The notes under the pieces: generated by a model
Databases searched by the model: none
What the model saw: the letters and a program-made list of their open reading frames with translations, nothing else
What the model was told of the DNA's origin: nothing
Part shown: piece after piece, positions 1 to 64,000 of the stretch
How the letters are laid out: every line of letters starts with the position of its first letter
How positions within the stretch are numbered: the first letter of the stretch is position 1
Assembly (NCBI RefSeq): GCF_900089955.1
Contig: NZ_FLQX01000134.1
Coordinates: 1-64,000 of the forward strand
Source of the DNA: Candidatus Accumulibacter aalborgensis
Lineage (GTDB): Bacteria; Pseudomonadota; Gammaproteobacteria; Burkholderiales; Rhodocyclaceae
DNA: 64,000 nucleotides
Direction of reading: 5' to 3'
Program-made: the position numbers and the translations under genes

Positions 1-153
1 CGGATGACTGGCGAAAGCCGGGCCGATCAGTGGCTGGGCGGCCCGGCAGTAGCCACACCAGGAGGCACCGAACTCGATCACCGTCGGTTCTTCGAGCGTG
101 TCGATCTCGGCGCGCAACGGTTCGGCTTCGGGATCGAGGGTATTCAGGCGCAT
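1..153 (-). CDS. Thioredoxin-family protein, N-terminal part (runs off the window)
   Basis: Minus-strand reading from an ATG at 153 gives a protein beginning MRLNTLDPEAEPLRAEI and containing IEFGASWCGYCRAAQPL, the thioredoxin-fold active-site signature with a WCGYC redox motif near residue 35. There is no signal peptide, so a cytoplasmic thioredoxin-like protein is likely. GGAGAC lies just upstream of the ATG. The rest of the gene lies before position 1. It is on the same strand as katG, about 150 bp downstream of it, so a role in redox homeostasis is plausible but inferred from position only. Confidence 0.8.
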   Translation of the reverse strand, partial: MRLNTLDPEAEPLRAEIDTLEEPTVIEFGASWCGYCRAAQPLIGPAFASHP

Positions 154-179
154 GGTGTCTCCAGGGCGGTAAGCGGTAA

Positions 180-205
180 GCCCTCCCTGTCGAATCAGGA
201 AGGGC
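180..205 (-). terminator. Hairpin between katG and the thioredoxin-like gene, possible katG terminator
   Basis: Inverted repeat GCCCTCCCTG / CAGGAAGGGC with a 6-nt loop and one mismatched pair, about 100 nt past the katG stop. There is no strong T-run on the minus strand, so it could be a weak terminator or an mRNA-end stabilising hairpin. Confidence 0.35.
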
Positions 206-300
206 ATCTCGACCAAGGATACCTCAGTTTGGCGAGCAAGTTGCCCAGGCTGCCATCGGACATCGGCCAGAACAGGATTTCTAAGACTTATCCCCCGAGA

Positions 301-2511
<2,211 letters not shown>

Positions 2512-2610
2512 CTATTTGAAATCGACTACCCGATTCAGTCTGGAGTTTGGGCACCGATCGATCAACGAATCTCTTCGCGTGAGATCACTTGAAGAATCTC
2601 CCGTATGCAC

Positions 2611-2641
2611 GCCAGACGATCCAAGTCTAGGATCGCCTGGC
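2611..2641. promoter_or_regulatory. Imperfect inverted repeat upstream of katG
   Basis: GCCAGACGATCC / GGATCGCCTGGC with a 7-nt spacer and one mismatch, lying between the M1-peptidase stop (2686) and the katG start (2496). With no T-run it may be an operator for katG or the end of the upstream transcript. Confidence 0.35.
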
Positions 2642-2685
2642 CCATTGGTCCAATCAATTGTGGGTATAGACTCGATTGTGAATGG

Positions 2686-4827
2686 CTATTGCTCGGATGA
2701 GGCGCGCGACGGGTGGGAAGTCGATACGCAAGCCTTGGGTGACCACGACGCGGGGCTGTTGGAACGGTCTTGATCGTGTTTCTCGCTCCGCACGCTGATC
2801 ACCGGCGCCTGTGCCGGCCACAGTCCGCGCTCGATGACTCGCCCGCCATCGAATACCAGCCAGCTTTGCCCGCCGTAGTGCGGCAGCGGCCGCGCCAGCG
2901 CAACCAGCGCGGCGGCATCGGCAGCGGCCACCGCGAGCAGCGGTCCGCTGGCGATCGTCCACACCCGCGCCGAGCCGCGCCCGCCGTTTTCCCCCAGGGC
3001 TTCCGCTTGCTTCGGCAAGCCAATGACGGCCAGCGCGACGTCGATCTCGCTCGGTGTGCCGATGAGCAGCACCGACTCGTCGGCAGCCAGCGCCGCTTTG
3101 ACATCCGGCAAGCCGAGCGGCGTCGCCGGCCGCTCGAAAAACCGACCGGCGACGATCTGGGCCGCCTCGCGAAACGCTGCATCGCCGCCGACAACGACCC
3201 AGCGCGGCTTGGGCGCACCGACCCAGCGGCGCAGGATGGGCGGCCGCTCAGCCACATCGAGCCGGCGCCAGACGCGTGCTTCGGGGTCGAGGCGGAGCCG
3301 CTCCGGGCGAAAGTCGAGATCGATCTCGGCCAGCGTGCGCGCGCCGTCCAACTCCACCCAGCGCACGACGCGTCGCTCGCCAGCGGCGATTTCGACCGGC
3401 AAGCGGAGGGCGAGCGGCGGGCTCTCCTGACGCAGTGTCAGGCGCAGGCGATAGCCGGTTGCGTAGCGGCTGACTACGGCGTCGACGAGCGCTACCTCGG
3501 GCAACTGCCGCGAGTTCAGCCACTGCGCGAAGAAGGCGCGCAGATCGGCGCCCGAGGCACGCTCGAAGGCACGCCGCAGGTCGTCCCAGTTGGCCCGGCG
3601 GAAGCGCTGCGCCTGCCAGAAATCGCGGAGACCCTGCCGGAACGCTGCTTCGCCGATGCGGTCGCGCAGCATAAGGAAAAGCATCGCCGCCTTGCCGTAG
3701 CCGATTGCTTCATCGGCTCCATGGCGACGCGAACGGAAGTCGTGCAGCGCCGGCTGGTCCGCTGCCGGCAGCGCAGCGGCGTCGCGTAGCCAGCCAAGAC
3801 GCATGTCGCGCCCGGCCGCCGCCGAACGATCCTCGCTGTAGGCGTAATCCGCGAGGAAGGTGGTCAGACCCTCGCTCCAGTTGCCGCCGCGCGCGTCGGC
3901 ATGAACCCCGTTGCCCCACCAGTTGTGAAGGATTTCATGACCGAGGGAGGTGGCGCGGATGAACGGCAGGCGCAGGACTTCGACGCCGAGATAGGTCAGC
4001 GTCGGCATGCCGAAGCCGGTCGGCAGCGGGCTGGCGACGATCGAGAAGGCGTCATAGGGATAGGCGCCGATGAGTCGGCTGTAGCGCGCAATGTAGCGCT
4101 CGCTGTCGGCGAGGTAGCCCTCGGCGAGCCCCGGTTCGTCGTCGATGTCGGCCGGGAAATAGCTGCGCAGGCGCAGCGCCGGCGCGCCCTCGCGAGCCAC
4201 CAGACGCTCGCGTACGCGCCATGGCCCAGCCATCAGGTCGATGCCGTCGGTCGGCTGCGGGAACTCGAACTCGGCCCGGTAGCGATCGCCGGCGCTGGTC
4301 GGCAGTCGCTCATCGAGCAGGCGGCCGGCAACCAGCGCGCGCTGCTCACCGGGCACCGAGAGGCGCACGCGATAGCCGAACAGTGCACCCGAAGGCTGCG
4401 GATACCAGGCACTGCCGGCAGGAAGAAACGAGCCTTCAGGCGCCGCCATCGGCGGCAGCCCGAGCAGCACCTGACGATGGTCGCGGCTCAATTCGGTCGC
4501 CGGCAGCGTGCCGGCGTAGGTCAGGCGAAGCCCCGTTGCGCCTGCCGGCAGGGCGATCCGCCACAGACGGGTGTTGGCGTGGGGATCGCCGCGACGCCTG
4601 CTGGTCGCGTCGGCCGGCAAAAGCGTATGGCCGGCCGCCGTTGCCTCGCTCACGGTCAAGGATTCATGCAGCTCGAACTCGAAGCTTCGCCCGGAAACCG
4701 GCAGCTCGGCGACCACTTCGAGTCGCCGCGTGCCGGGATCGAGCGTCACCGCGAGGTCCAGCCCCGGCGCGCCCTCGACCCCTGCTGCCAGGAGCAGGAG
4801 AGCGCCAGCAATCCAGACGCGCTTCAC
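2686..4827 (-). CDS. Secreted M1-family (gluzincin) aminopeptidase-like protein
   Basis: A 713-aa protein with a signal peptide (about residues 1-20), so probably periplasmic or outer-membrane associated. The zinc site is visible as GHEILHNWWGN (H297, E298, H301) followed by NWSEG (E319), giving HExxH with 17 residues before the third ligand, against 18 in classical M1 enzymes. The N-terminal beta-sandwich and the helical region after the active site fit an M1 peptidase. The C-terminal ~200 residues are not a standard ERAP-type domain and I do not recognise them. The gene overlaps the end of the ChaN-PDZ gene by 4 bp (ATGA), implying translational coupling. The last ~30 residues read through low-complexity sequence, so the native C-terminus may be altered. 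Confidence 0.8.
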   Translation of the reverse strand: MKRVWIAGALLLLAAGVEGAPGLDLAVTLDPGTRRLEVVAELPVSGRSFEFELHESLTVSEATAAGHTLLPADATSRRRGDPHANTRLWRIALPAGATGLRLTYAGTLPATELSRDHRQVLLGLPPMAAPEGSFLPAGSAWYPQPSGALFGYRVRLSVPGEQRALVAGRLLDERLPTSAGDRYRAEFEFPQPTDGIDLMAGPWRVRERLVAREGAPALRLRSYFPADIDDEPGLAEGYLADSERYIARYSRLIGAYPYDAFSIVASPLPTGFGMPTLTYLGVEVLRLPFIRATSLGHEILHNWWGNGVHADARGGNWSEGLTTFLADYAYSEDRSAAAGRDMRLGWLRDAAALPAADQPALHDFRSRRHGADEAIGYGKAAMLFLMLRDRIGEAAFRQGLRDFWQAQRFRRANWDDLRRAFERASGADLRAFFAQWLNSRQLPEVALVDAVVSRYATGYRLRLTLRQESPPLALRLPVEIAAGERRVVRWVELDGARTLAEIDLDFRPERLRLDPEARVWRRLDVAERPPILRRWVGAPKPRWVVVGGDAAFREAAQIVAGRFFERPATPLGLPDVKAALAADESVLLIGTPSEIDVALAVIGLPKQAEALGENGGRGSARVWTIASGPLLAVAAADAAALVALARPLPHYGGQSWLVFDGGRVIERGLWPAQAPVISVRSEKHDQDRSNSPASWSPKACVSTSHPSRASSEQ

Positions 4828-6032
4828 GATGCGGACGGAAAGCGGATGACGACGTCGAGCGTGGCTTCGCCGCGCTTGACGCGCAGCGGCAGCCAGGTGC
4901 CCGGCGGCGATGCGCGCACCACCTCGATCACCATGCCGGCTTTGGTGGCCGGCCGACCGGCGACTTCGAGCAGGCGGTCACCGGCGGCGAGTCCACTCTG
5001 GTCGGCGAGACTGCCGGCGGTGACGGCCAGCACGCGCACGCCGACCTGCCCGGTTTCGGCGTCGTCGAGCTGAACGCCGAGGCGCGGCGGCGGCACCGGT
5101 GTCGCGGGTTTTGTCGGCAAGGAGAAGACCGCGTCGGCAAAGCCCGGGCGAATCTCGTGGCAATCCTCATCGGCTGAGAGCGGCAGGAGCGTGACGACGC
5201 CACCGACACCCAGATCGCGCAACTGATGCGGCACGCCGAGGCCGTAGCGCAGATGCCCGCTGCCCATGATGCCGACGACCAGCGGCGAGCGCCCCTGTAG
5301 TCCTTCCCCCCGCCGGGCCAGCAGCGCCTCGGCCATGGCGCGGTCCCAATTCTGTTGGGCCTCGACGAAGTGCTTGAAAGCGCTGCCGCGGCGCGCATCC
5401 TGGCCGTGCGCATGCTGCCGATGAACGCTGAACAGCAAATCGCGATAAGCCTCGCTTGCCGGCGCCGCCCGGCCGACGCCCTCGCGCTCGCTCTCGGGGA
5501 TGGCATCCCAGCCCTTGTCGCCAATGGCCCGGGTCAGTTTGGCATCGACATTGAGGGCGACCATCGGGATGCGGTTGATGCGCGCGAATTCGAACAGCGG
5601 CAGATAGAGTCCTATTGGAATGTTCCAGGTCTCCTCCCACGCCGTTTGCGCGAGCAGTGCCGATACGGTCAACTCGCCCGCCACCCAGCGATCGAGCGCT
5701 GGCTGCACGCGGCGTGGGAACATCTCGAAGCCGATCACCAGGTCCGGGCGCAGCGCGTGCAACCCGGCCAGAACCTGCGCCTGCCAGCGATGCTGATCCT
5801 CGTCGTCGTGGCGCTCGCCGAGCAGCACAATTTCGGCGGCGGCCGCCCGTGCCAGCACTTCGTTGCCGGCAACGCTTACAGTGGTTTTGCCGAACGCTTG
5901 CCACCAGCCGCGAGGGGTGGCACAGGCGGCAGGCGCTGCCGACGAGCCGAGCGCAGCCGCCGAGGCGACAAGCGCAGCGACGACGGCAACGAGCGACCAC
6001 AGGAGCGGCCGTGGAGTGCGGTGAATATTCAT
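4824..6032 (-). CDS. ChaN-like (haem-binding DUF399) protein with C-terminal PDZ domain
   Basis: A 402-aa exported protein. The N-terminus has a hydrophobic signal (residues 12-32). The ChaN/DUF399 domain follows, with its typical LLGERHDDEDQH motif near residue 72, GFEMFPRRVQP, and a later MGSGHLRYGLGVP segment. A PDZ domain occupies about residues 310-400 (RLGVQLDD...GLAAGDRLLEVAGRPAT). ChaN proteins bind haem and resemble the TraB/Tiki erythromycin-esterase-like fold. I chose the ATG at 6032 because GAGGT lies at a good distance; a GTG 9 nt earlier is possible. Overlap with the M1 peptidase gene suggests the two act together, perhaps with PDZ presenting substrates or cofactor; that is inference. 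Confidence 0.8.
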   Translation of the reverse strand: MNIHRTPRPLLWSLVAVVAALVASAAALGSSAAPAACATPRGWWQAFGKTTVSVAGNEVLARAAAAEIVLLGERHDDEDQHRWQAQVLAGLHALRPDLVIGFEMFPRRVQPALDRWVAGELTVSALLAQTAWEETWNIPIGLYLPLFEFARINRIPMVALNVDAKLTRAIGDKGWDAIPESEREGVGRAAPASEAYRDLLFSVHRQHAHGQDARRGSAFKHFVEAQQNWDRAMAEALLARRGEGLQGRSPLVVGIMGSGHLRYGLGVPHQLRDLGVGGVVTLLPLSADEDCHEIRPGFADAVFSLPTKPATPVPPPRLGVQLDDAETGQVGVRVLAVTAGSLADQSGLAAGDRLLEVAGRPATKAGMVIEVVRASPPGTWLPLRVKRGEATLDVVIRFPSAS

Positions 6033-6151
6033 GTCGTGCACCTCAACAAGTCTTCATGGGTGCTTCCCTTTGTCCTGCACAACAAAGTATGGCGCATATT
6101 GTCGTTCCGAATGGCTGCGCATGAACGCTATCGCAGACCGGCGATCGACGC

Positions 6152-6370
6152 CTCGACGAACACATGGGACGGCTGGGTTAGCGCATGGTGCGCTACGCGG
6201 ACGACTTCGTCATCCTCTGCCAAAGCGTGGAACAAGCGGTAGAACAAGCGCAGACCGCAATGGCAGAAGTTGCCAGGTCGATCAAGGCCAACGGCCTGAC
6301 CCTGGGCGCGGACAAAACCCACCTCGGGGATTGCCGGATAGAAGGGCAGGGGTTTGAGTTTCTGGGCTAC
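6152..6370 (+). pseudogene. Group II intron reverse transcriptase fragment (ltrA-like), interrupted by a stop
   Basis: The plus frame reads LDEHMGRLG-stop-RMVRYADDFVILC and on to EGQGFEFLGYQ. YADD is the reverse-transcriptase catalytic box, and the flanking residues match intron-encoded proteins. An in-frame TAG stands where a Tyr codon is usual. Homology begins abruptly near 6152 and stops after LGY near 6370, so only about 70 codons of the palm domain remain. No maturase domain or intron RNA domains V/VI were recognised nearby. It is a relic of a mobile intron between chaN and tamA. Confidence 0.8.
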
Positions 6371-6570
6371 CAGCAACTCACTCGGCGGGCGCCTGCCCGG
6401 CACCCAGCCGAATGTTGATCCTGCAGAATGCTGTCGCAAAAGGTGTATCCTATGGCGCCTGCTGTCACCGTCGGCAAGCCGGTCAGGCCGGGCTGCCGAC
6501 GCTTTCCGGCGTGCTGACGGAACATTCCCGGCCACCATTGGCCGTTTGCCATGCCGGCTCTGACCACTGA

Positions 6571-8283
6571 ATGCACAGACCCTTTGTTGCCCTCGCAGCG
6601 CTGCTGCTCGCCCTGCCTGCCGTCGCCGCCGTGCCGCAACTGGTGGCGCCGGACGACGTGCGCGAACTGTTGAGCAGCTTCCTGGAGTTCGGCGATGTCG
6701 CTGACGCCACGGCGCAGGCAGCCTTCGAGCGCCGGATGCAGCGCGAGGTGCCGAAGCTGTTGGCAACCGAGGGTTATTTTTCACCGACCGTCGTCCTGCG
6801 CCAAGGTGATGAGTTGCTGCGGCTGGAAGTCGACCCCGGCCCGCGCTCGCTGATCGGCGTCGTGGACATCGAGATAGCCGGTGATCTCGACACCACCCGG
6901 CGCAAGGCGCTGTTGAGCAACTGGAAGCTGAAAACCGGCCAGCCCTTCCGGCAGGCCGAATGGGATGCTGCCAAGCAATCGCTGCTCGCCGACCTGCTGG
7001 CGGTCGACTACGCAGGCGCCCGCCTGCTGGATACCCGCGCCGACGTCGATCCCGAGGCTCGCCGCGTGGATCTGCACGTCGCTGCGGAAACGGGCCCGCG
7101 TTACCGTTTCGGCGAACTGGAGATCAGCGGTCTGCAGCGCTACTCGCAGGAACTGGTCAGGCGCTTCAACCACAGCGTCACGCCCGGCGACGAATACCGG
7201 GAAGACCGGCTGCTGGCCTTGCAGGCGGCCTTGCAGAGCACGCCGTACTTCGTCTCGGTGAGTGTCTTGCTGGCCCGGGGTGACGAGGGCAGCGCGTCGA
7301 CCTTGTCGGAGGATGGATGGCTGACCGCCCCGGTGCGCGTGCAACTGCGTGAGCGCGCACCGCACCAGGTGACTCTTGGCGCGGGTTACAGCACCAATAC
7401 CGGCGCGCGCGTCGAGGCGGCCTATCGCAGCAGCGATCTGTTCGGCCGCGCCTGGGAACTGCAGACCGGCGTGCGCATCGAGCAGGTGCGCCAGACAGCG
7501 TATGCGGACGTTTTTTTTCCGCCCGACGACAGGCAGCGGCGTGACGGTGTCGGTACGGCCGTCGAGGACTCCGATATCGAGAATCTGGGCATCAAGCGTT
7601 TCGCCGTCGGGGCGACGCGTCTTCAGCGCTTCGGCAGCGTCGAACAGCGTCTGAACCTCAACTGGCAGGAGGAAAGGCAGTCGCCGCAGGGCGCACCGTC
7701 GACCACCAACCGTGCGCTGACCGCCCTCGTCGGCTGGACCTGGCGGCATGCCGATGACCCACTCGACTTGGCCGAGGGCATCGCGCTGCAGGTGCAGTTG
7801 GGCGGCGCCAGCAAACAGTTGCTTTCCGACCAGAACTTCGTGCGCACTTATTTCCGTTACAGTCAGGGGTTTCCGCTGACCGCCAGCGACGCGCTGCTCT
7901 TCCGCGGCGAGCTGGGAGCCACCTTTGCCCCGTCGTCGAATGGCATTCCGCAGGATTTTCTCTTTCGCGCCGGCGGCACCAATTCGGTGCGCGGCTACCC
8001 GTATCTCAGCCTGGGTGTCAAGGAGGGCTCGGCGGTCGTCGGTGGGCGCTACCTGATGACGATGAGCGCCGAATACACGCACTGGATCAGTTCAACGTGG
8101 GGTGCGGCGGCTTTTGTCGATGCCGGTAACGCAGTCGATGAGCCGCAGGCGATGAATCTGGCTGTCGGCTACGGCGTCGGCGCGCGCTGGAAGAGTCCGG
8201 CCGGACCACTGGGAATCGACCTCGCCTATGGCCAGCGCGACGGCTCGCTGCGCTTCGACTTCTCGCTGGCCATACCGTTTTGA
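6571..8283 (+). CDS. tamA: TamA, Omp85-family outer-membrane translocation subunit
   Basis: A 570-aa protein with a cleavable signal (about 1-19), N-terminal POTRA domains (about 25-260) and a C-terminal 16-strand-type barrel (about 270-570). The Omp85 lid signature is visible in SVRGYPYLSLG, and the protein ends in Phe as outer-membrane barrels do. With TamB it forms the translocation and assembly module, which helps insert outer-membrane proteins and, in recent work on TamB/AsmA-like proteins, links to phospholipid transport. The next gene starts inside its stop codon (TTGA overlap at 8280-8283), fitting a coupled tamAB operon. Confidence 0.93.
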   Translation: MHRPFVALAALLLALPAVAAVPQLVAPDDVRELLSSFLEFGDVADATAQAAFERRMQREVPKLLATEGYFSPTVVLRQGDELLRLEVDPGPRSLIGVVDIEIAGDLDTTRRKALLSNWKLKTGQPFRQAEWDAAKQSLLADLLAVDYAGARLLDTRADVDPEARRVDLHVAAETGPRYRFGELEISGLQRYSQELVRRFNHSVTPGDEYREDRLLALQAALQSTPYFVSVSVLLARGDEGSASTLSEDGWLTAPVRVQLRERAPHQVTLGAGYSTNTGARVEAAYRSSDLFGRAWELQTGVRIEQVRQTAYADVFFPPDDRQRRDGVGTAVEDSDIENLGIKRFAVGATRLQRFGSVEQRLNLNWQEERQSPQGAPSTTNRALTALVGWTWRHADDPLDLAEGIALQVQLGGASKQLLSDQNFVRTYFRYSQGFPLTASDALLFRGELGATFAPSSNGIPQDFLFRAGGTNSVRGYPYLSLGVKEGSAVVGGRYLMTMSAEYTHWISSTWGAAAFVDAGNAVDEPQAMNLAVGYGVGARWKSPAGPLGIDLAYGQRDGSLRFDFSLAIPF

Positions 8284-11200
8284 ACCACGATGCCAATCGA
8301 GGAGCCGGTGAAGAGCCCGCAGCGGCGGACCAGGAGGCGGCTGTGCCGCGACGGCAACGCCGACGTTGGCCGTGGCTTGCCGGCAGCGGCACCTTGCTGC
8401 TGGCGCTGGCCGGCGTCGGCTGGCTGTTGGGTAGCGCCGCCGGTCTGCGCCTGGCGTGCCAGATGATCGAACGGCTGGCTGCCGGGCAGCTCAGCATCGT
8501 GGCCCCGGCCGGCGCGCTTGGTCGATCATTTTCCGTGGCCTCCGTGCACTGGCGCAGCGAGACGCTCGATGTCCAGGTGCAGGACTTGCAGTTCGATTGG
8601 CGTCCGGCCGAGCTGCTGCACGGTCGCTTCGCCGTTAGCCGCATCGCGGCAGCCAGCCTGCGTCTGGCGAACGTGGCCAGCAGCGAGCCGCTGCTCCTGC
8701 CCGACAGCCTGCGCTTACCGCTGGCGATCGAGGTCGAACAACTGGCTGTCGGGCGCATCGAGGTCGGCGACCACGCTTACCCGGAAGGCAAGGCGGTGCT
8801 GATCGCCGAAGCGCTTGCCGCTCGCCTGTCGAGTGATGGCACGCTGCATCGCCTGCCCGAACTGCAGGTCCGCGTCGCCGGGCTCGCCGTCGTCGGCGAA
8901 GCCTCGCTGGCCGCCGACAGACCGTTTGCCCTGCAAGCGAAAGCCGGCATCGAGGGTGAAGCTGGCGGGCGGCAGCTCGCTTTCGATCTCTCCGCCGACG
9001 GTCGTCTCGAAGAGTTCGTCGTGCTGGGCAGCGCACGGCCGCTGGTGGCGCGATCGGGCCAGGAGGGTGGCCAGGGCAGCAGCAAGCAGGGTGACCAGGG
9101 CAGCGGCAAGGATGCTGGCAAGGATGCAGGCAAGGATGCAGGCAAGGATGCAGGCAAGGACTTCGCCGGCGAGGACTTCAGCGGCGAACTCTCGGCGCGG
9201 ATCAGCCCCTTTGCGTCACAGCCGGTCCGCGAAGCGGTCGCCAGCCTGTCGGCGATCGACCCGGCAGCCTGGATCAGCGGCGCTCCCCAGGCTGCGCTCG
9301 ATGTGCGTGTCGACTTGCAGCCGCTGGGCGATGCAGGCACCGACCTCGGAGGACGCTTGCGGGTGGTCAACCGGCTGCCGGGCGCCATCGACCGGCAGCG
9401 CGTGCCGCTCGACTCGCTGGTCGCCGGCCTGAGGCTGAGCGCGGGCGAGCTGCGCCTGGACGATCTCGATGCCCGGCTGTCCGGCGGCGGACGCCTGCAA
9501 GGCAGCGGCACGCTGCGCGACGACGAACTGGCGCTGCGCGTCACGGTCGGCGCGCTCGACGCGAGCGCGCTGTACAGCGGCCTGCGCCGCACACAACTGG
9601 CGGGTCCGCTGCGCGCCACGCTCGGTCTGCATAGCCAGTCACTTGCCGCCGAACTGCGCGACCCGCATTTTGCGATCCAGGGCAAACTGGTCATCGACCC
9701 GGCCGAAGTCGTCGTCGACACGCTGCGGCTGGATGCCGGCGACGCGCAACTCGCCGCCAGCGGCAAGATCGCCCTGCTCGACGCGGGGAAATTTGCCCTG
9801 CGCGGAAGCCTGAAGAATTTCGATCCCAGCCGTTTCGCAAAGCTGCCGGCGGCGCGCCTCAACGCGGACTTCGACGCGCAGGGAAGCAGCCATCCGCAAC
9901 TCGCTCTCGGACTTCGCTTCCAACTGCGCGACAGCCACTTCGGCAAGGAGTCGTTGGCCGGTCGCGGCGAGATCGACCTCGCCGGTCAGCGGTTACGCCA
10001 GGCCGACGTCGAACTGGCGGTGGCCGGCAACCGCCTGTCGGCGAAAGGCGCTTTCGGCGCCCCGGGTGATCTCCTGACGGTGTCGATCGCCGCACCCAAG
10101 CTCGATCCGCTGGGTGTGGCCGGCGACCTGAATGGCAGGCTAGTCCTCGGTGGCAGCCTGAGAACACCCGAGGTGTCCGCGGACCTGCATTCGCTGCGTC
10201 TGGCAGTCGCGGGCCGCGGCCAGATCCGTGGGCTCGATCTCGAAGCTCGTCTTGGCGACGGTCGCCAGGGTACGCTGAGCGGCAAGCTGCGCGTTGCCGG
10301 GGTGGATCTGCCCAGCGGCGAGAGCGCGCTGCGTGATCTCGTCTTCGATGCCGACGGCGTACGCAGCGCGCATCGTCTGCGCGGCCAGTTGAGCCTGCCG
10401 GGCAAACGTGATCTGCATCTGTTGCTCGACGGCGGCTTTTCCTCGCCACCGGCCGCGATGAGCTGGGCCGGCACGCTGAGCGAGCTGACGCTGTCGTCCG
10501 CGACCGACCAGAGCAGACCCTTCCTGCGGCTGCTCGCGGCGATGCCGCTGCAGGCCACTGCCGGCAGTATCAGCGCCGGCCCGGCGCAGTTCGCCGGTGC
10601 CGGCTGGACGGCCAAGCTTGAGCGGGTGCACTACGAACAAGAACGCTGGCAGACCGCCGGCAGCGTGCGCGGCTTGCCGCTGGCGGCGACGCTGGCCGAG
10701 TTCCCGGAGTGGTTCAGCGGCTTTGCCGCGGCGGTGAAGAGCAACGGCGAACCGCTGCGTCTCAATGCCGAGTGGGAGCTTGGCGCTGGTAGCGCCGGCC
10801 CTGCAGCGCCTGCGCCGCAGGCGGCACAGGCGGTACGCTCCGCCTTGCCGACGGGGCGCTTGCGGCTGTGGCGCGAGAGCGGTGATCTCGTCGTCGGCGC
10901 CTTGCCGCTCGGCATGGAGGAGGGCGTCCTGAGCCTGCAGGTCGGCGCTGGCCGGGTCGAAGCGCAGCTCAGGCTGCGCGGCAAGCGGCTCGGCGAAGTC
11001 GACGGAGAACTGAGCGCTGCCAGTTCCGCCGCTGCGCTGATCGACCGGCTGGCGCCGTGGCGCGGCAAGCTCAGGCTGACTGTCCCGGATCTCGCCTGGG
11101 CCGGCCCGCTGATCGGCGATGGCTGGCAACTGGGTGGCCGTCTTTCCGGCGACCTGGGGGTCAGCGGCACCCCGGCGCAGCCGCGCCTCAGCGGCGAATG

Positions 11201-12473
11201 GCGAGGCGAGCAACTCGCCGTGCGCATGCTCGACCAGGGGATGCGGCTCGAGCGCGGCACGCTGCTCGTGCAATTGGCTGGCGAAACTGCCGCTGATCTG
11301 CGCGTGATCCTCAAACAGTTGTCTTTCGAGAGCGTGTTGCAGCCGATGCCACGCGCGTTGCTGCTCGATCCGGGAATCGACGCCGCCAGCCTGACCGGCA
11401 AACCGGGACGCGTCGAGGCCAGCGGCGAGCTTCACGCAGGACAGGTCGATGGTTTTCTGACCGTGACGGCCGATCGCCTGGGCGTCATGCAGCGACCAGA
11501 TCAATGGCTGCTTGTTTCCGGCGATGGGAAAATCAAACTCGGCGAGCGCGTGCTCGATGTCGTCGGCAGCTTCAAGCTCGACGCTGCTTACTGGGAGATT
11601 GCGCGCGCCGGGACGCCGCAACTATCCGACGATGTGGTCATCAAGCGGCAGGGGGCCGGCCAGGTGAAGCCTTCGGCACCGGCGCGCCTGCTGTCGGTGA
11701 ACCTCGACGCCGACCTGGGCCGCAACTTCCACTTTCGCGGTGCGGGCGTCGAAAGCCGCCTCGTCGGCGCCGTCAAACTGCGTTCGGAGGGCGCCGGATT
11801 GCCGCGCGCCACCGGCACCATCCGCACCAGGGATGGTCGTTTCGACGCCTACGGCCAGAAGCTCGAGATCGAGCGCGGCATCCTCAACTTTCAGGGACTG
11901 ATCGACAACCCCGGCCTCAACATCCGCGCCATTCGCCCCAACCTGCCGGTCGAGGCCGGAGTCGAGGTGACCGGGACCGCCAAACGGCCGCTCGTCCGGC
12001 TGATCTCCGACCCGGAGGTGCCTGATGCCGAGAAGCTCTCCTGGCTGGTGCTCGGACACGGGCCCGACAAGCAGGGGGGCAAGGATGCCTCGGTGCTGCT
12101 GGCCGCCGCGCAGACGATCCTGGGCGGCCAGGACGGCGGCCCGCTGAAGGCCATCCAGCGCAGTCTCGGCATCGACGAATTCGGCATCAGTACGGGCACG
12201 CTCGACGGCTCGGGCCGCTGGCAGACCAGCCGTATCGCCAGCACGGCCGGCTTTGGCGCCAGCGACACGACCACCGGCCAGATCGTGAGCGTCGGCAAGC
12301 GGTTGGCGTCGAATGTCGTGCTCAGTTACGACCACTCGCTCAGCGCGACCAGCAGCGTCGTCAAGCTGACCGTCGATCTGAGCCGCAATTTTTCCCTGGT
12401 CGGTCGCGCCGGAACCGACACCGGGCTCGACCTGCTGTGGAATTACCGTTTCGGGCGCGAGTCGAGCAAATGA
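8280..12473 (+). CDS. tamB: TamB, inner-membrane-anchored AsmA/DUF490 translocation subunit
   Basis: A 1397-aa protein starting at a TTG that overlaps the tamA stop. A basic N-terminus is followed by one transmembrane helix (about residues 35-55), then a very long beta-rich periplasmic stretch, then the conserved DUF490/TamB C-terminal domain (about 1000-1397; includes GIDEFGISTGTLDGSGRWQT and a terminal barrel-like YRFGRESSK). A low-complexity Gly/Lys/Asp linker made of 12-bp DNA repeats sits near residues 258-296 and is not typical of TamB. Part of the 3' end is duplicated downstream at 13196-13517. Confidence 0.93.
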   Translation: MNHDANRGAGEEPAAADQEAAVPRRQRRRWPWLAGSGTLLLALAGVGWLLGSAAGLRLACQMIERLAAGQLSIVAPAGALGRSFSVASVHWRSETLDVQVQDLQFDWRPAELLHGRFAVSRIAAASLRLANVASSEPLLLPDSLRLPLAIEVEQLAVGRIEVGDHAYPEGKAVLIAEALAARLSSDGTLHRLPELQVRVAGLAVVGEASLAADRPFALQAKAGIEGEAGGRQLAFDLSADGRLEEFVVLGSARPLVARSGQEGGQGSSKQGDQGSGKDAGKDAGKDAGKDAGKDFAGEDFSGELSARISPFASQPVREAVASLSAIDPAAWISGAPQAALDVRVDLQPLGDAGTDLGGRLRVVNRLPGAIDRQRVPLDSLVAGLRLSAGELRLDDLDARLSGGGRLQGSGTLRDDELALRVTVGALDASALYSGLRRTQLAGPLRATLGLHSQSLAAELRDPHFAIQGKLVIDPAEVVVDTLRLDAGDAQLAASGKIALLDAGKFALRGSLKNFDPSRFAKLPAARLNADFDAQGSSHPQLALGLRFQLRDSHFGKESLAGRGEIDLAGQRLRQADVELAVAGNRLSAKGAFGAPGDLLTVSIAAPKLDPLGVAGDLNGRLVLGGSLRTPEVSADLHSLRLAVAGRGQIRGLDLEARLGDGRQGTLSGKLRVAGVDLPSGESALRDLVFDADGVRSAHRLRGQLSLPGKRDLHLLLDGGFSSPPAAMSWAGTLSELTLSSATDQSRPFLRLLAAMPLQATAGSISAGPAQFAGAGWTAKLERVHYEQERWQTAGSVRGLPLAATLAEFPEWFSGFAAAVKSNGEPLRLNAEWELGAGSAGPAAPAPQAAQAVRSALPTGRLRLWRESGDLVVGALPLGMEEGVLSLQVGAGRVEAQLRLRGKRLGEVDGELSAASSAAALIDRLAPWRGKLRLTVPDLAWAGPLIGDGWQLGGRLSGDLGVSGTPAQPRLSGEWRGEQLAVRMLDQGMRLERGTLLVQLAGETAADLRVILKQLSFESVLQPMPRALLLDPGIDAASLTGKPGRVEASGELHAGQVDGFLTVTADRLGVMQRPDQWLLVSGDGKIKLGERVLDVVGSFKLDAAYWEIARAGTPQLSDDVVIKRQGAGQVKPSAPARLLSVNLDADLGRNFHFRGAGVESRLVGAVKLRSEGAGLPRATGTIRTRDGRFDAYGQKLEIERGILNFQGLIDNPGLNIRAIRPNLPVEAGVEVTGTAKRPLVRLISDPEVPDAEKLSWLVLGHGPDKQGGKDASVLLAAAQTILGGQDGGPLKAIQRSLGIDEFGISTGTLDGSGRWQTSRIASTAGFGASDTTTGQIVSVGKRLASNVVLSYDHSLSATSSVVKLTVDLSRNFSLVGRAGTDTGLDLLWNYRFGRESSK
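9105..9158 (+). repeat. 12-bp tandem repeat inside tamB (about 4.5 units)
   Basis: The unit GGCAAGGATGCA (first unit with T at the last base) is repeated head to tail and encodes GKDAGKDAG-type sequence. The unit length is a multiple of three, so changes in copy number would lengthen or shorten the TamB linker without a frameshift. Confidence 0.9.
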
Positions 12474-12536
12474 CGGCGAGCACGCGAGGGGCCTCACGCG
12501 CGGTCGTGGCGCGACCTTCAACCCCGAAGACGGCTT

Positions 12537-12677
12537 CTAGTCGTCCGGGTCAAAGATGGCGTTCAAGTCGCGCGCACTGTGAAGTACGCGGACGATCTCG
12601 ATGCCCTCGGAGATTTGCTGGTAAAAGATGATGTACCGGCCTGCAGGGAAGCTTCGTAAACCGGTTTCAATTTCGTT
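12537..12677 (-). pseudogene. ParE-type toxin remnant (C-terminal part only)
   Basis: Minus strand, in a different frame from the upstream antitoxin: NEIETGLRSFPAGRYIIFYQ and on to VLHSARDLNAIFDPDD-stop. This is the conserved C-terminal half of a ParE/RelE-superfamily toxin. The first ~50 residues, including the expected start, are missing. The antitoxin frame runs straight into this sequence out of frame, so an internal deletion has fused the two genes. Confidence 0.8.
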
Positions 12678-12931
12678 ACGCGCGCGGATCTTCTCTTGCG
12701 GCCTTCGCCCTTGATTTCATCGGGATCCCACGGTGTTGGCTCGCCGCTGTCGAGGCCGTCGCGAATATCCTGGCGCGTTTGTTCGAGCTTGGCCGCCCGA
12801 ACCCGGTCTTGTTCGTCCATGAGGAGCAACGCCTCGCGCACAACCTCACTTGCAGAGGTGTAGAGGCCGGACGCCATCTTTCTCTGGACCATTTCCTCAA
12901 GCTGAGGGGTAAGATTGACGTTCATCGTCAT
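12563..12931 (-). CDS. parD: ParD-family antitoxin with out-of-frame tail
   Basis: Residues 1-83 read as a normal ParD/CC2985-type ribbon-helix-helix antitoxin (MTMNVNLTPQLEEMVQRK, then SASEVVREALLLMDEQDR). The DNA-binding strand is at the N-terminus and a toxin-binding helix follows. The remaining ~40 residues are parE sequence read in the wrong frame after the deletion, so the protein is about 122 aa instead of ~85. The start at 12931 has AAGAGG upstream; the ATG at 12925 is an alternative. With its toxin destroyed the gene may still repress its own promoter. It points toward tamB and lies between the true tamB end and the duplicated piece. Confidence 0.85.
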   Translation of the reverse strand: MTMNVNLTPQLEEMVQRKMASGLYTSASEVVREALLLMDEQDRVRAAKLEQTRQDIRDGLDSGEPTPWDPDEIKGEGRKRRSARVTKLKPVYEASLQAGTSSFTSKSPRASRSSAYFTVRAT

Positions 12932-13195
12932 GGCGCCTCTTGTCGGTCGTGATGATGTCGGACCATAGCACAATGGTCATAAACCGGCAAAGCCTGACAA
13001 TACGTCGCCGATGGAGGGTGGCTTTACCCCTGTGCACTGCGGGGTCACATCGTTGCCCCTGATTATTACTCGTCATATCACGAATGAAAAAATAGTGGTA
13101 TTTCATGAATTGCAAAGGACGCGAGCGCCTTGCTATCCGGTTGTGCGCGGATTCGCCCGGAACGTTGCCGGCGTGCGTAGCGAGCATCGTCCAGA

Positions 13196-13517
13196 TCGTG
13201 CGCGCCGGTACGCCGCAACTGTCCGGCGATGTGGTGATCAACCGTCAGGGGGCGGCCAGGACGGCGGCCCGCTGAAGGCCATCCAGCGCAGTCTCGGCAT
13301 CGACGAATTCGGCATCAGTACGGGCACGCTCGACGGAGCAGGCCGCTGGCAGACCAGCCGTATCGCCAGCACTGCCGGCTTTGGTGCCAGTGAAACGACC
13401 ACCGGCCAGATCGTGAGCGTGGGCAAGCGGCTGGCGTCGAATGTCGTGCTCAGTTACGACCACTCGCTCAGCGCGACCAGCAGCGTCGTCAAGCTGACCG
13501 TCGATCTGATCCGCTGA
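13196..13517 (+). pseudogene. Partial, internally deleted copy of the tamB 3' end
   Basis: Positions 13250-13514 align without gaps to tamB 12122-12386 with about ten base differences. Positions 13196-13252 align to tamB 11599-11655 with more differences. The 469 bp between those two tamB segments are missing, and the join lies in a short shared GG-rich sequence (GGG[G]C-GGCCAGG). The copy ends in TGA at 13515 and lacks the last ~28 codons of tamB. It has no start or upstream domains, so it cannot make TamB. Confidence 0.92.
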
Positions 13518-13892
13518 GGAGAAAGTGACCTCGCCGGCCCTCGCTACCGGCGCCAGTACAGGTTCGAAGCTGCCGCCCAGCGCCAAGCGCTGGTTTGACC
13601 CTGCGCCACTGCTCCGACTGCATTCGCAGCGCCACTCGCCGCGCTTGGTGGAGCGTAATCTCCTGTTCCCGCACGGTGCGCAGAGCGCCCGAGCTGATCT
13701 GGTAGCGCCGGTTGGCGAGTTCCGGCGTACGCTCGTTGCCGTGCACGGCGCGGGTGAGGAGCTCTCCGCGCTTGGCCGCAGTCGTGCCGGTCGCCAGTGT
13801 GCCCTCAACCTCGCCAAACACGCGGATGCCGACCCTTCCGTTTGGCCGACAATCCGGGTAGACTAATATCTAGTCCACAAGAGGGGCGCAGA
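13518..13892. other. Unassigned stretch between the tamB copy and the Phd antitoxin
   Basis: No gene is recognised. A minus-strand reading frame (13489-13821, with segments such as KRGELLTRAVHGNERTPELA) looks protein-like but matches no family I know and runs into the antisense of the tamB copy, so it may be a decayed gene fragment. The last ~40 bases should hold the promoter of the Phd/PIN pair. Confidence 0.35.
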
Positions 13893-14135
13893 ATGCAATC
13901 CGTCAACGTCCATGAGGCTAAGACGCATTTGTCCAAACTGCTGGAGCAGGTCCAGAAAGGTGAGGAAATCGTGATTGCCAGGGCCGGTATGCCGATCGCC
14001 AGGTTGATTGCCTATCAGCCTGGCGTCCGGAAGATTGCTCCGCCGGGAGCCATGGCCGGGGAAATCTGGATTGGCGAGGATTTCGATCATCCTCTGGATG
14101 AGCAATTTGACTGCCTTCAGCAATCCGGTCCATGA
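13893..14135 (+). CDS. Phd/YefM-family antitoxin
   Basis: An 80-aa protein beginning MQSVNVHEAKTHLSKLLEQV, the characteristic Phd/YefM N-terminal DNA-binding fold, followed by IARAGMPIARL and a short acidic toxin-binding tail. GAGGGG precedes the ATG at 13893; longer readings would extend into unrelated sequence. The toxin gene starts inside its stop (ATGA), the usual coupling of type II antitoxin-toxin pairs. It should bind its own promoter and neutralise the PIN toxin. Confidence 0.92.
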   Translation: MQSVNVHEAKTHLSKLLEQVQKGEEIVIARAGMPIARLIAYQPGVRKIAPPGAMAGEIWIGEDFDHPLDEQFDCLQQSGP

Positions 14136-14521
14136 AACTCCTGCTCGACACCCATCTCATCCTGTGGTGGGAGGCAGGCCATCCCGCCCTGCCGGGACAG
14201 GCGCGCGAAATGATTGAAAGCAACGACAAAGGGGTGTTCGTCAGCCGCGCCTCCTTGTGGGAAATGGCCATCAAGCTGTCGCTAGGCCGCTTGCGCCTGG
14301 ACCTGGACAAGTTCGTCGGTAACATCGAGGCTCAGGGCTTCCAGTGGCTGGATATCACCAACCCGCATCTGCTCGCGGTCGCCACACTCCCGATCCACGA
14401 CGACCACAAAGACCCTTTCGACCGGCTACTGGTTGCGCAAAGCCTCACCGAGCCGCTCATCCTGCTGACCGCGGACGCCAAGCTCGCGAGATACGGCGCG
14501 ACGGTCAGGATGGTGACCTGA
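14132..14521 (+). CDS. PIN-domain (VapC-type) ribonuclease toxin
   Basis: A 129-aa PIN-domain protein. The acidic residues expected to hold Mg2+ are visible: D6 in MKLLLDTHLILWW, the Glu in SLWEMAIK, the Asp pair in HKDPFDRLLVAQ, and the Asp in LLTADAKLARYG. Type II toxins of this class cleave RNA until bound by the antitoxin, here the overlapping Phd-type gene. All active-site residues are present, so the pair appears functional, unlike the ParDE remnant 1.2 kb away. Confidence 0.92.
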   Translation: MKLLLDTHLILWWEAGHPALPGQAREMIESNDKGVFVSRASLWEMAIKLSLGRLRLDLDKFVGNIEAQGFQWLDITNPHLLAVATLPIHDDHKDPFDRLLVAQSLTEPLILLTADAKLARYGATVRMVT

Positions 14522-14673
14522 GGGGTCTTCCAGTCAAGGGGTCAAGTAAGCTCGGCGCCTTCCTCACGATCTCGGTCGGCATCCTCATAGCGGTACTGAA
14601 GGCGTTCTGAGGCATGGGCGCCGCGTTCTAAACTGAGCGTCTACCGAAAACACGCTGTTCTCCTTGTTCTGCC

Positions 14674-14693
14674 AAAAGGCGCCCCGAGGGCGC
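14674..14693 (-). terminator. Hairpin with T-run after the MacB-type permease gene
   Basis: GCGCCC-CGA-GGGCGC stem, followed on the minus strand by TTTT, about 20-40 nt after the permease stop at 14715. It is short but shaped like an intrinsic terminator. Confidence 0.5.
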
Positions 14694-14714
14694 TCCTGAT
14701 CAATTCGGTTTCAT

Positions 14715-15920
14715 TCATTCCGCGCGCAGCGCGTCGACCGCGTCCAGTCGTGCCGCACGCCTGGCTGGCAGCACACCGGCGAGCAGGCCGATGAGCACGG
14801 CGATGCCCTCGGCCAGGAGAACGAAACTGATTGGCGTGTGCACCGGCAGCGCCGGCACCAGCAGGTGAATCCCCTGCGCCAGGCCCATTCCGAGCAACAG
14901 GCCCAACACTCCGCCGAGCGCCGAGAGGGCGATGGCCTCGCCGAGGAACAGTCCGAGGATCGTTCGCCGCGGTGCGCCGAGTGCGACCAAAAGGCCGATT
15001 TCACCGGTGCGCTCGGTGACCGCGATGGTCATTATGGTGACGATGCCGACGCCGCCGACGAGCAGCGAAATGCTGCCCAGCGCGCCCACCGCCATGGTCA
15101 GCACGTCGAGAATGTTCGACAGAGTGCGCAGCATGTCTTCCTGTGTCGTGATCGTGAAATCCTCGCGGCCATGGCGCGCTTTGAGCGTCGCCACGACGCG
15201 CGCGCCGACTGCGGCGGCCGGTACCCCTTCCTCGTACGAGAGGTCGATCTTCATGATCCCGTCGCGGTTGTAGAGTTCGAGCGCGCGCGCCGTCGGGATG
15301 TAGGCGGCGTCGTCGAGGTCGATGCCGAGAAACTGCCCCTTCGCTTCGAGAACGCCGATGACGCGAAACTGCAGGCTGCCGACGCGCACCCGCGCGCCCA
15401 GCGGATTCTCGGCGCCGAACAGTTCTTCCTTGAGTTTGGCGCCGAGAACGATGAATGCGCGCGCGTTGTCGGCGTCCTCGGCGGGCAGGAACTGGCCGCT
15501 GCGCACCTTGATGCTGAACACCTTGAGCATCTCGGCACTGACCCCGTTGACGGTGGTGCGCCGCAGGCGGCCATTGGCGGTGATCTCGGTGTTGCCCCAG
15601 ACCGTGGCGGTCATGCCGGTGATATGCGGCAGATGCTCGAGCGCGCGCGCGTCGTCGAGCGTCAGCGGCCGAACCGAGGTCGGGATGCCAGTCGGCGAGT
15701 GGCCCGATGTCTTGGTCTTGCCCGGCGCGACGCTGATCACATTGGTGCCGAACTGCGTGAACTCGGCGAGCACGAAGCGGTGGATGCCTTCGCCAATCGA
15801 GGTCAGCAGGATCACCGCCGCGATGCCTACGGCGATGCCAAGCAGCGTCAGGAAGCTGCGCAGCCGGTGCGCGGTGATCGCACGCAGCGCCAACCGCAGA
15901 GAGTCGCGCGGGCGGATCAT
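14715..15920 (-). CDS. MacB/FtsX-type ABC transporter permease without its ATPase
   Basis: A 401-aa inner-membrane protein. One N-terminal transmembrane helix (RLRSFLTLLGIAVGIAAVIL, about residues 19-38) is followed by a MacB-type periplasmic domain (about 50-270) and three C-terminal FtsX helices (about 280-390, with VTERTGEIGLLVALGAPRRT). It ends with the typical RRAARLDAVDALRAE. The ATG at 15920 was chosen because the sequence before it is not permease-like. These permeases work with a MacB-type ATPase and usually a MacA-type adaptor. Neither lies on either side here, so it is an orphan that may use a partner encoded elsewhere. Confidence 0.88.
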   Translation of the reverse strand: MIRPRDSLRLALRAITAHRLRSFLTLLGIAVGIAAVILLTSIGEGIHRFVLAEFTQFGTNVISVAPGKTKTSGHSPTGIPTSVRPLTLDDARALEHLPHITGMTATVWGNTEITANGRLRRTTVNGVSAEMLKVFSIKVRSGQFLPAEDADNARAFIVLGAKLKEELFGAENPLGARVRVGSLQFRVIGVLEAKGQFLGIDLDDAAYIPTARALELYNRDGIMKIDLSYEEGVPAAAVGARVVATLKARHGREDFTITTQEDMLRTLSNILDVLTMAVGALGSISLLVGGVGIVTIMTIAVTERTGEIGLLVALGAPRRTILGLFLGEAIALSALGGVLGLLLGMGLAQGIHLLVPALPVHTPISFVLLAEGIAVLIGLLAGVLPARRAARLDAVDALRAE

Positions 15921-16097
15921 ACCGGCTTTGTCAAAGGTGCTTGCATGGGGGCACATGATGTCACGTTTTGGCGCTTCGCCACTTGCTCGTGGCGCCGTTA
16001 GGTGTAACCTCCAGTTTGGGCTGAGCCAATGGCTGCACGCGATGTGGCAGGTAGTCGGTATGTGCCGAACACGACCAATCTTTAGGAGGAGTTGTTC

Positions 16098-16644
16098 ATG
16101 GCTGGTCTGAAAGCACATTACTCAGCCCGCGACATCGAGGCGCGAATACTGGCGGCCGTCCGTGCGGCTGGTTTGAGTCCCGAGCAACGCCTGTGGTCCG
16201 AGGCGCTGGGGTCACCGGACCATTTCCACACGGGCGGATTCCGTGCTTCGCTCGAATTGCTGGAACTGGCGCAGATTGGGGCCGAGGTTCTACGCGGAGA
16301 TCTATCGGGTCCTCAAGTTGGACGGTCGGTTCGCCTTCCAGGATATGGTCGCTGGGGAAGCGGCTGCCTCCTATTTTCCCCTTCCCTGGGCCACAGACAC
16401 TGCCGACAGCTTCCTTGTTTCTGCCGACGAGCTGCGCTCGGTTCTCGGCGAGAGTGGCTTCATTGCTGAAGTGTTTGAAGATACCAGCGACGCGCATTGG
16501 ACCATGACTCCCGTATACGCGGCACCGAGTCCGCTGACCTTGGCGGTGTTCGTCGACCATCTCGCGCAAAAAGCCGGGGACGCACGGCGTAGTCTTCAGG
16601 AAGGCCAGATCCGGCTTGTGAGGGGTGTCTTCCGGGCGAAATGA
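16098..16644 (+). pseudogene. SAM-dependent methyltransferase with internal deletion and frameshift
   Basis: A strong AGGAGGA ribosome site precedes the ATG at 16098. The N-terminal ~55 codons (LKAHYSARDIEARILAAVRA through FHTGGFRASLELLELAQIG) look like the lead helices of a UbiE/ArsM-type methyltransferase. The expected SAM-binding glycine motifs are absent. The reading then continues in another frame from about 16285 with AEIYRVLKLDGRFAFQDMV, the strand after the SAM pocket, and on to a natural C-terminus at 16644. The core was deleted with a frame change, so no active enzyme is possible. Confidence 0.8.
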
Positions 16645-16722
16645 GCCATTGCGCGACGGGCACTCCCGGCGCGGTTTTGGGCAATTGCGGCCAGAAACCG
16701 GGGCAACGATGAAAAGGGGCGA

Positions 16723-17670
16723 ATGATGAGGGCAGGCAATGGCGATTCGGTCGTTGATGGGCGGCGCGTGGCGCTGAAGACGATTGCCGCAGGCGGGCTC
16801 GCCTTGGCGGGAGGTGTTCTCGGCGCAGTACCGACGATCGCGGACAGCGGTCTGCTCAGGCGACGCATCCCGTCGTCCGGCGAACTGATTGCCGCGGTAG
16901 GGCTGGGCACTTACCACAGCTTCGACGTCGCGGATTCGGCCAGTCCCGCCCTCGAACAGGTGCTGGCGCGTTTCGTGGCGCTGGGCGGGCAGATGGTGGA
17001 TAGCTCGCCGATGTACGGGAACTCCGAGGAGGTAGTCGGTGATCTGGCGGCGAAGCTCGGCCTGCGCGACCGCTTGTTCCTGGCCACCAAGGTATGGACC
17101 CGAGGACACGCCGAAGGCATCCGGCAAATGGAGATGTCGTTCAGCCGGCTGCGGACGAAGCGCCTGGAACTGATGCAGGTGCATAACCTGGTCGACTGGC
17201 AGGTGCATCTGCCGACGCTGCGCGAATGGAAGCAGATGGGACGCATTCGCTATCTCGGCGTCACGCACTACCACGAGAGTGCCTACCGCGAACTCGAAGT
17301 GGTGCTGAAGGGCGAGAAACCTGATTTTGTGCAGATCAACTACAGCATGGCCGAACGCGACGCCGAAATGCGCCTGCTGCCACTGGCGCAGGATCTGGGG
17401 ATAGCGGTGATCATCAATCGGCCTTTTGCCAAGGCATCGCTGTTTTCGCAGGTGCGCGGCAAAGCGCTGCCCGCATGGGCGGCGGAATTCGACTGCGCAA
17501 GCTGGGCCCAGTTCTTCCTCAAGTTCATCCTGGCCGAGCCGGCGGTGACCTGTGTCATTCCGGCAACCGGCAAAGAGCACCATCTGGAAGACAACATCGC
17601 AGCAGGCCATGGCCGCTTGCCCGATGTGCGACAACGCGCGAGAATGGCTGCCACCTTGGCGCGGATCTGA
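16723..17670 (+). CDS. Aldo/keto reductase with Tat-like N-terminus
   Basis: A 315-aa protein. The N-terminus (DGRRVALKTIAAGGLALAGG) carries twin arginines before a hydrophobic stretch, suggesting Tat export of a folded oxidoreductase. The aldo/keto reductase tetrad is visible: Asp and Tyr in MVDSSPMYGNSEE, Lys in LATKVWTRG, His in QVHNLVDW. The barrel continues with IRYLGVTHYH, QINYSMAERDAE and the nucleotide-binding IPATGKEHHLEDN. It is a complete gene among damaged neighbours. The substrate cannot be deduced. Confidence 0.88.
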   Translation: MMRAGNGDSVVDGRRVALKTIAAGGLALAGGVLGAVPTIADSGLLRRRIPSSGELIAAVGLGTYHSFDVADSASPALEQVLARFVALGGQMVDSSPMYGNSEEVVGDLAAKLGLRDRLFLATKVWTRGHAEGIRQMEMSFSRLRTKRLELMQVHNLVDWQVHLPTLREWKQMGRIRYLGVTHYHESAYRELEVVLKGEKPDFVQINYSMAERDAEMRLLPLAQDLGIAVIINRPFAKASLFSQVRGKALPAWAAEFDCASWAQFFLKFILAEPAVTCVIPATGKEHHLEDNIAAGHGRLPDVRQRARMAATLARI

Positions 17671-17696
17671 GCGTCGTCCATTTCGTCCCGTTCCGC

Positions 17697-17875
17697 ATGC
17701 GTCCGACCTTCCACCCGCAGCTCGTGAATCCGCCGTTCGGCGACCCCGGGCTCTACGTCGACTTGCTGTTCGAGAAGCGGGCGCTGCTCTTCGATCTCGG
17801 CGACATCCGCGCGCTGCCGCCGGGCAAGCTGCTGCGCGCCAGCCATGTGTTCGTCTCGCCTACACCCATGGTCCA
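17697..17875 (+). pseudogene. MBL-fold hydrolase, N-terminal fragment
   Basis: From the ATG at 17697 the frame reads MRPTFHPQLVNPPFGDPGLY, then LLFEKRALLFDLGDIRALPP and LRASHVFVSPTPMVHRS. This matches the first ~60 residues of RNase Z-like metallo-beta-lactamase-fold hydrolases, whose next motif should be HTHMDH. Here that motif reads PTPMVH, so zinc-binding residues are lost, and unrelated transposase-like sequence follows at once. The gene was broken by an insertion or deletion. Confidence 0.75.
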
Positions 17876-17880
17876 CCGTA

Positions 17881-18270
17881 GTCCGTTCCAAACACAATCG
17901 CTGCCTCCCCGAGGGCGGCAAACTGTCGGCGAAAGTCCGCTCGGGCGAAGCGCTGGGCGTGATCGAAGTTCTCCTGCCCGCTGCGTCGAGTTGTCGGATG
18001 GCCAGGGCGGGGTCTGTTCAGGGTGACCTGCGTGATTGCCCAGGAGATCGGGGCACGCAAAGGGATCAAGCGCATTGAGTGGCGCTTGCTGACCAATCGA
18101 GAGGCCGACAGCCTCGAAGCGGTCGCAGAACTGATTGACTGGTATCGCGCGCGCTGGGAAATTGAAATACTTTTCAATATCCTCAAGAATGGCTGTCGGG
18201 CGGAAGCCCTGCAACTGGGGCATATCGACAAGATCGAACTGGCCTTGGCGTTTTACATTATGTTTGACGA
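17881..18270 (+). mobile_element. IS4-type DDE transposase remnant (C-terminal part)
   Basis: In two frames the plus strand encodes LPEGGKLSAKVRSGEALGVI, then (from about 18023) VIAQEIGARKGIKRIEWRLL, EAVAELIDWYRARWEIEIL and FNILKNGCRAEALQLG. YRxRWxIE around the third catalytic acidic residue is characteristic of IS4-group transposases. The N-terminal two thirds with the first two Asp residues are absent and there is a frameshift. No terminal inverted repeats were found. The remnant abuts the DUF1254 gene end. Confidence 0.8.
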
Positions 18271-18326
18271 GTTGCGGGCCGCTCCATGCGAAGCGACCCG
18301 CGCGTTTCACGATCGAACCAGCGCCA

Positions 18327-19952
18327 TCACTTCACCAACTCGACCTCGCTCGGCCGCCACTGCTGCGTGAAGAACGGTTCGAGCGGGCTGTACAGGCGCA
18401 GCATCGGGAAGAATCCCTTGCCCGGCATGGTCTGGATCCAGTTGCCCCGCTTCACGCCCTTGGGTTGCGTCGGGCCGAAGTACACCGTCGTCGTGCCGTC
18501 GGCACTGGCCTCGGCGGCCGGCGATGGATAACTCTGACTGCCGGCGCGCGGGTAGCGCTGCGGCGTGTCGAGCATCGAGCGGGTCATGGTGTCGTAGAGC
18601 GTAAACGACCAGAACCTCTCGGCCGGGATGCCCTTGGGCAGCGTCACCTTGTAGGTCTTGCCGCCGTCGAGGTAATTCTTGTCCGCGTCCACCGTGGCCC
18701 AGCAGTATTGCGAGCCGACGCCAGTCAGCCGCATGGCCATCGCCGGCGAGATGCCGGTGATGTAATAGAAGAAGGCGGTGCGCGCATCCAGCGTCCGGTA
18801 GCCGGTCGGCGGGAAGGGCTTGACGCCTTCGCGCGTGATCTGCGGAATCGGCGTCTCGAACTCGGAACCGGTGGCAAACAGCATGTTCTGCCAGGCCGAG
18901 TCAGGATAGAGAAACCAGGACTTGTCGCGCGGGTTCATGAACAGGCTGCGCGAGGTGGCATTGGCGAGTGCCAGCGCCTCGGTCAGGATCTTCTTCGTGC
19001 GTGCATCGGGAGCGAAGGGCTTGCCTTTGACGATCCCGATCGCCGCGATCGAGCCCATCAGCTCGGGGTCGAGCACGGTGGCGGGCTCCTGTTGCACGAG
19101 ATCGTTCAGCACCTCGTAGAAACTCCAGTCGTTCGGCGGCATGGTGTTGATCGCCAGGCCGGTGCCGTCGTGGAACTTGAGCGGCGGCGGCTCGGTGGGG
19201 CGGGCGAGGCTGGCCTTGCCGCTCAGGAACTCGGCGATCGGAGTGCCGACACCGCCGGCTTCATAGGGATAGACCTTGGTGAACTTGCGGATCGTCTCGA
19301 CCGCGGGTTTCGGGTCGTTGTGGTCCATGAAGGCGCGGCCCAGCAGGCCGACCCGCAGCGTCTTTGCCTGGACGATGAAGAATCCGCCTTCGGGCAACTG
19401 GCCCTTGTAGCCGGGTGGCACGATCAGGTATTTGCCGCCCAGTCCGCGGTCGGGACCGGGGAGGCCGAAATCGCTCACCCAGCGCCACCACATATCGTCG
19501 ATGGCGCCGAGCGCGCCTGGCGGCGCCTCGAACACTACCGGGCCTTTGGACAGGTCGGCGAAACCGAAGAAATAGACGGTGTCGGCGTTCGCTGTCGCGA
19601 ACAGCGCCTTCGAATCGAGCAGCTTCGGCCAGATGATGAACTCGCCGTCCTTCACACCGGCTTTTACGATGCCGTCGCGGAAGGACGACATGCTCACACC
19701 CTGGAAGGTGTTGACGAAAGCGTTGTAAGCGTGCGTGAAAAGCAGGTTGTCGTAAACCTTGTCCAGCGTTGCCTGGCTTGGCGCGCCGTCCTTGAAGTCG
19801 AGCGTGCCGATGCGGCTGTCGACCTTGTCGGGGGTGAGCAGCGACGGCGGGATCGCGGGCGACTGGGCCAGCGCCGTACCGACGGCGAAGCCGGCGCCAG
19901 CCAGCGCGGCCACCAGCCGCCGGCGCAGATGCATTTGCTTGAGGTTTTTCAT
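18327..19952 (-). CDS. DUF1254/DUF1214 exported protein, copy 2
   Basis: A 541-aa protein with a basic N-terminus and hydrophobic signal (about residues 9-30, ending near AQS). It contains the DUF1254 domain (ANADTVYFFGFADLSKGPVV, then MWWRWVSDFG) and a C-terminal DUF1214 domain (WSFTLYDTMTRSMLDTPQ, then GNWIQTMPGKGFFPMLRLY). The function of these domains is not established. It is a close paralogue of the gene immediately upstream, 38 bp away on the same strand. I chose the ATG at 19952 with GAGAG upstream; an ATG at 19994 overlapping the upstream stop is possible and would imply coupling. Confidence 0.88.
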   Translation of the reverse strand: MKNLKQMHLRRRLVAALAGAGFAVGTALAQSPAIPPSLLTPDKVDSRIGTLDFKDGAPSQATLDKVYDNLLFTHAYNAFVNTFQGVSMSSFRDGIVKAGVKDGEFIIWPKLLDSKALFATANADTVYFFGFADLSKGPVVFEAPPGALGAIDDMWWRWVSDFGLPGPDRGLGGKYLIVPPGYKGQLPEGGFFIVQAKTLRVGLLGRAFMDHNDPKPAVETIRKFTKVYPYEAGGVGTPIAEFLSGKASLARPTEPPPLKFHDGTGLAINTMPPNDWSFYEVLNDLVQQEPATVLDPELMGSIAAIGIVKGKPFAPDARTKKILTEALALANATSRSLFMNPRDKSWFLYPDSAWQNMLFATGSEFETPIPQITREGVKPFPPTGYRTLDARTAFFYYITGISPAMAMRLTGVGSQYCWATVDADKNYLDGGKTYKVTLPKGIPAERFWSFTLYDTMTRSMLDTPQRYPRAGSQSYPSPAAEASADGTTTVYFGPTQPKGVKRGNWIQTMPGKGFFPMLRLYSPLEPFFTQQWRPSEVELVK

Positions 19953-19990
19953 GGGCTCTCGCGTGTTGAGTGAAGGGGCAAACAGGGCGA

Positions 19991-21610
19991 TCATTTCACC
20001 AGTTCGATCTCGCTCGGCCGCCAGGTCTTGGCGAAGAATGGTTCGAGCGGGCTATACAGCCGCAGCGCCGGCGTGAAGCCCTTGCCGGGCATGGTCTGAA
20101 TCCAGTTGCCGCGCTTCACGCCCTCCGGCTGCTTCGGCGCGAAATACACCGTCGTGCTGCCGTCGGCGTTTGGCTCTGCCGCCGGCGACGGGTAGCTCTG
20201 GCTACCGGCGCGCGGGTAATTCTGCGGCGTATCGAGCATCGAGCGTGTCATGAAGTCGTACAAGGTAAACGACCAGAACTTCTCGGCCGGGATGTCCTTC
20301 GGCAGGGTCACTTTGTAGGTCTTGGCGCCGTCGAAATAGTTCTTGTCCTTGTCCACCATCGTCCACAGGTACTGCGAGCCGATTCCCGGCAGGCGCATGC
20401 TCATGGCAGGCGTAATGCCGGTGACGCCGTAGAAGAAGGCCGAGCGTGCATCGAGTGTGCGGTAGCCGGTGGCTGGGAAAGGCTTGACACCGTCCTTGGT
20501 GATCAGCGGAATCGGTGTCTCGAACTCCGAGCCGGTGACAAACAGCATGTTCTGCCAGTTCGAGTCGGGGTAGTAGGCCCAGGACTTGTCGCGGGGGTTC
20601 ATGAACAGGCTGCGCGAGGTGGCGTTGGCCAGCGCAACCGCCTCGGTCAGAATCTTCTTCGTGCGCGCGTCGGGCGCGAAGGGCTTGCCCTTGACGATGC
20701 CGATGGCGGCGATCGAACCCATCAGTTCCGGGTCGAGCGTTGTCGCTGGCTCGTTCTGTACGGTCTCGTTGAGCAACTCGTAAAAGCTGTAGTCGCTCGG
20801 CGGAATGGTGTTCATCACCTTGCCGGTGCCTTCGTGGAAGACCATCGCTGGCGGTGCGGTGGGGCGGGCGAGCCTGGCGTCGCCGCTCAGGAACTGGGCG
20901 ATGCTGGTGCCGACACCACCGACTTCATACGGGTACATCCTGGTGAATTTGCGAATCTTCTCCACGGCCGGTTTCGGGTCGTTGTTCTCGAGGAAGGCGC
21001 GGCCGAAAAGAGCGACGCGCGTCGTCTTGGCGTGCACCACGAAGAACCCGCCCTCGGGCAACTGGCCCTTGTAGCCGGGCGGCACGATCAGGTACTTGCC
21101 GCCTTGCCCACGGTCGGGGCCGGGTGCGCCAAAGTCGGTCACCCAGCGCCACCACATGTCGTCGATGACCCCGAGCGCCCCGGGCGGTGCCTCGAAGACC
21201 ATCGGACCCTTGCTCAGGTCGAGGAAGCCAAAGAAATAGACGGTGTCCGCGTTGGCGGTCAGGAACAGCGATTTGGCGTCCATCAACCCGGACCAGATCA
21301 TCATCTCGTTGTCCTTGACGCCGGCTTCCAGCAGGCCCCTGTGCATCGCCGCCTGGTTCACGCCCTGGTAGGTGTTGACGAAGGCGTTGAATGCGTGCGT
21401 GAACAGCAGGTTGTCGTAGACCTTGTCCAGGGTTGCCTGACTCGGCGCACCGTTCTTGAACTCGAGCGTGCCGATGCCTGTCTCGACCTTGTCGGGGGTG
21501 ACGAGTGACGGAGGGATTACCGCAGACTGGGCAGTTGCCGGGCTGGTCGCCAAACCCGCGACGGCGGTAGCGAGCGCAAAACTCATTGCGACGAGGGGAA
21601 TTCGTTTCAT
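19991..21610 (-). CDS. DUF1254/DUF1214 exported protein, copy 1
   Basis: A 539-aa protein from an ATG at 21610 with a classical signal peptide (MKRIPLVAMSFALATAVAGL, cleavage after about residue 30). It has the same domains as its downstream neighbour, and long stretches are identical between the two, for example PFAPDARTKKILTEA. The pair is a tandem duplication, probably one transcript. A longer in-frame reading to 21787 has no supporting ribosome site. A perfect palindrome lies 80-95 bp upstream. Confidence 0.88.
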   Translation of the reverse strand: MKRIPLVAMSFALATAVAGLATSPATAQSAVIPPSLVTPDKVETGIGTLEFKNGAPSQATLDKVYDNLLFTHAFNAFVNTYQGVNQAAMHRGLLEAGVKDNEMMIWSGLMDAKSLFLTANADTVYFFGFLDLSKGPMVFEAPPGALGVIDDMWWRWVTDFGAPGPDRGQGGKYLIVPPGYKGQLPEGGFFVVHAKTTRVALFGRAFLENNDPKPAVEKIRKFTRMYPYEVGGVGTSIAQFLSGDARLARPTAPPAMVFHEGTGKVMNTIPPSDYSFYELLNETVQNEPATTLDPELMGSIAAIGIVKGKPFAPDARTKKILTEAVALANATSRSLFMNPRDKSWAYYPDSNWQNMLFVTGSEFETPIPLITKDGVKPFPATGYRTLDARSAFFYGVTGITPAMSMRLPGIGSQYLWTMVDKDKNYFDGAKTYKVTLPKDIPAEKFWSFTLYDFMTRSMLDTPQNYPRAGSQSYPSPAAEPNADGSTTVYFAPKQPEGVKRGNWIQTMPGKGFTPALRLYSPLEPFFAKTWRPSEIELVK

Positions 21611-21689
21611 GGTCGGTTTACCTTGAGGTTGGTTGCGGCCGTTCCGAACTTGCGCGTGCGCTCGGCCGCGTCGCCACATTCTGCCAAGT

Positions 21690-21705
21690 CCGAATTGAAA
21701 TTCGG
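21690..21705. promoter_or_regulatory. Perfect palindrome upstream of the DUF1254 pair
   Basis: CCGAATT-GA-AATTCGG, 7-bp arms with a 2-nt centre, in the 230-bp gap between the DUF1254 genes and sua5. The size and position suit an operator for a dimeric regulator of the minus-strand pair. Confidence 0.45.
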
Positions 21706-21842
21706 TATCGCTACAGCGTAGCGTAGGAGCCGCGTAGAAGGGTAGGAAATCCCACGGCACTATTGAGAGTATATGAGCCTTGAACAAGGGGCGTCAATCC
21801 CGGAGACATTTCGACCAGCACGCGAACGCCGACGCCGGGCAG

Positions 21843-22889
21843 TCACGTGCGAGGCACGAAATCCGTTCCTTGACCAGCACCGCAGGCGGCCCGGCGCAGG
21901 CGATCGGCGACGGCTGCCCACGCCGGCGTCGCCGGAGTTTCCTCGGCGACGATCAGGTCGGCGGCCGTCTGGTCCAGCTCGCGCAGGGCTGCGTAGAGCG
22001 AGCGGCCGTAGCCGCGAGGGTCGGCCGGCAATCGGCGCCAGGCATGCGCCGCGCCAGCGGCGGAAGGCAGCTCACCATGGCAGAGCACGGCACAGCGGCG
22101 ACCCGCCTGGCGCAGGGTGTCGATGACTTCGGGAAGGCGCGCGGTCGTCACGAGACGAAGAGGAGTCGTCGGCGCATAGTGCGCAGCGAGCGACCCTGAG
22201 ACCCGTGGCGTCCCGTCGTCCGGTCGCCGGATGCCGATTTCCGGCAGGATGCCGATGACCGTGCCGATCTGTTCAGGCGTGACTCGTCCGGGGCGTAGCA
22301 GGCGTGGCGGTTGGCCGTCGCCCGGCGTCAGATCGAGAATCGTGGACTCGATGCCGACCTGACAGCGTCCACCGTCGAGTATCAACGGCACGGCGTCGCC
22401 GAGTTCGTCGCGGACGTGCGCCGCTTCGGTCGGACTGATCCGCCCGAAGCGGTTGGCCGACGGGGCAGCGACGCCGCATAGGCCAGCGACCCCGCCACCG
22501 GCCTCGGCATAGGCCCGCAGCAGGGACAGTGCCACGGGATGCGCCGGTACGCGTAGACCGACGCTGTCCTGGCCGCCGGTGACGGCGGCCGGCACTGCCG
22601 GTGCGCGCTTGAGGATCAGCGTCAGCGGGCCCGGCCAGAACGCCTCGGCCAACTCCCAGGCGATGGTGGGAATTTCCCGCGCCCAGCGGTCGAGGCCGCC
22701 GCCGCCGGGCAGATGCACAATCAGCGGGTGGTCGGCAGGCCGACCCTTGGCCGCGAAGATCTTGCCTACGGCGGCCGGGTTGGCCGCGTCGGCACCGAGG
22801 CCATAGACGGTTTCGGTCGGAAAGGCGACCAGTTCGCCGGCTTGCAGCAGCGCTACGGCGCGATCGAGGTCGGCCTGGTCAGGGAACAT
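21843..22889 (-). CDS. Sua5/YrdC/TsaC-type threonylcarbamoyl-AMP synthase
   Basis: A 348-aa protein. Residues ~1-200 form the YrdC domain (AFPTETVYGLGADA, then KGRPADHPLIVHLP and GVAAPSANRFGRISPT), which makes threonylcarbamoyl-AMP from Thr, bicarbonate and ATP for the t6A37 modification of ANN-decoding tRNAs. Residues ~210-345 form the Sua5 C-terminal domain (SGSLAAHYAPTTPLRLV), so this is the long Sua5 form, not short TsaC. The ATG at 22889 overlaps the purK end by 11 bp, making it the last gene of the folD-purE-purK-sua5 unit. Confidence 0.93.
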   Translation of the reverse strand: MFPDQADLDRAVALLQAGELVAFPTETVYGLGADAANPAAVGKIFAAKGRPADHPLIVHLPGGGGLDRWAREIPTIAWELAEAFWPGPLTLILKRAPAVPAAVTGGQDSVGLRVPAHPVALSLLRAYAEAGGGVAGLCGVAAPSANRFGRISPTEAAHVRDELGDAVPLILDGGRCQVGIESTILDLTPGDGQPPRLLRPGRVTPEQIGTVIGILPEIGIRRPDDGTPRVSGSLAAHYAPTTPLRLVTTARLPEVIDTLRQAGRRCAVLCHGELPSAAGAAHAWRRLPADPRGYGRSLYAALRELDQTAADLIVAEETPATPAWAAVADRLRRAACGAGQGTDFVPRT

Positions 22890-24036
22890 CGCTGATGCCG
22901 ATCGCCGCACGCGCCGCCATCGCCTTTTCCCGCGCCCGGTCGGGATCGGTATCGAGAACGGTGAAGTGCCCCATCTTGCGGCCAGGCCTGGCGTGATGCT
23001 TGCCATACAGGTGCAGCTTGAGGCCGGGAAAGGCGAACAGCTTCGACCAGTCCGGCTCGCGGTAGCGGCTGCCGGCAGGGGCGCTTTCGTACCACAGATC
23101 GCCGAGCAGATTGACCATCGCCGCCGCCGAGTGCGCGCGCGCATCGCCGAGCGGCAAGCCGCACAGGGCGCGAACCTGCTGCTCGAACTGGCTGCTGATG
23201 CACCCGTCGAGTGTGTAGTGTCCGCTGTTGTGCGGGCGCGGCGCCATCTCGTTGATCACCAGTTCGCCGCCAACGACGAAGAACTCGACCGCCAGCGTGC
23301 CGATATAGCCCAGACGCTCGGCGATCTTCCCGGCGAGGTCGGCGGCGCGGCGGCGAAGGGCGTCGGAAGTTCGCGCCGGAACGAGTGAAACGTCGAGGAT
23401 ACCCTTGCGGTGGCTGTTCTCGACGGTCGGGAAGCTGGCTATCCTGCCGCCTTCGTCACGCGCGAGGACGACCGACAACTCCGCGTCGAGCATGAGCTTC
23501 TCTTCGAGAACGCAGGTCTCTCCCTTGAAGTGCTGGAAAGCGGCAAGCGCCTCGTCGCTCCCGGCGACCACGGCCTGACCCTTGCCGTCGTAGCCGAAGC
23601 GGGCGACCTTCAGAATTCCGGGGAAGAGGCCGGTGCTGCCTTCGCGCAGGTCCTGTTCGCAGTGCACGGCGGCAAAGTCGGCATGCGGCAGGTCGTTCTC
23701 ACGCAGGAAGTTCTTTTCGGCGATACGGTTCTGGCAGACGCTGACCGCTTTTGCCGATGGGCGGACGGCGGTGAATTTGTCGAGATAGTCGAGCGTGCCG
23801 GCCGGGACGTTCTCGAACTCGGTGCTGATCGCCGCGCAGCTCTGCGCCAGCTCGTCGAGCGCCGCATAGTCGTCGTAGGCGGCGACCAGATGCCGGTCGG
23901 CGATCAGGCCGGCCGGGCTGTTCGGGTCGGGGTCGAGAATCCAGACGGGGTAGCCCATCTCGTGTGCCGCAGCGACAAAGAAGCGTCCCAACTGGCCTCC
24001 GCCGAGCATGCCGAGCGTTAACGGGGGAAGAATCAT
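22879..24036 (-). CDS. purK: N5-carboxyaminoimidazole ribonucleotide synthase PurK
   Basis: A 385-aa ATP-grasp enzyme converting AIR, ATP and bicarbonate to N5-CAIR in purine synthesis. It starts with the dinucleotide-like loop LGMLGGGQLGRFFVAAAHEM. ATP-grasp features are visible in KVARFGYDGKGQAV, LEEKLMLDAELSVV and the Mg-binding INEMAPRPHNSGHYTLDGC. The length is normal. It lies directly downstream of purE, its pathway partner. Confidence 0.97.
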   Translation of the reverse strand: MILPPLTLGMLGGGQLGRFFVAAAHEMGYPVWILDPDPNSPAGLIADRHLVAAYDDYAALDELAQSCAAISTEFENVPAGTLDYLDKFTAVRPSAKAVSVCQNRIAEKNFLRENDLPHADFAAVHCEQDLREGSTGLFPGILKVARFGYDGKGQAVVAGSDEALAAFQHFKGETCVLEEKLMLDAELSVVLARDEGGRIASFPTVENSHRKGILDVSLVPARTSDALRRRAADLAGKIAERLGYIGTLAVEFFVVGGELVINEMAPRPHNSGHYTLDGCISSQFEQQVRALCGLPLGDARAHSAAAMVNLLGDLWYESAPAGSRYREPDWSKLFAFPGLKLHLYGKHHARPGRKMGHFTVLDTDPDRAREKAMAARAAIGISDVP

Positions 24037-24081
24037 CGTGCCGGCGCGGGCTCGTCTATCGGCATGCTGAAGGAATGCAGC

Positions 24082-24578
24082 TCACACTTCCGGCAGCTTC
24101 ATCGCCATCACCTTTTCGGCTTGCGTTCGCCGAAACTGGGTGAGGCGCCGCGCCAGTTCAGGATCGACGGTGGCCAGCATGGCGACGGCAAACAGGGCCG
24201 CATTGGCTGCGCCCGCCTCGCCGATGGCGAAAGTGGCGACCGGGATACCTTTTGGCATCTGCACGATCGAGAGCAGCGAATCCTGCCCGGAAAGTGCCTT
24301 CGATTGCACCGGCACGCCGAGCACCGGAACGATACTCATGGCCGCCAGCATTCCCGGCAGGTGCGCGGCGCCGCCGGCGCCGGCAATGATCGCCTTGAGG
24401 CCGCGTTGGGCGGCCGCTTCGGCGTACTCGACCAGCAGATCCGGGGTGCGATGCGCCGAGACGACGCGCGCCTCGAAAGGGACGCCGAACTCCTTCAGCA
24501 TGACCGCCGCCGCCTGCATCGTTGGCCAGTCGGAGTCGGAACCCATGACGACGCCAACCAGCGGTTCGCTGGCAGCCA

Positions 24579-24579
<1 letters not shown>
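24082..24579 (-). CDS. purE: N5-carboxyaminoimidazole ribonucleotide mutase PurE
   Basis: A 165-aa class I PurE that isomerises N5-CAIR to CAIR. Signature segments are [16 protein letters not shown], the catalytic-His region [11 protein letters not shown], and [17 protein letters not shown]. The start codon shares one base with the folD stop (TGATG), so translation is coupled. The presence of adjacent purK fits a class I enzyme acting on N5-CAIR. Confidence 0.97.
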
Positions 24580-25430
<851 letters not shown>

Positions 25431-26036
25431 CTTGAATTCTTCTGCAGTGGCCGGGGAAAGAGGAAAGGTGTGCTGTGCAAAGGGCAAGACCCATCAATGG
25501 ATCGACGCCGAGGGCAGGATTCTAGCGCAAATCAGGCTGCATCGGCCGCCGCTCGTGCCGCCTGTTCGGCCGCCGCCCGACCCGCCGCGAAAGCCTGCCG
25601 GTTGAGTTCGACGACCGGCGGCACGAGACGGCCGGTATCGTTGACGGTGAACATCTCGGCTTGCGGCGTGCAACCGGCGTTGGCGAGCGAACGTCAGCGG
25701 CACCCGCTGGTCAAGGTCATCGTCTGGCGCACGAAAAAAAGGGCCAAACAAAGCCTGGACCTTAGCGGCTCAGGGCATTTTCACGTTGGCGCAGATCAAC
25801 TTTCCTGAACGCCTGCTGTCAATGTCACGGTGCAAGCGCTGCCCGCCAGGGTGGTTGTGGGTTGTAAATTGCACGATGCAGGATAGTCTTTTACAATGCG
25901 GGACGCTGCCATTTGTTGCGCTGCGGTACCGCGCACCCGGATAAGAGACTAACCTTCTGTGCTGCCGTAGACTTCGGCGCGTAGAAAACACTCTTCACTC
26001 TTCATTTCACCGTTCTGCAGCCCAGGAGACACAGTC
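25431..26036. other. Intergenic region between folD and aceE, with a possible gene fragment
   Basis: On the minus strand about 25540-25690 reads LANAGCTPQAEMFTVNDTGR and on to ELNRQAFAAGRAAAEQAARA, ending in a stop. It looks like a genuine C-terminus but no start is available because a stop lies just before it in frame; I do not recognise the family. The rest holds the divergent folD and aceE promoters. Confidence 0.35.
25869..25897 (+). promoter_or_regulatory. Sigma70-type promoter for aceE
   Basis: TTGCAC, 17-bp spacer, TACAAT: five of six consensus bases in each box. Transcription should start near 25904, giving a leader of about 130 nt before the aceE ATG at 26037. Confidence 0.6.
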
Positions 26037-28730
<2,694 letters not shown>

Positions 28731-28742
28731 GGGAGCCCTCTG

Positions 28743-30398
28743 ATGAGTCAATTGATCGAAGTAAAAGTCCCCGACATCGGTGACTATCATGATGTACCGG
28801 TGATCGACATCTGCGTCACCGTCGGCGACGTCGTCAAGGTCGATGGGGCACTGGTGACCCTGGAATCCGACAAGGCGACGATGGATGTGCCGTCACCGGT
28901 GGCCGGAGTGGTCAAGGAGATCCGTGTCGCACTCGGCGACAAAATTTCCGAAGGCGCCGTCGTCGTCGTCCTTGAGGCGTCTGCCGGAGTGGCGACTGCG
29001 ACGAGCGCAGTCGCCACTCCGGAAGCGGCGCCTCCGCCTCCGCCCGCTTCGGTGTCCATTCCCACTGGCGTAGCCGCAGCCGTGACTGCGGCGGTGCCGA
29101 CGAGCGGCGCGCCGCTCGAAGTCAAGGTTCCCGACATCGGTGACTACCACGACGTCCCGGTGATCGACGTCTGCGTCAAGGTTGGCGACACGGTCAAGAT
29201 CGACGACGCGCTGGTGACGCTGGAATCCGACAAGGCGACGATGGACGTTCCGTCTTCGGCGGCCGGCGTCATCCGCGAAGTGAGGGTCAAGCTCGGCGAC
29301 AAGGTTTCCGAGGGAACGGTGGTCGTCGTCATTGAAAGTGGCGCTGCTTCGCCGGCGGCTGCCGGCGCCCCCATTCCGGCGCCCGCACCGGCGGCGCCCG
29401 ACGCCACCGGCGCGCCGGCCCCTGCCGTAGCGCAGCTTGCGCCAGCAACCGTCGTGCCGGTTCCAGGACTCGCGCCCGGCGCCAGGACGCACGCCAGCCC
29501 GTCGGTGCGCCTGCTGGCCCGCGAACTTGGCGTCGATCTCAACAAAGTGACGGCCAGCGGACCCAAGGGCCGCATCCTCAAGGAAGACATCACGGCCTAC
29601 GTCAAGGGCGTGCTGACCGCTCCTCCGGCGGCCTCGGCGGCAGCCGCGCCATCGCTAGGCGGCGGTCTCGATCTGCTGCCCTGGCCGAAAGTCGACTTTG
29701 CCAAGTTCGGTGCGGTCGAAGTCAAACCGCTGGCGCGCATCAAGAAGATCTCCGCCCAGAACCTGGCGCGCAACTGGGTGATGGTCCCGGCGGTTACCTA
29801 TCACGAAGACGCAGACATCACCGACCTCGAAGCCTTCCGCGTGGCGATCAACAAGGAGAACGAGAAGTCAGGCGCGAAGATCACCATGCTCGCTTTCCTG
29901 ATCAAGGCGTGCACGGTGGCGCTGAAGAAGTTCCCCGAGTTCAACAGTTCCCTCGACGGCGACAACCTGGTGCTGAAGCAGTATTACCACGTCGCCTTCG
30001 CCGCCGATACGCCGAATGGCCTGGTCGTCCCGGTGATCAAGAACGCCGACCAGAAATCGGTCAGCCAGATCGCCGTCGAAAGTGGCGAACTGGCGAGGAA
30101 GGCGCGCGACGGCAAGCTTGGCCCGGCTGACATGTCGGGCGCCTGCTTCACCATTTCGAGTGTTGGCGGTATCGGCGGCACGCAGTTTTCGCCGATCGTC
30201 AACGCGCCTGAGGTGGCCATCCTGGGAGTCAGCAAGTCGGTGATGAAACCGGTCTGGAACGGCAAGGAGTTCGCGCCGCGCCTGATCCTGCCGATGTCGC
30301 TCTCCGCCGACCACCGCGTCATCGACGGCGCGCTGGCGACCCGTTTCAACGTCCATGTCGCGCAACTGCTCGCCGACATGCGGCGCGTGCTGCTCTGA
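28743..30398 (+). CDS. aceF: Pyruvate dehydrogenase E2, dihydrolipoamide acetyltransferase
   Basis: A 551-aa protein. Two lipoyl domains (about 1-80 and 120-200), each with the lipoyl lysine in ESDKATMDVP, are joined by Ala/Pro linkers. A peripheral-subunit-binding domain follows (ASPSVRLLARELGVDLNKV, about 255-290), then the catalytic domain, which ends with SADHRVIDGALATRF carrying the active-site DHRxxDG. The two lipoyl domains and the one on LpdA are very similar at DNA and protein level (PDIGDYHDVPVID in all three). It lies 12 bp after aceE with AGGGAG upstream. Confidence 0.98.
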   Translation: MSQLIEVKVPDIGDYHDVPVIDICVTVGDVVKVDGALVTLESDKATMDVPSPVAGVVKEIRVALGDKISEGAVVVVLEASAGVATATSAVATPEAAPPPPPASVSIPTGVAAAVTAAVPTSGAPLEVKVPDIGDYHDVPVIDVCVKVGDTVKIDDALVTLESDKATMDVPSSAAGVIREVRVKLGDKVSEGTVVVVIESGAASPAAAGAPIPAPAPAAPDATGAPAPAVAQLAPATVVPVPGLAPGARTHASPSVRLLARELGVDLNKVTASGPKGRILKEDITAYVKGVLTAPPAASAAAAPSLGGGLDLLPWPKVDFAKFGAVEVKPLARIKKISAQNLARNWVMVPAVTYHEDADITDLEAFRVAINKENEKSGAKITMLAFLIKACTVALKKFPEFNSSLDGDNLVLKQYYHVAFAADTPNGLVVPVIKNADQKSVSQIAVESGELARKARDGKLGPADMSGACFTISSVGGIGGTQFSPIVNAPEVAILGVSKSVMKPVWNGKEFAPRLILPMSLSADHRVIDGALATRFNVHVAQLLADMRRVLL

Positions 30399-30411
30399 TC
30401 GGGAGAAAATC

Positions 30412-32145
30412 ATGAGCCAGATCATTGAAGCCAAAGTGCCGGATATCGGCGACTATCACGATGTGCCGGTGATCGACATCTGCGTCAAGGCCGGCGACAC
30501 GGTCAAGGTCGACGACCCCCTGGTCACCCTCGAATCCGACAAGGCGACGATGGACATCCCGAGCAGCGTTGCCGGCGTCGTCAAGGAAGTGAAGGTCGCC
30601 CTGGGCGACAAGGTCTCCGAAGGTTCGATCGTCGTCGTGATCGAGACTGCCGGCGCTGCCCAGGCGGCAGCATCCGCTCCTGCGGCGGCACCGGCCAGCG
30701 CCGCACCGGCCCCGCAGGCCGCGGCGCCGATTACCGGCAACGCCGACCTCGAATGCGAAATGCTTGTCCTCGGCGCCGGCCCGGGTGGCTACTCAGGGGC
30801 TTTCCGCAGCGCCGACCTCGGCATGCAGACCGTCCTCGTCGAGCGCTACCCGACGCTCGGCGGTGTCTGCCTGAACGTCGGTTGCATCCCGTCGAAAGCC
30901 CTGCTGCACATCGCCGGCGTGATGGACGAAGCGCAGCACATGGGCGATTGCGGTGTCAGCTTCGCAGCACCAAGCATCGACCTCGACAAACTGCGTGCCC
31001 ACAAGGACAAGGTCGTCGGCAAACTGACCGGCGGTCTCGCCGGCATGGCCAAGGGGCGCAAGGTCGAAGTCGTGCAGGGTGTCGGCCAGTTCGTCGCCCC
31101 ACATCATCTCGAAGTCGCGCTTGCCGGTGGCGGCAGCAAGCTGATCCGTTTCCAGAAAGCGATCATCGCCGCCGGCTCGCAACCCATTCCGCTGCCCTTC
31201 ATGCCCGACGACCCGCGCGTCGTCGACTCGACCGGCGCCCTCGAACTGCGGCAGATCCCCGAGCGCATGCTGGTCATCGGTGGTGGCATCATCGGCCTCG
31301 AAATGGCCAGCGTCTACTCAGCGCTCGGCTCGCGAATCACCGTCGTCGAGCTCGGGTCGGTGCTGATGCCGGGCGCTGACCGCGATCTGGTCAAGGTCTG
31401 GGAAAAGCACAACGCCCACCGCTTCGACCGCATCCTGCTCAACACCGGCGTCGTCGCCGCAGCGGCCCGCCCTGAAGGCATCGAGGTCAGCTACAGCAGC
31501 GACGAGAAGGAAGTTTTCGACCTCGTTCTGGTTGCTGTCGGCCGCTCGCCGAACGGCAAGAAGCTCGATGCCGAGAAAGCCGGCGTCGCCGTTACCGAGC
31601 GTGGCTTCATTCCCGTCGATACGCAGTTGCGCACCAACGTCCCGCACATCTTTGCCATCGGCGATATCGTCGGGCAGCCGATGCTCGCGCACAAAGGGGT
31701 GCACGAAGCGCATGTCGCAGCCGAAGCCGCACACGGCGGCAAGCGCTGTTTCGACGCCCTGCAGATCCCGTCGGTCGCCTACACCGATCCGGAAATCGCC
31801 TGGGCCGGCAAGACCGAAGATCAATGCCGGGCCGAGGGGATCACTTACGGCAAGAGCATATTCCCCTGGGCGGCTTCGGGGAGGGCTCTGGCCAACGGTC
31901 GCGCCGAGGGCTTCACCAAGCTGATCTTCGACGAAGCAACGCACCGCATCATCGGCGGCAGCATTGTCGGCACCGACGCCGGCGACCTGATCGGCGAAGT
32001 CTGTCTGGCCATCGAAATGGGCTGTGATGCCACCGACATCGGCCACACCATCCACCCGCACCCGACGCTGGGTGAGTCGGTGGGCATGGCCGCGGAGGTC
32101 TATGAGGGGGTGTGTACCGATTTGCCGGCGGTGAAGAAGAGGTAG
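30412..32145 (+). CDS. lpdA: Dihydrolipoamide dehydrogenase (PDH E3) with N-terminal lipoyl domain
   Basis: A 577-aa flavoprotein that reoxidises dihydrolipoamide with NAD+. Residues 1-80 are a lipoyl domain (ESDKATMDIP), a fusion common in betaproteobacterial E3. After an Ala/Pro linker come the FAD motif (LGAGPGGYSGAF), the redox-active disulfide (GGVCLNVGCIPSKAL), the NAD motif (VIGGGIIGLEMAS) and the C-terminal His-Glu pair (IHPHPTLGES). The ATG at 30412 is preceded by GGGAGA; a longer frame overlaps aceF and is not needed. Its last ~143 bp and the following terminator are duplicated at 32796-32993. Confidence 0.97.
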   Translation: MSQIIEAKVPDIGDYHDVPVIDICVKAGDTVKVDDPLVTLESDKATMDIPSSVAGVVKEVKVALGDKVSEGSIVVVIETAGAAQAAASAPAAAPASAAPAPQAAAPITGNADLECEMLVLGAGPGGYSGAFRSADLGMQTVLVERYPTLGGVCLNVGCIPSKALLHIAGVMDEAQHMGDCGVSFAAPSIDLDKLRAHKDKVVGKLTGGLAGMAKGRKVEVVQGVGQFVAPHHLEVALAGGGSKLIRFQKAIIAAGSQPIPLPFMPDDPRVVDSTGALELRQIPERMLVIGGGIIGLEMASVYSALGSRITVVELGSVLMPGADRDLVKVWEKHNAHRFDRILLNTGVVAAAARPEGIEVSYSSDEKEVFDLVLVAVGRSPNGKKLDAEKAGVAVTERGFIPVDTQLRTNVPHIFAIGDIVGQPMLAHKGVHEAHVAAEAAHGGKRCFDALQIPSVAYTDPEIAWAGKTEDQCRAEGITYGKSIFPWAASGRALANGRAEGFTKLIFDEATHRIIGGSIVGTDAGDLIGEVCLAIEMGCDATDIGHTIHPHPTLGESVGMAAEVYEGVCTDLPAVKKR

Positions 32146-32200
32146 GCGAAGCAAGTACCCGCCGTACAATGACGCCGCCGCACGCGAAGTACGGCGGCGT
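32003..32200 (+). repeat. 198-bp direct repeat, original copy (lpdA 3' end plus terminator stem)
   Basis: Covers the last ~47 codons of lpdA, its stop and the terminator hairpin. It aligns gap-free to 32796-32993 with five base differences. Similarity ends exactly at the foot of the hairpin. Confidence 0.95.
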
Positions 32201-32207
32201 CATCCTT
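32169..32207 (+). terminator. Hairpin after lpdA
   Basis: A perfect 12-bp stem ATGACGCCGCCG / CGGCGGCGTCAT with an 11-nt loop, followed only by CCTTTCT. The second copy, at 32964, has a proper T-run, so this upstream version may terminate less efficiently. Confidence 0.65.
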
Positions 32208-32345
32208 TCTCTGAACCGAAAGCGATACGTTTGTGTGCGTAGTCGCTTGACTGCGGATGCCGGTTTCGGAAATGATGACGGGGCGGAAAAGGGCGTTTCA
32301 GCCTTTGTCAAGCAGCGCAACAAATCTTGTTATGGGGATGTCGCC

Positions 32346-32789
32346 ATGGGAACAGACTACGAAACGGACGTGGTGGCATGGGCCAGCGAGCAAGCCCGAC
32401 TGATTCGAGCCGGGCGCTTTGATCTACTTGACCGGGAGCATATCGCGGAGGAGATTGAAGACGTGGGAAAGAGCGAGCAGCGCGAGTTGGCCACCCGAAT
32501 GGCCATCCTCCTGGCCCATCTCCTCAAGTGGCAGCATCAACCCGAGCGCCGGGGTGCGAGCTGGGAGGTGACAATCAGCAATCAGCGCCACAGAATTGCC
32601 CGTCGCCTGGACAAAACACCGAGTCTGCGCGGCTGCCTCAACGACCCGGACTGGTGGGCCGATGCCTGGGGCGATGCATGCGATCTGGCCAGTGACGAGA
32701 CGGGAATCGGGATAGACAAGCTCCCACGCAATTGTCCTTGGGCGACTGCAACCGAAGTTCTCGATGAAAATTGGCTACCGAATGGATAG
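32346..32789 (+). CDS. DUF29-family protein
   Basis: A 147-aa protein from the ATG at 32346 (MGTDYETDVVAWASEQARLI). It has the conserved DUF29 pattern: FDLLDREHIAEEIEDVGKSE, then LLAHLLKWQHQPERR, SWEVTISNQRHRIARRL and TPSLRGCLND. DUF29 proteins are small, mostly helical, often multicopy and of unknown function. The gene sits alone between two copies of the lpdA 3' end. The ribosome site is weak. Confidence 0.9.
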   Translation: MGTDYETDVVAWASEQARLIRAGRFDLLDREHIAEEIEDVGKSEQRELATRMAILLAHLLKWQHQPERRGASWEVTISNQRHRIARRLDKTPSLRGCLNDPDWWADAWGDACDLASDETGIGIDKLPRNCPWATATEVLDENWLPNG

Positions 32790-32795
32790 GGCTAC

Positions 32796-32993
32796 GTCTG
32801 GCCATCGAAATGGGCTGTGATGCCACCGACATCGGCGACGCCATCCACCCGCACCCGACGCTGGGTGAGTCGGTAGGCATGGCCGCGGAGGTCTATGAGG
32901 GGGTGTGTACCGATTTGCCGGCGGTGAAGAAGAGGTAGGCGAAGCAAGTACGCGCCGTACGATGACGCCGCCGCACGCGAAGTACGGCGGCGT
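32796..32993 (+). repeat. 198-bp direct repeat, second copy
   Basis: A gap-free copy of 32003-32200 with five differences, starting 7 bp after the DUF29 stop. It retains the lpdA stop codon and terminator stem but no start, so it is non-coding here. Confidence 0.95.
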
Positions 32994-32999
32994 TTTTTT
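32964..32999 (+). terminator. Intrinsic terminator (second copy)
   Basis: ACGCCGCCG / CGGCGGCGT stem with an 11-nt loop and a run of seven T. This is probably the ancestral lpdA terminator end, now closing the DUF29 unit. Confidence 0.85.
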
Positions 33000-33040
33000 G
33001 TCGGAGTATTCCCTTTTCAGGAGTTCGCGCAGCCAAGCTC

Positions 33041-33385
33041 CTAATTGCAGACTTGCACAGGGAATACGCCGCGGTATACTCGATTGTTATCAAATAGTTG
33101 CATCTGCTGCATGGTGCACACAGGCTGCCTTTGCGGAAGATTGTATCCGTTGGCTTTAAAGGCAATGCCCGTGTCATTTAGTTGCTGGTTCTGATTGGTA
33201 GGGGCCTGTACATGACAGTAGGTACAGCGCTGACCGGTCTGTGTTGCGAAGTATGGGGTGGCGCTAGCTGTGCTCAAGGGGAGCAGTGTCAAAGCAACGG
33301 TCGCGGTGAGTGCGGTCCGCAGCATGGCGAAACCGGATTTGGCGGTGGTGGACGAAGCGTGCAGCGAAAGCAGTCTGGTTTTCAT
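33041..33385 (-). CDS. Small secreted monoheme cytochrome-like protein
   Basis: A 114-aa protein with a signal peptide ending near STASA, then YFATQTGQRCTYCHVQAPTN, which holds a single CxxCH c-type haem site. A later QPVCTMQQMQLFDNN segment and a C-terminal Cys follow. It is probably a periplasmic electron carrier or redox sensor. The ATG at 33385 has GAGG 8 nt upstream. It lies downstream of the chemoreceptor gene but 260 bp away, so it may be independent. Confidence 0.8.
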   Translation of the reverse strand: MKTRLLSLHASSTTAKSGFAMLRTALTATVALTLLPLSTASATPYFATQTGQRCTYCHVQAPTNQNQQLNDTGIAFKANGYNLPQRQPVCTMQQMQLFDNNRVYRGVFPVQVCN

Positions 33386-33645
33386 ATGGCGCCTCAAAAT
33401 GAACTGGTTGGATTGCTACAAAACACTACTTTTTTCAGCCGCCCAAGGCTCGCCTCTCCCTAATGGTCTGCGCACTCGAACATTGTATTCCATGACTCGA
33501 CTCAACCATATGCTTGCCAGGATAGTAGTTCGATGTTACATGATGTGTCAATGAGATCGGGGTAAGCAGTCCCAGCCTGCTGTTCACCCTTTCCGATGCT
33601 GCGGTGGATTATCGGCAAGATGCCAGCCAGCGTTGATCTTCGTAC

Positions 33646-35292
33646 TCACACTTTGAAATACGAAACTGCGGCCTGGAGTTCTCCCGCGAGTTTTTTCAAC
33701 TGCTCGGCAGCGTCGGCGTTGCATCGGGCCGCGGCATCGGTCTCTTCCGTCATCGAGGCAATGCTCTCCACGTGACCGGCGATGCTTGTGGCGGCGATCG
33801 CCTGCTCCGCGGTGGCGTTGGCCACATCACGGGCCCTGGCCAGAGAATCCTCGGCATGGCGCAGGATCTCGTCGAGCACCGCCGTGGCCTGCAAGGCGAG
33901 TTCCTGCCCCTGGCGCACCTTGGGCTCGGCGCTCTGCATGGCCGATACGGCTGCGCTGGTATCCCCCTGGATCGTGCTGACCATCTGGCCGATCTGAGCC
34001 GTGGCCTGCGTCGTCCGTTCTGCCAGCTTGCGCACCTCGTCAGCCACCACGGCGAATCCCCGCCCCTGGTCGCCGGCACGCGCCGCTTCGATGGCGGCAT
34101 TCAGGGCCAGCAGATTGGTCTGATCGGCGATCTCCTTGATCACATTGGTAATCGTGCCGATGTCCCGGGAGCGGCCTACGAGGGAATCGATACGCGTCGC
34201 TGAATCCCGCACCGAAACGGCAATCCCCTCGATTTCACCCGCCGCTCGGCGGACGACATCGGCGCCCTGGTTTGCCAGCTCAGTCGTCTTGCGGGAATTG
34301 TCCTCGGTCATGTGGGCAAGCCCGGATACTTCGCTGATGCTGACCGTGAGCTCTTCGATGGACGCAGCGCTGGCGGCACTGGCTTCAGCCTGGTTTCGTG
34401 CAGCCAGGCTGATTTCGCTGGCCGCGATGGACAACTCGCCGGATTCCCTGGCGAGCATTTCGGTACCCTGGTTAATATCGAGAACGACGCCATGCAGCCT
34501 GGCCTGCATGGTCGCCAGCGCGCTCAGCAGATTGCCGTCCTGACTGCTGCTTGAGGTGATGCTCCGGGTCAGGTCTCCCTGGGACAAGCTTTCGACCTGG
34601 GCAACTGCCAGCGCGGGTTCGCCACCGATCTGCTGTTGCACGCTGCGGTTGATGGTCCAGCAGAGGGCTCCGAGCAATACGCTGATCAACCCCACGAAGG
34701 CAATGCTGCTGCGGGCACTGCGCCAGAAGGCGGCGTCCACATCCTCGATGTATATACCCGTGGCCAGCCACCAGCCCCAGGGCGCGAAGACCTTGGCGTA
34801 GGCGATCTTGGCGATCGGCTTGTCGGCGCCAGGCTTGGCGAACAGGTAATCCATTGTCGCCTCGCCATTGCGCTGCAGCAGTTCGATCCACTCCTTGACG
34901 TAGGTTTTCCCGGTCGGGTCCGTGGCATCGAGCGTGTTCTTGCCTTCCCGCTCGGGTCTGGTGCCGTGCATCATGGTCGTGCCGCTGAAGTCGTAGATGA
35001 ACAGGTAGTCGTCTTCGTTGAACCGGCTCCCGCGCAGAGCGTCCTTGGCCGACTGCTGAGCCTCTTCCTGGCTCAACTTGCCCGCCTGCTGCAGCGCGTA
35101 CTGATGTTGCAGCACGCCAATGGCCGAATTGACGACGGCGCGGATGGCCAGGCGCTTTTCCTCCAGCATGTGCTGGCGCAGTTCGAAGACCGAATAGCTT
35201 CCCAAGGCGAGCAGGCCCAGCAGCATGCCAATGAGCAAGGCATAAAGGCGGGTCCTCAAAGTCAACTTTCGCGCCACAGCGAGCATGGTCAT
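33646..35292 (-). CDS. Methyl-accepting chemotaxis protein with single Cache domain
   Basis: A 548-aa chemoreceptor. TM1 (about 13-33) precedes a periplasmic sCache_2-type sensor (about 40-190; [20 protein letters not shown], then [17 protein letters not shown]). TM2 lies at about 200-218. A HAMP-like linker and a full cytoplasmic signalling region follow, with the highly conserved tip [20 protein letters not shown]. No C-terminal CheR-docking pentapeptide is visible; it ends AVSYFKV. The ATG at 35292 has GGAGAC upstream. The ligand is unknown; small organic acids are typical for this sensor class. Confidence 0.93.
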
Positions 35293-35638
35293 GTCTCCAG
35301 GTTGTGCCTCAATGATGGCTGCAACGATTGCGCGCAGGAGGGCGCAAGGGATTGGTCCGGCAGGGAGTCGGTTGGACAGTATACTCACCTTCCGAAGCCG
35401 GCAGACCAGGGGGCCGGCAGAAATATGGACACGCGAGGCAAACAACCGGAGCAGCGTTGACGGCTTTTGTTAAGATGGAGCCCGAAAATGTCGTGAGCGC
35501 GGAGTGTGCACCTTGCCCCTGGATTTGGGTACAGTACACAGTGGTGCCGTGGCCTCGTCGACGTGAACGGCAGGAATGTTCCGGCCCGCATCGGGATGGG
35601 CTGCTTTGCGGACGACCATCGTTGCCAAAGGGAAGGGG
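35293..35638. other. Divergent intergenic region, chemoreceptor / FeeM-PilZ gene
   Basis: About 345 bp between two divergently transcribed genes. No recognisable gene or strong sigma70 match was found; it should hold both promoters. Confidence 0.4.
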
Positions 35639-36949
35639 ATGACCAGAAGACTAGTGTCAAGGGTACGAAAGGCGCTGCACGGGGTGCTGCGCAAGTTGTT
35701 CAATGTTCTCCCACAAAACCGGCGCTTCGCTATCTATCGAACGTTTGTCGATTGCGACCCGGCACCAAGCGAGCGCCTGGTGCTGAAGATCGCCGACACG
35801 AAGGAGGAGCTGGAGGCCTGCTTTACTCTGCTGCACGACGCTTATGTCGATAGCGGCTTCATGAAGCCTGATCCCTCGGGAATGCGCGTCACCATTTACC
35901 ACGCACTACCGACGACGACGACCTTGTGCGCGAAGTACGACGGACAGGTGGTCGGCACGCTGTCCTTGATCCGGGAAAGCGTGCTGGGGTTTCCATTGCA
36001 GAGGATCTTCGATCTGACGGCAATACGTGAGAAGAAGGGAAACATCGCCGAGGTTTCGGCGTTGGCGGTGCACAAGCGATTTCGCCGGACGGGCGGCAGT
36101 ATCCTGTTCCCGCTTATGAAGTTCATGTACGAATATTGCACCACTTTCTTTGATACCCGGCATCTGGTCATTGCCGTCAATCCCCGCCACATCGAGATGT
36201 ACGAATCCCTGTTGTTTTTCGAACGTCTGACACAGAATGTGGTCGAGAATTACGATTTTGTGAATGGCGCGCCGGCGGTGGGAGCGACACTCGACCTCGG
36301 CTCGGCGCCAGAGATCTTCAAGAAGCATTACGGGTCCAAACCACCGAAACGAAATCTGTTTGCTTTTTTCACCGCGGTCAGGCTGTCCAACATCAAACTG
36401 CCGCAACGACGCTTCTACACCACCAACGATCCGGTGCTGACGCCGGACCTGCTCGATCATTTCTTCAATGTGCGGACGCACGTGTTTGCTCAGTTGAGCG
36501 ATCGGAAGAAGTGTTTGCTGCACACCATCTACGATCTGCCGGCGTATCAGGGCGTTCTGCCGGCGATTGGCGCAGGCGGTCAGGACGACCAGGTTCGCCG
36601 GCGTCACCGACGCTTTTCGGTCAGATGCCCAGGCAGATTTTCGGTGGTGGCACCCGACGGATGCGAGACCAAATACAAGATCGAGATTACCCAACTCTCA
36701 CGCTACGGTTTCCAGGCGCACTCGCGCTCCGCTGTGCCGATCAATGTCTGGGGTGAAGTGACTATCCAGTTGGGCCCCGCCGAAGTGTCGAGAATACAGG
36801 TCGAGGCATCCAGGGACACGGGAAATGGCGTCTACGGCTTCCGTCTGGGTGAGCCCGACCTGATCTGGCGGAAATTCGTCAACGCGCTCTATAGCGGAAG
36901 CACCCACGCCGATCTTGAGAACGCGACGCGCTTCATGACCGACAGATGA
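35639..36949 (+). CDS. FeeM-like N-acyl amino acid synthase (GNAT fold) fused to a PilZ domain
   Basis: A 436-aa protein. Residues ~45-240 resemble FeeM/autoinducer-synthase-type GNAT acyltransferases: CFTLLHDAYVDSGFMKPDPS, then CAKYDGQVVGTLSLIRES, EVSALAVHKRFRRTGGSILF and VNPRHIEMYESLLFFERL. FeeM enzymes join acyl chains to amino acids. Residues ~318-420 look like PilZ, the c-di-GMP receptor: RRHRRFSVR supplies RxxxR and TQLSRYGF the second motif, with Gln where Asp/Asn is usual. The start at 35639 follows GGGAAGG; the upstream in-frame extension is unlike the family. The fusion suggests acyl-amino-acid synthesis controlled by c-di-GMP; that is inference. Confidence 0.75.
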   Translation: MTRRLVSRVRKALHGVLRKLFNVLPQNRRFAIYRTFVDCDPAPSERLVLKIADTKEELEACFTLLHDAYVDSGFMKPDPSGMRVTIYHALPTTTTLCAKYDGQVVGTLSLIRESVLGFPLQRIFDLTAIREKKGNIAEVSALAVHKRFRRTGGSILFPLMKFMYEYCTTFFDTRHLVIAVNPRHIEMYESLLFFERLTQNVVENYDFVNGAPAVGATLDLGSAPEIFKKHYGSKPPKRNLFAFFTAVRLSNIKLPQRRFYTTNDPVLTPDLLDHFFNVRTHVFAQLSDRKKCLLHTIYDLPAYQGVLPAIGAGGQDDQVRRRHRRFSVRCPGRFSVVAPDGCETKYKIEITQLSRYGFQAHSRSAVPINVWGEVTIQLGPAEVSRIQVEASRDTGNGVYGFRLGEPDLIWRKFVNALYSGSTHADLENATRFMTDR

Positions 36950-37010
36950 TCCGGCGCGGCACGACGAGAGGCGCTCCGCCCGTCTTGCCGCCGCCGAGGT
37001 CAGTGAGTCC

Positions 37011-38132
37011 TCAAGGCGGCCCGGAAGCGTCGTGACCGCGACCGCTCACCCCGCCGCCAGCCGCTTGCAGTCGCCGCCGGTAGTGTGCCGGCGCCATACC
37101 GGTCCACCTCAGGAAGGCCCGGTAGAAGGCCGCCGTGTCGGCGAAACCCAGGTCAGCGGCAATCTGCGCCACCGGGCGTCCGCTCTTGGCCAGGCTGTTG
37201 ATCGCCACGTCGCGGCGCAGCGCGTCCTTGACGGCCTGGAAGCTTGATCCCTCCTCTTCGAGTCGACGGTGCAGCGTGCGTGGCGAAATGTGCAAGGCAC
37301 AGGCGACTTCCGCCAGCGCCTTGGGCACCGGCAGCGCATCGCGCAGGGCCCTGCGCACGCGTAAGACCATTTCGCGGTCGCGGCGGTACAGGGTCGTCAG
37401 CTTGCCGGGTGCGCCATCGAGGAAGGTTTGCAGGGCGGTTTCGTCGCGACGGATCGGCAACTCGAGCAGGTTGGCGGCAAAGGTGGCGGTCAGCTTTTCG
37501 GCGTCAAATATCGAGTGCGCCGTGTAGATCAGCGCATAATCATCCGCATGCTCCGGCCGTGGGTAGGGAAAGGCCACCGAGTCGAGAACGATGCCGCGTC
37601 CGACGAGCCACGAAAAAAGCCCGTGCAGCAGGCGCAGCAACCATTCAAAGGCGAAGACCCGGCCGATGTGCAGTGGGCGGGCTTCGGTGATCACCAGGTA
37701 GGCCAGTTCCTGCCGGCTGTCGAGACGGACGGCGAAATCGGGGAGCACCAGGCGCAGAAAGCGGATGCTGCGTTCGATTGCCCCGGCCAGCGTCGGAGCC
37801 GTGATGATGCTGCGACAGAGGAACTCGAAGGTGCCGGCGCGTAGCGGAACGGAAAACAGGCCGAAGCCCTCGTCGTCGAGTTCGTGGTTGATCAGGTTGT
37901 AAAGTTCGGCATAGCGGTCTATGGGAACCCGAGCGGAGGCGTCGCTCAGGACCTCCGCAGGGATGTGAGCGCGTTCGAGCAGCGGCTCGGTCGCCTGTCC
38001 TGCATGTCGCAGACCGGCCAGCATTCCGTCCACGAAGGCCACCGCCACCGACGCTCTTGTCGTGGTCGGGCCGCCCCCAACTGGCGGGACGGAACCGGAC
38101 ATAGGCCTGGCGGTCTTCTCAGGGTAGGGCAT
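37011..38132 (-). CDS. AraC-family regulator with arabinose-binding-like N-terminal domain
   Basis: A 373-aa protein. Residues ~30-230 match the N-terminal domain of OruR/ArgR-like AraC regulators (VPIDRYAELYNLINHELDDE, then FGLFSVPLRAGTFEFLCRSI). The C-terminal double helix-turn-helix is clear (ISPRTLHRRLEEEGSSFQAV, then DLGFADTAAFYRAFLRWTGM). It is divergent from icmF across a 167-bp gap, so it is a good candidate regulator of the mutase; the effector is unknown. Confidence 0.9.
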   Translation of the reverse strand: MPYPEKTARPMSGSVPPVGGGPTTTRASVAVAFVDGMLAGLRHAGQATEPLLERAHIPAEVLSDASARVPIDRYAELYNLINHELDDEGFGLFSVPLRAGTFEFLCRSIITAPTLAGAIERSIRFLRLVLPDFAVRLDSRQELAYLVITEARPLHIGRVFAFEWLLRLLHGLFSWLVGRGIVLDSVAFPYPRPEHADDYALIYTAHSIFDAEKLTATFAANLLELPIRRDETALQTFLDGAPGKLTTLYRRDREMVLRVRRALRDALPVPKALAEVACALHISPRTLHRRLEEEGSSFQAVKDALRRDVAINSLAKSGRPVAQIAADLGFADTAAFYRAFLRWTGMAPAHYRRRLQAAGGGVSGRGHDASGPP

Positions 38133-38154
38133 CGTCTTCTCGCAAGGTAGTGTA

Positions 38155-38183
38155 TTGACAGATATTTCAAGTTGGCAATATTT
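38155..38183 (+). promoter_or_regulatory. Candidate icmF promoter
   Basis: A perfect -35 TTGACA with a 17-bp spacer to ATATTT, a poor -10, in the AraC/icmF gap. A strong -35 with a weak -10 would fit an activator-dependent promoter. Confidence 0.35.
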
Positions 38184-38299
38184 ACATTGTTTGCGGCGTA
38201 TTGGGTAATGGCTTTATTGCAGCCACCTTTCTACCATGTGTGTTCCTGTGCAATTCCTGGTACCCCGAACCTTTCTGATTTTTGTGGAGCGCGAACGCC

Positions 38300-41200
38300 A
38301 TGACCGACCTTTCGATTGCCAAGAAGCTTCTGCCCTACAAGCCCAAGCACAAACTGCGCTTTGTCACTGCGGCTTCGCTGTTTGACGGCCATGATGCGTC
38401 AATCAACATCATGCGCCGCATCCTGCAGGCGACGGGCGCCGAGGTCATCCACCTCGGGCACAATCGTTCCGTGCAGGAGATCGTGAACGCGGCGCTGCAC
38501 GAGGATGTGCAGGGAATCGCCATCACCTCGTACCAGGGTGGCCACGTCGAGTTCTTCAAGTACATGATCGACCTGCTGAAGGCGGGTGGTGGAGCGGATA
38601 TCAAGGTCTTCGGCGGTGGCGGTGGGGTGATCGTCCCGAGCGAGATCGATGAACTGCACGCCTATGGCGTGACGCGGGTCTATTCTCCCCAGGACGGACA
38701 GTCGCTGGGGCTGCAGGGGATGATCAACGAGGTGGCGGCGAAGTGCGACTTCGACCTGTCGACGCTGGCACCCCAGGACCCGGACGCTGTGCTCGCCGCG
38801 CTGAAAGCCGGTGATCACCGCAAGTTGGCGCAAATCATCACCGCACTGGAAAATGGGGCTTATCCGGAAGCGCTGCGCAAGAAAATCGTTCTTGCTGCCG
38901 CCGGGCTCAAGGTGCCGACGCTGGGCATTACCGGCACTGGCGGGGCCGGCAAGTCGTCGCTGACCGACGAACTGGTGCGGCGCTTCCGGCTGGACCAGGG
39001 CGACACCATCAAACTGGCGATCGTCTCCATCGACCCCTCGCGCAAGCGGACCGGTGGCGCTCTGCTCGGCGACCGCATCCGCATGAACGCGATCGAGCAC
39101 CCGAACATCTACATGCGCTCCCTGGCGACGCGCGAAACGGGCTCTGAGCTGTCTGCCGCGCTGCCCGAAGTGATTGCCGCCTGCAAACTGGCCGGCTTTG
39201 ATCTGGTCATCGTCGAGACCTCGGGTATCGGTCAGGGCAACGCGGCGATCGTGCCGCTGGTCGATGCCTCGCTCTACGTGATGACCCCCGAGTTTGGCGC
39301 GGCGTCGCAACTCGAAAAAATCGACATGCTTGACTTTGCCGACTTCGTGGCCATCAACAAGTTCGACCGCAAGGGCGCCGAGGATGCCCTGCGCGACGTG
39401 CGCAAGCAGTATCAGCGCAACCACGAGGCTTTCGGCCAAAGCCCTGACGAAATGCCCGTCTATGGCACGATGGCTGCACGCTTCAACGACGACGGACTGA
39501 CGGCCTTGTACCAGGCGATCGCCGCCAAGCTGCACGCACATGGCCTGAAGCTGAAGAAGGGCAAGCTGCCCCTGGTTACCGTTCGCCAGTCGTCGAATCA
39601 GCGGGCGATCGTTCCGGCGCAGCGTGTACGTTACCTGGCCGAGATTGCCGAAGGGGTCCGCAGTTACCACGCGCACAGTGCCGAGCAGGCTGACGTGGCT
39701 CGCCAGCGGCAATCCCTGAAGACGGCGAAAGCACTGTTTGTCTCCCGCGGCAAGGCGGCCGGCGACTTCGATGAACTGATCCACTGGAAGGACGGGCAAC
39801 TCGACGCCAGAGCGAAGAAACTGCTCGACATGTGGCCCAAGACGGTCGAGCTGTATGCCCAGGACGAGTATGTGGTCAAGATCCGCGACAAGGAGATACG
39901 GACGCGTCTGACCAGCACCTCGCTCTCCGGAACACGCATCCGAAAGGTTTCTCTGCCCAGTTACCAGGACGACGGCGAAGTGCTGCGTTTCCTGATGAAG
40001 GAGAACGTACCGGGGTCATTCCCCTATACCGCCGGCGTCTTTGCTTTCAAGCGCGAGAACGAGGACCCAACGCGCATGTTCGCCGGCGAAGGCGATGCTT
40101 TCCGTACCAACCGTCGCTTCAAGAAAGTCTCCGAGGGCATGCCCGCCAAGCGGCTGTCGACAGCCTTCGATTCGGTGACCCTCTATGGTTGTGATCCGGA
40201 CGCCAGGCCGGATATCTACGGCAAGGTCGGCAACTCGGGCGTATCGATCGCCACGCTTGACGACATGAAAGCGCTGTTCGACGGTTTTGAACTGTGCGCA
40301 CCGACGACCTCGGTTTCGCTGACCATCAACGGTCCGGCGCCGATCATCCTGTCGATGTTCTTCAATGCCGCGATCGACCAGCAGGTCGAGAAATTCCGTT
40401 CCGACAACGGTCGTGAGCCGACCGAAGACGAGATCCAGAAGATCCGCACCTGGGTCCTGGCCAATGTTCGCGGCACCGTCCAGGCCGACATTCTCAAGGA
40501 AGACCAGGGACAGAATACCTGCATCTTCTCGACTGAATTTGCGCTCAAGATGATGGGCGACATCCAGGAATTCTTCGTCCACAACCACATCGGCAACTTC
40601 TATTCGGTGTCGATTTCCGGCTATCACATTGCCGAGGCCGGCGCCAATCCGATTTCGCAACTGGCCTTCACCCTCGCCAACGGCTTCACCTACGTCGAGG
40701 CCTACCTGGCGCGCGGTATGCATATCGACGATTTCGCCCCCAACCTGTCGTTCTTCTTCAGCAACGGCATGGACCCCGAGTATTCGGTGATCGGCCGTGT
40801 CGCCCGCCGCATCTGGGCGGTGGCGATGAAGAACAAGTATGGCGCCAGCGAGCGCAGCCAGAAGCTCAAGTATCACGTGCAGACTTCGGGTCGCTCGCTG
40901 CACGCGCAGGAAATGGCGTTCAACGACATTCGGACCACCCTGCAGGCGCTGATTGCCATCTACGACAACTGCAATTCGCTGCATACCAATGCCTACGACG
41001 AGGCAATCACCACGCCGACCGAGGAGTCCGTTCGCCGCGCCATGGCCATCCAGTTGATCATCAACCGCGAGTGGGGTCTGGCGATGAACGAGAACCCGAA
41101 TCAGGGTTCGTTCATCATCGAGGAGTTGACCGATCTGGTAGAAGAGGCCGTGCTCAAGGAGTTTGAAGCCATTGCCTCGCGCGGTGGCGTCCTCGGAGCA

Positions 41201-41566
41201 ATGGAGACCGGCTATCAGCGTGGCAAGATCCAGGAAGAGTCGCTCTACTACGAGCACAAGAAACACGACGGTTCGTTCCCGATCGTCGGCGTGAATACCT
41301 TTCGCAACCCGAAGGGCGACGCCCAGATCGAGATTGAGCTCGCACGTTCGACCGAAGACGAAAAACAATCGCAGCTCAATCGCCTGCGCGACTTCCAAGG
41401 CCGCAACGCGGCAGAATCCGGGGCGATGATTGAACGACTCAAGCAAACGGTGATCGACAACGGCAATGTCTTCGCGGTCCTGGTGGACGCGGTCCGCGTC
41501 TGCTCGCTCGGACAGATCACCGGAGCGCTCTATGAAGTGGGCGGTCAGTACCGCCGCAGCATGTAA
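38300..41566 (+). CDS. icmF: Fused isobutyryl-CoA mutase IcmF (B12-dependent, with G-protein chaperone domain)
   Basis: A 1088-aa single-chain enzyme interconverting isobutyryl-CoA and n-butyryl-CoA (some members also act on pivalyl-CoA). Order: B12-binding domain (about 15-150; [10 protein letters not shown] with cobalt-ligand H31), MeaI/MeaB-type GTPase domain (about 205-420; P-loop [12 protein letters not shown], then [20 protein letters not shown] and INKFDRKG), linker, then the substrate-binding TIM barrel (about 560-1088; [20 protein letters not shown], then [16 protein letters not shown]). The ATG at 38300 with GGAG upstream gives the family N-terminus. Its pathway role is probably butyrate/branched-chain acyl-CoA metabolism. 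Confidence 0.95.
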
Positions 41567-41695
41567 GCGTTCACGCTGCTCGATACGTGCGCGCAGCCTC
41601 GTACCCTCGGGTCGATTGCCCTCTCGGCGCGGTGTGGTGCTGCATGCCTGATTGCTACAGCATTCCGCGCTGACCGTAAACAATGAAGGAGTGAC

Positions 41696-41872
41696 ATGAT
41701 TGCAGCGCCGCGTCGCCTCAGTCTGATGAGCCGGCTTTCCCTCACCGCAGCCCTGGCCTTGCTGACCATGTCCCTGGTCCAGCGCTTCAGCATTGGCGAC
41801 CTCGGCGACAGCAGCGGAAGGTCATTGCCGCCGGCAGGCGGCGGTCGAGCGGCGGCAAGCGGTAGCCCATGA
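41696..41872 (+). CDS. 58-aa small protein coupled to the MFS gene
   Basis: A strong AAGGAG site lies 7 nt before the ATG at 41696. The peptide starts MIAAPRRLSLMSRLSLTAAL and continues through a hydrophobic stretch (about residues 13-28), then a Gly/Ala/Ser/Pro-rich tail. Its stop overlaps the MFS start codon (ATGA at 41869), the classical arrangement for translational coupling. No family is recognised. It could be a small membrane protein, a transporter accessory or a leader peptide. Confidence 0.6.
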   Translation: MIAAPRRLSLMSRLSLTAALALLTMSLVQRFSIGDLGDSSGRSLPPAGGGRAAASGSP

Positions 41873-43170
41873 GCGACCTCGCTGCGCAAGAGCGCCGCCG
41901 TCGCACGCTGGCGCTAGCGATCGTCGTCGCGGCCTATGTGCTCTCTTTTTTCCAGCGCTTCGCGCCGGCCGGCATAGCGCCGGACCTGATCGCCGCATTC
42001 AACACCACGGCATCGTCGCTCGGTGTCCTGGCGGCGACCTACTTCTACGTCTATACGCTCATGCAGGTGCCGACCGGCATCCTGGTCGACACGCTCGGGC
42101 CGCGGCTCATTCTGCTCCTTGGCGGCGTTGTCGGCGGGGTCGGAAGCCTCTTGTTCGGCATGGCAGTTAATCTCGACCTGGCGCTGCTCGGACGGACGCT
42201 GATCGGGCTGGGCGTTTCCGTGACTTTCATTGCCATGCTCAAGATCATCGCCGTGTCGTTTGACGAGCGGCGCTTCGCCAGCCTGGTTGGCGTCAGCATG
42301 CTGGTCGGCAATCTCGGTTCGGTGCTGGCTGGCGCGCCACTGGCATGGCTGGCGCAGATCACCGGCTGGCGAGTGATTTTTGTCGGCCTGTCCGCGGTGT
42401 CCTTGGCCCTGGGCCTCGGCTGCTGGTGGCTGCTCGGCGACCGTCGGGAGCACGCGGAGAGTTCGTCGGCTACGAGCCGGGACGGCAAACCGCGTTTTGA
42501 CCGGACCGTGGTGCTCTCCGGACTGCTGACGGTGCTGAAGAACCGGGATACCTGGCCGGTAGCCGGCGTCAATTTTGGCATCTGCGGCAGTTTTTTTGCC
42601 TTTGCCGGCTTGTGGGCGACGCCTTTCCTGACCGCGGTACATGGCATGACCCGTGCTGTGGCGGCCAATCACGTCAGTCTCTATTTCGCCGCTTTCGCCG
42701 TCGGCTGTGTTCTTATCAGTACGCTTTCGGACCGCCTCCGCCGGCGCAAGCCGGTGCTCGTGGCGAGTAGTCACCTGTACGCGCTGATCTGGCTGGTCTG
42801 GCTGTCCGCGACCACTCTGCCGCTGACCCTGAGCTACGCGTTGTTTGCCCTGATGGGGCTGGTGACCGCCAGCTTTACCCTTACCTGGGCCTGCGCCAAG
42901 GAGGTCAATCCGCCATTGCTCTCCGGGATGTCGACCAGCGTGACCAACATGGGCGGCTTCCTGGCCGCGGCCATTCTGCAACCGCTGGTTGGCTGGGTCA
43001 TGGATCAGGCCTGGCAGGGTGGTCTGACCGCCAGCGGCGCACGCCTGTACACGCCGGACGATTTCCACGCGGGCCTGTTGCTGCTCGCGGCAACGGCAAG
43101 CTTTGGCGCACTGGCCTCGTGGCGCATCCGGGAAACCGGCTGTCGCAACGTCTGGCGACCAGCAGGCTGA
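41869..43170 (+). CDS. Major facilitator superfamily transporter
   Basis: A 433-aa protein with about 12 hydrophobic segments. MFS marks include FFQRFAPAGIAPDLIAAF near TM1, VPTGILVDTLGPRLILLLGG with the loop 2-3 motif DxxGxR, and a central cytoplasmic loop (about 195-220). The relation is to anion:cation or nitrate/sugar-phosphate type exporters, but the substrate cannot be told. It is preceded by an overlapping 58-aa gene. Confidence 0.88.
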   Translation: MSDLAAQERRRRTLALAIVVAAYVLSFFQRFAPAGIAPDLIAAFNTTASSLGVLAATYFYVYTLMQVPTGILVDTLGPRLILLLGGVVGGVGSLLFGMAVNLDLALLGRTLIGLGVSVTFIAMLKIIAVSFDERRFASLVGVSMLVGNLGSVLAGAPLAWLAQITGWRVIFVGLSAVSLALGLGCWWLLGDRREHAESSSATSRDGKPRFDRTVVLSGLLTVLKNRDTWPVAGVNFGICGSFFAFAGLWATPFLTAVHGMTRAVAANHVSLYFAAFAVGCVLISTLSDRLRRRKPVLVASSHLYALIWLVWLSATTLPLTLSYALFALMGLVTASFTLTWACAKEVNPPLLSGMSTSVTNMGGFLAAAILQPLVGWVMDQAWQGGLTASGARLYTPDDFHAGLLLLAATASFGALASWRIRETGCRNVWRPAG

Positions 43171-43202
43171 ACGGCAGTTCCCGTGGATGGCGTCGTCGCA
43201 GC

Positions 43203-43727
43203 TCAGCGCCGGCCATAGACCAGTTCGACTCGCCGCATGCTCGCTCGGCAGGCCTCTGTTTCGCACTTCAGCTTGCCGCTTTGCTCGCTACCGACCGGCA
43301 GGCGCTTGATCTGCGCTTTCGGCACGCCATGCGAGCGCAGCTTTTCGCTGACCGCCTCGGCGCGTTTGTCGGCCACAGCGAGGTTGTAGGCGGCGCTGCC
43401 GAGGTTGTCGGTATGACCGACCAGGGTCACGACCAGTTGCGGATCTTCTTTCAGCTTCTGGGCGTTCTGGCGCAGCACTTCGGCGCCCTCGCTGTCGATT
43501 GTTGCCTCGCCAAAGGCGAAATAGACCGTCCTTTTGGCCTCCTCATCGGCGAACGGCGTGGTTTTTGCCGAGTTGTGACGGACGGCTGGCGGCGGCACTC
43601 TTGCCGTCTGCTCATGCGGCACCGCGGTCTTCGCAGCATCTCCGGGAGGTGGTTTTTCGACCGTTGCGCAGGCCGAGAGCACCAGGCAGGCAAGGCAACA
43701 AAGGAGGCGATGGCGGGGAAACAGCAT
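43203..43727 (-). CDS. OmpA-family outer-membrane lipoprotein
   Basis: A 174-aa protein. The N-terminus has a lipoprotein signal with lipobox LVLSAC, so the Cys at about residue 18 is lipidated. After a Pro-rich linker, residues ~65-170 form an OmpA C-terminal peptidoglycan-binding domain (LVVTLVGHTDNLGSAAYNLA, then ADKRAEAVSEKLRSHGVP). It probably ties the outer membrane to peptidoglycan. The ATG at 43727 was chosen because it gives a proper lipoprotein signal. Confidence 0.9.
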   Translation of the reverse strand: MLFPRHRLLCCLACLVLSACATVEKPPPGDAAKTAVPHEQTARVPPPAVRHNSAKTTPFADEEAKRTVYFAFGEATIDSEGAEVLRQNAQKLKEDPQLVVTLVGHTDNLGSAAYNLAVADKRAEAVSEKLRSHGVPKAQIKRLPVGSEQSGKLKCETEACRASMRRVELVYGRR

Positions 43728-43902
43728 TGGCGATGCACCGGCAGGACGAAACGCGAGTTGAAAGGCAGCAGGGCAGTAGTGTAACAATGATTGCCGTCGC
43801 GCAGCTTGTTGTTGGTTCAATTGAAGAGTTGGTCAAAACGAGGATTGCTCGGTAGAATGCCGCTTCGATGGCCATCGCGCCTGCCCGCCTAGCCTGCCGC
43901 AC

Positions 43903-46665
43903 ATGACACCCTTGCACGAAGACGTACCTCTCTCGCCACTGGTTTCGATTCTGATCCGCAGCATCAATCGCCTGTCCTTGCTGCACGAAGCTCTGGCGTC
44001 GGTTGCTCGGCAAACGTATTCCCGGATCGAAATTCTGGTGGTCGCAGCGGTGCCCAATCACGCTGAGCTAGGGGCAAACTGCGGTCCCTACCCGCTGCGC
44101 CTGATTCCGACCGACCACCCATTGCATCGCTGTCGCGCAGCCAATGCGGCGCTCGACGCGGCAAGCGGCGCCTACCTGCTCATTCTTGACGATGACGACT
44201 GGCTCCTTCCCGACCATGTGGAGAAACTGGCCAGCGCGTTGACGGATGATCCGGAGTTGCTGGCTGCCTATACCGGGGTGCAGCCGACCGATGCCGATGG
44301 TGAATCGCAGGGCGGCCCCATCGATCTGCCTTTCGACGAACTGCGCCTGCTGGCAGGCAATTTGATGCCGCCGCATGCGGTGCTGTTCAGGCATGACGTT
44401 ATTGATTTGGGTTGCCGTTTTGACGAAAGCATCGACCTGTTCGAGGACTGGGATTTTTGGCAGCAGATTGCCCGTCATTCCACCTTCGCTCATGTTCCCG
44501 GGGTTTCCGCCTATTACCGAATTCACGCCAGCTCAGGGGTGCATGAGATTGTTCCCTTCGTCAGCCCGGAGTATGCCCGCCTCTATGGCAAGTGGCGGCA
44601 TCTGTGGCGCGAAGGGCAAATTGCAGGCATGATGGCCCGGGTGTGGGACTACCCGGACCAGAAAGCGCGAGTCACCGAACAGCACGGGCGCATCGTCGAG
44701 CAGCAACGCGTCATCGTCGGGTTGGAACAGCGCACGCTTGAACTGGAATGGGAGATCCAGGCTCGGGAACAACTGCTCGATGAAAGGCACAGACATATTG
44801 AGGCGATCTGGCGGAGCAGCAGTTGGCGCATCACCAAGCCGCTGCGCGGGGCGCGCAAGGCGATTAGCTACGGACCGCGGTTGAAAAAGGCCTTGCTTGA
44901 CCCGGCGAAGGTCTGGCGCTTCCTGAAGCGCGCGGCATTGCATCTGCCCAAGGGTGACTACAGCACATGGATCGCTCGTTTTGAACCCCCGCTGAAATCC
45001 TATCCGCGGCTTCGGCAAATGGCCGAGTCCTGGCACCGGCCGCCAACCATTGCCGTGGTGATGCCCACCTACCGTTCCGATGTGGAACTGCTGGAAGCCG
45101 CCATACGCAGCGTTCTGGGCCAGGTTTATCCATATTGGCAACTCTGTATCGCCGACGATGCGTCCGACGCCCCCGCGGTCAAGGCGCTGCTCGAGCGCCA
45201 TGCCGCGCAAGACGCACGCATTCGGGTCGTCTTCCGCCCGGTTAACGGCCACATCTCCGCCGCTAGCAACTCGGCTCTGGCTCTGGCAAGCGGCGACTTT
45301 GTCGCCCTCCTCGACCACGACGATTTGCTCCATCCACTGGCCTTGTGGTTCGTTGCCAAGACCTGTATAGAGCATCCCGAGGCGAGCTTGATCTACACAG
45401 ATGAAGACAAGCTTTCCGCCGCTGGTCAGCGCTGCGATCCGTATTTCAAGTGCGACTTCAATTATGAGTTGCTGCTCGCACAGAACATGATCTCGCACCT
45501 GGGAGTCTACCGGCGCTCGCTGTTGAGCACGGTCGGTGGCTTCCGGGAAGGCTTCGAGGGCTCGCAGGACTACGACCTTGCCCTGCGCGCCATCGAGTGT
45601 CTGCGACCGGACCAGATTGTACATATACCTCGGGTGCTCTATCACTGGCGGATCGTCGCTGGGAGTACGGCGAGTTCCATTGGTGAAAAGCCCTACGCCC
45701 TAACAGCCGCCCATAAGGCATTGAGTGAACACTTGCATCGACGGGGCGTCGCCGCAGAAGTGACAGCCGCGCCGGAAATTCCTTTGCACACCCGGGTCCG
45801 CTTCTCTCTGCCGACGCCGGCGCCACAGGTGAGCATCCTGATTCCCACGCGGGACAGGGCAAATCTGCTGCGCCTGTGCATCGGATCAATACGCGCACGC
45901 ACCACCTATTCTCCTTACGAGATCATCGTCATCGACAACGGCAGCGAGGATGCCGACACTTTGCAGTTGCTTGATCAACTGCGCCAGAGCGGCGTCCGGG
46001 TACTGCGGGACGACGGTCCATTTAACTTTTCTCGGCTCAACAACAGAGCGGTGGCGCAAGCGCGGGGCAGCGTGCTATGCCTCATGAACAACGACATTGA
46101 AATCATCACACCGAGCTGGCTGGAGGAGATGGTTTCCGTTGCGCAACAGGATGCCATAGGTGCTGTGGGCGCGCGTTTGTGGTACCCAAATGACAGGCTG
46201 CAACACGGCGGAATCATCCTGGGCGTGGGCGGCGTGGCAGGACATTCCTTTCTGAATTCTGCGCGGGGTGCTGTCGGCTACTTCGGCCGGGCGGCCCTGC
46301 ATCAGTCCCTGAGCGCCGTTACTGCGGCCTGCATGGTTGTGCGGAAATCTGTTTTTCTAGAGATTGGCGGACTCGACGAGCGGCTGTCCGTGTCGTTCAA
46401 TGACGTAGACTTTTGCCTGAGACTCCGGCAGGCGGGCTATCGCAACGTCTGGACGCCTTATGCGGAGATGTTCCATTACGAGTCAGCCAGCCGTGGCCGA
46501 GAAACGACACCTGAAAAACAGGCACGTTTTGCCGCGGAAGTGGCGTTCATGCAGGACAAGTGGTCGGACGAACTGCTTGCCGACCCGGCCTACTCTCCCA
46601 ATCTCACCCTCGGCGCTCATGATTTCAGCCTTGCGTGGCCGCCGCGCATTGCCCCTATTACCTGA
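43903..46665 (+). CDS. Three-domain family 2 glycosyltransferase
   Basis: A 920-aa cytoplasmic protein with three GT-A domains. Domain 1 (about 8-240) has VSILIRSINRLSLLHEAL and the DxD-like ILDDDDW. A coiled-coil stretch (about 250-300; EQHGRIVEQQRVIVGLEQRT) follows. Domain 2 (about 380-600) has IAVVMPTYRSDVELLEAAIR and IYTDEDK. Domain 3 (about 640-890) has VSILIPTRDRANLLRL, the DxD-like MNNDIEI and VSFNDVDFCLRLRQAGYRN. Such chains build repeating surface glycans or protein glycans. It is convergent with the secretion operon's last gene, 28 bp away. Confidence 0.9.
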   Translation: MTPLHEDVPLSPLVSILIRSINRLSLLHEALASVARQTYSRIEILVVAAVPNHAELGANCGPYPLRLIPTDHPLHRCRAANAALDAASGAYLLILDDDDWLLPDHVEKLASALTDDPELLAAYTGVQPTDADGESQGGPIDLPFDELRLLAGNLMPPHAVLFRHDVIDLGCRFDESIDLFEDWDFWQQIARHSTFAHVPGVSAYYRIHASSGVHEIVPFVSPEYARLYGKWRHLWREGQIAGMMARVWDYPDQKARVTEQHGRIVEQQRVIVGLEQRTLELEWEIQAREQLLDERHRHIEAIWRSSSWRITKPLRGARKAISYGPRLKKALLDPAKVWRFLKRAALHLPKGDYSTWIARFEPPLKSYPRLRQMAESWHRPPTIAVVMPTYRSDVELLEAAIRSVLGQVYPYWQLCIADDASDAPAVKALLERHAAQDARIRVVFRPVNGHISAASNSALALASGDFVALLDHDDLLHPLALWFVAKTCIEHPEASLIYTDEDKLSAAGQRCDPYFKCDFNYELLLAQNMISHLGVYRRSLLSTVGGFREGFEGSQDYDLALRAIECLRPDQIVHIPRVLYHWRIVAGSTASSIGEKPYALTAAHKALSEHLHRRGVAAEVTAAPEIPLHTRVRFSLPTPAPQVSILIPTRDRANLLRLCIGSIRARTTYSPYEIIVIDNGSEDADTLQLLDQLRQSGVRVLRDDGPFNFSRLNNRAVAQARGSVLCLMNNDIEIITPSWLEEMVSVAQQDAIGAVGARLWYPNDRLQHGGIILGVGGVAGHSFLNSARGAVGYFGRAALHQSLSAVTAACMVVRKSVFLEIGGLDERLSVSFNDVDFCLRLRQAGYRNVWTPYAEMFHYESASRGRETTPEKQARFAAEVAFMQDKWSDELLADPAYSPNLTLGAHDFSLAWPPRIAPIT

Positions 46666-46693
46666 CAGCGCTATTGGCTAGAGGCCCATCAAC

Positions 46694-47683
46694 TCAGAGC
46701 TTGCCCGTCACGCCCTTCAGTCCGTCGCGCAGTCCACGCCACATCATGCGCATATTCGCCAGCCGGTTGGGGACCAGCAGGCCGAAGAAAAAGACCATCT
46801 GGAACAAGCGCGACAAATCCGCGTGCCGCCATTTTATTGGCATGTAGGGTCTATGACGAAGCAGGATGCTATTACGAAAGATATAGTAGTAGCGGAACGA
46901 TGGATGCACCGGAACCTTGCGCCAGCGCAGAAACCAGATCGCCATTCTTCGCTCGCCGAGGGAATGGCGCATGACGGCATCGCACACACCGAACACCCCG
47001 AAGCCCAGCGAACGGGCTCGAAAACACCACTCGGTATCAATGTGATCGATAAAGAGCCCCTCGTCCATCATCCCGACGGCTTCGAGGGCCGCCATTGGCA
47101 TCAGCGAGCCGGATGAAATCAGGAAGTCGGTATTGACGGTGCGGCGGCCTGCCTCGCAGGGGATACGCTTGAAGCGGCAGCCGCCGACCCGGACGAATTC
47201 TGACAGGGAACCGTCGCCGGCATCGCGATAGCGTGGCCCGACTGCCGCTGCCATCAGGCCCTGTTGGGCAAGCTCGATATGGGCGGCACGAAGCCTGGCG
47301 ACGGCCCCGAACTCCAGTTCGCTGTCCTGGTCGAGCAGGAGCACGAAAGCCGCTGCTCGTAGTTGTGCTCGTTCGATGCCGAGATTATAGCCAAAGCCCA
47401 GTCCACGATTGTTTGTCTGGATCAGCACCTCGACTTCAGCACCGAGGTTCCGGCTCACCATGGCGATCCGGTCATGGGGCGATTGTTTCGACGCATTATC
47501 GACCACGATGATGGCCGATACCTGGCGAGCCGCGGCTTCGAGCACGGGTAGCAAGATATCCGGGGTCGGATCATAGGTGACCACGACAGCGACCACATCC
47601 GGGCAGTACTCGCTCTCTCCAGGCATTGGCGTTACGGCATGCGTGTGACTGCTCATCGGGCTGTCTTCGCTCGAAACGCTCAT
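46694..47683 (-). CDS. Family 2 glycosyltransferase, rhamnosyltransferase-like
   Basis: A 329-aa protein. It has a GT2 core (VVAVVVTYDPTPDILLPVLE, then IIVVDNASKQ, LLLDQDSELE as the nucleotide-sugar/metal motif, and FIDHIDTEWCFRARSLGFGV) and a C-terminal amphipathic or membrane-near segment (FQMVFFFGLLVPNRL). This resembles rhamnosyltransferases of polysaccharide loci. It is the last gene of the secretion operon, starting 8 bp after the TolC-type stop, which suggests a role in glycosylating the exported protein or the surface glycan. The start is uncertain; an internal ATG at 47656 is possible. Confidence 0.85.
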   Translation of the reverse strand: MSVSSEDSPMSSHTHAVTPMPGESEYCPDVVAVVVTYDPTPDILLPVLEAAARQVSAIIVVDNASKQSPHDRIAMVSRNLGAEVEVLIQTNNRGLGFGYNLGIERAQLRAAAFVLLLDQDSELEFGAVARLRAAHIELAQQGLMAAAVGPRYRDAGDGSLSEFVRVGGCRFKRIPCEAGRRTVNTDFLISSGSLMPMAALEAVGMMDEGLFIDHIDTEWCFRARSLGFGVFGVCDAVMRHSLGERRMAIWFLRWRKVPVHPSFRYYYIFRNSILLRHRPYMPIKWRHADLSRLFQMVFFFGLLVPNRLANMRMMWRGLRDGLKGVTGKL

Positions 47684-47690
47684 CGGGGGA

Positions 47691-49028
47691 TCATTCTCGT
47701 GGCACGAGCAGGCTCGCCACCTCGGCGACATCCTTTTCCGATAGCACCCCGGCTGCCGTCTTGAGCTGTAGTGTGTTGACCAGATAGGCGTAGCGCGCCT
47801 GCGCGAGATCGCGCTGAGCAACGAACATCTGACGTTCGGCGTCGAGGACATCGGTATTGGTCCGAAGTCCAGCCGCCATCCCGCGCCGCATCCCTTCGGC
47901 CGTCACCATGCTGGCATCGACCGCATTGCGATACGCGGCAACTCTGCTGGCGCCCGTCTGGACAGCGAGAAACTGTCGCTCCAGTTCAACCAGAGTGTCG
48001 GTCAAGGCCCCGTCGAGTTCGGCCTGGGCGCGCTCGCGGTTGGCAATCGCTTGCCCGGTCAGGGCGTTGACTCTGCCGCCCGCAAACAGAGGAAAATTGA
48101 ATTCTACGCCTATAGCATTGGTATAGTATTTCTGGCGTGCCGTGGACAGCGTGTCACTTTCCGCTTGCGTCCCACGAGCCACGAGATCCACTTGCGGCAT
48201 ATGGCCAGCGCGAGTGCGATCCACTTCCAGACTGGCCAACTCGTAGGCCTTGCGCCGCGAGCGAATTTCCGGGTTGTTGCCGTTGGCCAGCGCAGACCAT
48301 TCGTCGAGAGACGGGGGCAGCACGCTAGTCGGCATGAAATCCGGCCGCAGTACCCACAGTGGCGCCATCGCCTTGCCGGTCATCCCTTCCAGCTTGCGCA
48401 CCGCCACCGAGAGACGGTCGACGGCATCGGCACGACCTGCTCGCGCGAGCTGCAGCCGGGACTCGGCCTCGGCGACGTCGGTGATGGTCCCCTCGCCACC
48501 CTTGCGCCTCCGTTCGGCGAGTTCGCGCTGCGATCGATAGGCGGAAATTTCCGCATCGGCAAGGGCCAGTTGATCGGCTGCATAAAGAGCGTCCAGATAG
48601 GCCCCCGAGACCTTGACCGCCAGTTCCGCCTCCTTCTTGTCGAAAACGGCATCACTGTAAGCGACCTGCACACCGCCCTGCTGGTAGCGCACGAAGCTGT
48701 CGTAATTGAAGAGCGGCTGCCGCAGCCCGAGGACGGTGTACTTTGAATTGTAGTCGAGCGACTGCTTCACGTTGGTGAATACCGTTGACGTTTGTTCGCC
48801 GGTGGTTTTCAAATAGGATCCGTTGATGGAGACGCTCGGTAACAAACCCGCAAGACCGATATCGAAGGCGTACTGGCCGGCATCACGCTCGTAGCGTGCC
48901 GCCTTGAAAGTCGGATCATTTTGCCGCGCCGCCTGATAGGCATCGAGCAGGCCGGCAGCGATCACCTCCGACGATAATAGCGCCAGCGTGCAAGCCGCCA
49001 GCGAGGCAGTCCATTTCCTCATGTTCAC
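47691..49028 (-). CDS. TolC-family outer-membrane channel of a type I secretion system
   Basis: A 445-aa protein with a signal peptide (about 1-24, ending VIAAG). Two outer-membrane-efflux repeats start LLDAYQAARQNDPTFKAARY and include SYLKTTGEQTS and RQPLFNYDSFVRY. The second repeat has NPEIRSRRKAYELASLEVDR and VEFNFPLFAGGRVNALTGQA, typical of AggC/PrtF/TolC exporters. It overlaps the HlyD gene by 4 bp (ATGA). It would form the outer-membrane exit duct for the exporter encoded just upstream. Confidence 0.93.
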   Translation of the reverse strand: MNMRKWTASLAACTLALLSSEVIAAGLLDAYQAARQNDPTFKAARYERDAGQYAFDIGLAGLLPSVSINGSYLKTTGEQTSTVFTNVKQSLDYNSKYTVLGLRQPLFNYDSFVRYQQGGVQVAYSDAVFDKKEAELAVKVSGAYLDALYAADQLALADAEISAYRSQRELAERRRKGGEGTITDVAEAESRLQLARAGRADAVDRLSVAVRKLEGMTGKAMAPLWVLRPDFMPTSVLPPSLDEWSALANGNNPEIRSRRKAYELASLEVDRTRAGHMPQVDLVARGTQAESDTLSTARQKYYTNAIGVEFNFPLFAGGRVNALTGQAIANRERAQAELDGALTDTLVELERQFLAVQTGASRVAAYRNAVDASMVTAEGMRRGMAAGLRTNTDVLDAERQMFVAQRDLAQARYAYLVNTLQLKTAAGVLSEKDVAEVASLLVPRE

Positions 49029-50383
49029 TCCTCGGTCAAAGCGGACTTCATCCGATCAAGCAGCGGTTTGAAGATATAGTTCAGCATCGTCCGCTCGCCG
49101 GTCTTGATGAATACCTCGGCGGGCATTCCCGCCTTGATCTCGTGCGTCGTCAGCTTGGTCATGCCGGCCGCCGTCACCACCACCTGGCCGCGATAGAACG
49201 GCGCTACCTTGCCCTGCGGATCGGCCGTCGCGTCGGCCGCGACCTGAACGAACTCGCCGGGAATCTGTGGCGTGGTCTTCTGGTTGAAGGCCGGAAAGGT
49301 GATTTCCACCGGCAAGCCCAGCTTGACCTTGTCGATCATGTGCGTGGGAATCTGGACATCGATGCGCAAGGGCTCGTTCTTGGGGACCACTTCCATCAGC
49401 GGCGTTCCCGAGGCCAACACGCCGCCGACGGTATGCACGTTCAAGCCGACGATGATCCCTTCGGACGGCGCGCGTACTTCGGTATTGGCCAGTTCGAAGG
49501 CGAGTCCCCTGAGGCGGTTGTCGAGAGCGCTGGTCTCCTTCTGTACTTCGGCCAGTTCCTTTTCAACCTCCTTGCGATACTCCTGCTGTCGCGCCAGCAT
49601 GCGCATCCTGATTTCGCCGATGCTCTGCTGCGTCCGGCCGATGTTGCCGATATCCTCGGAAATGGCGCCACTGAGTTGCGCCAGCAGTCGTTCCTGCTCG
49701 GAGAGTCGGTTGCGTGGCAGATAGCCCTCGGCGGCCAGTTCGCGCAGGCCCTTCAGTTCCTCGAGCAGCAGCTTCGACTGCGTTTCCTTCGCATGCCGGG
49801 TGGCCTCCAGACCGGTCACCGACGACTGCAGGCCGGTCAGCGTATTGTTCATCGCCCCGAGTTCGGCCTGCAAACCGGAGCGCCGAGAATGCAACAACTG
49901 TGTCTGCACGGCCATCGCACTGACCGCTCGCGGATCGTTCTTTTCCTGCAACAGTTCTGCGGGAAAGACAATCGTCGACTGGCCCTCGGCATCGGCCAGC
50001 AGGCGCGCCTCGGCGGCTTTCGCCACCAACCACTGACTGCGCGCTATCTCGTACTGTGAGCGCGCCGGCGTCGGATCCAGCCTGACCAGAACGTCGCCAC
50101 TCTTGACCTCGTCGCCATCCTTGACCAGGATCGCTTCGACCACGCCGACGCCGAGGTTCTGTACCGCTTTGCGATTGCCGGTCACCACCACCTGCCCGCT
50201 GGTCGGCACACCCTGGTTCAGCGGTGCCAGCGAGGCCCACAACAGGAAGCCGCCGAAGCCTATCCCCAGCACCCACAGGCCAACGCGCATGGGATGGCCT
50301 GTGTTCATCGGCGGCGCGGCTTCTCCATCGAGCGTCGTGGGCGCTGGGCCCTGGAGACGATTGAACATATTACGAATAGCCAT
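49025..50383 (-). CDS. HlyD-family periplasmic adaptor (PrtE type)
   Basis: A 452-aa membrane-fusion protein. There is a single transmembrane helix (about 33-53; VGLWVLGIGFGGFLLWASLA), then a lipoyl-like half (GVGVVEAILVKDGDEVKSGD), long coiled-coil hairpins (about 120-300), the second lipoyl half and a beta-barrel (ELANTEVRAPSEGIIVGLNV). The C-terminal HlyD signature region follows (VQIPTHMIDKVKLGLPVEIT and later PFYRGQVVVTAAGM). It bridges the inner-membrane ABC exporters and the TolC-type channel. It lies 22 bp after the nearer ABC gene. Confidence 0.95.
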   Translation of the reverse strand: MAIRNMFNRLQGPAPTTLDGEAAPPMNTGHPMRVGLWVLGIGFGGFLLWASLAPLNQGVPTSGQVVVTGNRKAVQNLGVGVVEAILVKDGDEVKSGDVLVRLDPTPARSQYEIARSQWLVAKAAEARLLADAEGQSTIVFPAELLQEKNDPRAVSAMAVQTQLLHSRRSGLQAELGAMNNTLTGLQSSVTGLEATRHAKETQSKLLLEELKGLRELAAEGYLPRNRLSEQERLLAQLSGAISEDIGNIGRTQQSIGEIRMRMLARQQEYRKEVEKELAEVQKETSALDNRLRGLAFELANTEVRAPSEGIIVGLNVHTVGGVLASGTPLMEVVPKNEPLRIDVQIPTHMIDKVKLGLPVEITFPAFNQKTTPQIPGEFVQVAADATADPQGKVAPFYRGQVVVTAAGMTKLTTHEIKAGMPAEVFIKTGERTMLNYIFKPLLDRMKSALTEE

Positions 50384-50405
50384 GACGAGGGTCCTGAATC
50401 AGAAA

Positions 50406-52133
50406 TCAAGCGGGTTGAGTGTTGGTAACGACACTATTTGCAGCAGGTACTGGTGGCTGCGCAGCCGCTAGCACCTGCTGACGTGTGCCATAAATCTGGA
50501 TCTCGCCGTTGTTCAAGACCAGTATCCGGTCTGCCACGCCGAGAATGTTCATGCGGTGGGTAATCAGAAAAACGGTCACGCCCTGCGCCTTCAGATCCTT
50601 TATGGCCACGATCAGGGCCGTTTCGCCTACATCGTCGAGATTGGCATTTGGCTCGTCAAGCACGATCAGGCTGGGATTGCCATACATCGCCCGCGCCAAA
50701 CCGATACGCTGCCGCTGGCCACCGGAAAGGAAGCTGCCGGCCTCACCCATGGGCGTATCGTAGCCCCGGGGAAAGCGCAGGGTCATGTCATGAATGCCGG
50801 TCCGTTGTGCCGCTTCGATGACCTTTGTCGGGTCAATCTCGCCGAAGCGGGCGATGTTTTCAGCCACGCTGCCTTCGAAGAGCTCGATGTCCTGCGGCAG
50901 ATAGCCTATAAAGGGTCCCAATTCTCCCCGATCCAGGCTTTCAATAGGCTTGCCATCGAGGAGAACGCTGCCCTGGACTTCCGGCCAGATTCCCACCAGA
51001 CAACGAGCCAGGGTGGATTTCCCGGACCCGGACGGGCCGACGATGGCAATGACTTCGCCTGCCGGAAACTCGGCAGACAGCCCCGCGAGGATCGGTTGCG
51101 ACCGATTCGTCGCCGTCGCCACAAGGTTCTCAATGCGCACTTCGCCCCGCAGGTCCTCGTGCACCATTCCGGCCGGCCGCTTGGGATGGTCACGCAGAAG
51201 AGCCTCCAGAGACTCGAAGGCCTTGCGGGCCGATTGCCAGCCCGACCAACTGCCGACAATGGCATCGATCGGTTGCAGGGCTCGGCTCATCAGCACATTG
51301 GCGGCAATCATTCCTCCGACCGTCAGCTCCCCCTTGATCACCAGCAGTGCGCCGGCTCCCAGCATCAAGGACTGCTGGCTGTAGCGCACGAATTTGCTAA
51401 ATGCCTGAATGCGGCGCTGTATGTCCTGCGATGCGGAATTGAGCGCCATATGCTGCTGATGGCGCGCCAGCCAACGTCGGCGCAGACCCCCGAGCATGCC
51501 GAGTGCTTCGATGACTTGGGCGTTACGCAACTTGCTGTGCAGATACGTTCCCACGGCGACACCGGCTTCAGTGGTTTTCTGCGTCGGGGCCTGGGTCTGC
51601 CGGTGGCTGAAGATGGCCAGCCCCGTCAGGATGGCCGCAAAGAGCAGGGAAAGCATTCCCAGCGACGGGTGCAGCATGAACAGCACCAGCAGGTAAATCG
51701 GCGTCCAGGGTGCGTCGAAGAAAGCGAAGATGCCATTACCCGTCAGAAACTGGCGAATGTTGGTGAGGTTCGAAAAAGCCTGGACCGGGTTGTCCCTGCT
51801 TTGATTGAGATGAGACTCAAAGCAGGCGTTGAAAACCCGGCTGCTGAGACGCTCGTCCAGGCGCACGCCGAGGCGCACCAGGAGGCGAGAGCGCGACCAT
51901 TCAGCGAAGGCCATCACGGCCAACAGAAACAGTGTGATCAGAGAAACGGCGATTAGGGTCAATTCGCTGTGGCTGGTCATGAAACGGTCATAGACCTGCA
52001 GCATGTAGATGGTGGGTGTCAGCATGAGGAGATTGATCACCAGGCTGAATATTCCCACAACCAGAAACTCCCGCCGGAAAGACCAGAGGGTGGCCGTCAG
52101 TTCGCTGCGCTGAAAAAAGGAAGGTGTTTTCAT
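50406..52133 (-). CDS. Type I secretion ABC exporter, PrtD family (second in operon)
   Basis: A 575-aa half-transporter: six-helix membrane domain (about 20-300) and ABC ATPase (about 330-560). It has Walker A GPSGSGKSTLARCL, signature LSGGQRQRIGLARAM, Walker B IVLDEPNANLD with the catalytic Glu, and H-loop ITHRM. It has no N-terminal C39 peptidase, so it belongs to the PrtD/AprD class that exports substrates with uncleaved C-terminal signals. It is paralogous to the gene immediately upstream (15 bp), and all ATPase motifs are intact in both. Confidence 0.95.
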   Translation of the reverse strand: MKTPSFFQRSELTATLWSFRREFLVVGIFSLVINLLMLTPTIYMLQVYDRFMTSHSELTLIAVSLITLFLLAVMAFAEWSRSRLLVRLGVRLDERLSSRVFNACFESHLNQSRDNPVQAFSNLTNIRQFLTGNGIFAFFDAPWTPIYLLVLFMLHPSLGMLSLLFAAILTGLAIFSHRQTQAPTQKTTEAGVAVGTYLHSKLRNAQVIEALGMLGGLRRRWLARHQQHMALNSASQDIQRRIQAFSKFVRYSQQSLMLGAGALLVIKGELTVGGMIAANVLMSRALQPIDAIVGSWSGWQSARKAFESLEALLRDHPKRPAGMVHEDLRGEVRIENLVATATNRSQPILAGLSAEFPAGEVIAIVGPSGSGKSTLARCLVGIWPEVQGSVLLDGKPIESLDRGELGPFIGYLPQDIELFEGSVAENIARFGEIDPTKVIEAAQRTGIHDMTLRFPRGYDTPMGEAGSFLSGGQRQRIGLARAMYGNPSLIVLDEPNANLDDVGETALIVAIKDLKAQGVTVFLITHRMNILGVADRILVLNNGEIQIYGTRQQVLAAAQPPVPAANSVVTNTQPA

Positions 52134-52148
52134 GTTCGGCCGTAGGAA

Positions 52149-53885
52149 TCAAACGACGGGAGCGGCAGCGAGGCCGCTCTGGGCGGTGGCGGCTTGGGCC
52201 GCCGCCTTGTTGAGAGCCGCCAGCACCTCGTCGCGAGGCCCGGCTATCTGTACCTGTCCTTCGCGTAATACCAGCATCAGGTCCGCAGCAGCGAGGACGC
52301 TGATGCGATGGGTGATGACGATCAGCGTGCTGCCTTGTGCCCTGAGCGCCAGCAATGTGTTCACCAGCGCCACTTCTCCGGCCTCGTCGAGGCTCGAATT
52401 CGGTTCATCTAGAACGATGAATTCTGGTCTGCCATAGAGCGCGCGCGCCAGCCCCACCCGTTGACGCTGGCCGCCGGAGAGAAAGCAACCGTCATCGCCG
52501 ATGAGCGATTCGTACCCTTCAGGCAGCGCGATGATCGCGTCGTGCACGCCGACCGCACGCGCAGCCGCTTCCACCTTCGCGCTGTCCACCTCGCCGAAAC
52601 GGGCGATGTTCTCGGCGAGCGAGCCATCGAAGAGTTCGATGTCCTGCGGCAGATAACCGATATGAGGCCCCAGTTCCGCCTTGTTCCAGGGGTAGATGTC
52701 CACGCCATCGAGTCGCACCTTGCCACTAGCGGAAGGCCAGATACCCACCAGCAGGCGCGCCAGCGTCGACTTTCCCGAAGCCGAAGGGCCGACGATGGCC
52801 ATAATGCATCCAGCAGGCACAGCGAAGGAAACCCCGCGCAGGATCGCAACCGGGCTACCCGGGGCTGAGGCGATCAACGCTTCAACAGAGAGATTGCCCT
52901 TCGGCGGTGGCAGGGGCATGCCTTCCTGACGTTCGGGCAGCCCCTGCAAGAGCTTGTCGAGCCGGTGATAGGCGTCGCGCGCATTGACGACGTTCTTCCA
53001 GAGGCTGACCACCTGGACCAATGGCGCCAGTACCCGCGGTCCGAGCACCCAGGCGACGATCATCATGCCACTGCCGCCAGCCAGTTCTCCCTTCAATGAC
53101 AGCCAGGCGCCCGTGCCGAGGAGGGCTGCCGAGAGGGTGGTCTGCAGCATCTTGGAGAGCGAGGCATTGCCGCCCGCATGATCCGACGCTTCTGCCTGCA
53201 GGCGCAGGAAGTTGTGCTGCTTTTTCATCCAGCGCTGATGAATGCTGCGCAGCATTCCCATGGCCTCGATCACCTGTGCATTGCGCAGACTGCCGTTGGC
53301 ATAGTTCTGGGCGGCGATGGCTTCTCTTTGCGCGGCCACCAGAGGCGGCTGGGTGTTCTTTTCGGTGAGATAGGTGAGAAAGATCTGAATCACGGCGGCG
53401 AGCACCGAAATCCAGCCCAGCAGCGGATTTATCAGATAGATCAGAATGAGAAACAGCAGCGAAACCGGCGCGTCCATCAGGGCCATCAGGGCTGGCGTTG
53501 CCAGAAAGTCCCGGATGGTGCGCAAGTCGTTTAGCCCCTGGCTGGTGCCGCCGGGAATGCGCCGCAGGTTGGCTTCGAAAATCGCGTTGAAGACCCGCTC
53601 GCGGAGTTTCCGATCCAGAGCCAGGCCGGCTTGATGCATCACTCCAGCGCGTGCCCACTCCAGCAACTCCATGATTATATAGAACCACAGCACGAGCAGG
53701 GTCAGCATGAGCAAGGTGTACGAACTGCGACTGTTGATGACTCGGTCGTACACCTCGAGCATGTAGCCGGTCGGCGCCAGAATCAGCAGGGTGCAAAAGA
53801 CGCTGAACAAAGCGGCCTTCATGAAGAAGGGTTTCAGCTCGCGGATGGCTTCCCGGAGTTCCGAGCGGGTTTCAGCAGGATTCAT
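52149..53885 (-). CDS. Type I secretion ABC exporter, PrtD family (first in operon)
   Basis: A 578-aa half-transporter of the PrtD class: membrane domain (about 25-310; ALFSVFCTLLILAPTGYMLE) and ATPase (about 335-560). Walker A is GPSASGKSTLARLL, signature LSGGQRQRVGLARAL, Walker B IVLDEPNSSLDE, H-loop ITHRIS. The ATG at 53885 is preceded by GAGAG; a GTG one codon earlier is possible. It could homodimerise, or pair with the neighbouring paralogue as a heterodimer. Confidence 0.95.
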   Translation of the reverse strand: MNPAETRSELREAIRELKPFFMKAALFSVFCTLLILAPTGYMLEVYDRVINSRSSYTLLMLTLLVLWFYIIMELLEWARAGVMHQAGLALDRKLRERVFNAIFEANLRRIPGGTSQGLNDLRTIRDFLATPALMALMDAPVSLLFLILIYLINPLLGWISVLAAVIQIFLTYLTEKNTQPPLVAAQREAIAAQNYANGSLRNAQVIEAMGMLRSIHQRWMKKQHNFLRLQAEASDHAGGNASLSKMLQTTLSAALLGTGAWLSLKGELAGGSGMMIVAWVLGPRVLAPLVQVVSLWKNVVNARDAYHRLDKLLQGLPERQEGMPLPPPKGNLSVEALIASAPGSPVAILRGVSFAVPAGCIMAIVGPSASGKSTLARLLVGIWPSASGKVRLDGVDIYPWNKAELGPHIGYLPQDIELFDGSLAENIARFGEVDSAKVEAAARAVGVHDAIIALPEGYESLIGDDGCFLSGGQRQRVGLARALYGRPEFIVLDEPNSSLDEAGEVALVNTLLALRAQGSTLIVITHRISVLAAADLMLVLREGQVQIAGPRDEVLAALNKAAAQAATAQSGLAAAPVV

Positions 53886-53954
53886 CACGACTCTCGCAGA
53901 ATGTCAAAAAAGGCCAGATGGCCTGTCCTTCAGCAGGTGGATCGAAGAAAAGGC

Positions 53955-54578
53955 TCACGACAGGCCGGCTGGGGCTACTTCCGGATCGGCTGAGTGCACC
54001 AGTACATATTCCGGCATCTCGGCGGCAAGATCTGCCGGCCTTTCCTCATCTTCCTCCGCCATCACCAGGCAGAAGGAAAGCTGATAGCCCTGCGGCGTGC
54101 GTGCGAGGACGATCTCCCGCAACCTCTCCTGATGGAAACGCAATTCATCCTCAGCCTTCAGTGACAACTGGAAACGCATACGTCCGTCGAGGGTGTACAT
54201 CGAGAGCAGGCCATCCTTGAGGCTGAGCGTATGCCGGTCAAAATAGACCGGGGCGCTGGGCAGAAACTGCAGGAGAGGCAAGGGACGTTCCGGATAGCGC
54301 GCGACGTTGAACGGGCTATCGGGGTGTTGTAGGACGACCCGACAGGTGCGAGAAACCGAATAAATGGCATTGCAGACCATCTGCGATCCGATCTGAGGAA
54401 AGCGCTGACGCAGGTCATGGTAGGCGATGTGGTGCAGCGTTACCCGGTTCCAGCATCGGGTCTGCTGCACCAAGGGTGCCAGGGCATTGCATACTTCCGC
54501 GAAAGCCAACTGCAGTGCCTCTAGGCGCGCAGTCTGCTCGGGCGAGGTGTTCAGAAGAAGATGCAGCGGCGAGTTCAT
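53955..54578 (-). CDS. TnpB-like N-terminal-domain-only protein heading the secretion operon
   Basis: A 207-aa protein matching the N-terminal half of IS605-family TnpB/OrfB proteins. Residues 12-80 have the helical region (PEQTARLEALQLAFAEVCNA, then LHHIAYHDLRQRFPQIGSQM). Residues ~105-175 have the beta-barrel/wedge pattern (VYFDRHTLSLKDG, then LDGRMRFQL and QGYQLSFCLVMAEEDEE). A normal TnpB would now enter RuvC-I (GVDLG-type); here the chain ends after ~30 unrelated residues. No RuvC or zinc-finger sequence exists downstream, where the ABC exporter starts 69 bp later. Nuclease activity is therefore impossible. As the first gene of the export operon, with a palindrome at its promoter, a regulatory role is a plausible inference. 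Confidence 0.7.
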   Translation of the reverse strand: MNSPLHLLLNTSPEQTARLEALQLAFAEVCNALAPLVQQTRCWNRVTLHHIAYHDLRQRFPQIGSQMVCNAIYSVSRTCRVVLQHPDSPFNVARYPERPLPLLQFLPSAPVYFDRHTLSLKDGLLSMYTLDGRMRFQLSLKAEDELRFHQERLREIVLARTPQGYQLSFCLVMAEEDEERPADLAAEMPEYVLVHSADPEVAPAGLS

Positions 54579-54610
54579 ATAGGAAATTATAACACTCTCT
54601 CCTATATGAA
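54574..54610 (-). promoter_or_regulatory. Perfect 11-bp inverted repeat around a -10 box, overlapping the start codon
   Basis: TTCATATAGGA (54574-54584) and TCCTATATGAA (54600-54610) are exact inverted copies with a 15-nt spacer. Inside, on the minus strand, lies a consensus -10 TATAAT (54586-54591), and the start codon of the TnpB-like gene is within the proximal arm. Seven bases separate TATAAT from ATG, so the message would be leaderless or nearly so. No good -35 is visible. The layout suits an operator. Confidence 0.7.
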
Positions 54611-54978
54611 AAGGCAGGCATCAGTGAAAAGAAGCGATGGCCACGAAACCCCCTTTACTTGCTCCAGTTCATCTACTAAAACAAGACAAGCATGAGGGCC
54701 TCACGCTGAAGTCGCCTCTTGCCGGTAAACGAGCGTGGACAGAGGGGTGGCTCCGCTTGCATCTCGTGGCCGGGCGGTAGTGGGAATTTCCCGGCAATCG
54801 CTCTGAAATTTTGACCGGGCCAGAGGATTCCAGACAGTCCATTGTGATGTCCTACACGGATCATCCCAACAGTTCGTTCGTCAGCGGGTGGACCGAGGTC
54901 AACGTCGAACCGGACTTGACGCAGGCCGGGCTAGAGTACATGCCAAAAGCGTAAGCACGCATTGTAAGGAGCAGTCAA
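54611..54978 (+). other. Divergent intergenic region with an RTX C-terminal-tail relic
   Basis: About 54870-54954 reads in plus frame as [20 protein letters not shown], then PKA-stop. Its end closely matches the last residues of the downstream RTX protein ([16 protein letters not shown]-stop). It is therefore probably the remaining tail of an older RTX-type gene. The rest shows no gene; a small palindrome GGGAATTTCCC lies near 54781-54791. The promoter of the RTX gene should be here. Confidence 0.55.
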
Positions 54979-56292
54979 ATGGCAACCTTGAGCTTTACAA
55001 CCACCAACTGGGCGCCCTGGTTTGCGACCCCCAATCAACTTGCTGGTCAGCTTTCCGAATCTGTGGTGAGGACAGTCCACTTGATCGATGAATTGGACGT
55101 CGTTTCCGAGACTCTGACGCTCACCAGCTACCATGCCGAATTCGACAACGGAGGAGTCGTCGACATCAGCGGCTCCGGGTTGGACACCGATCGACAGGTC
55201 ATCGTTGGCATCACTTACTCGGATCCCTCCGGGAATTCAGTGTTTCTGGCCGGCAACTTGACGGTCGATATTAACGATGGGAGCGCCTCTGGCGCTATGT
55301 CCGACTTCCACTTCAGGTTTACTGGCCTGGAAATGGCGGCAGCAGGAAGCTTTAGCCTTGATCCTAATGGACATGGTTCTGGCAGTTTTAGTCAAGTGAC
55401 GTACAAGCAATCCGGCTGGACATTGCAGGTTGGAGGCAACGTGACCTATAGCGGATCGCAGGCCAATGGGACCCTGAGCTACCTCACTGGGACATCGCCG
55501 CAGGGCGATTCTTTTTCGATAAGCGATTCGGCCAAACTCACGGCCCCCATCCTCAACGGCATTGCGAGCACGGGCAAGGGGATGGGATTCTTTCTCTCGG
55601 AGAGCTTCCTCGATGGCAATGACACCATGACTGGAGGTGAGCGCAATGATCAGTTCAGTGGCTATGCAGGCGACGATGTCCTGCGGGGGGGCGGTGGTAA
55701 CGACACACTGGCCGGCGGTGCCGGTAACGACACGCTCGATGGCGGCAGCGGCATCGACAGCGCGGTGTTCAGCGGCAGGTTTGCCCGGTACACGCGGACC
55801 ACTACCGGCGGCTCGCAGACCGTCCTGGATAATGCCGGCACCGACGGCCGCGATACCCTGTTCAACGTCGAGCGGCTCAAGTTTGCCGACGAGAGCATTG
55901 CTCTCGATGTCGCCGACGGCGATGCTGGCACGACGGCCAAGATATTGGGTGTGGTCTTCGGGCCGCCTTCCCTGGCCAACAAGACTTTCGTCGGCATTGG
56001 CCTTGCCCTGCTCGACGGGGGCATGAGCTACCCGGATTTGATGATGGCAGCGCTGACAGCGAAGCTGGGCGGTCATTTTTCCAACGCGGCGGAGGTGGAC
56101 CTACTGTATGAGAACCTTTTCGGACATGGCCCGACCTCGGCCGAAGCGACGTTCTGGTCCAAAGCCATCGATGCCGGCCAGTTCTCCCAGGCTTCCCTGG
56201 CCATCGCCGCCGCCGAACTCGGCATCAACGCCAGCAACATCGACCTGGTAGGCTTGACGCAAGCCGGTCTGGAGTACCTGCCACAAAGCTGA
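54979..56292 (+). CDS. RTX repeat protein, predicted type I secretion substrate
   Basis: A 437-aa protein with no N-terminal signal peptide. Residues ~1-210 are beta-rich and unrecognised. Residues ~213-265 hold Ca2+-binding RTX nonapeptides ([28 protein letters not shown]). After ~60 residues with [16 protein letters not shown], a typical post-RTX module, comes a C-terminal DUF4214-like helical region (about 310-437) ending [16 protein letters not shown]. Such proteins are exported through PrtD/HlyD/TolC systems by C-terminal signals, and the matching system is encoded divergently next door. Confidence 0.88.
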
Positions 56293-56432
56293 GCACCTCG
56301 TCGTCGGGCTACCGCCGTGCCCCTGGTTCCCAGCGCACGCAGCGCCAGTCAAGGCCTTGTGATTGTGCGCACATCGCACCCACTGGCCAATGACGTATCC
56401 TTGCGGCTATTGAATCTCAAAGGATCGCCACG

Positions 56433-57698
56433 GTGAACAGGCTGCTTTGCCGAAGCTTGCGCTGGGTGGTGGTGATGTGGGCACTGCTGATATCGGCAGT
56501 GTGCGCGGCCGCCTCGGTCGGCGAAGTGACCCTCAGCATCGGCACCAGCCAGATTGAGCGCGAAGGCAAGGGCCAGCCGGTCGTAAAGGGATGCGACATT
56601 GCCGCCGGCGATGTTATCCGCACCACCGCTAACGGCCATGTGCACATTCGCTTCGTCGATGGCGCGCGGGTCAGCGTGCGGCCGGATTCGGTGCTGCACG
56701 TCGTCGAATACCGCTACGACCCGGCCGATCCCGCCGAATCCCTGATCAAGTTCCACCTCGAAGCGGGAACGGTTCGTGGCATCTCCGGGCTGGCGGCACA
56801 AGTGGCCCGCGACAAGTTCCGCCTGAACACGCCGCTGGTGGCCATTGGCGTCAAGGGAACCGACTTCGTCACCCAGGCCACCGCGAATAGCGCCATCGTC
56901 CTGGTAAACCAGGGCGCCATCGTTCTCGCGCCGCTCGACAGCGCCTGCCGTGCCGAAGGTTTTGGTCCCTGCGGCACCTCCCGTTCGCGGGAACTCGCGA
57001 GCAGCATGAACGGCATGAACGGCATGGCCCTGGTCTATCGCCAGGCAGCGTCGGAGCCGGTGTTCCAGCCAGTCAATTCGCTGAAAGGGACGGACAAGGT
57101 CACCCCGATCCTGCAGCAGGAGCGTGTCGGTAGCGCCACTACGGCGACCGCCGTGGCGGACAGTCGCAACCCGGGAGCGGTGATGGATGTGTTGGCGCCC
57201 CGCAGCACTCTGGTCTGGGGCCGCTGGGCTACCAACGCCGTGCCGGGTGACGATTTGACCACCTCCTTCATGGAGGCGCTGAGCGGCAACAAGGTCACCG
57301 TCGGCGATGGCTACTACTTCCTGTTCCGCAACGAGAATGCTCCCAATTTCCTCAGTACCGCAAGCGGCGTGACGAATTTCCGTCTGCAGAGCGGCGCAGC
57401 CTCTTACCGCGACCCGTCCAACACGCTGGTGGCGGCGAGCATAAATGGCGGCTCGCTGAGCATCGATTTCGGCCGCCGCACCTTCACCACCCAGCTCGCT
57501 GTCACGGCGCCGAGTATTGGTACGCAGGGGGTGGCGGCTTCGGGAACGATCGACCCCAGTACCGGAATCTTCCTCAGCACGACCACTGGTGCGCGGGTAG
57601 CCGGCGCCGTGTCCCTGGATACCAGCCAGGCCGGTTATTTCTTCAGCAAACCCGTGGGGAATGGCGTCTTGACGGGCGCCACCCTCTGGGGCCGCTGA
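56433..57698 (+). CDS. Exported FecR-domain protein
   Basis: A 421-aa protein from a GTG with AAAGGA upstream. It has a signal peptide (about 1-27, ending AVCAAAS), a FecR domain (about 45-160; AAGDVIRTTANGHVHIRFVD, then FRLNTPLVAIGVKGTDF), and a long C-terminal beta-rich part (about 230-421) of unknown role. FecR domains occur in envelope signalling or surface-assembly proteins. The gene stands 18 bp before the cyclase gene, implying co-expression. Confidence 0.85.
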   Translation: MNRLLCRSLRWVVVMWALLISAVCAAASVGEVTLSIGTSQIEREGKGQPVVKGCDIAAGDVIRTTANGHVHIRFVDGARVSVRPDSVLHVVEYRYDPADPAESLIKFHLEAGTVRGISGLAAQVARDKFRLNTPLVAIGVKGTDFVTQATANSAIVLVNQGAIVLAPLDSACRAEGFGPCGTSRSRELASSMNGMNGMALVYRQAASEPVFQPVNSLKGTDKVTPILQQERVGSATTATAVADSRNPGAVMDVLAPRSTLVWGRWATNAVPGDDLTTSFMEALSGNKVTVGDGYYFLFRNENAPNFLSTASGVTNFRLQSGAASYRDPSNTLVAASINGGSLSIDFGRRTFTTQLAVTAPSIGTQGVAASGTIDPSTGIFLSTTTGARVAGAVSLDTSQAGYFFSKPVGNGVLTGATLWGR

Positions 57699-57716
57699 GA
57701 GCATCGCATCGCGTCC

Positions 57717-59714
57717 ATGACGGTCCATTTCAGACAATTGTTCCGGCGATTCGGGATCAAGGTGGCGGTATTGACCAACGGCCTGCTGCTGAGACCGGCG
57801 CTTTTACGCCTGTGCGCCCTGCTTGCCGCCACGGCGCTGACGCTGGTGGCGAGCGGCCTGTGGGGACCACAACTGTCTCAACTGGACGAACTTTCCGCCA
57901 GTCTATCCTGGCGCATGGCTGACCCGGAGGCGACAGAGCGCCGTGTCGTGGTCGTCGATATCGATGAAAAAAGCATCCAGGCGATCGGTACCTGGCCATG
58001 GCCACGCGCCCGCCAGGCCGAGTTGCTGGAAAAGCTGGATCAGGCAGGCGTCGGCCTGAAAATCCTCGACATCGTGTTCGAAGGACCCAACCAGGACGAT
58101 GCGCGCCTGTCGCGCGCGCTGGCCAGTCCGGCGCCCGCCGTCCTGGCCCAGTTGTTCTCCCTGTCGCCTGAGCTGCCAGTGCATAGCGGCCGGCTGGCCG
58201 GGGCACTGCCTTTCGCCGCCTGCCCATCGGCGACCGAGCTGGCTTACGGTTACATGGCCGCCGACGCTGGCCTTGCCCCGGCTTTCGCCGGCCATATCAC
58301 CCCGTGGGTGGACCCCGACGGCGCGATCCGTCAGGTGCCGGCGCTGATCTGCCATGACGGCAAGACCTACGCTTCGCTGGTCATTGCTGGCGTCATGGCG
58401 GCGAGCGGCGCCGAGCCGCGGCTGCGTCCCGGCGCATCGCTGCTCGATCCGCCCTGGTGGCTTGACCTGGACGGCCTGCGTCTGCCACTGGACCGTGCCG
58501 GTTACCTGCGCGTGTCTTACCAGATGCCGCGCGCTGGCTTCGTCTCCATCTCCGCTGCCGACGTGCTGCAGGGGCGGGCCCCCACCGATCTGCTCCAGGG
58601 CGCCTGGGTGCTGGTCGGCGCCACCGCCTTCGGCGCCCGCGACGCGGTCCCTACCCCGCAGGGGCGCGCCGTCAGTGGCGTCGAAGTGCACGCCCAGTTG
58701 CTCTCCGCCATGCTCGACGAGCGCACCCCTTACGCGCCGCAGGGCGCTCCCCTGTGGCCCTGGCTGGCTGGCGGCCTCAGCGCGCTCCTCTTGCTTGTCG
58801 TTTTGCGCCTGGCGCCGCGCGGCCCGGCGATCGTCCTTCCCGCCGTTGCCGCTGCGAATGTCCTGGCACTTTTTGCGCTCAGCACCTTTTTGCTGCTCGA
58901 CCAGCATCTGTGGCTGGGCTGGGTCAATGCAGGCCTGTTCACAGGGTTTGCCGCCACCTTCCTCGGCGCGGGCGAATTCGCCCGTGTCCGCCGCGAACGC
59001 GAGCGGCTCTACCGCCACCTCGCCAGCTACCTGCCCGAACCGGTGGCGCGCGAAGTGGCCATTCAGGAGCCCTGTGCCCAAGTGCGCGCGACGCGCCGCG
59101 AAGCCACCGTACTCTACGCCGACCTGCGCAACTTCTCCGCCTACTGCGCCGGCCGTCCGCCGGAGGAAACCGCGATGGTGCTGCACCTCTTCTTCACCAC
59201 TGCCAGCCGTATCGTAGAGGAGTATGGCGGAGTGGTCGAACAGATGGTCGGGGACAGCGTGCTGGCGGTCTGGAACGGATCAGCACCCTGCGCTGACCAT
59301 GGCGCCCATGCGCTTGATGCCGCGGCTGCGCTGTGGCAGGCGTGCGCGCCGCAGTTGCCGCGCATTGCCTCACGCCAGGTGCCGCCGCTCGATCTCGGCA
59401 TCGGAGTCGAAACCGGCAGCGTCCTTATCGGATCTTTCGGGCCGCTTGCCAGGCGTACGCACGCCGTGCTGGGCGAGGCGGTGACCGTCGCGACCCGTCT
59501 GCAGGCGCTCACCGGCGAACTGGCCCAGCCGATCCTGATCGGCGCGGCCGTGGCGGCAGTCTGTGCCGAGCGGGGCCGCACCCATTGCATAGGCAATTTC
59601 CTGCTGACCGGACTGACGGCGCCGCGCATGGTGTATGCGCTGCCTGTAAAATACGCTCCTGGCCATCTGCGCCTCGTCTTCGAGATGGAAGCCGAGCAGC
59701 GGGCTGCCGGATGA
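57717..59714 (+). CDS. CHASE2-domain class III nucleotide cyclase
   Basis: A 665-aa membrane protein. One TM helix at about 28-48, an extracytoplasmic CHASE2 sensor (about 55-330; RRVVVVDIDEKSIQAIGTWP, then RQAELLEKL), then three TM helices (about 340-420). The cyclase domain (about 455-640) has VLYADLRNFSAY and VGDSVLAVWNG, supplying both metal-binding Asp residues. In the distal motif the usual GDxVN...R reads GEAVTVATRLQ, so the transition-state Asn is Thr and a substrate-reading Asp is Glu. Activity or substrate may differ from ordinary adenylate cyclases. It is co-transcribed with the FecR gene by position. Confidence 0.88.
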   Translation: MTVHFRQLFRRFGIKVAVLTNGLLLRPALLRLCALLAATALTLVASGLWGPQLSQLDELSASLSWRMADPEATERRVVVVDIDEKSIQAIGTWPWPRARQAELLEKLDQAGVGLKILDIVFEGPNQDDARLSRALASPAPAVLAQLFSLSPELPVHSGRLAGALPFAACPSATELAYGYMAADAGLAPAFAGHITPWVDPDGAIRQVPALICHDGKTYASLVIAGVMAASGAEPRLRPGASLLDPPWWLDLDGLRLPLDRAGYLRVSYQMPRAGFVSISAADVLQGRAPTDLLQGAWVLVGATAFGARDAVPTPQGRAVSGVEVHAQLLSAMLDERTPYAPQGAPLWPWLAGGLSALLLLVVLRLAPRGPAIVLPAVAAANVLALFALSTFLLLDQHLWLGWVNAGLFTGFAATFLGAGEFARVRRERERLYRHLASYLPEPVAREVAIQEPCAQVRATRREATVLYADLRNFSAYCAGRPPEETAMVLHLFFTTASRIVEEYGGVVEQMVGDSVLAVWNGSAPCADHGAHALDAAAALWQACAPQLPRIASRQVPPLDLGIGVETGSVLIGSFGPLARRTHAVLGEAVTVATRLQALTGELAQPILIGAAVAAVCAERGRTHCIGNFLLTGLTAPRMVYALPVKYAPGHLRLVFEMEAEQRAAG

Positions 59715-59806
59715 GCCCGGAAATCGCGGGTAGCCCATAACGCATTCCCCGGGCGACGCTTTCGCCTGAAGTCATCGACGATGAAACCCGCATCGACGCG
59801 GCCAGC

Positions 59807-61168
59807 ATGTTGACTTTTTTCCGCCACTTCCCTGGACGGGCCCTGCTGTGCGTGATCGCCCTGTGGGCCTCTTCTGCCGGACCGGCATCCGCGGCTGAGC
59901 CCTCCGCCGACGCACCCTGTCCCCCGTCCTTTCGCCCCCAGCCACCAACGGACGCGGCCCTGCGCGAGGCCGAAGTCGCTCGCCTCGCCACCCTGACCGA
60001 GGCCTGCCACGACCGGGCCGACTATTTTGCCTATCAGGGGATGCTGCTGCTGACCCTCGGTCGCCTCCAGGAAGCGGCGCTCGCGCTGGAGAAAGCCGTG
60101 CTCCTCGATCCCGACCTGGCCGGTGCTCAGCTCGATTACGCGCAGGCGCTGGCTCAACTGGGCGAACTCGATTCCGCCCGTAGCCTGGCTGGTGAGGTGG
60201 CGAAGCGCCCCGATATCCCGATTGCGCTGCAGGCCTGGCTTTACGACAGCCTCGGCGCCTGGCAGGAAGACGGCTGGCGCCTGGAATGGTCGATTGCGCT
60301 GTTGGGGGGCGGCGAATCGAATCTCAACAGCGCACCGGGAATCCAGTTCCTGACGCTGACCCTGCCCGGCGGCAGTGTCCCGGTGGAACTGGCCGCCAGT
60401 GAGCAACGCCGTTCGGGCGGCGCGCTGCGTACGGCGCTGATCGGCGCCGCCGCTCGCTCCCTGGGCAGCGGACTCGTCGTCATCAGCGGCGAAATGACCA
60501 ATCGCAGCAGCCCGAGCGAGGCCGACACGAACCAGAGGATAGTCAATGGCAACGCCGCCTACGTTCATCCCGCCTTGGGGGGGCAGATGGGCGTCCGGGT
60601 GGACCAGACCCGGCTGTGGCTGGGCGGCGAGGTGACTTACCACAGCAGCGGCTGGAGCCTGCTCTTCGAGCTGCCCCGCCAGCTTTCCCCGGTAGGCTGC
60701 GCCATTACCCTGGGCTATGGCGCCGAAAACCGCGAGTTCCCCCGTTCCACGCTCCAGGACGGCCGTTATTCCGGCCCCCAGGCCTGGCTGGCGTGCCGCC
60801 ACGAAGACTGGCAACTCTACCTCGGCGCGCAGAACGGCGAAGACCGCGCAAGCGACGCCGCCCGCCTGGGGGGCGACCAGCGGCGCACGGACCTCACCCT
60901 CGGCGTCGGCCACCGCCTCGGTCAGGATACCGTTTTTGTATCGGCCCAGCGGGGCAGGGCCGTCGACCAACTGCCCTACAGTGCCCTGCTGGGCGGTCAG
61001 GCACGCCAAATAGATCGCCTTTCGGGTCGCGTTGCCTACGAATTTCCCTATACGAATCAGTTGTCTATCGTCGGTTACCTTGAAAGCACATCACAAAAAA
61101 GCAACATCGATCTGTTCAACATGGATAATAAGGCGATATACTTCGGCGTCAGGTTTCGCGGCCGATAA
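59807..61168 (+). CDS. TPR plus outer-membrane beta-barrel protein (Slam-like architecture)
   Basis: A 453-aa protein with a signal peptide (about 1-30, ending SAAEP). TPR-like repeats occupy about 65-150 (YFAYQGMLLLTLGRLQEAAL, then LDYAQALAQLGELDSAR). The rest (about 170-453) alternates polar/hydrophobic strands with aromatic girdles, as in an outer-membrane barrel, ending YFGVRFRGR. TPR followed by a barrel is the layout of surface lipoprotein assembly modifiers, but family membership is not certain. The position between the FecR/cyclase genes and the S-layer-like gene suggests a role in surface display. Confidence 0.65.
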   Translation: MLTFFRHFPGRALLCVIALWASSAGPASAAEPSADAPCPPSFRPQPPTDAALREAEVARLATLTEACHDRADYFAYQGMLLLTLGRLQEAALALEKAVLLDPDLAGAQLDYAQALAQLGELDSARSLAGEVAKRPDIPIALQAWLYDSLGAWQEDGWRLEWSIALLGGGESNLNSAPGIQFLTLTLPGGSVPVELAASEQRRSGGALRTALIGAAARSLGSGLVVISGEMTNRSSPSEADTNQRIVNGNAAYVHPALGGQMGVRVDQTRLWLGGEVTYHSSGWSLLFELPRQLSPVGCAITLGYGAENREFPRSTLQDGRYSGPQAWLACRHEDWQLYLGAQNGEDRASDAARLGGDQRRTDLTLGVGHRLGQDTVFVSAQRGRAVDQLPYSALLGGQARQIDRLSGRVAYEFPYTNQLSIVGYLESTSQKSNIDLFNMDNKAIYFGVRFRGR

Positions 61169-61505
61169 TACGGTCTGTGGTCGGTGGCAGCACATCCACT
61201 GAGAAGGTGTGGCAAAAGCGAAATCCGGTTCTGGAAATTCGGTCCTTGAAGTTCAGTCTGCAAAGTCATTTCGTTGTGACTGGAATCACAAAGGACCACC
61301 TCGGCGGTGCGCTAGGATGCGCTCGTCCGGTTGATTGGCAGCGAAAGGTTTCACCGCCCGGACCTTTGGCGTCGCTAAGGGCACAGCAACAAAAACAGGC
61401 GGGACACTCGCCAGGGCACTCCGCTTCGGAATGTCGTGGCGAGTGTTCCCGAAACGAGGCCTCGGCTTTGTGCGCAATGTTATCCACCTTGAAAGGAATT
61501 TCTAA
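61169..61505 (+). other. Leader region of the S-layer-like gene
   Basis: 337 bp without a gene. It should contain the promoter of the large surface-protein gene (no clear sigma70 match was picked out) and a long stable hairpin near its 3' end, listed separately. AAAGGA stands just before the ATG at 61506. Confidence 0.5.
61401..61450 (+). promoter_or_regulatory. Long stable hairpin in the S-layer-like 5' leader
   Basis: GGGACACTCGCCA (61401-61413) pairs with TGGCGAGTGTTCCC (61437-61450) with one bulged base. An inner CCG-CTT-CGG stem-loop makes one near-continuous hairpin ending 55 nt before the ATG. There is no T-run, so mRNA stabilisation or translational control is likelier than termination. 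Confidence 0.55.
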
Positions 61506-64000
61506 ATGGCAACTATTTCAACCAATAACGTCGTCATCGCCCGCTGGGCTGGCGCGATGTACAACGTGGCTCTTGATTACAAGACCGACCAGGAGGTGCT
61601 GGCGGCCGTCGCTGGTGGGGGTACGGAAAATTTCTTCAACACGATCTACGCCCGCGACTTCGGCAATCAGTCGAACAGCGCCGTCGCCGCCATGGTTACC
61701 AAGAACCTGGGCCTGACCGGCAACCTCGCGACGATTGCCGTGAATTTCATTACCGGTCAACTGAATGCCACGGTCGTTGCACGCGGTGCCGTCATCGCCG
61801 GCATCCTGAACGCGTACGCACAGATGACTACAGACCCCTCCTTCGGTCCGTCCGTCATCGCCTGGGAAACTGTGGTCGCCAACGCGGTGAATTACAGCAC
61901 GAACGCCGCCAACACCCAGTTTGTGTCGTTACCCGACCTCCCGCCGGGCCCCAACCCTGGGGCCTTCACGCTTACCAACGGAACTGACGTCGCTACGGCC
62001 AATTTCTTTACTTCGGGTCTGGTCTACAACCCGGCGGGCACCGACCGCATCAACGCACTGCAGAGCGAAGATACGCTGACGGGTACCGGCACCAACCCGA
62101 CGCTGAATGCGACCTTGGGCAATCATAACGACAACGGCGCTGCCTCCATCACGCCGACGCTGAAAAACATCGAAACAGTCAGTCTGGCGATCACCGGCAA
62201 TACCAACACACTCGACGTGCGTTTCGCCGACAGCCTGAAGACGCTGTCGATCAACAAGTTGACGGCCGAAGCAGGCAACGCAGTGGCCATCAACAACATC
62301 GGCCAGCCAGCGGCCAACCTGACGGTCAAGGACAGTGCCTTGGTGGGCAACACTGTCGCGTTCAACTATATCGACGGCGTGCTTGCTGGCACGACGGCTG
62401 CCGGCACTGGCGAAACCGGCAACCTGACGGTTTCCAACGTCAACATGAACGTGCTCCACGTGGGTAACGTCCCTAACACGCAGGGTTTCGAAACGCTGAA
62501 CCTCAACGTCGCCAACACCAACCAGATCAGCAGTCTCGAAGCCATTGACCTCGAAAGCCTGAAAGTAACCGGTTCGGGTGCCCTGTCCATCGTTAATACC
62601 TTGCAGCAGACCGACCGCGTGTTGTTGCTGGGTGACAGCATCAACATTGGCGATGGCCTCGGTATCCGCACCATCGACCTGTCGGGCTTCACCGGCACCT
62701 CCGATGCGATCGATATTTCGAGCGCTCTGGGCGGTCATGCTGATCCGGCCAACTCGGGCGTGAAATACTTTTCGACGACTACCGGTTCCGCAGGCGCTGA
62801 TACCTTCTGGACGAACGTGTCGCTGGCTGCCGATTCTGCGGTGCTTAAGGACAAGGTCGACGGCGGCGCAGGTGCGGACACGCTCAAGATTGTTGACGCC
62901 AACGTCAAGCGTGCGAGTGAAGTGCCGGGCAAGACCGATACTACCAAGGCCATCGCGTCGGTGACCAATGTCGAAAACCTCAATCTCCAGCTCCAGAGTG
63001 TGGCCGCCCAGACGGTAAACCTTGCTGCCTTCGACGCAGCACTGGTTGCCGTGGCCTTGCGCAACGAACAGAAAACTGGATCTGTTGCTTCAGTGGACGG
63101 CGCCTTCACCCTGCGCGAAGTGGGTGCCACCCTTGGCAACGGCGGCATCAGCCTGCTGCACGCTTCGGGTGCTGGCGCCACCGGCCAAGGCACTCCGACT
63201 GGTGCTGTCGACACCGTCAATATTCGCCTGGCCGATGCTAGCGGCACCAAGGACTCTGTCGCGCTGACCGTCAAGACCGACCTGAACACCTCCAGCACCT
63301 ACAACTACGCGATCGGTCTGGAAGCTGAAAGGAACGCTGCAAACGCCTACACCGGCTTCGTCGAGAATCTAACCCTCAACGACAACGACAACGAAACCAA
63401 CACCGTCACCTCGATCAGCGGCAACGACTCCAAGGGCAACATGACGGCGCTCGGTCTCACCGGTACGGTGACCCTGACCGGGGGCTCGGCTGGCAAAGGC
63501 TACACGGTAAAAACGGCGCTGTCCGCTACCACCGTCGATGCCGCAACCCAGCTCAGCAATCTAACCCTGCGCGTTGGCCAGCCGCTGGACAAAGACAACT
63601 ACGGCACCACCGTGCTTGCTCAGACTGTCAAGCTGGGTGCTGGCAATGATCTCCTGACCTTTGACGGCCCCAACTTCCTCAACGCTATCGATACGGTCAC
63701 TGGTGGGGACGGTACCGATACCGTTCGCGCCTGGTACTCCAAGGATGGCGGTGCACCGACCCTGACCGCCGTCGAGAAATTTCAGTTGATGGCCACCGCC
63801 GCCACCACGATCGACCTGGCCAAGTCCACCGGCATCACAGAACTGGCCCTGCTCTCCGACCAGGCGGTTGAAACCGAGCAGCACGGCGTTGTCGGCAAGC
63901 CGACCATCTTCACGACGGCTCCGGCGCCTCTCGGCACCATGACGACCTCAGTGGTCACGCTGCAGAACTCTAACCTGTCTTCGGTCAACTTTTTTGGTGA
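61506..64000 (+). CDS. Very large S-layer / RTX-type surface protein, N-terminal part (runs off the window)
   Basis: Open from the ATG at 61506 to the window end (at least 831 codons, no stop). No signal peptide. Residues ~10-150 form an Ala/Asn-rich helical region (ARWAGAMYNVALDYKTDQEV, then FFNTIYARDFGNQSNSAVAA) like those opening type I-secreted S-layer proteins. A long Thr/Asn/Ala/Val-rich beta-helix-like stretch follows, with VETVSLAITGN-type rungs and very few charged or Cys residues. RTX-like GGAGADTLKIVD appears near residue 455 and GAGNDLLTFDGPNFLNAIDT near 715. Composition and context suggest the main cargo of the exporter encoded at 49-54 kb. Confidence 0.8.
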   Translation, partial: MATISTNNVVIARWAGAMYNVALDYKTDQEVLAAVAGGGTENFFNTIYARDFGNQSNSAVAAMVTKNLGLTGNLATIAVNFITGQLNATVVARGAVIAGILNAYAQMTTDPSFGPSVIAWETVVANAVNYSTNAANTQFVSLPDLPPGPNPGAFTLTNGTDVATANFFTSGLVYNPAGTDRINALQSEDTLTGTGTNPTLNATLGNHNDNGAASITPTLKNIETVSLAITGNTNTLDVRFADSLKTLSINKLTAEAGNAVAINNIGQPAANLTVKDSALVGNTVAFNYIDGVLAGTTAAGTGETGNLTVSNVNMNVLHVGNVPNTQGFETLNLNVANTNQISSLEAIDLESLKVTGSGALSIVNTLQQTDRVLLLGDSINIGDGLGIRTIDLSGFTGTSDAIDISSALGGHADPANSGVKYFSTTTGSAGADTFWTNVSLAADSAVLKDKVDGGAGADTLKIVDANVKRASEVPGKTDTTKAIASVTNVENLNLQLQSVAAQTVNLAAFDAALVAVALRNEQKTGSVASVDGAFTLREVGATLGNGGISLLHASGAGATGQGTPTGAVDTVNIRLADASGTKDSVALTVKTDLNTSSTYNYAIGLEAERNAANAYTGFVENLTLNDNDNETNTVTSISGNDSKGNMTALGLTGTVTLTGGSAGKGYTVKTALSATTVDAATQLSNLTLRVGQPLDKDNYGTTVLAQTVKLGAGNDLLTFDGPNFLNAIDTVTGGDGTDTVRAWYSKDGGAPTLTAVEKFQLMATAATTIDLAKSTGITELALLSDQAVETEQHGVVGKPTIFTTAPAPLGTMTTSVVTLQNSNLSSVNFFG

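What the first reader, a model, noticed from the sequence alone, without database searches (positions are those of the whole stretch)
53955..54578. TnpB N-terminal domain kept without the nuclease, as first gene of a type I secretion operon
The 207-aa product follows the TnpB/OrfB plan through the helical and beta-barrel parts (LHHIAYHDLRQRFP at residues 48-61, FDRHTLSLKDG 113-123, DGRMRFQL 131-138) and then ends just where RuvC-I should begin. It is not obvious debris: the frame is clean over its whole length, it has a sharp promoter/operator, and it leads the operon. TnpB-derived nuclease-dead repressors (TldR) that control neighbouring genes are known, but they keep a dead RuvC. A form with no RuvC at all tied to surface-protein export would be a distinct type of exaptation.
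Basis: partly seen in the sequence, partly recalled or inferred. Interest (0 to 1): 0.78.

Follow-up and report, generated by a model that had tools for sequence, protein, structure and literature searches.

The report
TnpB half turned operon regulator
A gene that is only the DNA-reading half of a jumping-gene nuclease, with no cutting part and no sign of a guide RNA, has most likely become a switch protein that controls a bacterial protein-export operon.

Summary
The finding is real. The 207-aa gene encodes the REC+WED half of a TnpB and stops just before RuvC-I. It is not debris: 87 relatives were found, 80 kept, mostly betaproteobacteria by record title. In 78 of 80 loci it directly precedes a PrtD gene of a tandem-PrtD type I secretion operon; the other two run off the contig. 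Nine pairs give dN/dS of 0.04-0.16.

An 11-bp motif, TTCATATAGGA, sits at the operon promoter, usually as an inverted pair around the -10 box with the start codon inside one copy. 80 of 84 promoters have it, against 0.5% in shuffles. In 1.26 Mb, 123 exact sites lie in these promoters and one elsewhere. None of 17 PrtD loci lacking the gene has it.

The nearest full-length TnpBs found belong to IS elements whose readable left ends sit at TTCAT (6 of 6 insertions). By the ISDra2 rule that is their TAM. The operator begins with those bases.

Best reading: a TnpB lost its nuclease and guide RNA, and its TAM-reading domain became a protein-only autoregulator, probably a repressor, of a secretion operon. 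DNA binding is inferred, not shown.

The parts
53955..54578 (-). 207-aa TnpB-derived REC+WED protein without RuvC or zinc ribbon; proposed operon autoregulator
54574..54584 (-). operator half-site TCCTATATGAA containing the start codon ATG (reads TTCATATAGGA on the other strand)
54600..54610 (+). second operator half-site, in inverted orientation (TTCATATAGGA in the direction of the gene)
54586..54591 (-). perfect -10 box TATAAT between the two operator sites; implies a leaderless or nearly leaderless mRNA (inferred). The consensus promoter scan found no full sigma-70 match here.
   Evidence: sequence; relatives; negative scan
52149..53888 (-). PrtD-type type I secretion ABC ATPase/permease, first of two
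   Evidence: (TIGR01842)
50406..52133 (-). PrtD-type type I secretion ABC ATPase/permease, second of two
   Evidence: (TIGR01842)
49025..50383 (-). HlyD-type periplasmic adaptor
   Evidence: (TIGR01843)
47691..49028 (-). TolC-like outer membrane efflux protein
   Evidence: PF02321; one gene family recurs at the corresponding position in 39 of 58 loci (not itself searched against a library)
54979..56292 (+). divergent RTX-repeat protein, a likely secretion substrate (inferred)
   Evidence: PF00353; DUF4214 below its cut-off

Best explanation
The gene is the TAM-reading half (REC helices plus WED barrel) of an IS200/IS605-type TnpB that lost its RuvC nuclease, zinc ribbon and guide RNA and was domesticated, probably once, in a betaproteobacterial ancestor. 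It now works as a protein-only DNA-binding autoregulator of a tandem-PrtD type I secretion operon. It recognises TTCATATAGGA, whose first five bases are the ancestral TAM TTCAT. Usually two copies face each other across the -10 box, and one covers the transcription start and start codon. Binding would block RNA polymerase, so the protein would repress itself and the exporter genes that are co-transcribed with it. Shown: homology, loss of RuvC, conservation, operon linkage, the operator and its co-occurrence with the gene. Inferred: direct binding, repression as the sign, RNA independence, and the identity of the ancestral TAM.
For: Homology: tblastn to TnpBs E=1e-20, hhalign 99.8%, Cas12f/TnpB fold, family clade 100/99 on the TnpB trees. 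Purifying selection: dN/dS 0.04-0.16 in nine pairs. Linkage: PrtD follows in 78 of 80 loci; overlap or gap of at most 30 nt in 69 of 76 measured. Operator: 80 of 84 promoters, 68 with two or more sites, 62 with the start codon inside; 123 exact sites in these promoters and 1 elsewhere; only two exact copies in the own genome. The exact inverted pair occurs in 3 of 399 genomes of the order, all three at this gene, and never in the reversed control. None of 17 PrtD loci without the gene has the motif. No upstream neighbour family is shared by more than 6 of 55 loci. TAM: 6 of 6 readable left ends of the nearest TnpB elements abut TTCAT; one of these TnpBs carries the same GSQMVCNAIYSV helix as the family. 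In ISDra2 TnpB the TAM is read by REC and WED (PMC10097598, section 11 read). Little is conserved upstream of the operator in four Accumulibacter-type copies.
Against: No binding or expression data. Four of 84 promoters (L055, L064, L107, L108) have no site within one mismatch, and 12 have only one site. Site order varies: of 68 with two or more, 50 inverted, 12+4 direct, 2 everted; G147 carries the gene but not the exact inverted pair. Most PrtDs of the 17 loci without the gene are more distant (43-59% identical to the window's), so part of the contrast could reflect a different exporter lineage. No empty site was found to fix the TAM/left-end border. The G196 element, whose TnpB is among the closest, does not show TTCAT at the expected place. 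A pentamer match anywhere in an 11-mer on either strand would occur by chance about 1.4% of the time (14 of 1024, my arithmetic). Of the seven ISDra2 TAM contacts only Y52 and Q80 align with confidence, and Q80 is replaced by C. Whole-protein charge is not positive (19 K+R, 24 D+E). The Rfam negative carries no weight: a control on four true TnpB elements of this group also found no guide RNA.
Confidence: 0.76

Rival explanations
1. It is an RNA-guided regulator like TldR, using a guide RNA encoded elsewhere, with the motif as TAM plus seed match.
For: Same ancestry; TldRs are TnpB-derived regulators beside non-transposon genes (PMC13418256, passages seen). The operator begins with a TAM-like TTCAT. 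The Rfam search cannot see guide RNAs of this group, so it does not speak against one.
Against: RuvC, which with WED forms the omega-RNA scaffold surface (PMC10097598 passages), is absent. The gene overlaps or lies within 30 nt of prtD in 69 of 76 loci, leaving no room for an RE-derived 3' guide. Only 1-9% of columns upstream of -40 are identical in four Accumulibacter-type copies. The 11-mer is nearly fixed across about twenty named genera, which suits protein reading of the sequence.
Confidence: 0.1
2. A different, trans-encoded regulator binds the operator, and the TnpB-like protein does something else in secretion, for example acting as a chaperone or RNA-binding protein.
For: No binding test exists. 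The family has a conserved C-terminal P-E-Y tail of unknown role.
Against: Motif and gene co-occur (80 of 84 with, 0 of 17 PrtD loci without). The motif has a single exact target region in the own genome, unlike global regulators. No other conserved upstream neighbour. The protein is the DNA-reading half of TnpB, and the motif holds the nearest TnpBs' insertion-site pentamer.
Confidence: 0.12
3. It binds the operator as in the best explanation, but as an activator or a dual regulator rather than a repressor.
For: The sign is not shown; direct-repeat and single-site arrangements exist.
Against: In the common arrangement one site lies in the promoter spacer and the other on the transcription start and start codon, a geometry that usually blocks polymerase (general knowledge).
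Confidence: 0.15
4. It is a decaying IS fragment.
For: It lacks RuvC and the zinc ribbon, as truncated TnpBs do.
Against: Intact frames, low dN/dS, conserved operon position and operator in about twenty named genera.
Confidence: 0.01

Closest known systems
TldR (TnpB-like nuclease-dead repressors)
   Same: Domesticated TnpB beside non-transposon genes with a regulatory role, here only proposed (PMC13418256, passages).
   Different: TldR keeps an inactivated RuvC and is guided by RNA. Here RuvC is absent, no guide RNA is evident, and a nearly fixed 11-bp operator is present.
IS200/IS605 TnpB of the Methylomarinovum / G915 / G196 / MT839988 group
   Same: N-terminal half 33-53% identical to family members; the G915 protein has the same GSQMVCNAIYSV helix.
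   Different: These are full-length, with RuvC and TNB domains, in transposons; tnpA is annotated beside the Methylomarinovum gene, and the readable insertions sit at TTCAT.
Cas12f, nuclease-dead Cas12f included
   Same: Same N-terminal fold.
   Different: Cas12f has RuvC and works with guide RNA.
Autoregulated one-component repressors of the TetR or MarR kind (recalled)
   Same: Small first gene of the operon it probably controls, with inverted operator sites over the promoter.
   Different: DNA would be read by a TnpB REC/WED cleft instead of a helix-turn-helix.
PrtD/HlyD/TolC type I secretion systems
   Same: The operon genes match TIGR01842, TIGR01843 and PF02321.
   Different: Two PrtD genes in tandem, led by this regulator candidate.

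Membership tests
TnpB | REC+WED N-terminal half | tested here: met
TnpB | RuvC nuclease domain and TNB zinc ribbon | tested here: not met
   Protein ends before RuvC-I; no TnpB-related Pfam family in any of 73 members, only 16 unrelated weak ones
TnpB | omega RNA at the 3' end of the gene and RE element | tested here: inconclusive
   No room for an RE: gene overlaps or lies within 30 nt of prtD in 69 of 76 loci. Rfam finds nothing in window 48500-58500 but also misses the RNAs of four true TnpB elements
TldR | RuvC kept but inactivated | tested here: not met
   RuvC absent
TldR | associated guide RNA with RNA-guided target | tested here: inconclusive
   No sign of one; a trans-encoded RNA cannot be excluded without RIP-seq
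TldR | stable linkage to non-transposon genes | tested here: met
   PrtD follows in 78 of 80 loci
Autoregulatory operon repressor | conserved operator in its own promoter, co-occurring with the gene | tested here: met
   80 of 84 with, 0 of 17 without the gene
Autoregulatory operon repressor | direct operator binding and repression | not testable with these tools
   needs EMSA and reporter assays
Dead IS fragment | frameshifts, scattered positions, relaxed selection | tested here: not met
Type I secretion system (PrtD/HlyD/TolC) | ABC ATPase, adaptor and outer membrane channel genes together | tested here: met

The most novel reading that the evidence does not exclude
The TAM-reading half of a TnpB has become a free-standing, RNA-independent transcription factor: RuvC and guide RNA are gone, the operator still begins with the TAM of its transposon ancestors (TTCAT), and specificity was extended to 11 bp and doubled into an inverted pair that controls a type I secretion operon across many betaproteobacterial genera. 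PAM/TAM recognition would thus be able to evolve into a stand-alone DNA-binding domain.
Probability: 0.68. Interest if true: 0.92.

Novelty: categorically new. Interest (0 to 1): 0.87.

Why it matters
The TnpB-derived regulators that I know of are RNA-guided. A RuvC-less, guide-less descendant would show that TAM recognition alone can be turned into ordinary sequence-specific gene control, giving a DNA-binding fold not known to me among transcription factors. It also makes testable how the TAM-reading cleft of TnpB and Cas12 achieves specificity without RNA, since here evolution has isolated that cleft, kept it in about twenty named genera and left its target sites readable. It further names a likely regulator for a widespread tandem-PrtD type I secretion operon. 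The rating 'categorically new' is for this mechanism, which is inferred; TnpB domestication as such is known. Nine searches of the open PMC library listed no paper describing it (listings only, partly capped at 10 to 20 rows); most subscription papers and bioRxiv are not in that library.

Tried and rejected
Pfam, NCBIfam, PHROGs and PDB sequence searches with the single protein or the family profile found nothing relevant; these negatives do not refute TnpB ancestry because tblastn, hhalign and Foldseek are positive. Viral contigs gave no relative of the protein; the predicted viral structures gave one match with E<=0.001, a TnpB-like transposase. A search for TnpBs close to Methylomarinovum in 369 class genomes gave none at E<=1e-25, and viral contigs gave two distant or no hits, so the insertion motif was read from G168, G295 and G915 elements. 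Of the element copies looked at, L159 (no left end found), L158 (masked), L153 (left end unclear, GTCAT-like), L156 and L112 (an IS4-family transposase gene ends just upstream of tnpA and no left end was recognised) were not counted among the 6 readable insertions; L150 and L151 share their left flank and count once. A correlation between operator position-9 variants and protein residues gave only two weak positions and was dropped. A second tree without three long or odd rows gave the family plus near-TnpB group only 76/60 (84/88 in the first tree), with the family itself at 100/99 in both. The Rfam negative was dropped as evidence after a control failed; this lowered the main confidence from 0.78 to 0.76. 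Dropped rows: 8 of 80 loci were left out of alignment A1 (5 partial or odd, 3 over 93% identical to another), 4 loci with short upstream sequence and 4 duplicates of 92 were dropped, 17 of 18 PrtD loci without the gene were examined (G123 was not fetched); one search measured the gap to prtD in 76 of 80 loci. In one search, 39 of 150 genomes matched at E<=0.01, but only 12 strongly (E<=1e-36); the other 27 have best E-values of 4.5e-6 or weaker and were not counted.

Full report
What is there. The ORF at 53955-54578 lies on the minus strand and encodes 207 residues without a stop. The source is not named; the closest named relatives are three Candidatus Accumulibacter copies at 79-81% identity.

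TnpB ancestry. Curated family libraries and PDB sequence searches find nothing relevant. tblastn against 72,556 plasmid records hits 19: 16 annotated TnpB, 2 'transposase' and 1 unannotated. The best is the TnpB of Methylomarinovum tepidoasis, beside tnpA, at 38% and E=1e-20. A profile of 73 family members against that protein gives 99.8% probability over 165 columns. The alignment stops directly before the GVDVG of RuvC-I. The AlphaFold2 model is good (pLDDT 89), and all 8 Foldseek PDB matches with E<=0.001 are Cas12f (TM-scores on the query 0.44-0.60); ranks 9 to 27 are further Cas12, TnpB, Fanzor and TranC chains. On the trees the family is one clade at 100/99, grouped with the TnpBs of Methylomarinovum, G196, G915, MT839988 and G295 with moderate to weak support (84/88; 76/60).

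It is a conserved gene. A scan of 84,980 species genomes matched 119 stretches; 87 encode a relative and 80 loci were kept, with about twenty genera named in the titles. PrtD follows directly in 78 of 80, a second PrtD in 75 and HlyD in 72; the loci that miss one end within 0 to 3,046 bases after the gene. One gene family at the TolC position recurs in 39 of 58 loci, and no upstream neighbour family is shared by more than 6 of 55. Nine close pairs give dN/dS of 0.04-0.16. In 150 genomes of the family, 12 carry the gene with E<=1e-36, all 12 beside a PrtD; 18 others have such a PrtD (E<=1e-150) without it.

The operator. In the window TCCTATATGAA occurs at 54574-54584 (minus strand, start codon inside) and 54600-54610 (plus strand), with TATAAT between them. 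These are the only two exact copies in the 4.7-Mb genome; copies with one mismatch (7) are no more frequent than in the reversed control (21 matches). Of 84 promoters of the family, 80 have a site with at most one mismatch, 73 an exact one, 68 two or more, and 62 one with the start codon inside; dinucleotide shuffles give 0.5%. The inverted arrangement dominates (50 of 68), 38 of these 26-28 bp apart. In 80 loci (1.26 Mb) there are 123 exact sites in these promoters and one elsewhere. Bases 2-8 of the motif do not vary among 165 sites with up to two mismatches (sites were chosen by similarity and include related loci, so this is partly by selection). In 64 of 64 promoters with a site at the start codon (counted without collapsing overlaps, hence 64 and not 62) a -10-like hexamer lies just upstream, against 31% in mononucleotide shuffles. 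The exact inverted pair occurs in 3 of 399 genomes of the order, each at this gene; G147, which has the gene, carries a direct-repeat form instead. None of 17 PrtD loci lacking the gene has the motif; these PrtDs are 43-59% identical to the window's. The operator therefore appears to travel with the protein, not with the exporter.

Link to the TAM. In ISDra2 the target motif TTGAT used for insertion is also the TAM (PMC8612924, passages). It is read by Y52, S56, K76, F77 and Q80 of REC and T123 and N124 of WED (PMC10097598, section 11). If this family is a stand-alone TAM reader, its operator should contain the TAM of its nearest TnpBs. In six of six insertions with a readable left end (three in G168, two in G295, one in G915) the left end abuts TTCAT, after otherwise different flanks. 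The operator begins TTCAT. The G915 TnpB has CWNRVALHALAY...LGSQMVCNAIYSV where the family consensus has CWNRVALHHLAY...LGSQMVCNAIYSV. Y53 and C69 of the family align with Y52 and Q80 of an ISDra2-type TnpB by two methods; the other contacts do not align with confidence. Limits: no empty site was found in 10 and 61 genomes, the G196 element does not show TTCAT, and a chance match of a pentamer anywhere in the motif is about 1.4%.

No sign of a guide RNA. The stop codon overlaps or lies within 30 nt of the prtD start in 69 of 76 loci (in the window the gap is 66 nt). Four Accumulibacter-type copies share 1-9% of columns upstream of -40, against 47% in the operator stretch and 70% in the gene. 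The RuvC half of the omega-RNA surface is missing. Rfam finds nothing in 48500-58500, but it also finds no guide RNA in four true TnpB elements, so that negative is uninformative.

Mechanism. In the common arrangement one site lies in the promoter spacer and the other on the transcription start and start codon. The simplest reading is that the protein binds both, excludes RNA polymerase, and so represses its own operon, that is, the exporter. What relieves it is unknown; the conserved C-terminal tail around P189 and Y191 could be where a signal acts (speculation).

Comparison and novelty. It fails a defining feature of TnpB (RuvC) and of TldR (a dead RuvC kept; a guide RNA is not evident), so it is filed under neither, though it shares their origin and, with TldR, the presumed role. 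Nine literature searches in open PMC listed no such protein.

Noticed in passing
window 54916-54954: A short stretch just before the RTX gene encodes a C-terminal end ([12 protein letters not shown], then stop) like that of the RTX protein itself ([12 protein letters not shown]), apparently a remnant or duplication.
   Followed up: no
window 56433-61168: FecR-domain, CHASE2-cyclase and TPR genes beside the operon; relatives of one or more of these also lie near several family loci, for example L033, L055, L071, L085, L097, L107.
   Followed up: partly
L153, about 20 nt before the TnpB start: The full-length TnpB of G196 has TCTTTATATGAA upstream, sharing the operator core TTCATATA; it may hint that the ancestral TnpB already regulated itself (chance about 1%, my estimate).
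   Followed up: no
L073, L075, L080, L091: Family members with a C-terminal extension to 290-317 residues.
   Followed up: no
L075 and L080: Two copies of the gene on two contigs of one MAG (A1_bin-794).
   Followed up: no
L150 (MT839988.1): Record named 'Bacteriophage sp.' looks like bacterial DNA with a citrate-synthase-like gene, an IS605 element and a reverse-transcriptase-like ORF (gene names other than TnpB judged from the translations, not searched).
   Followed up: partly
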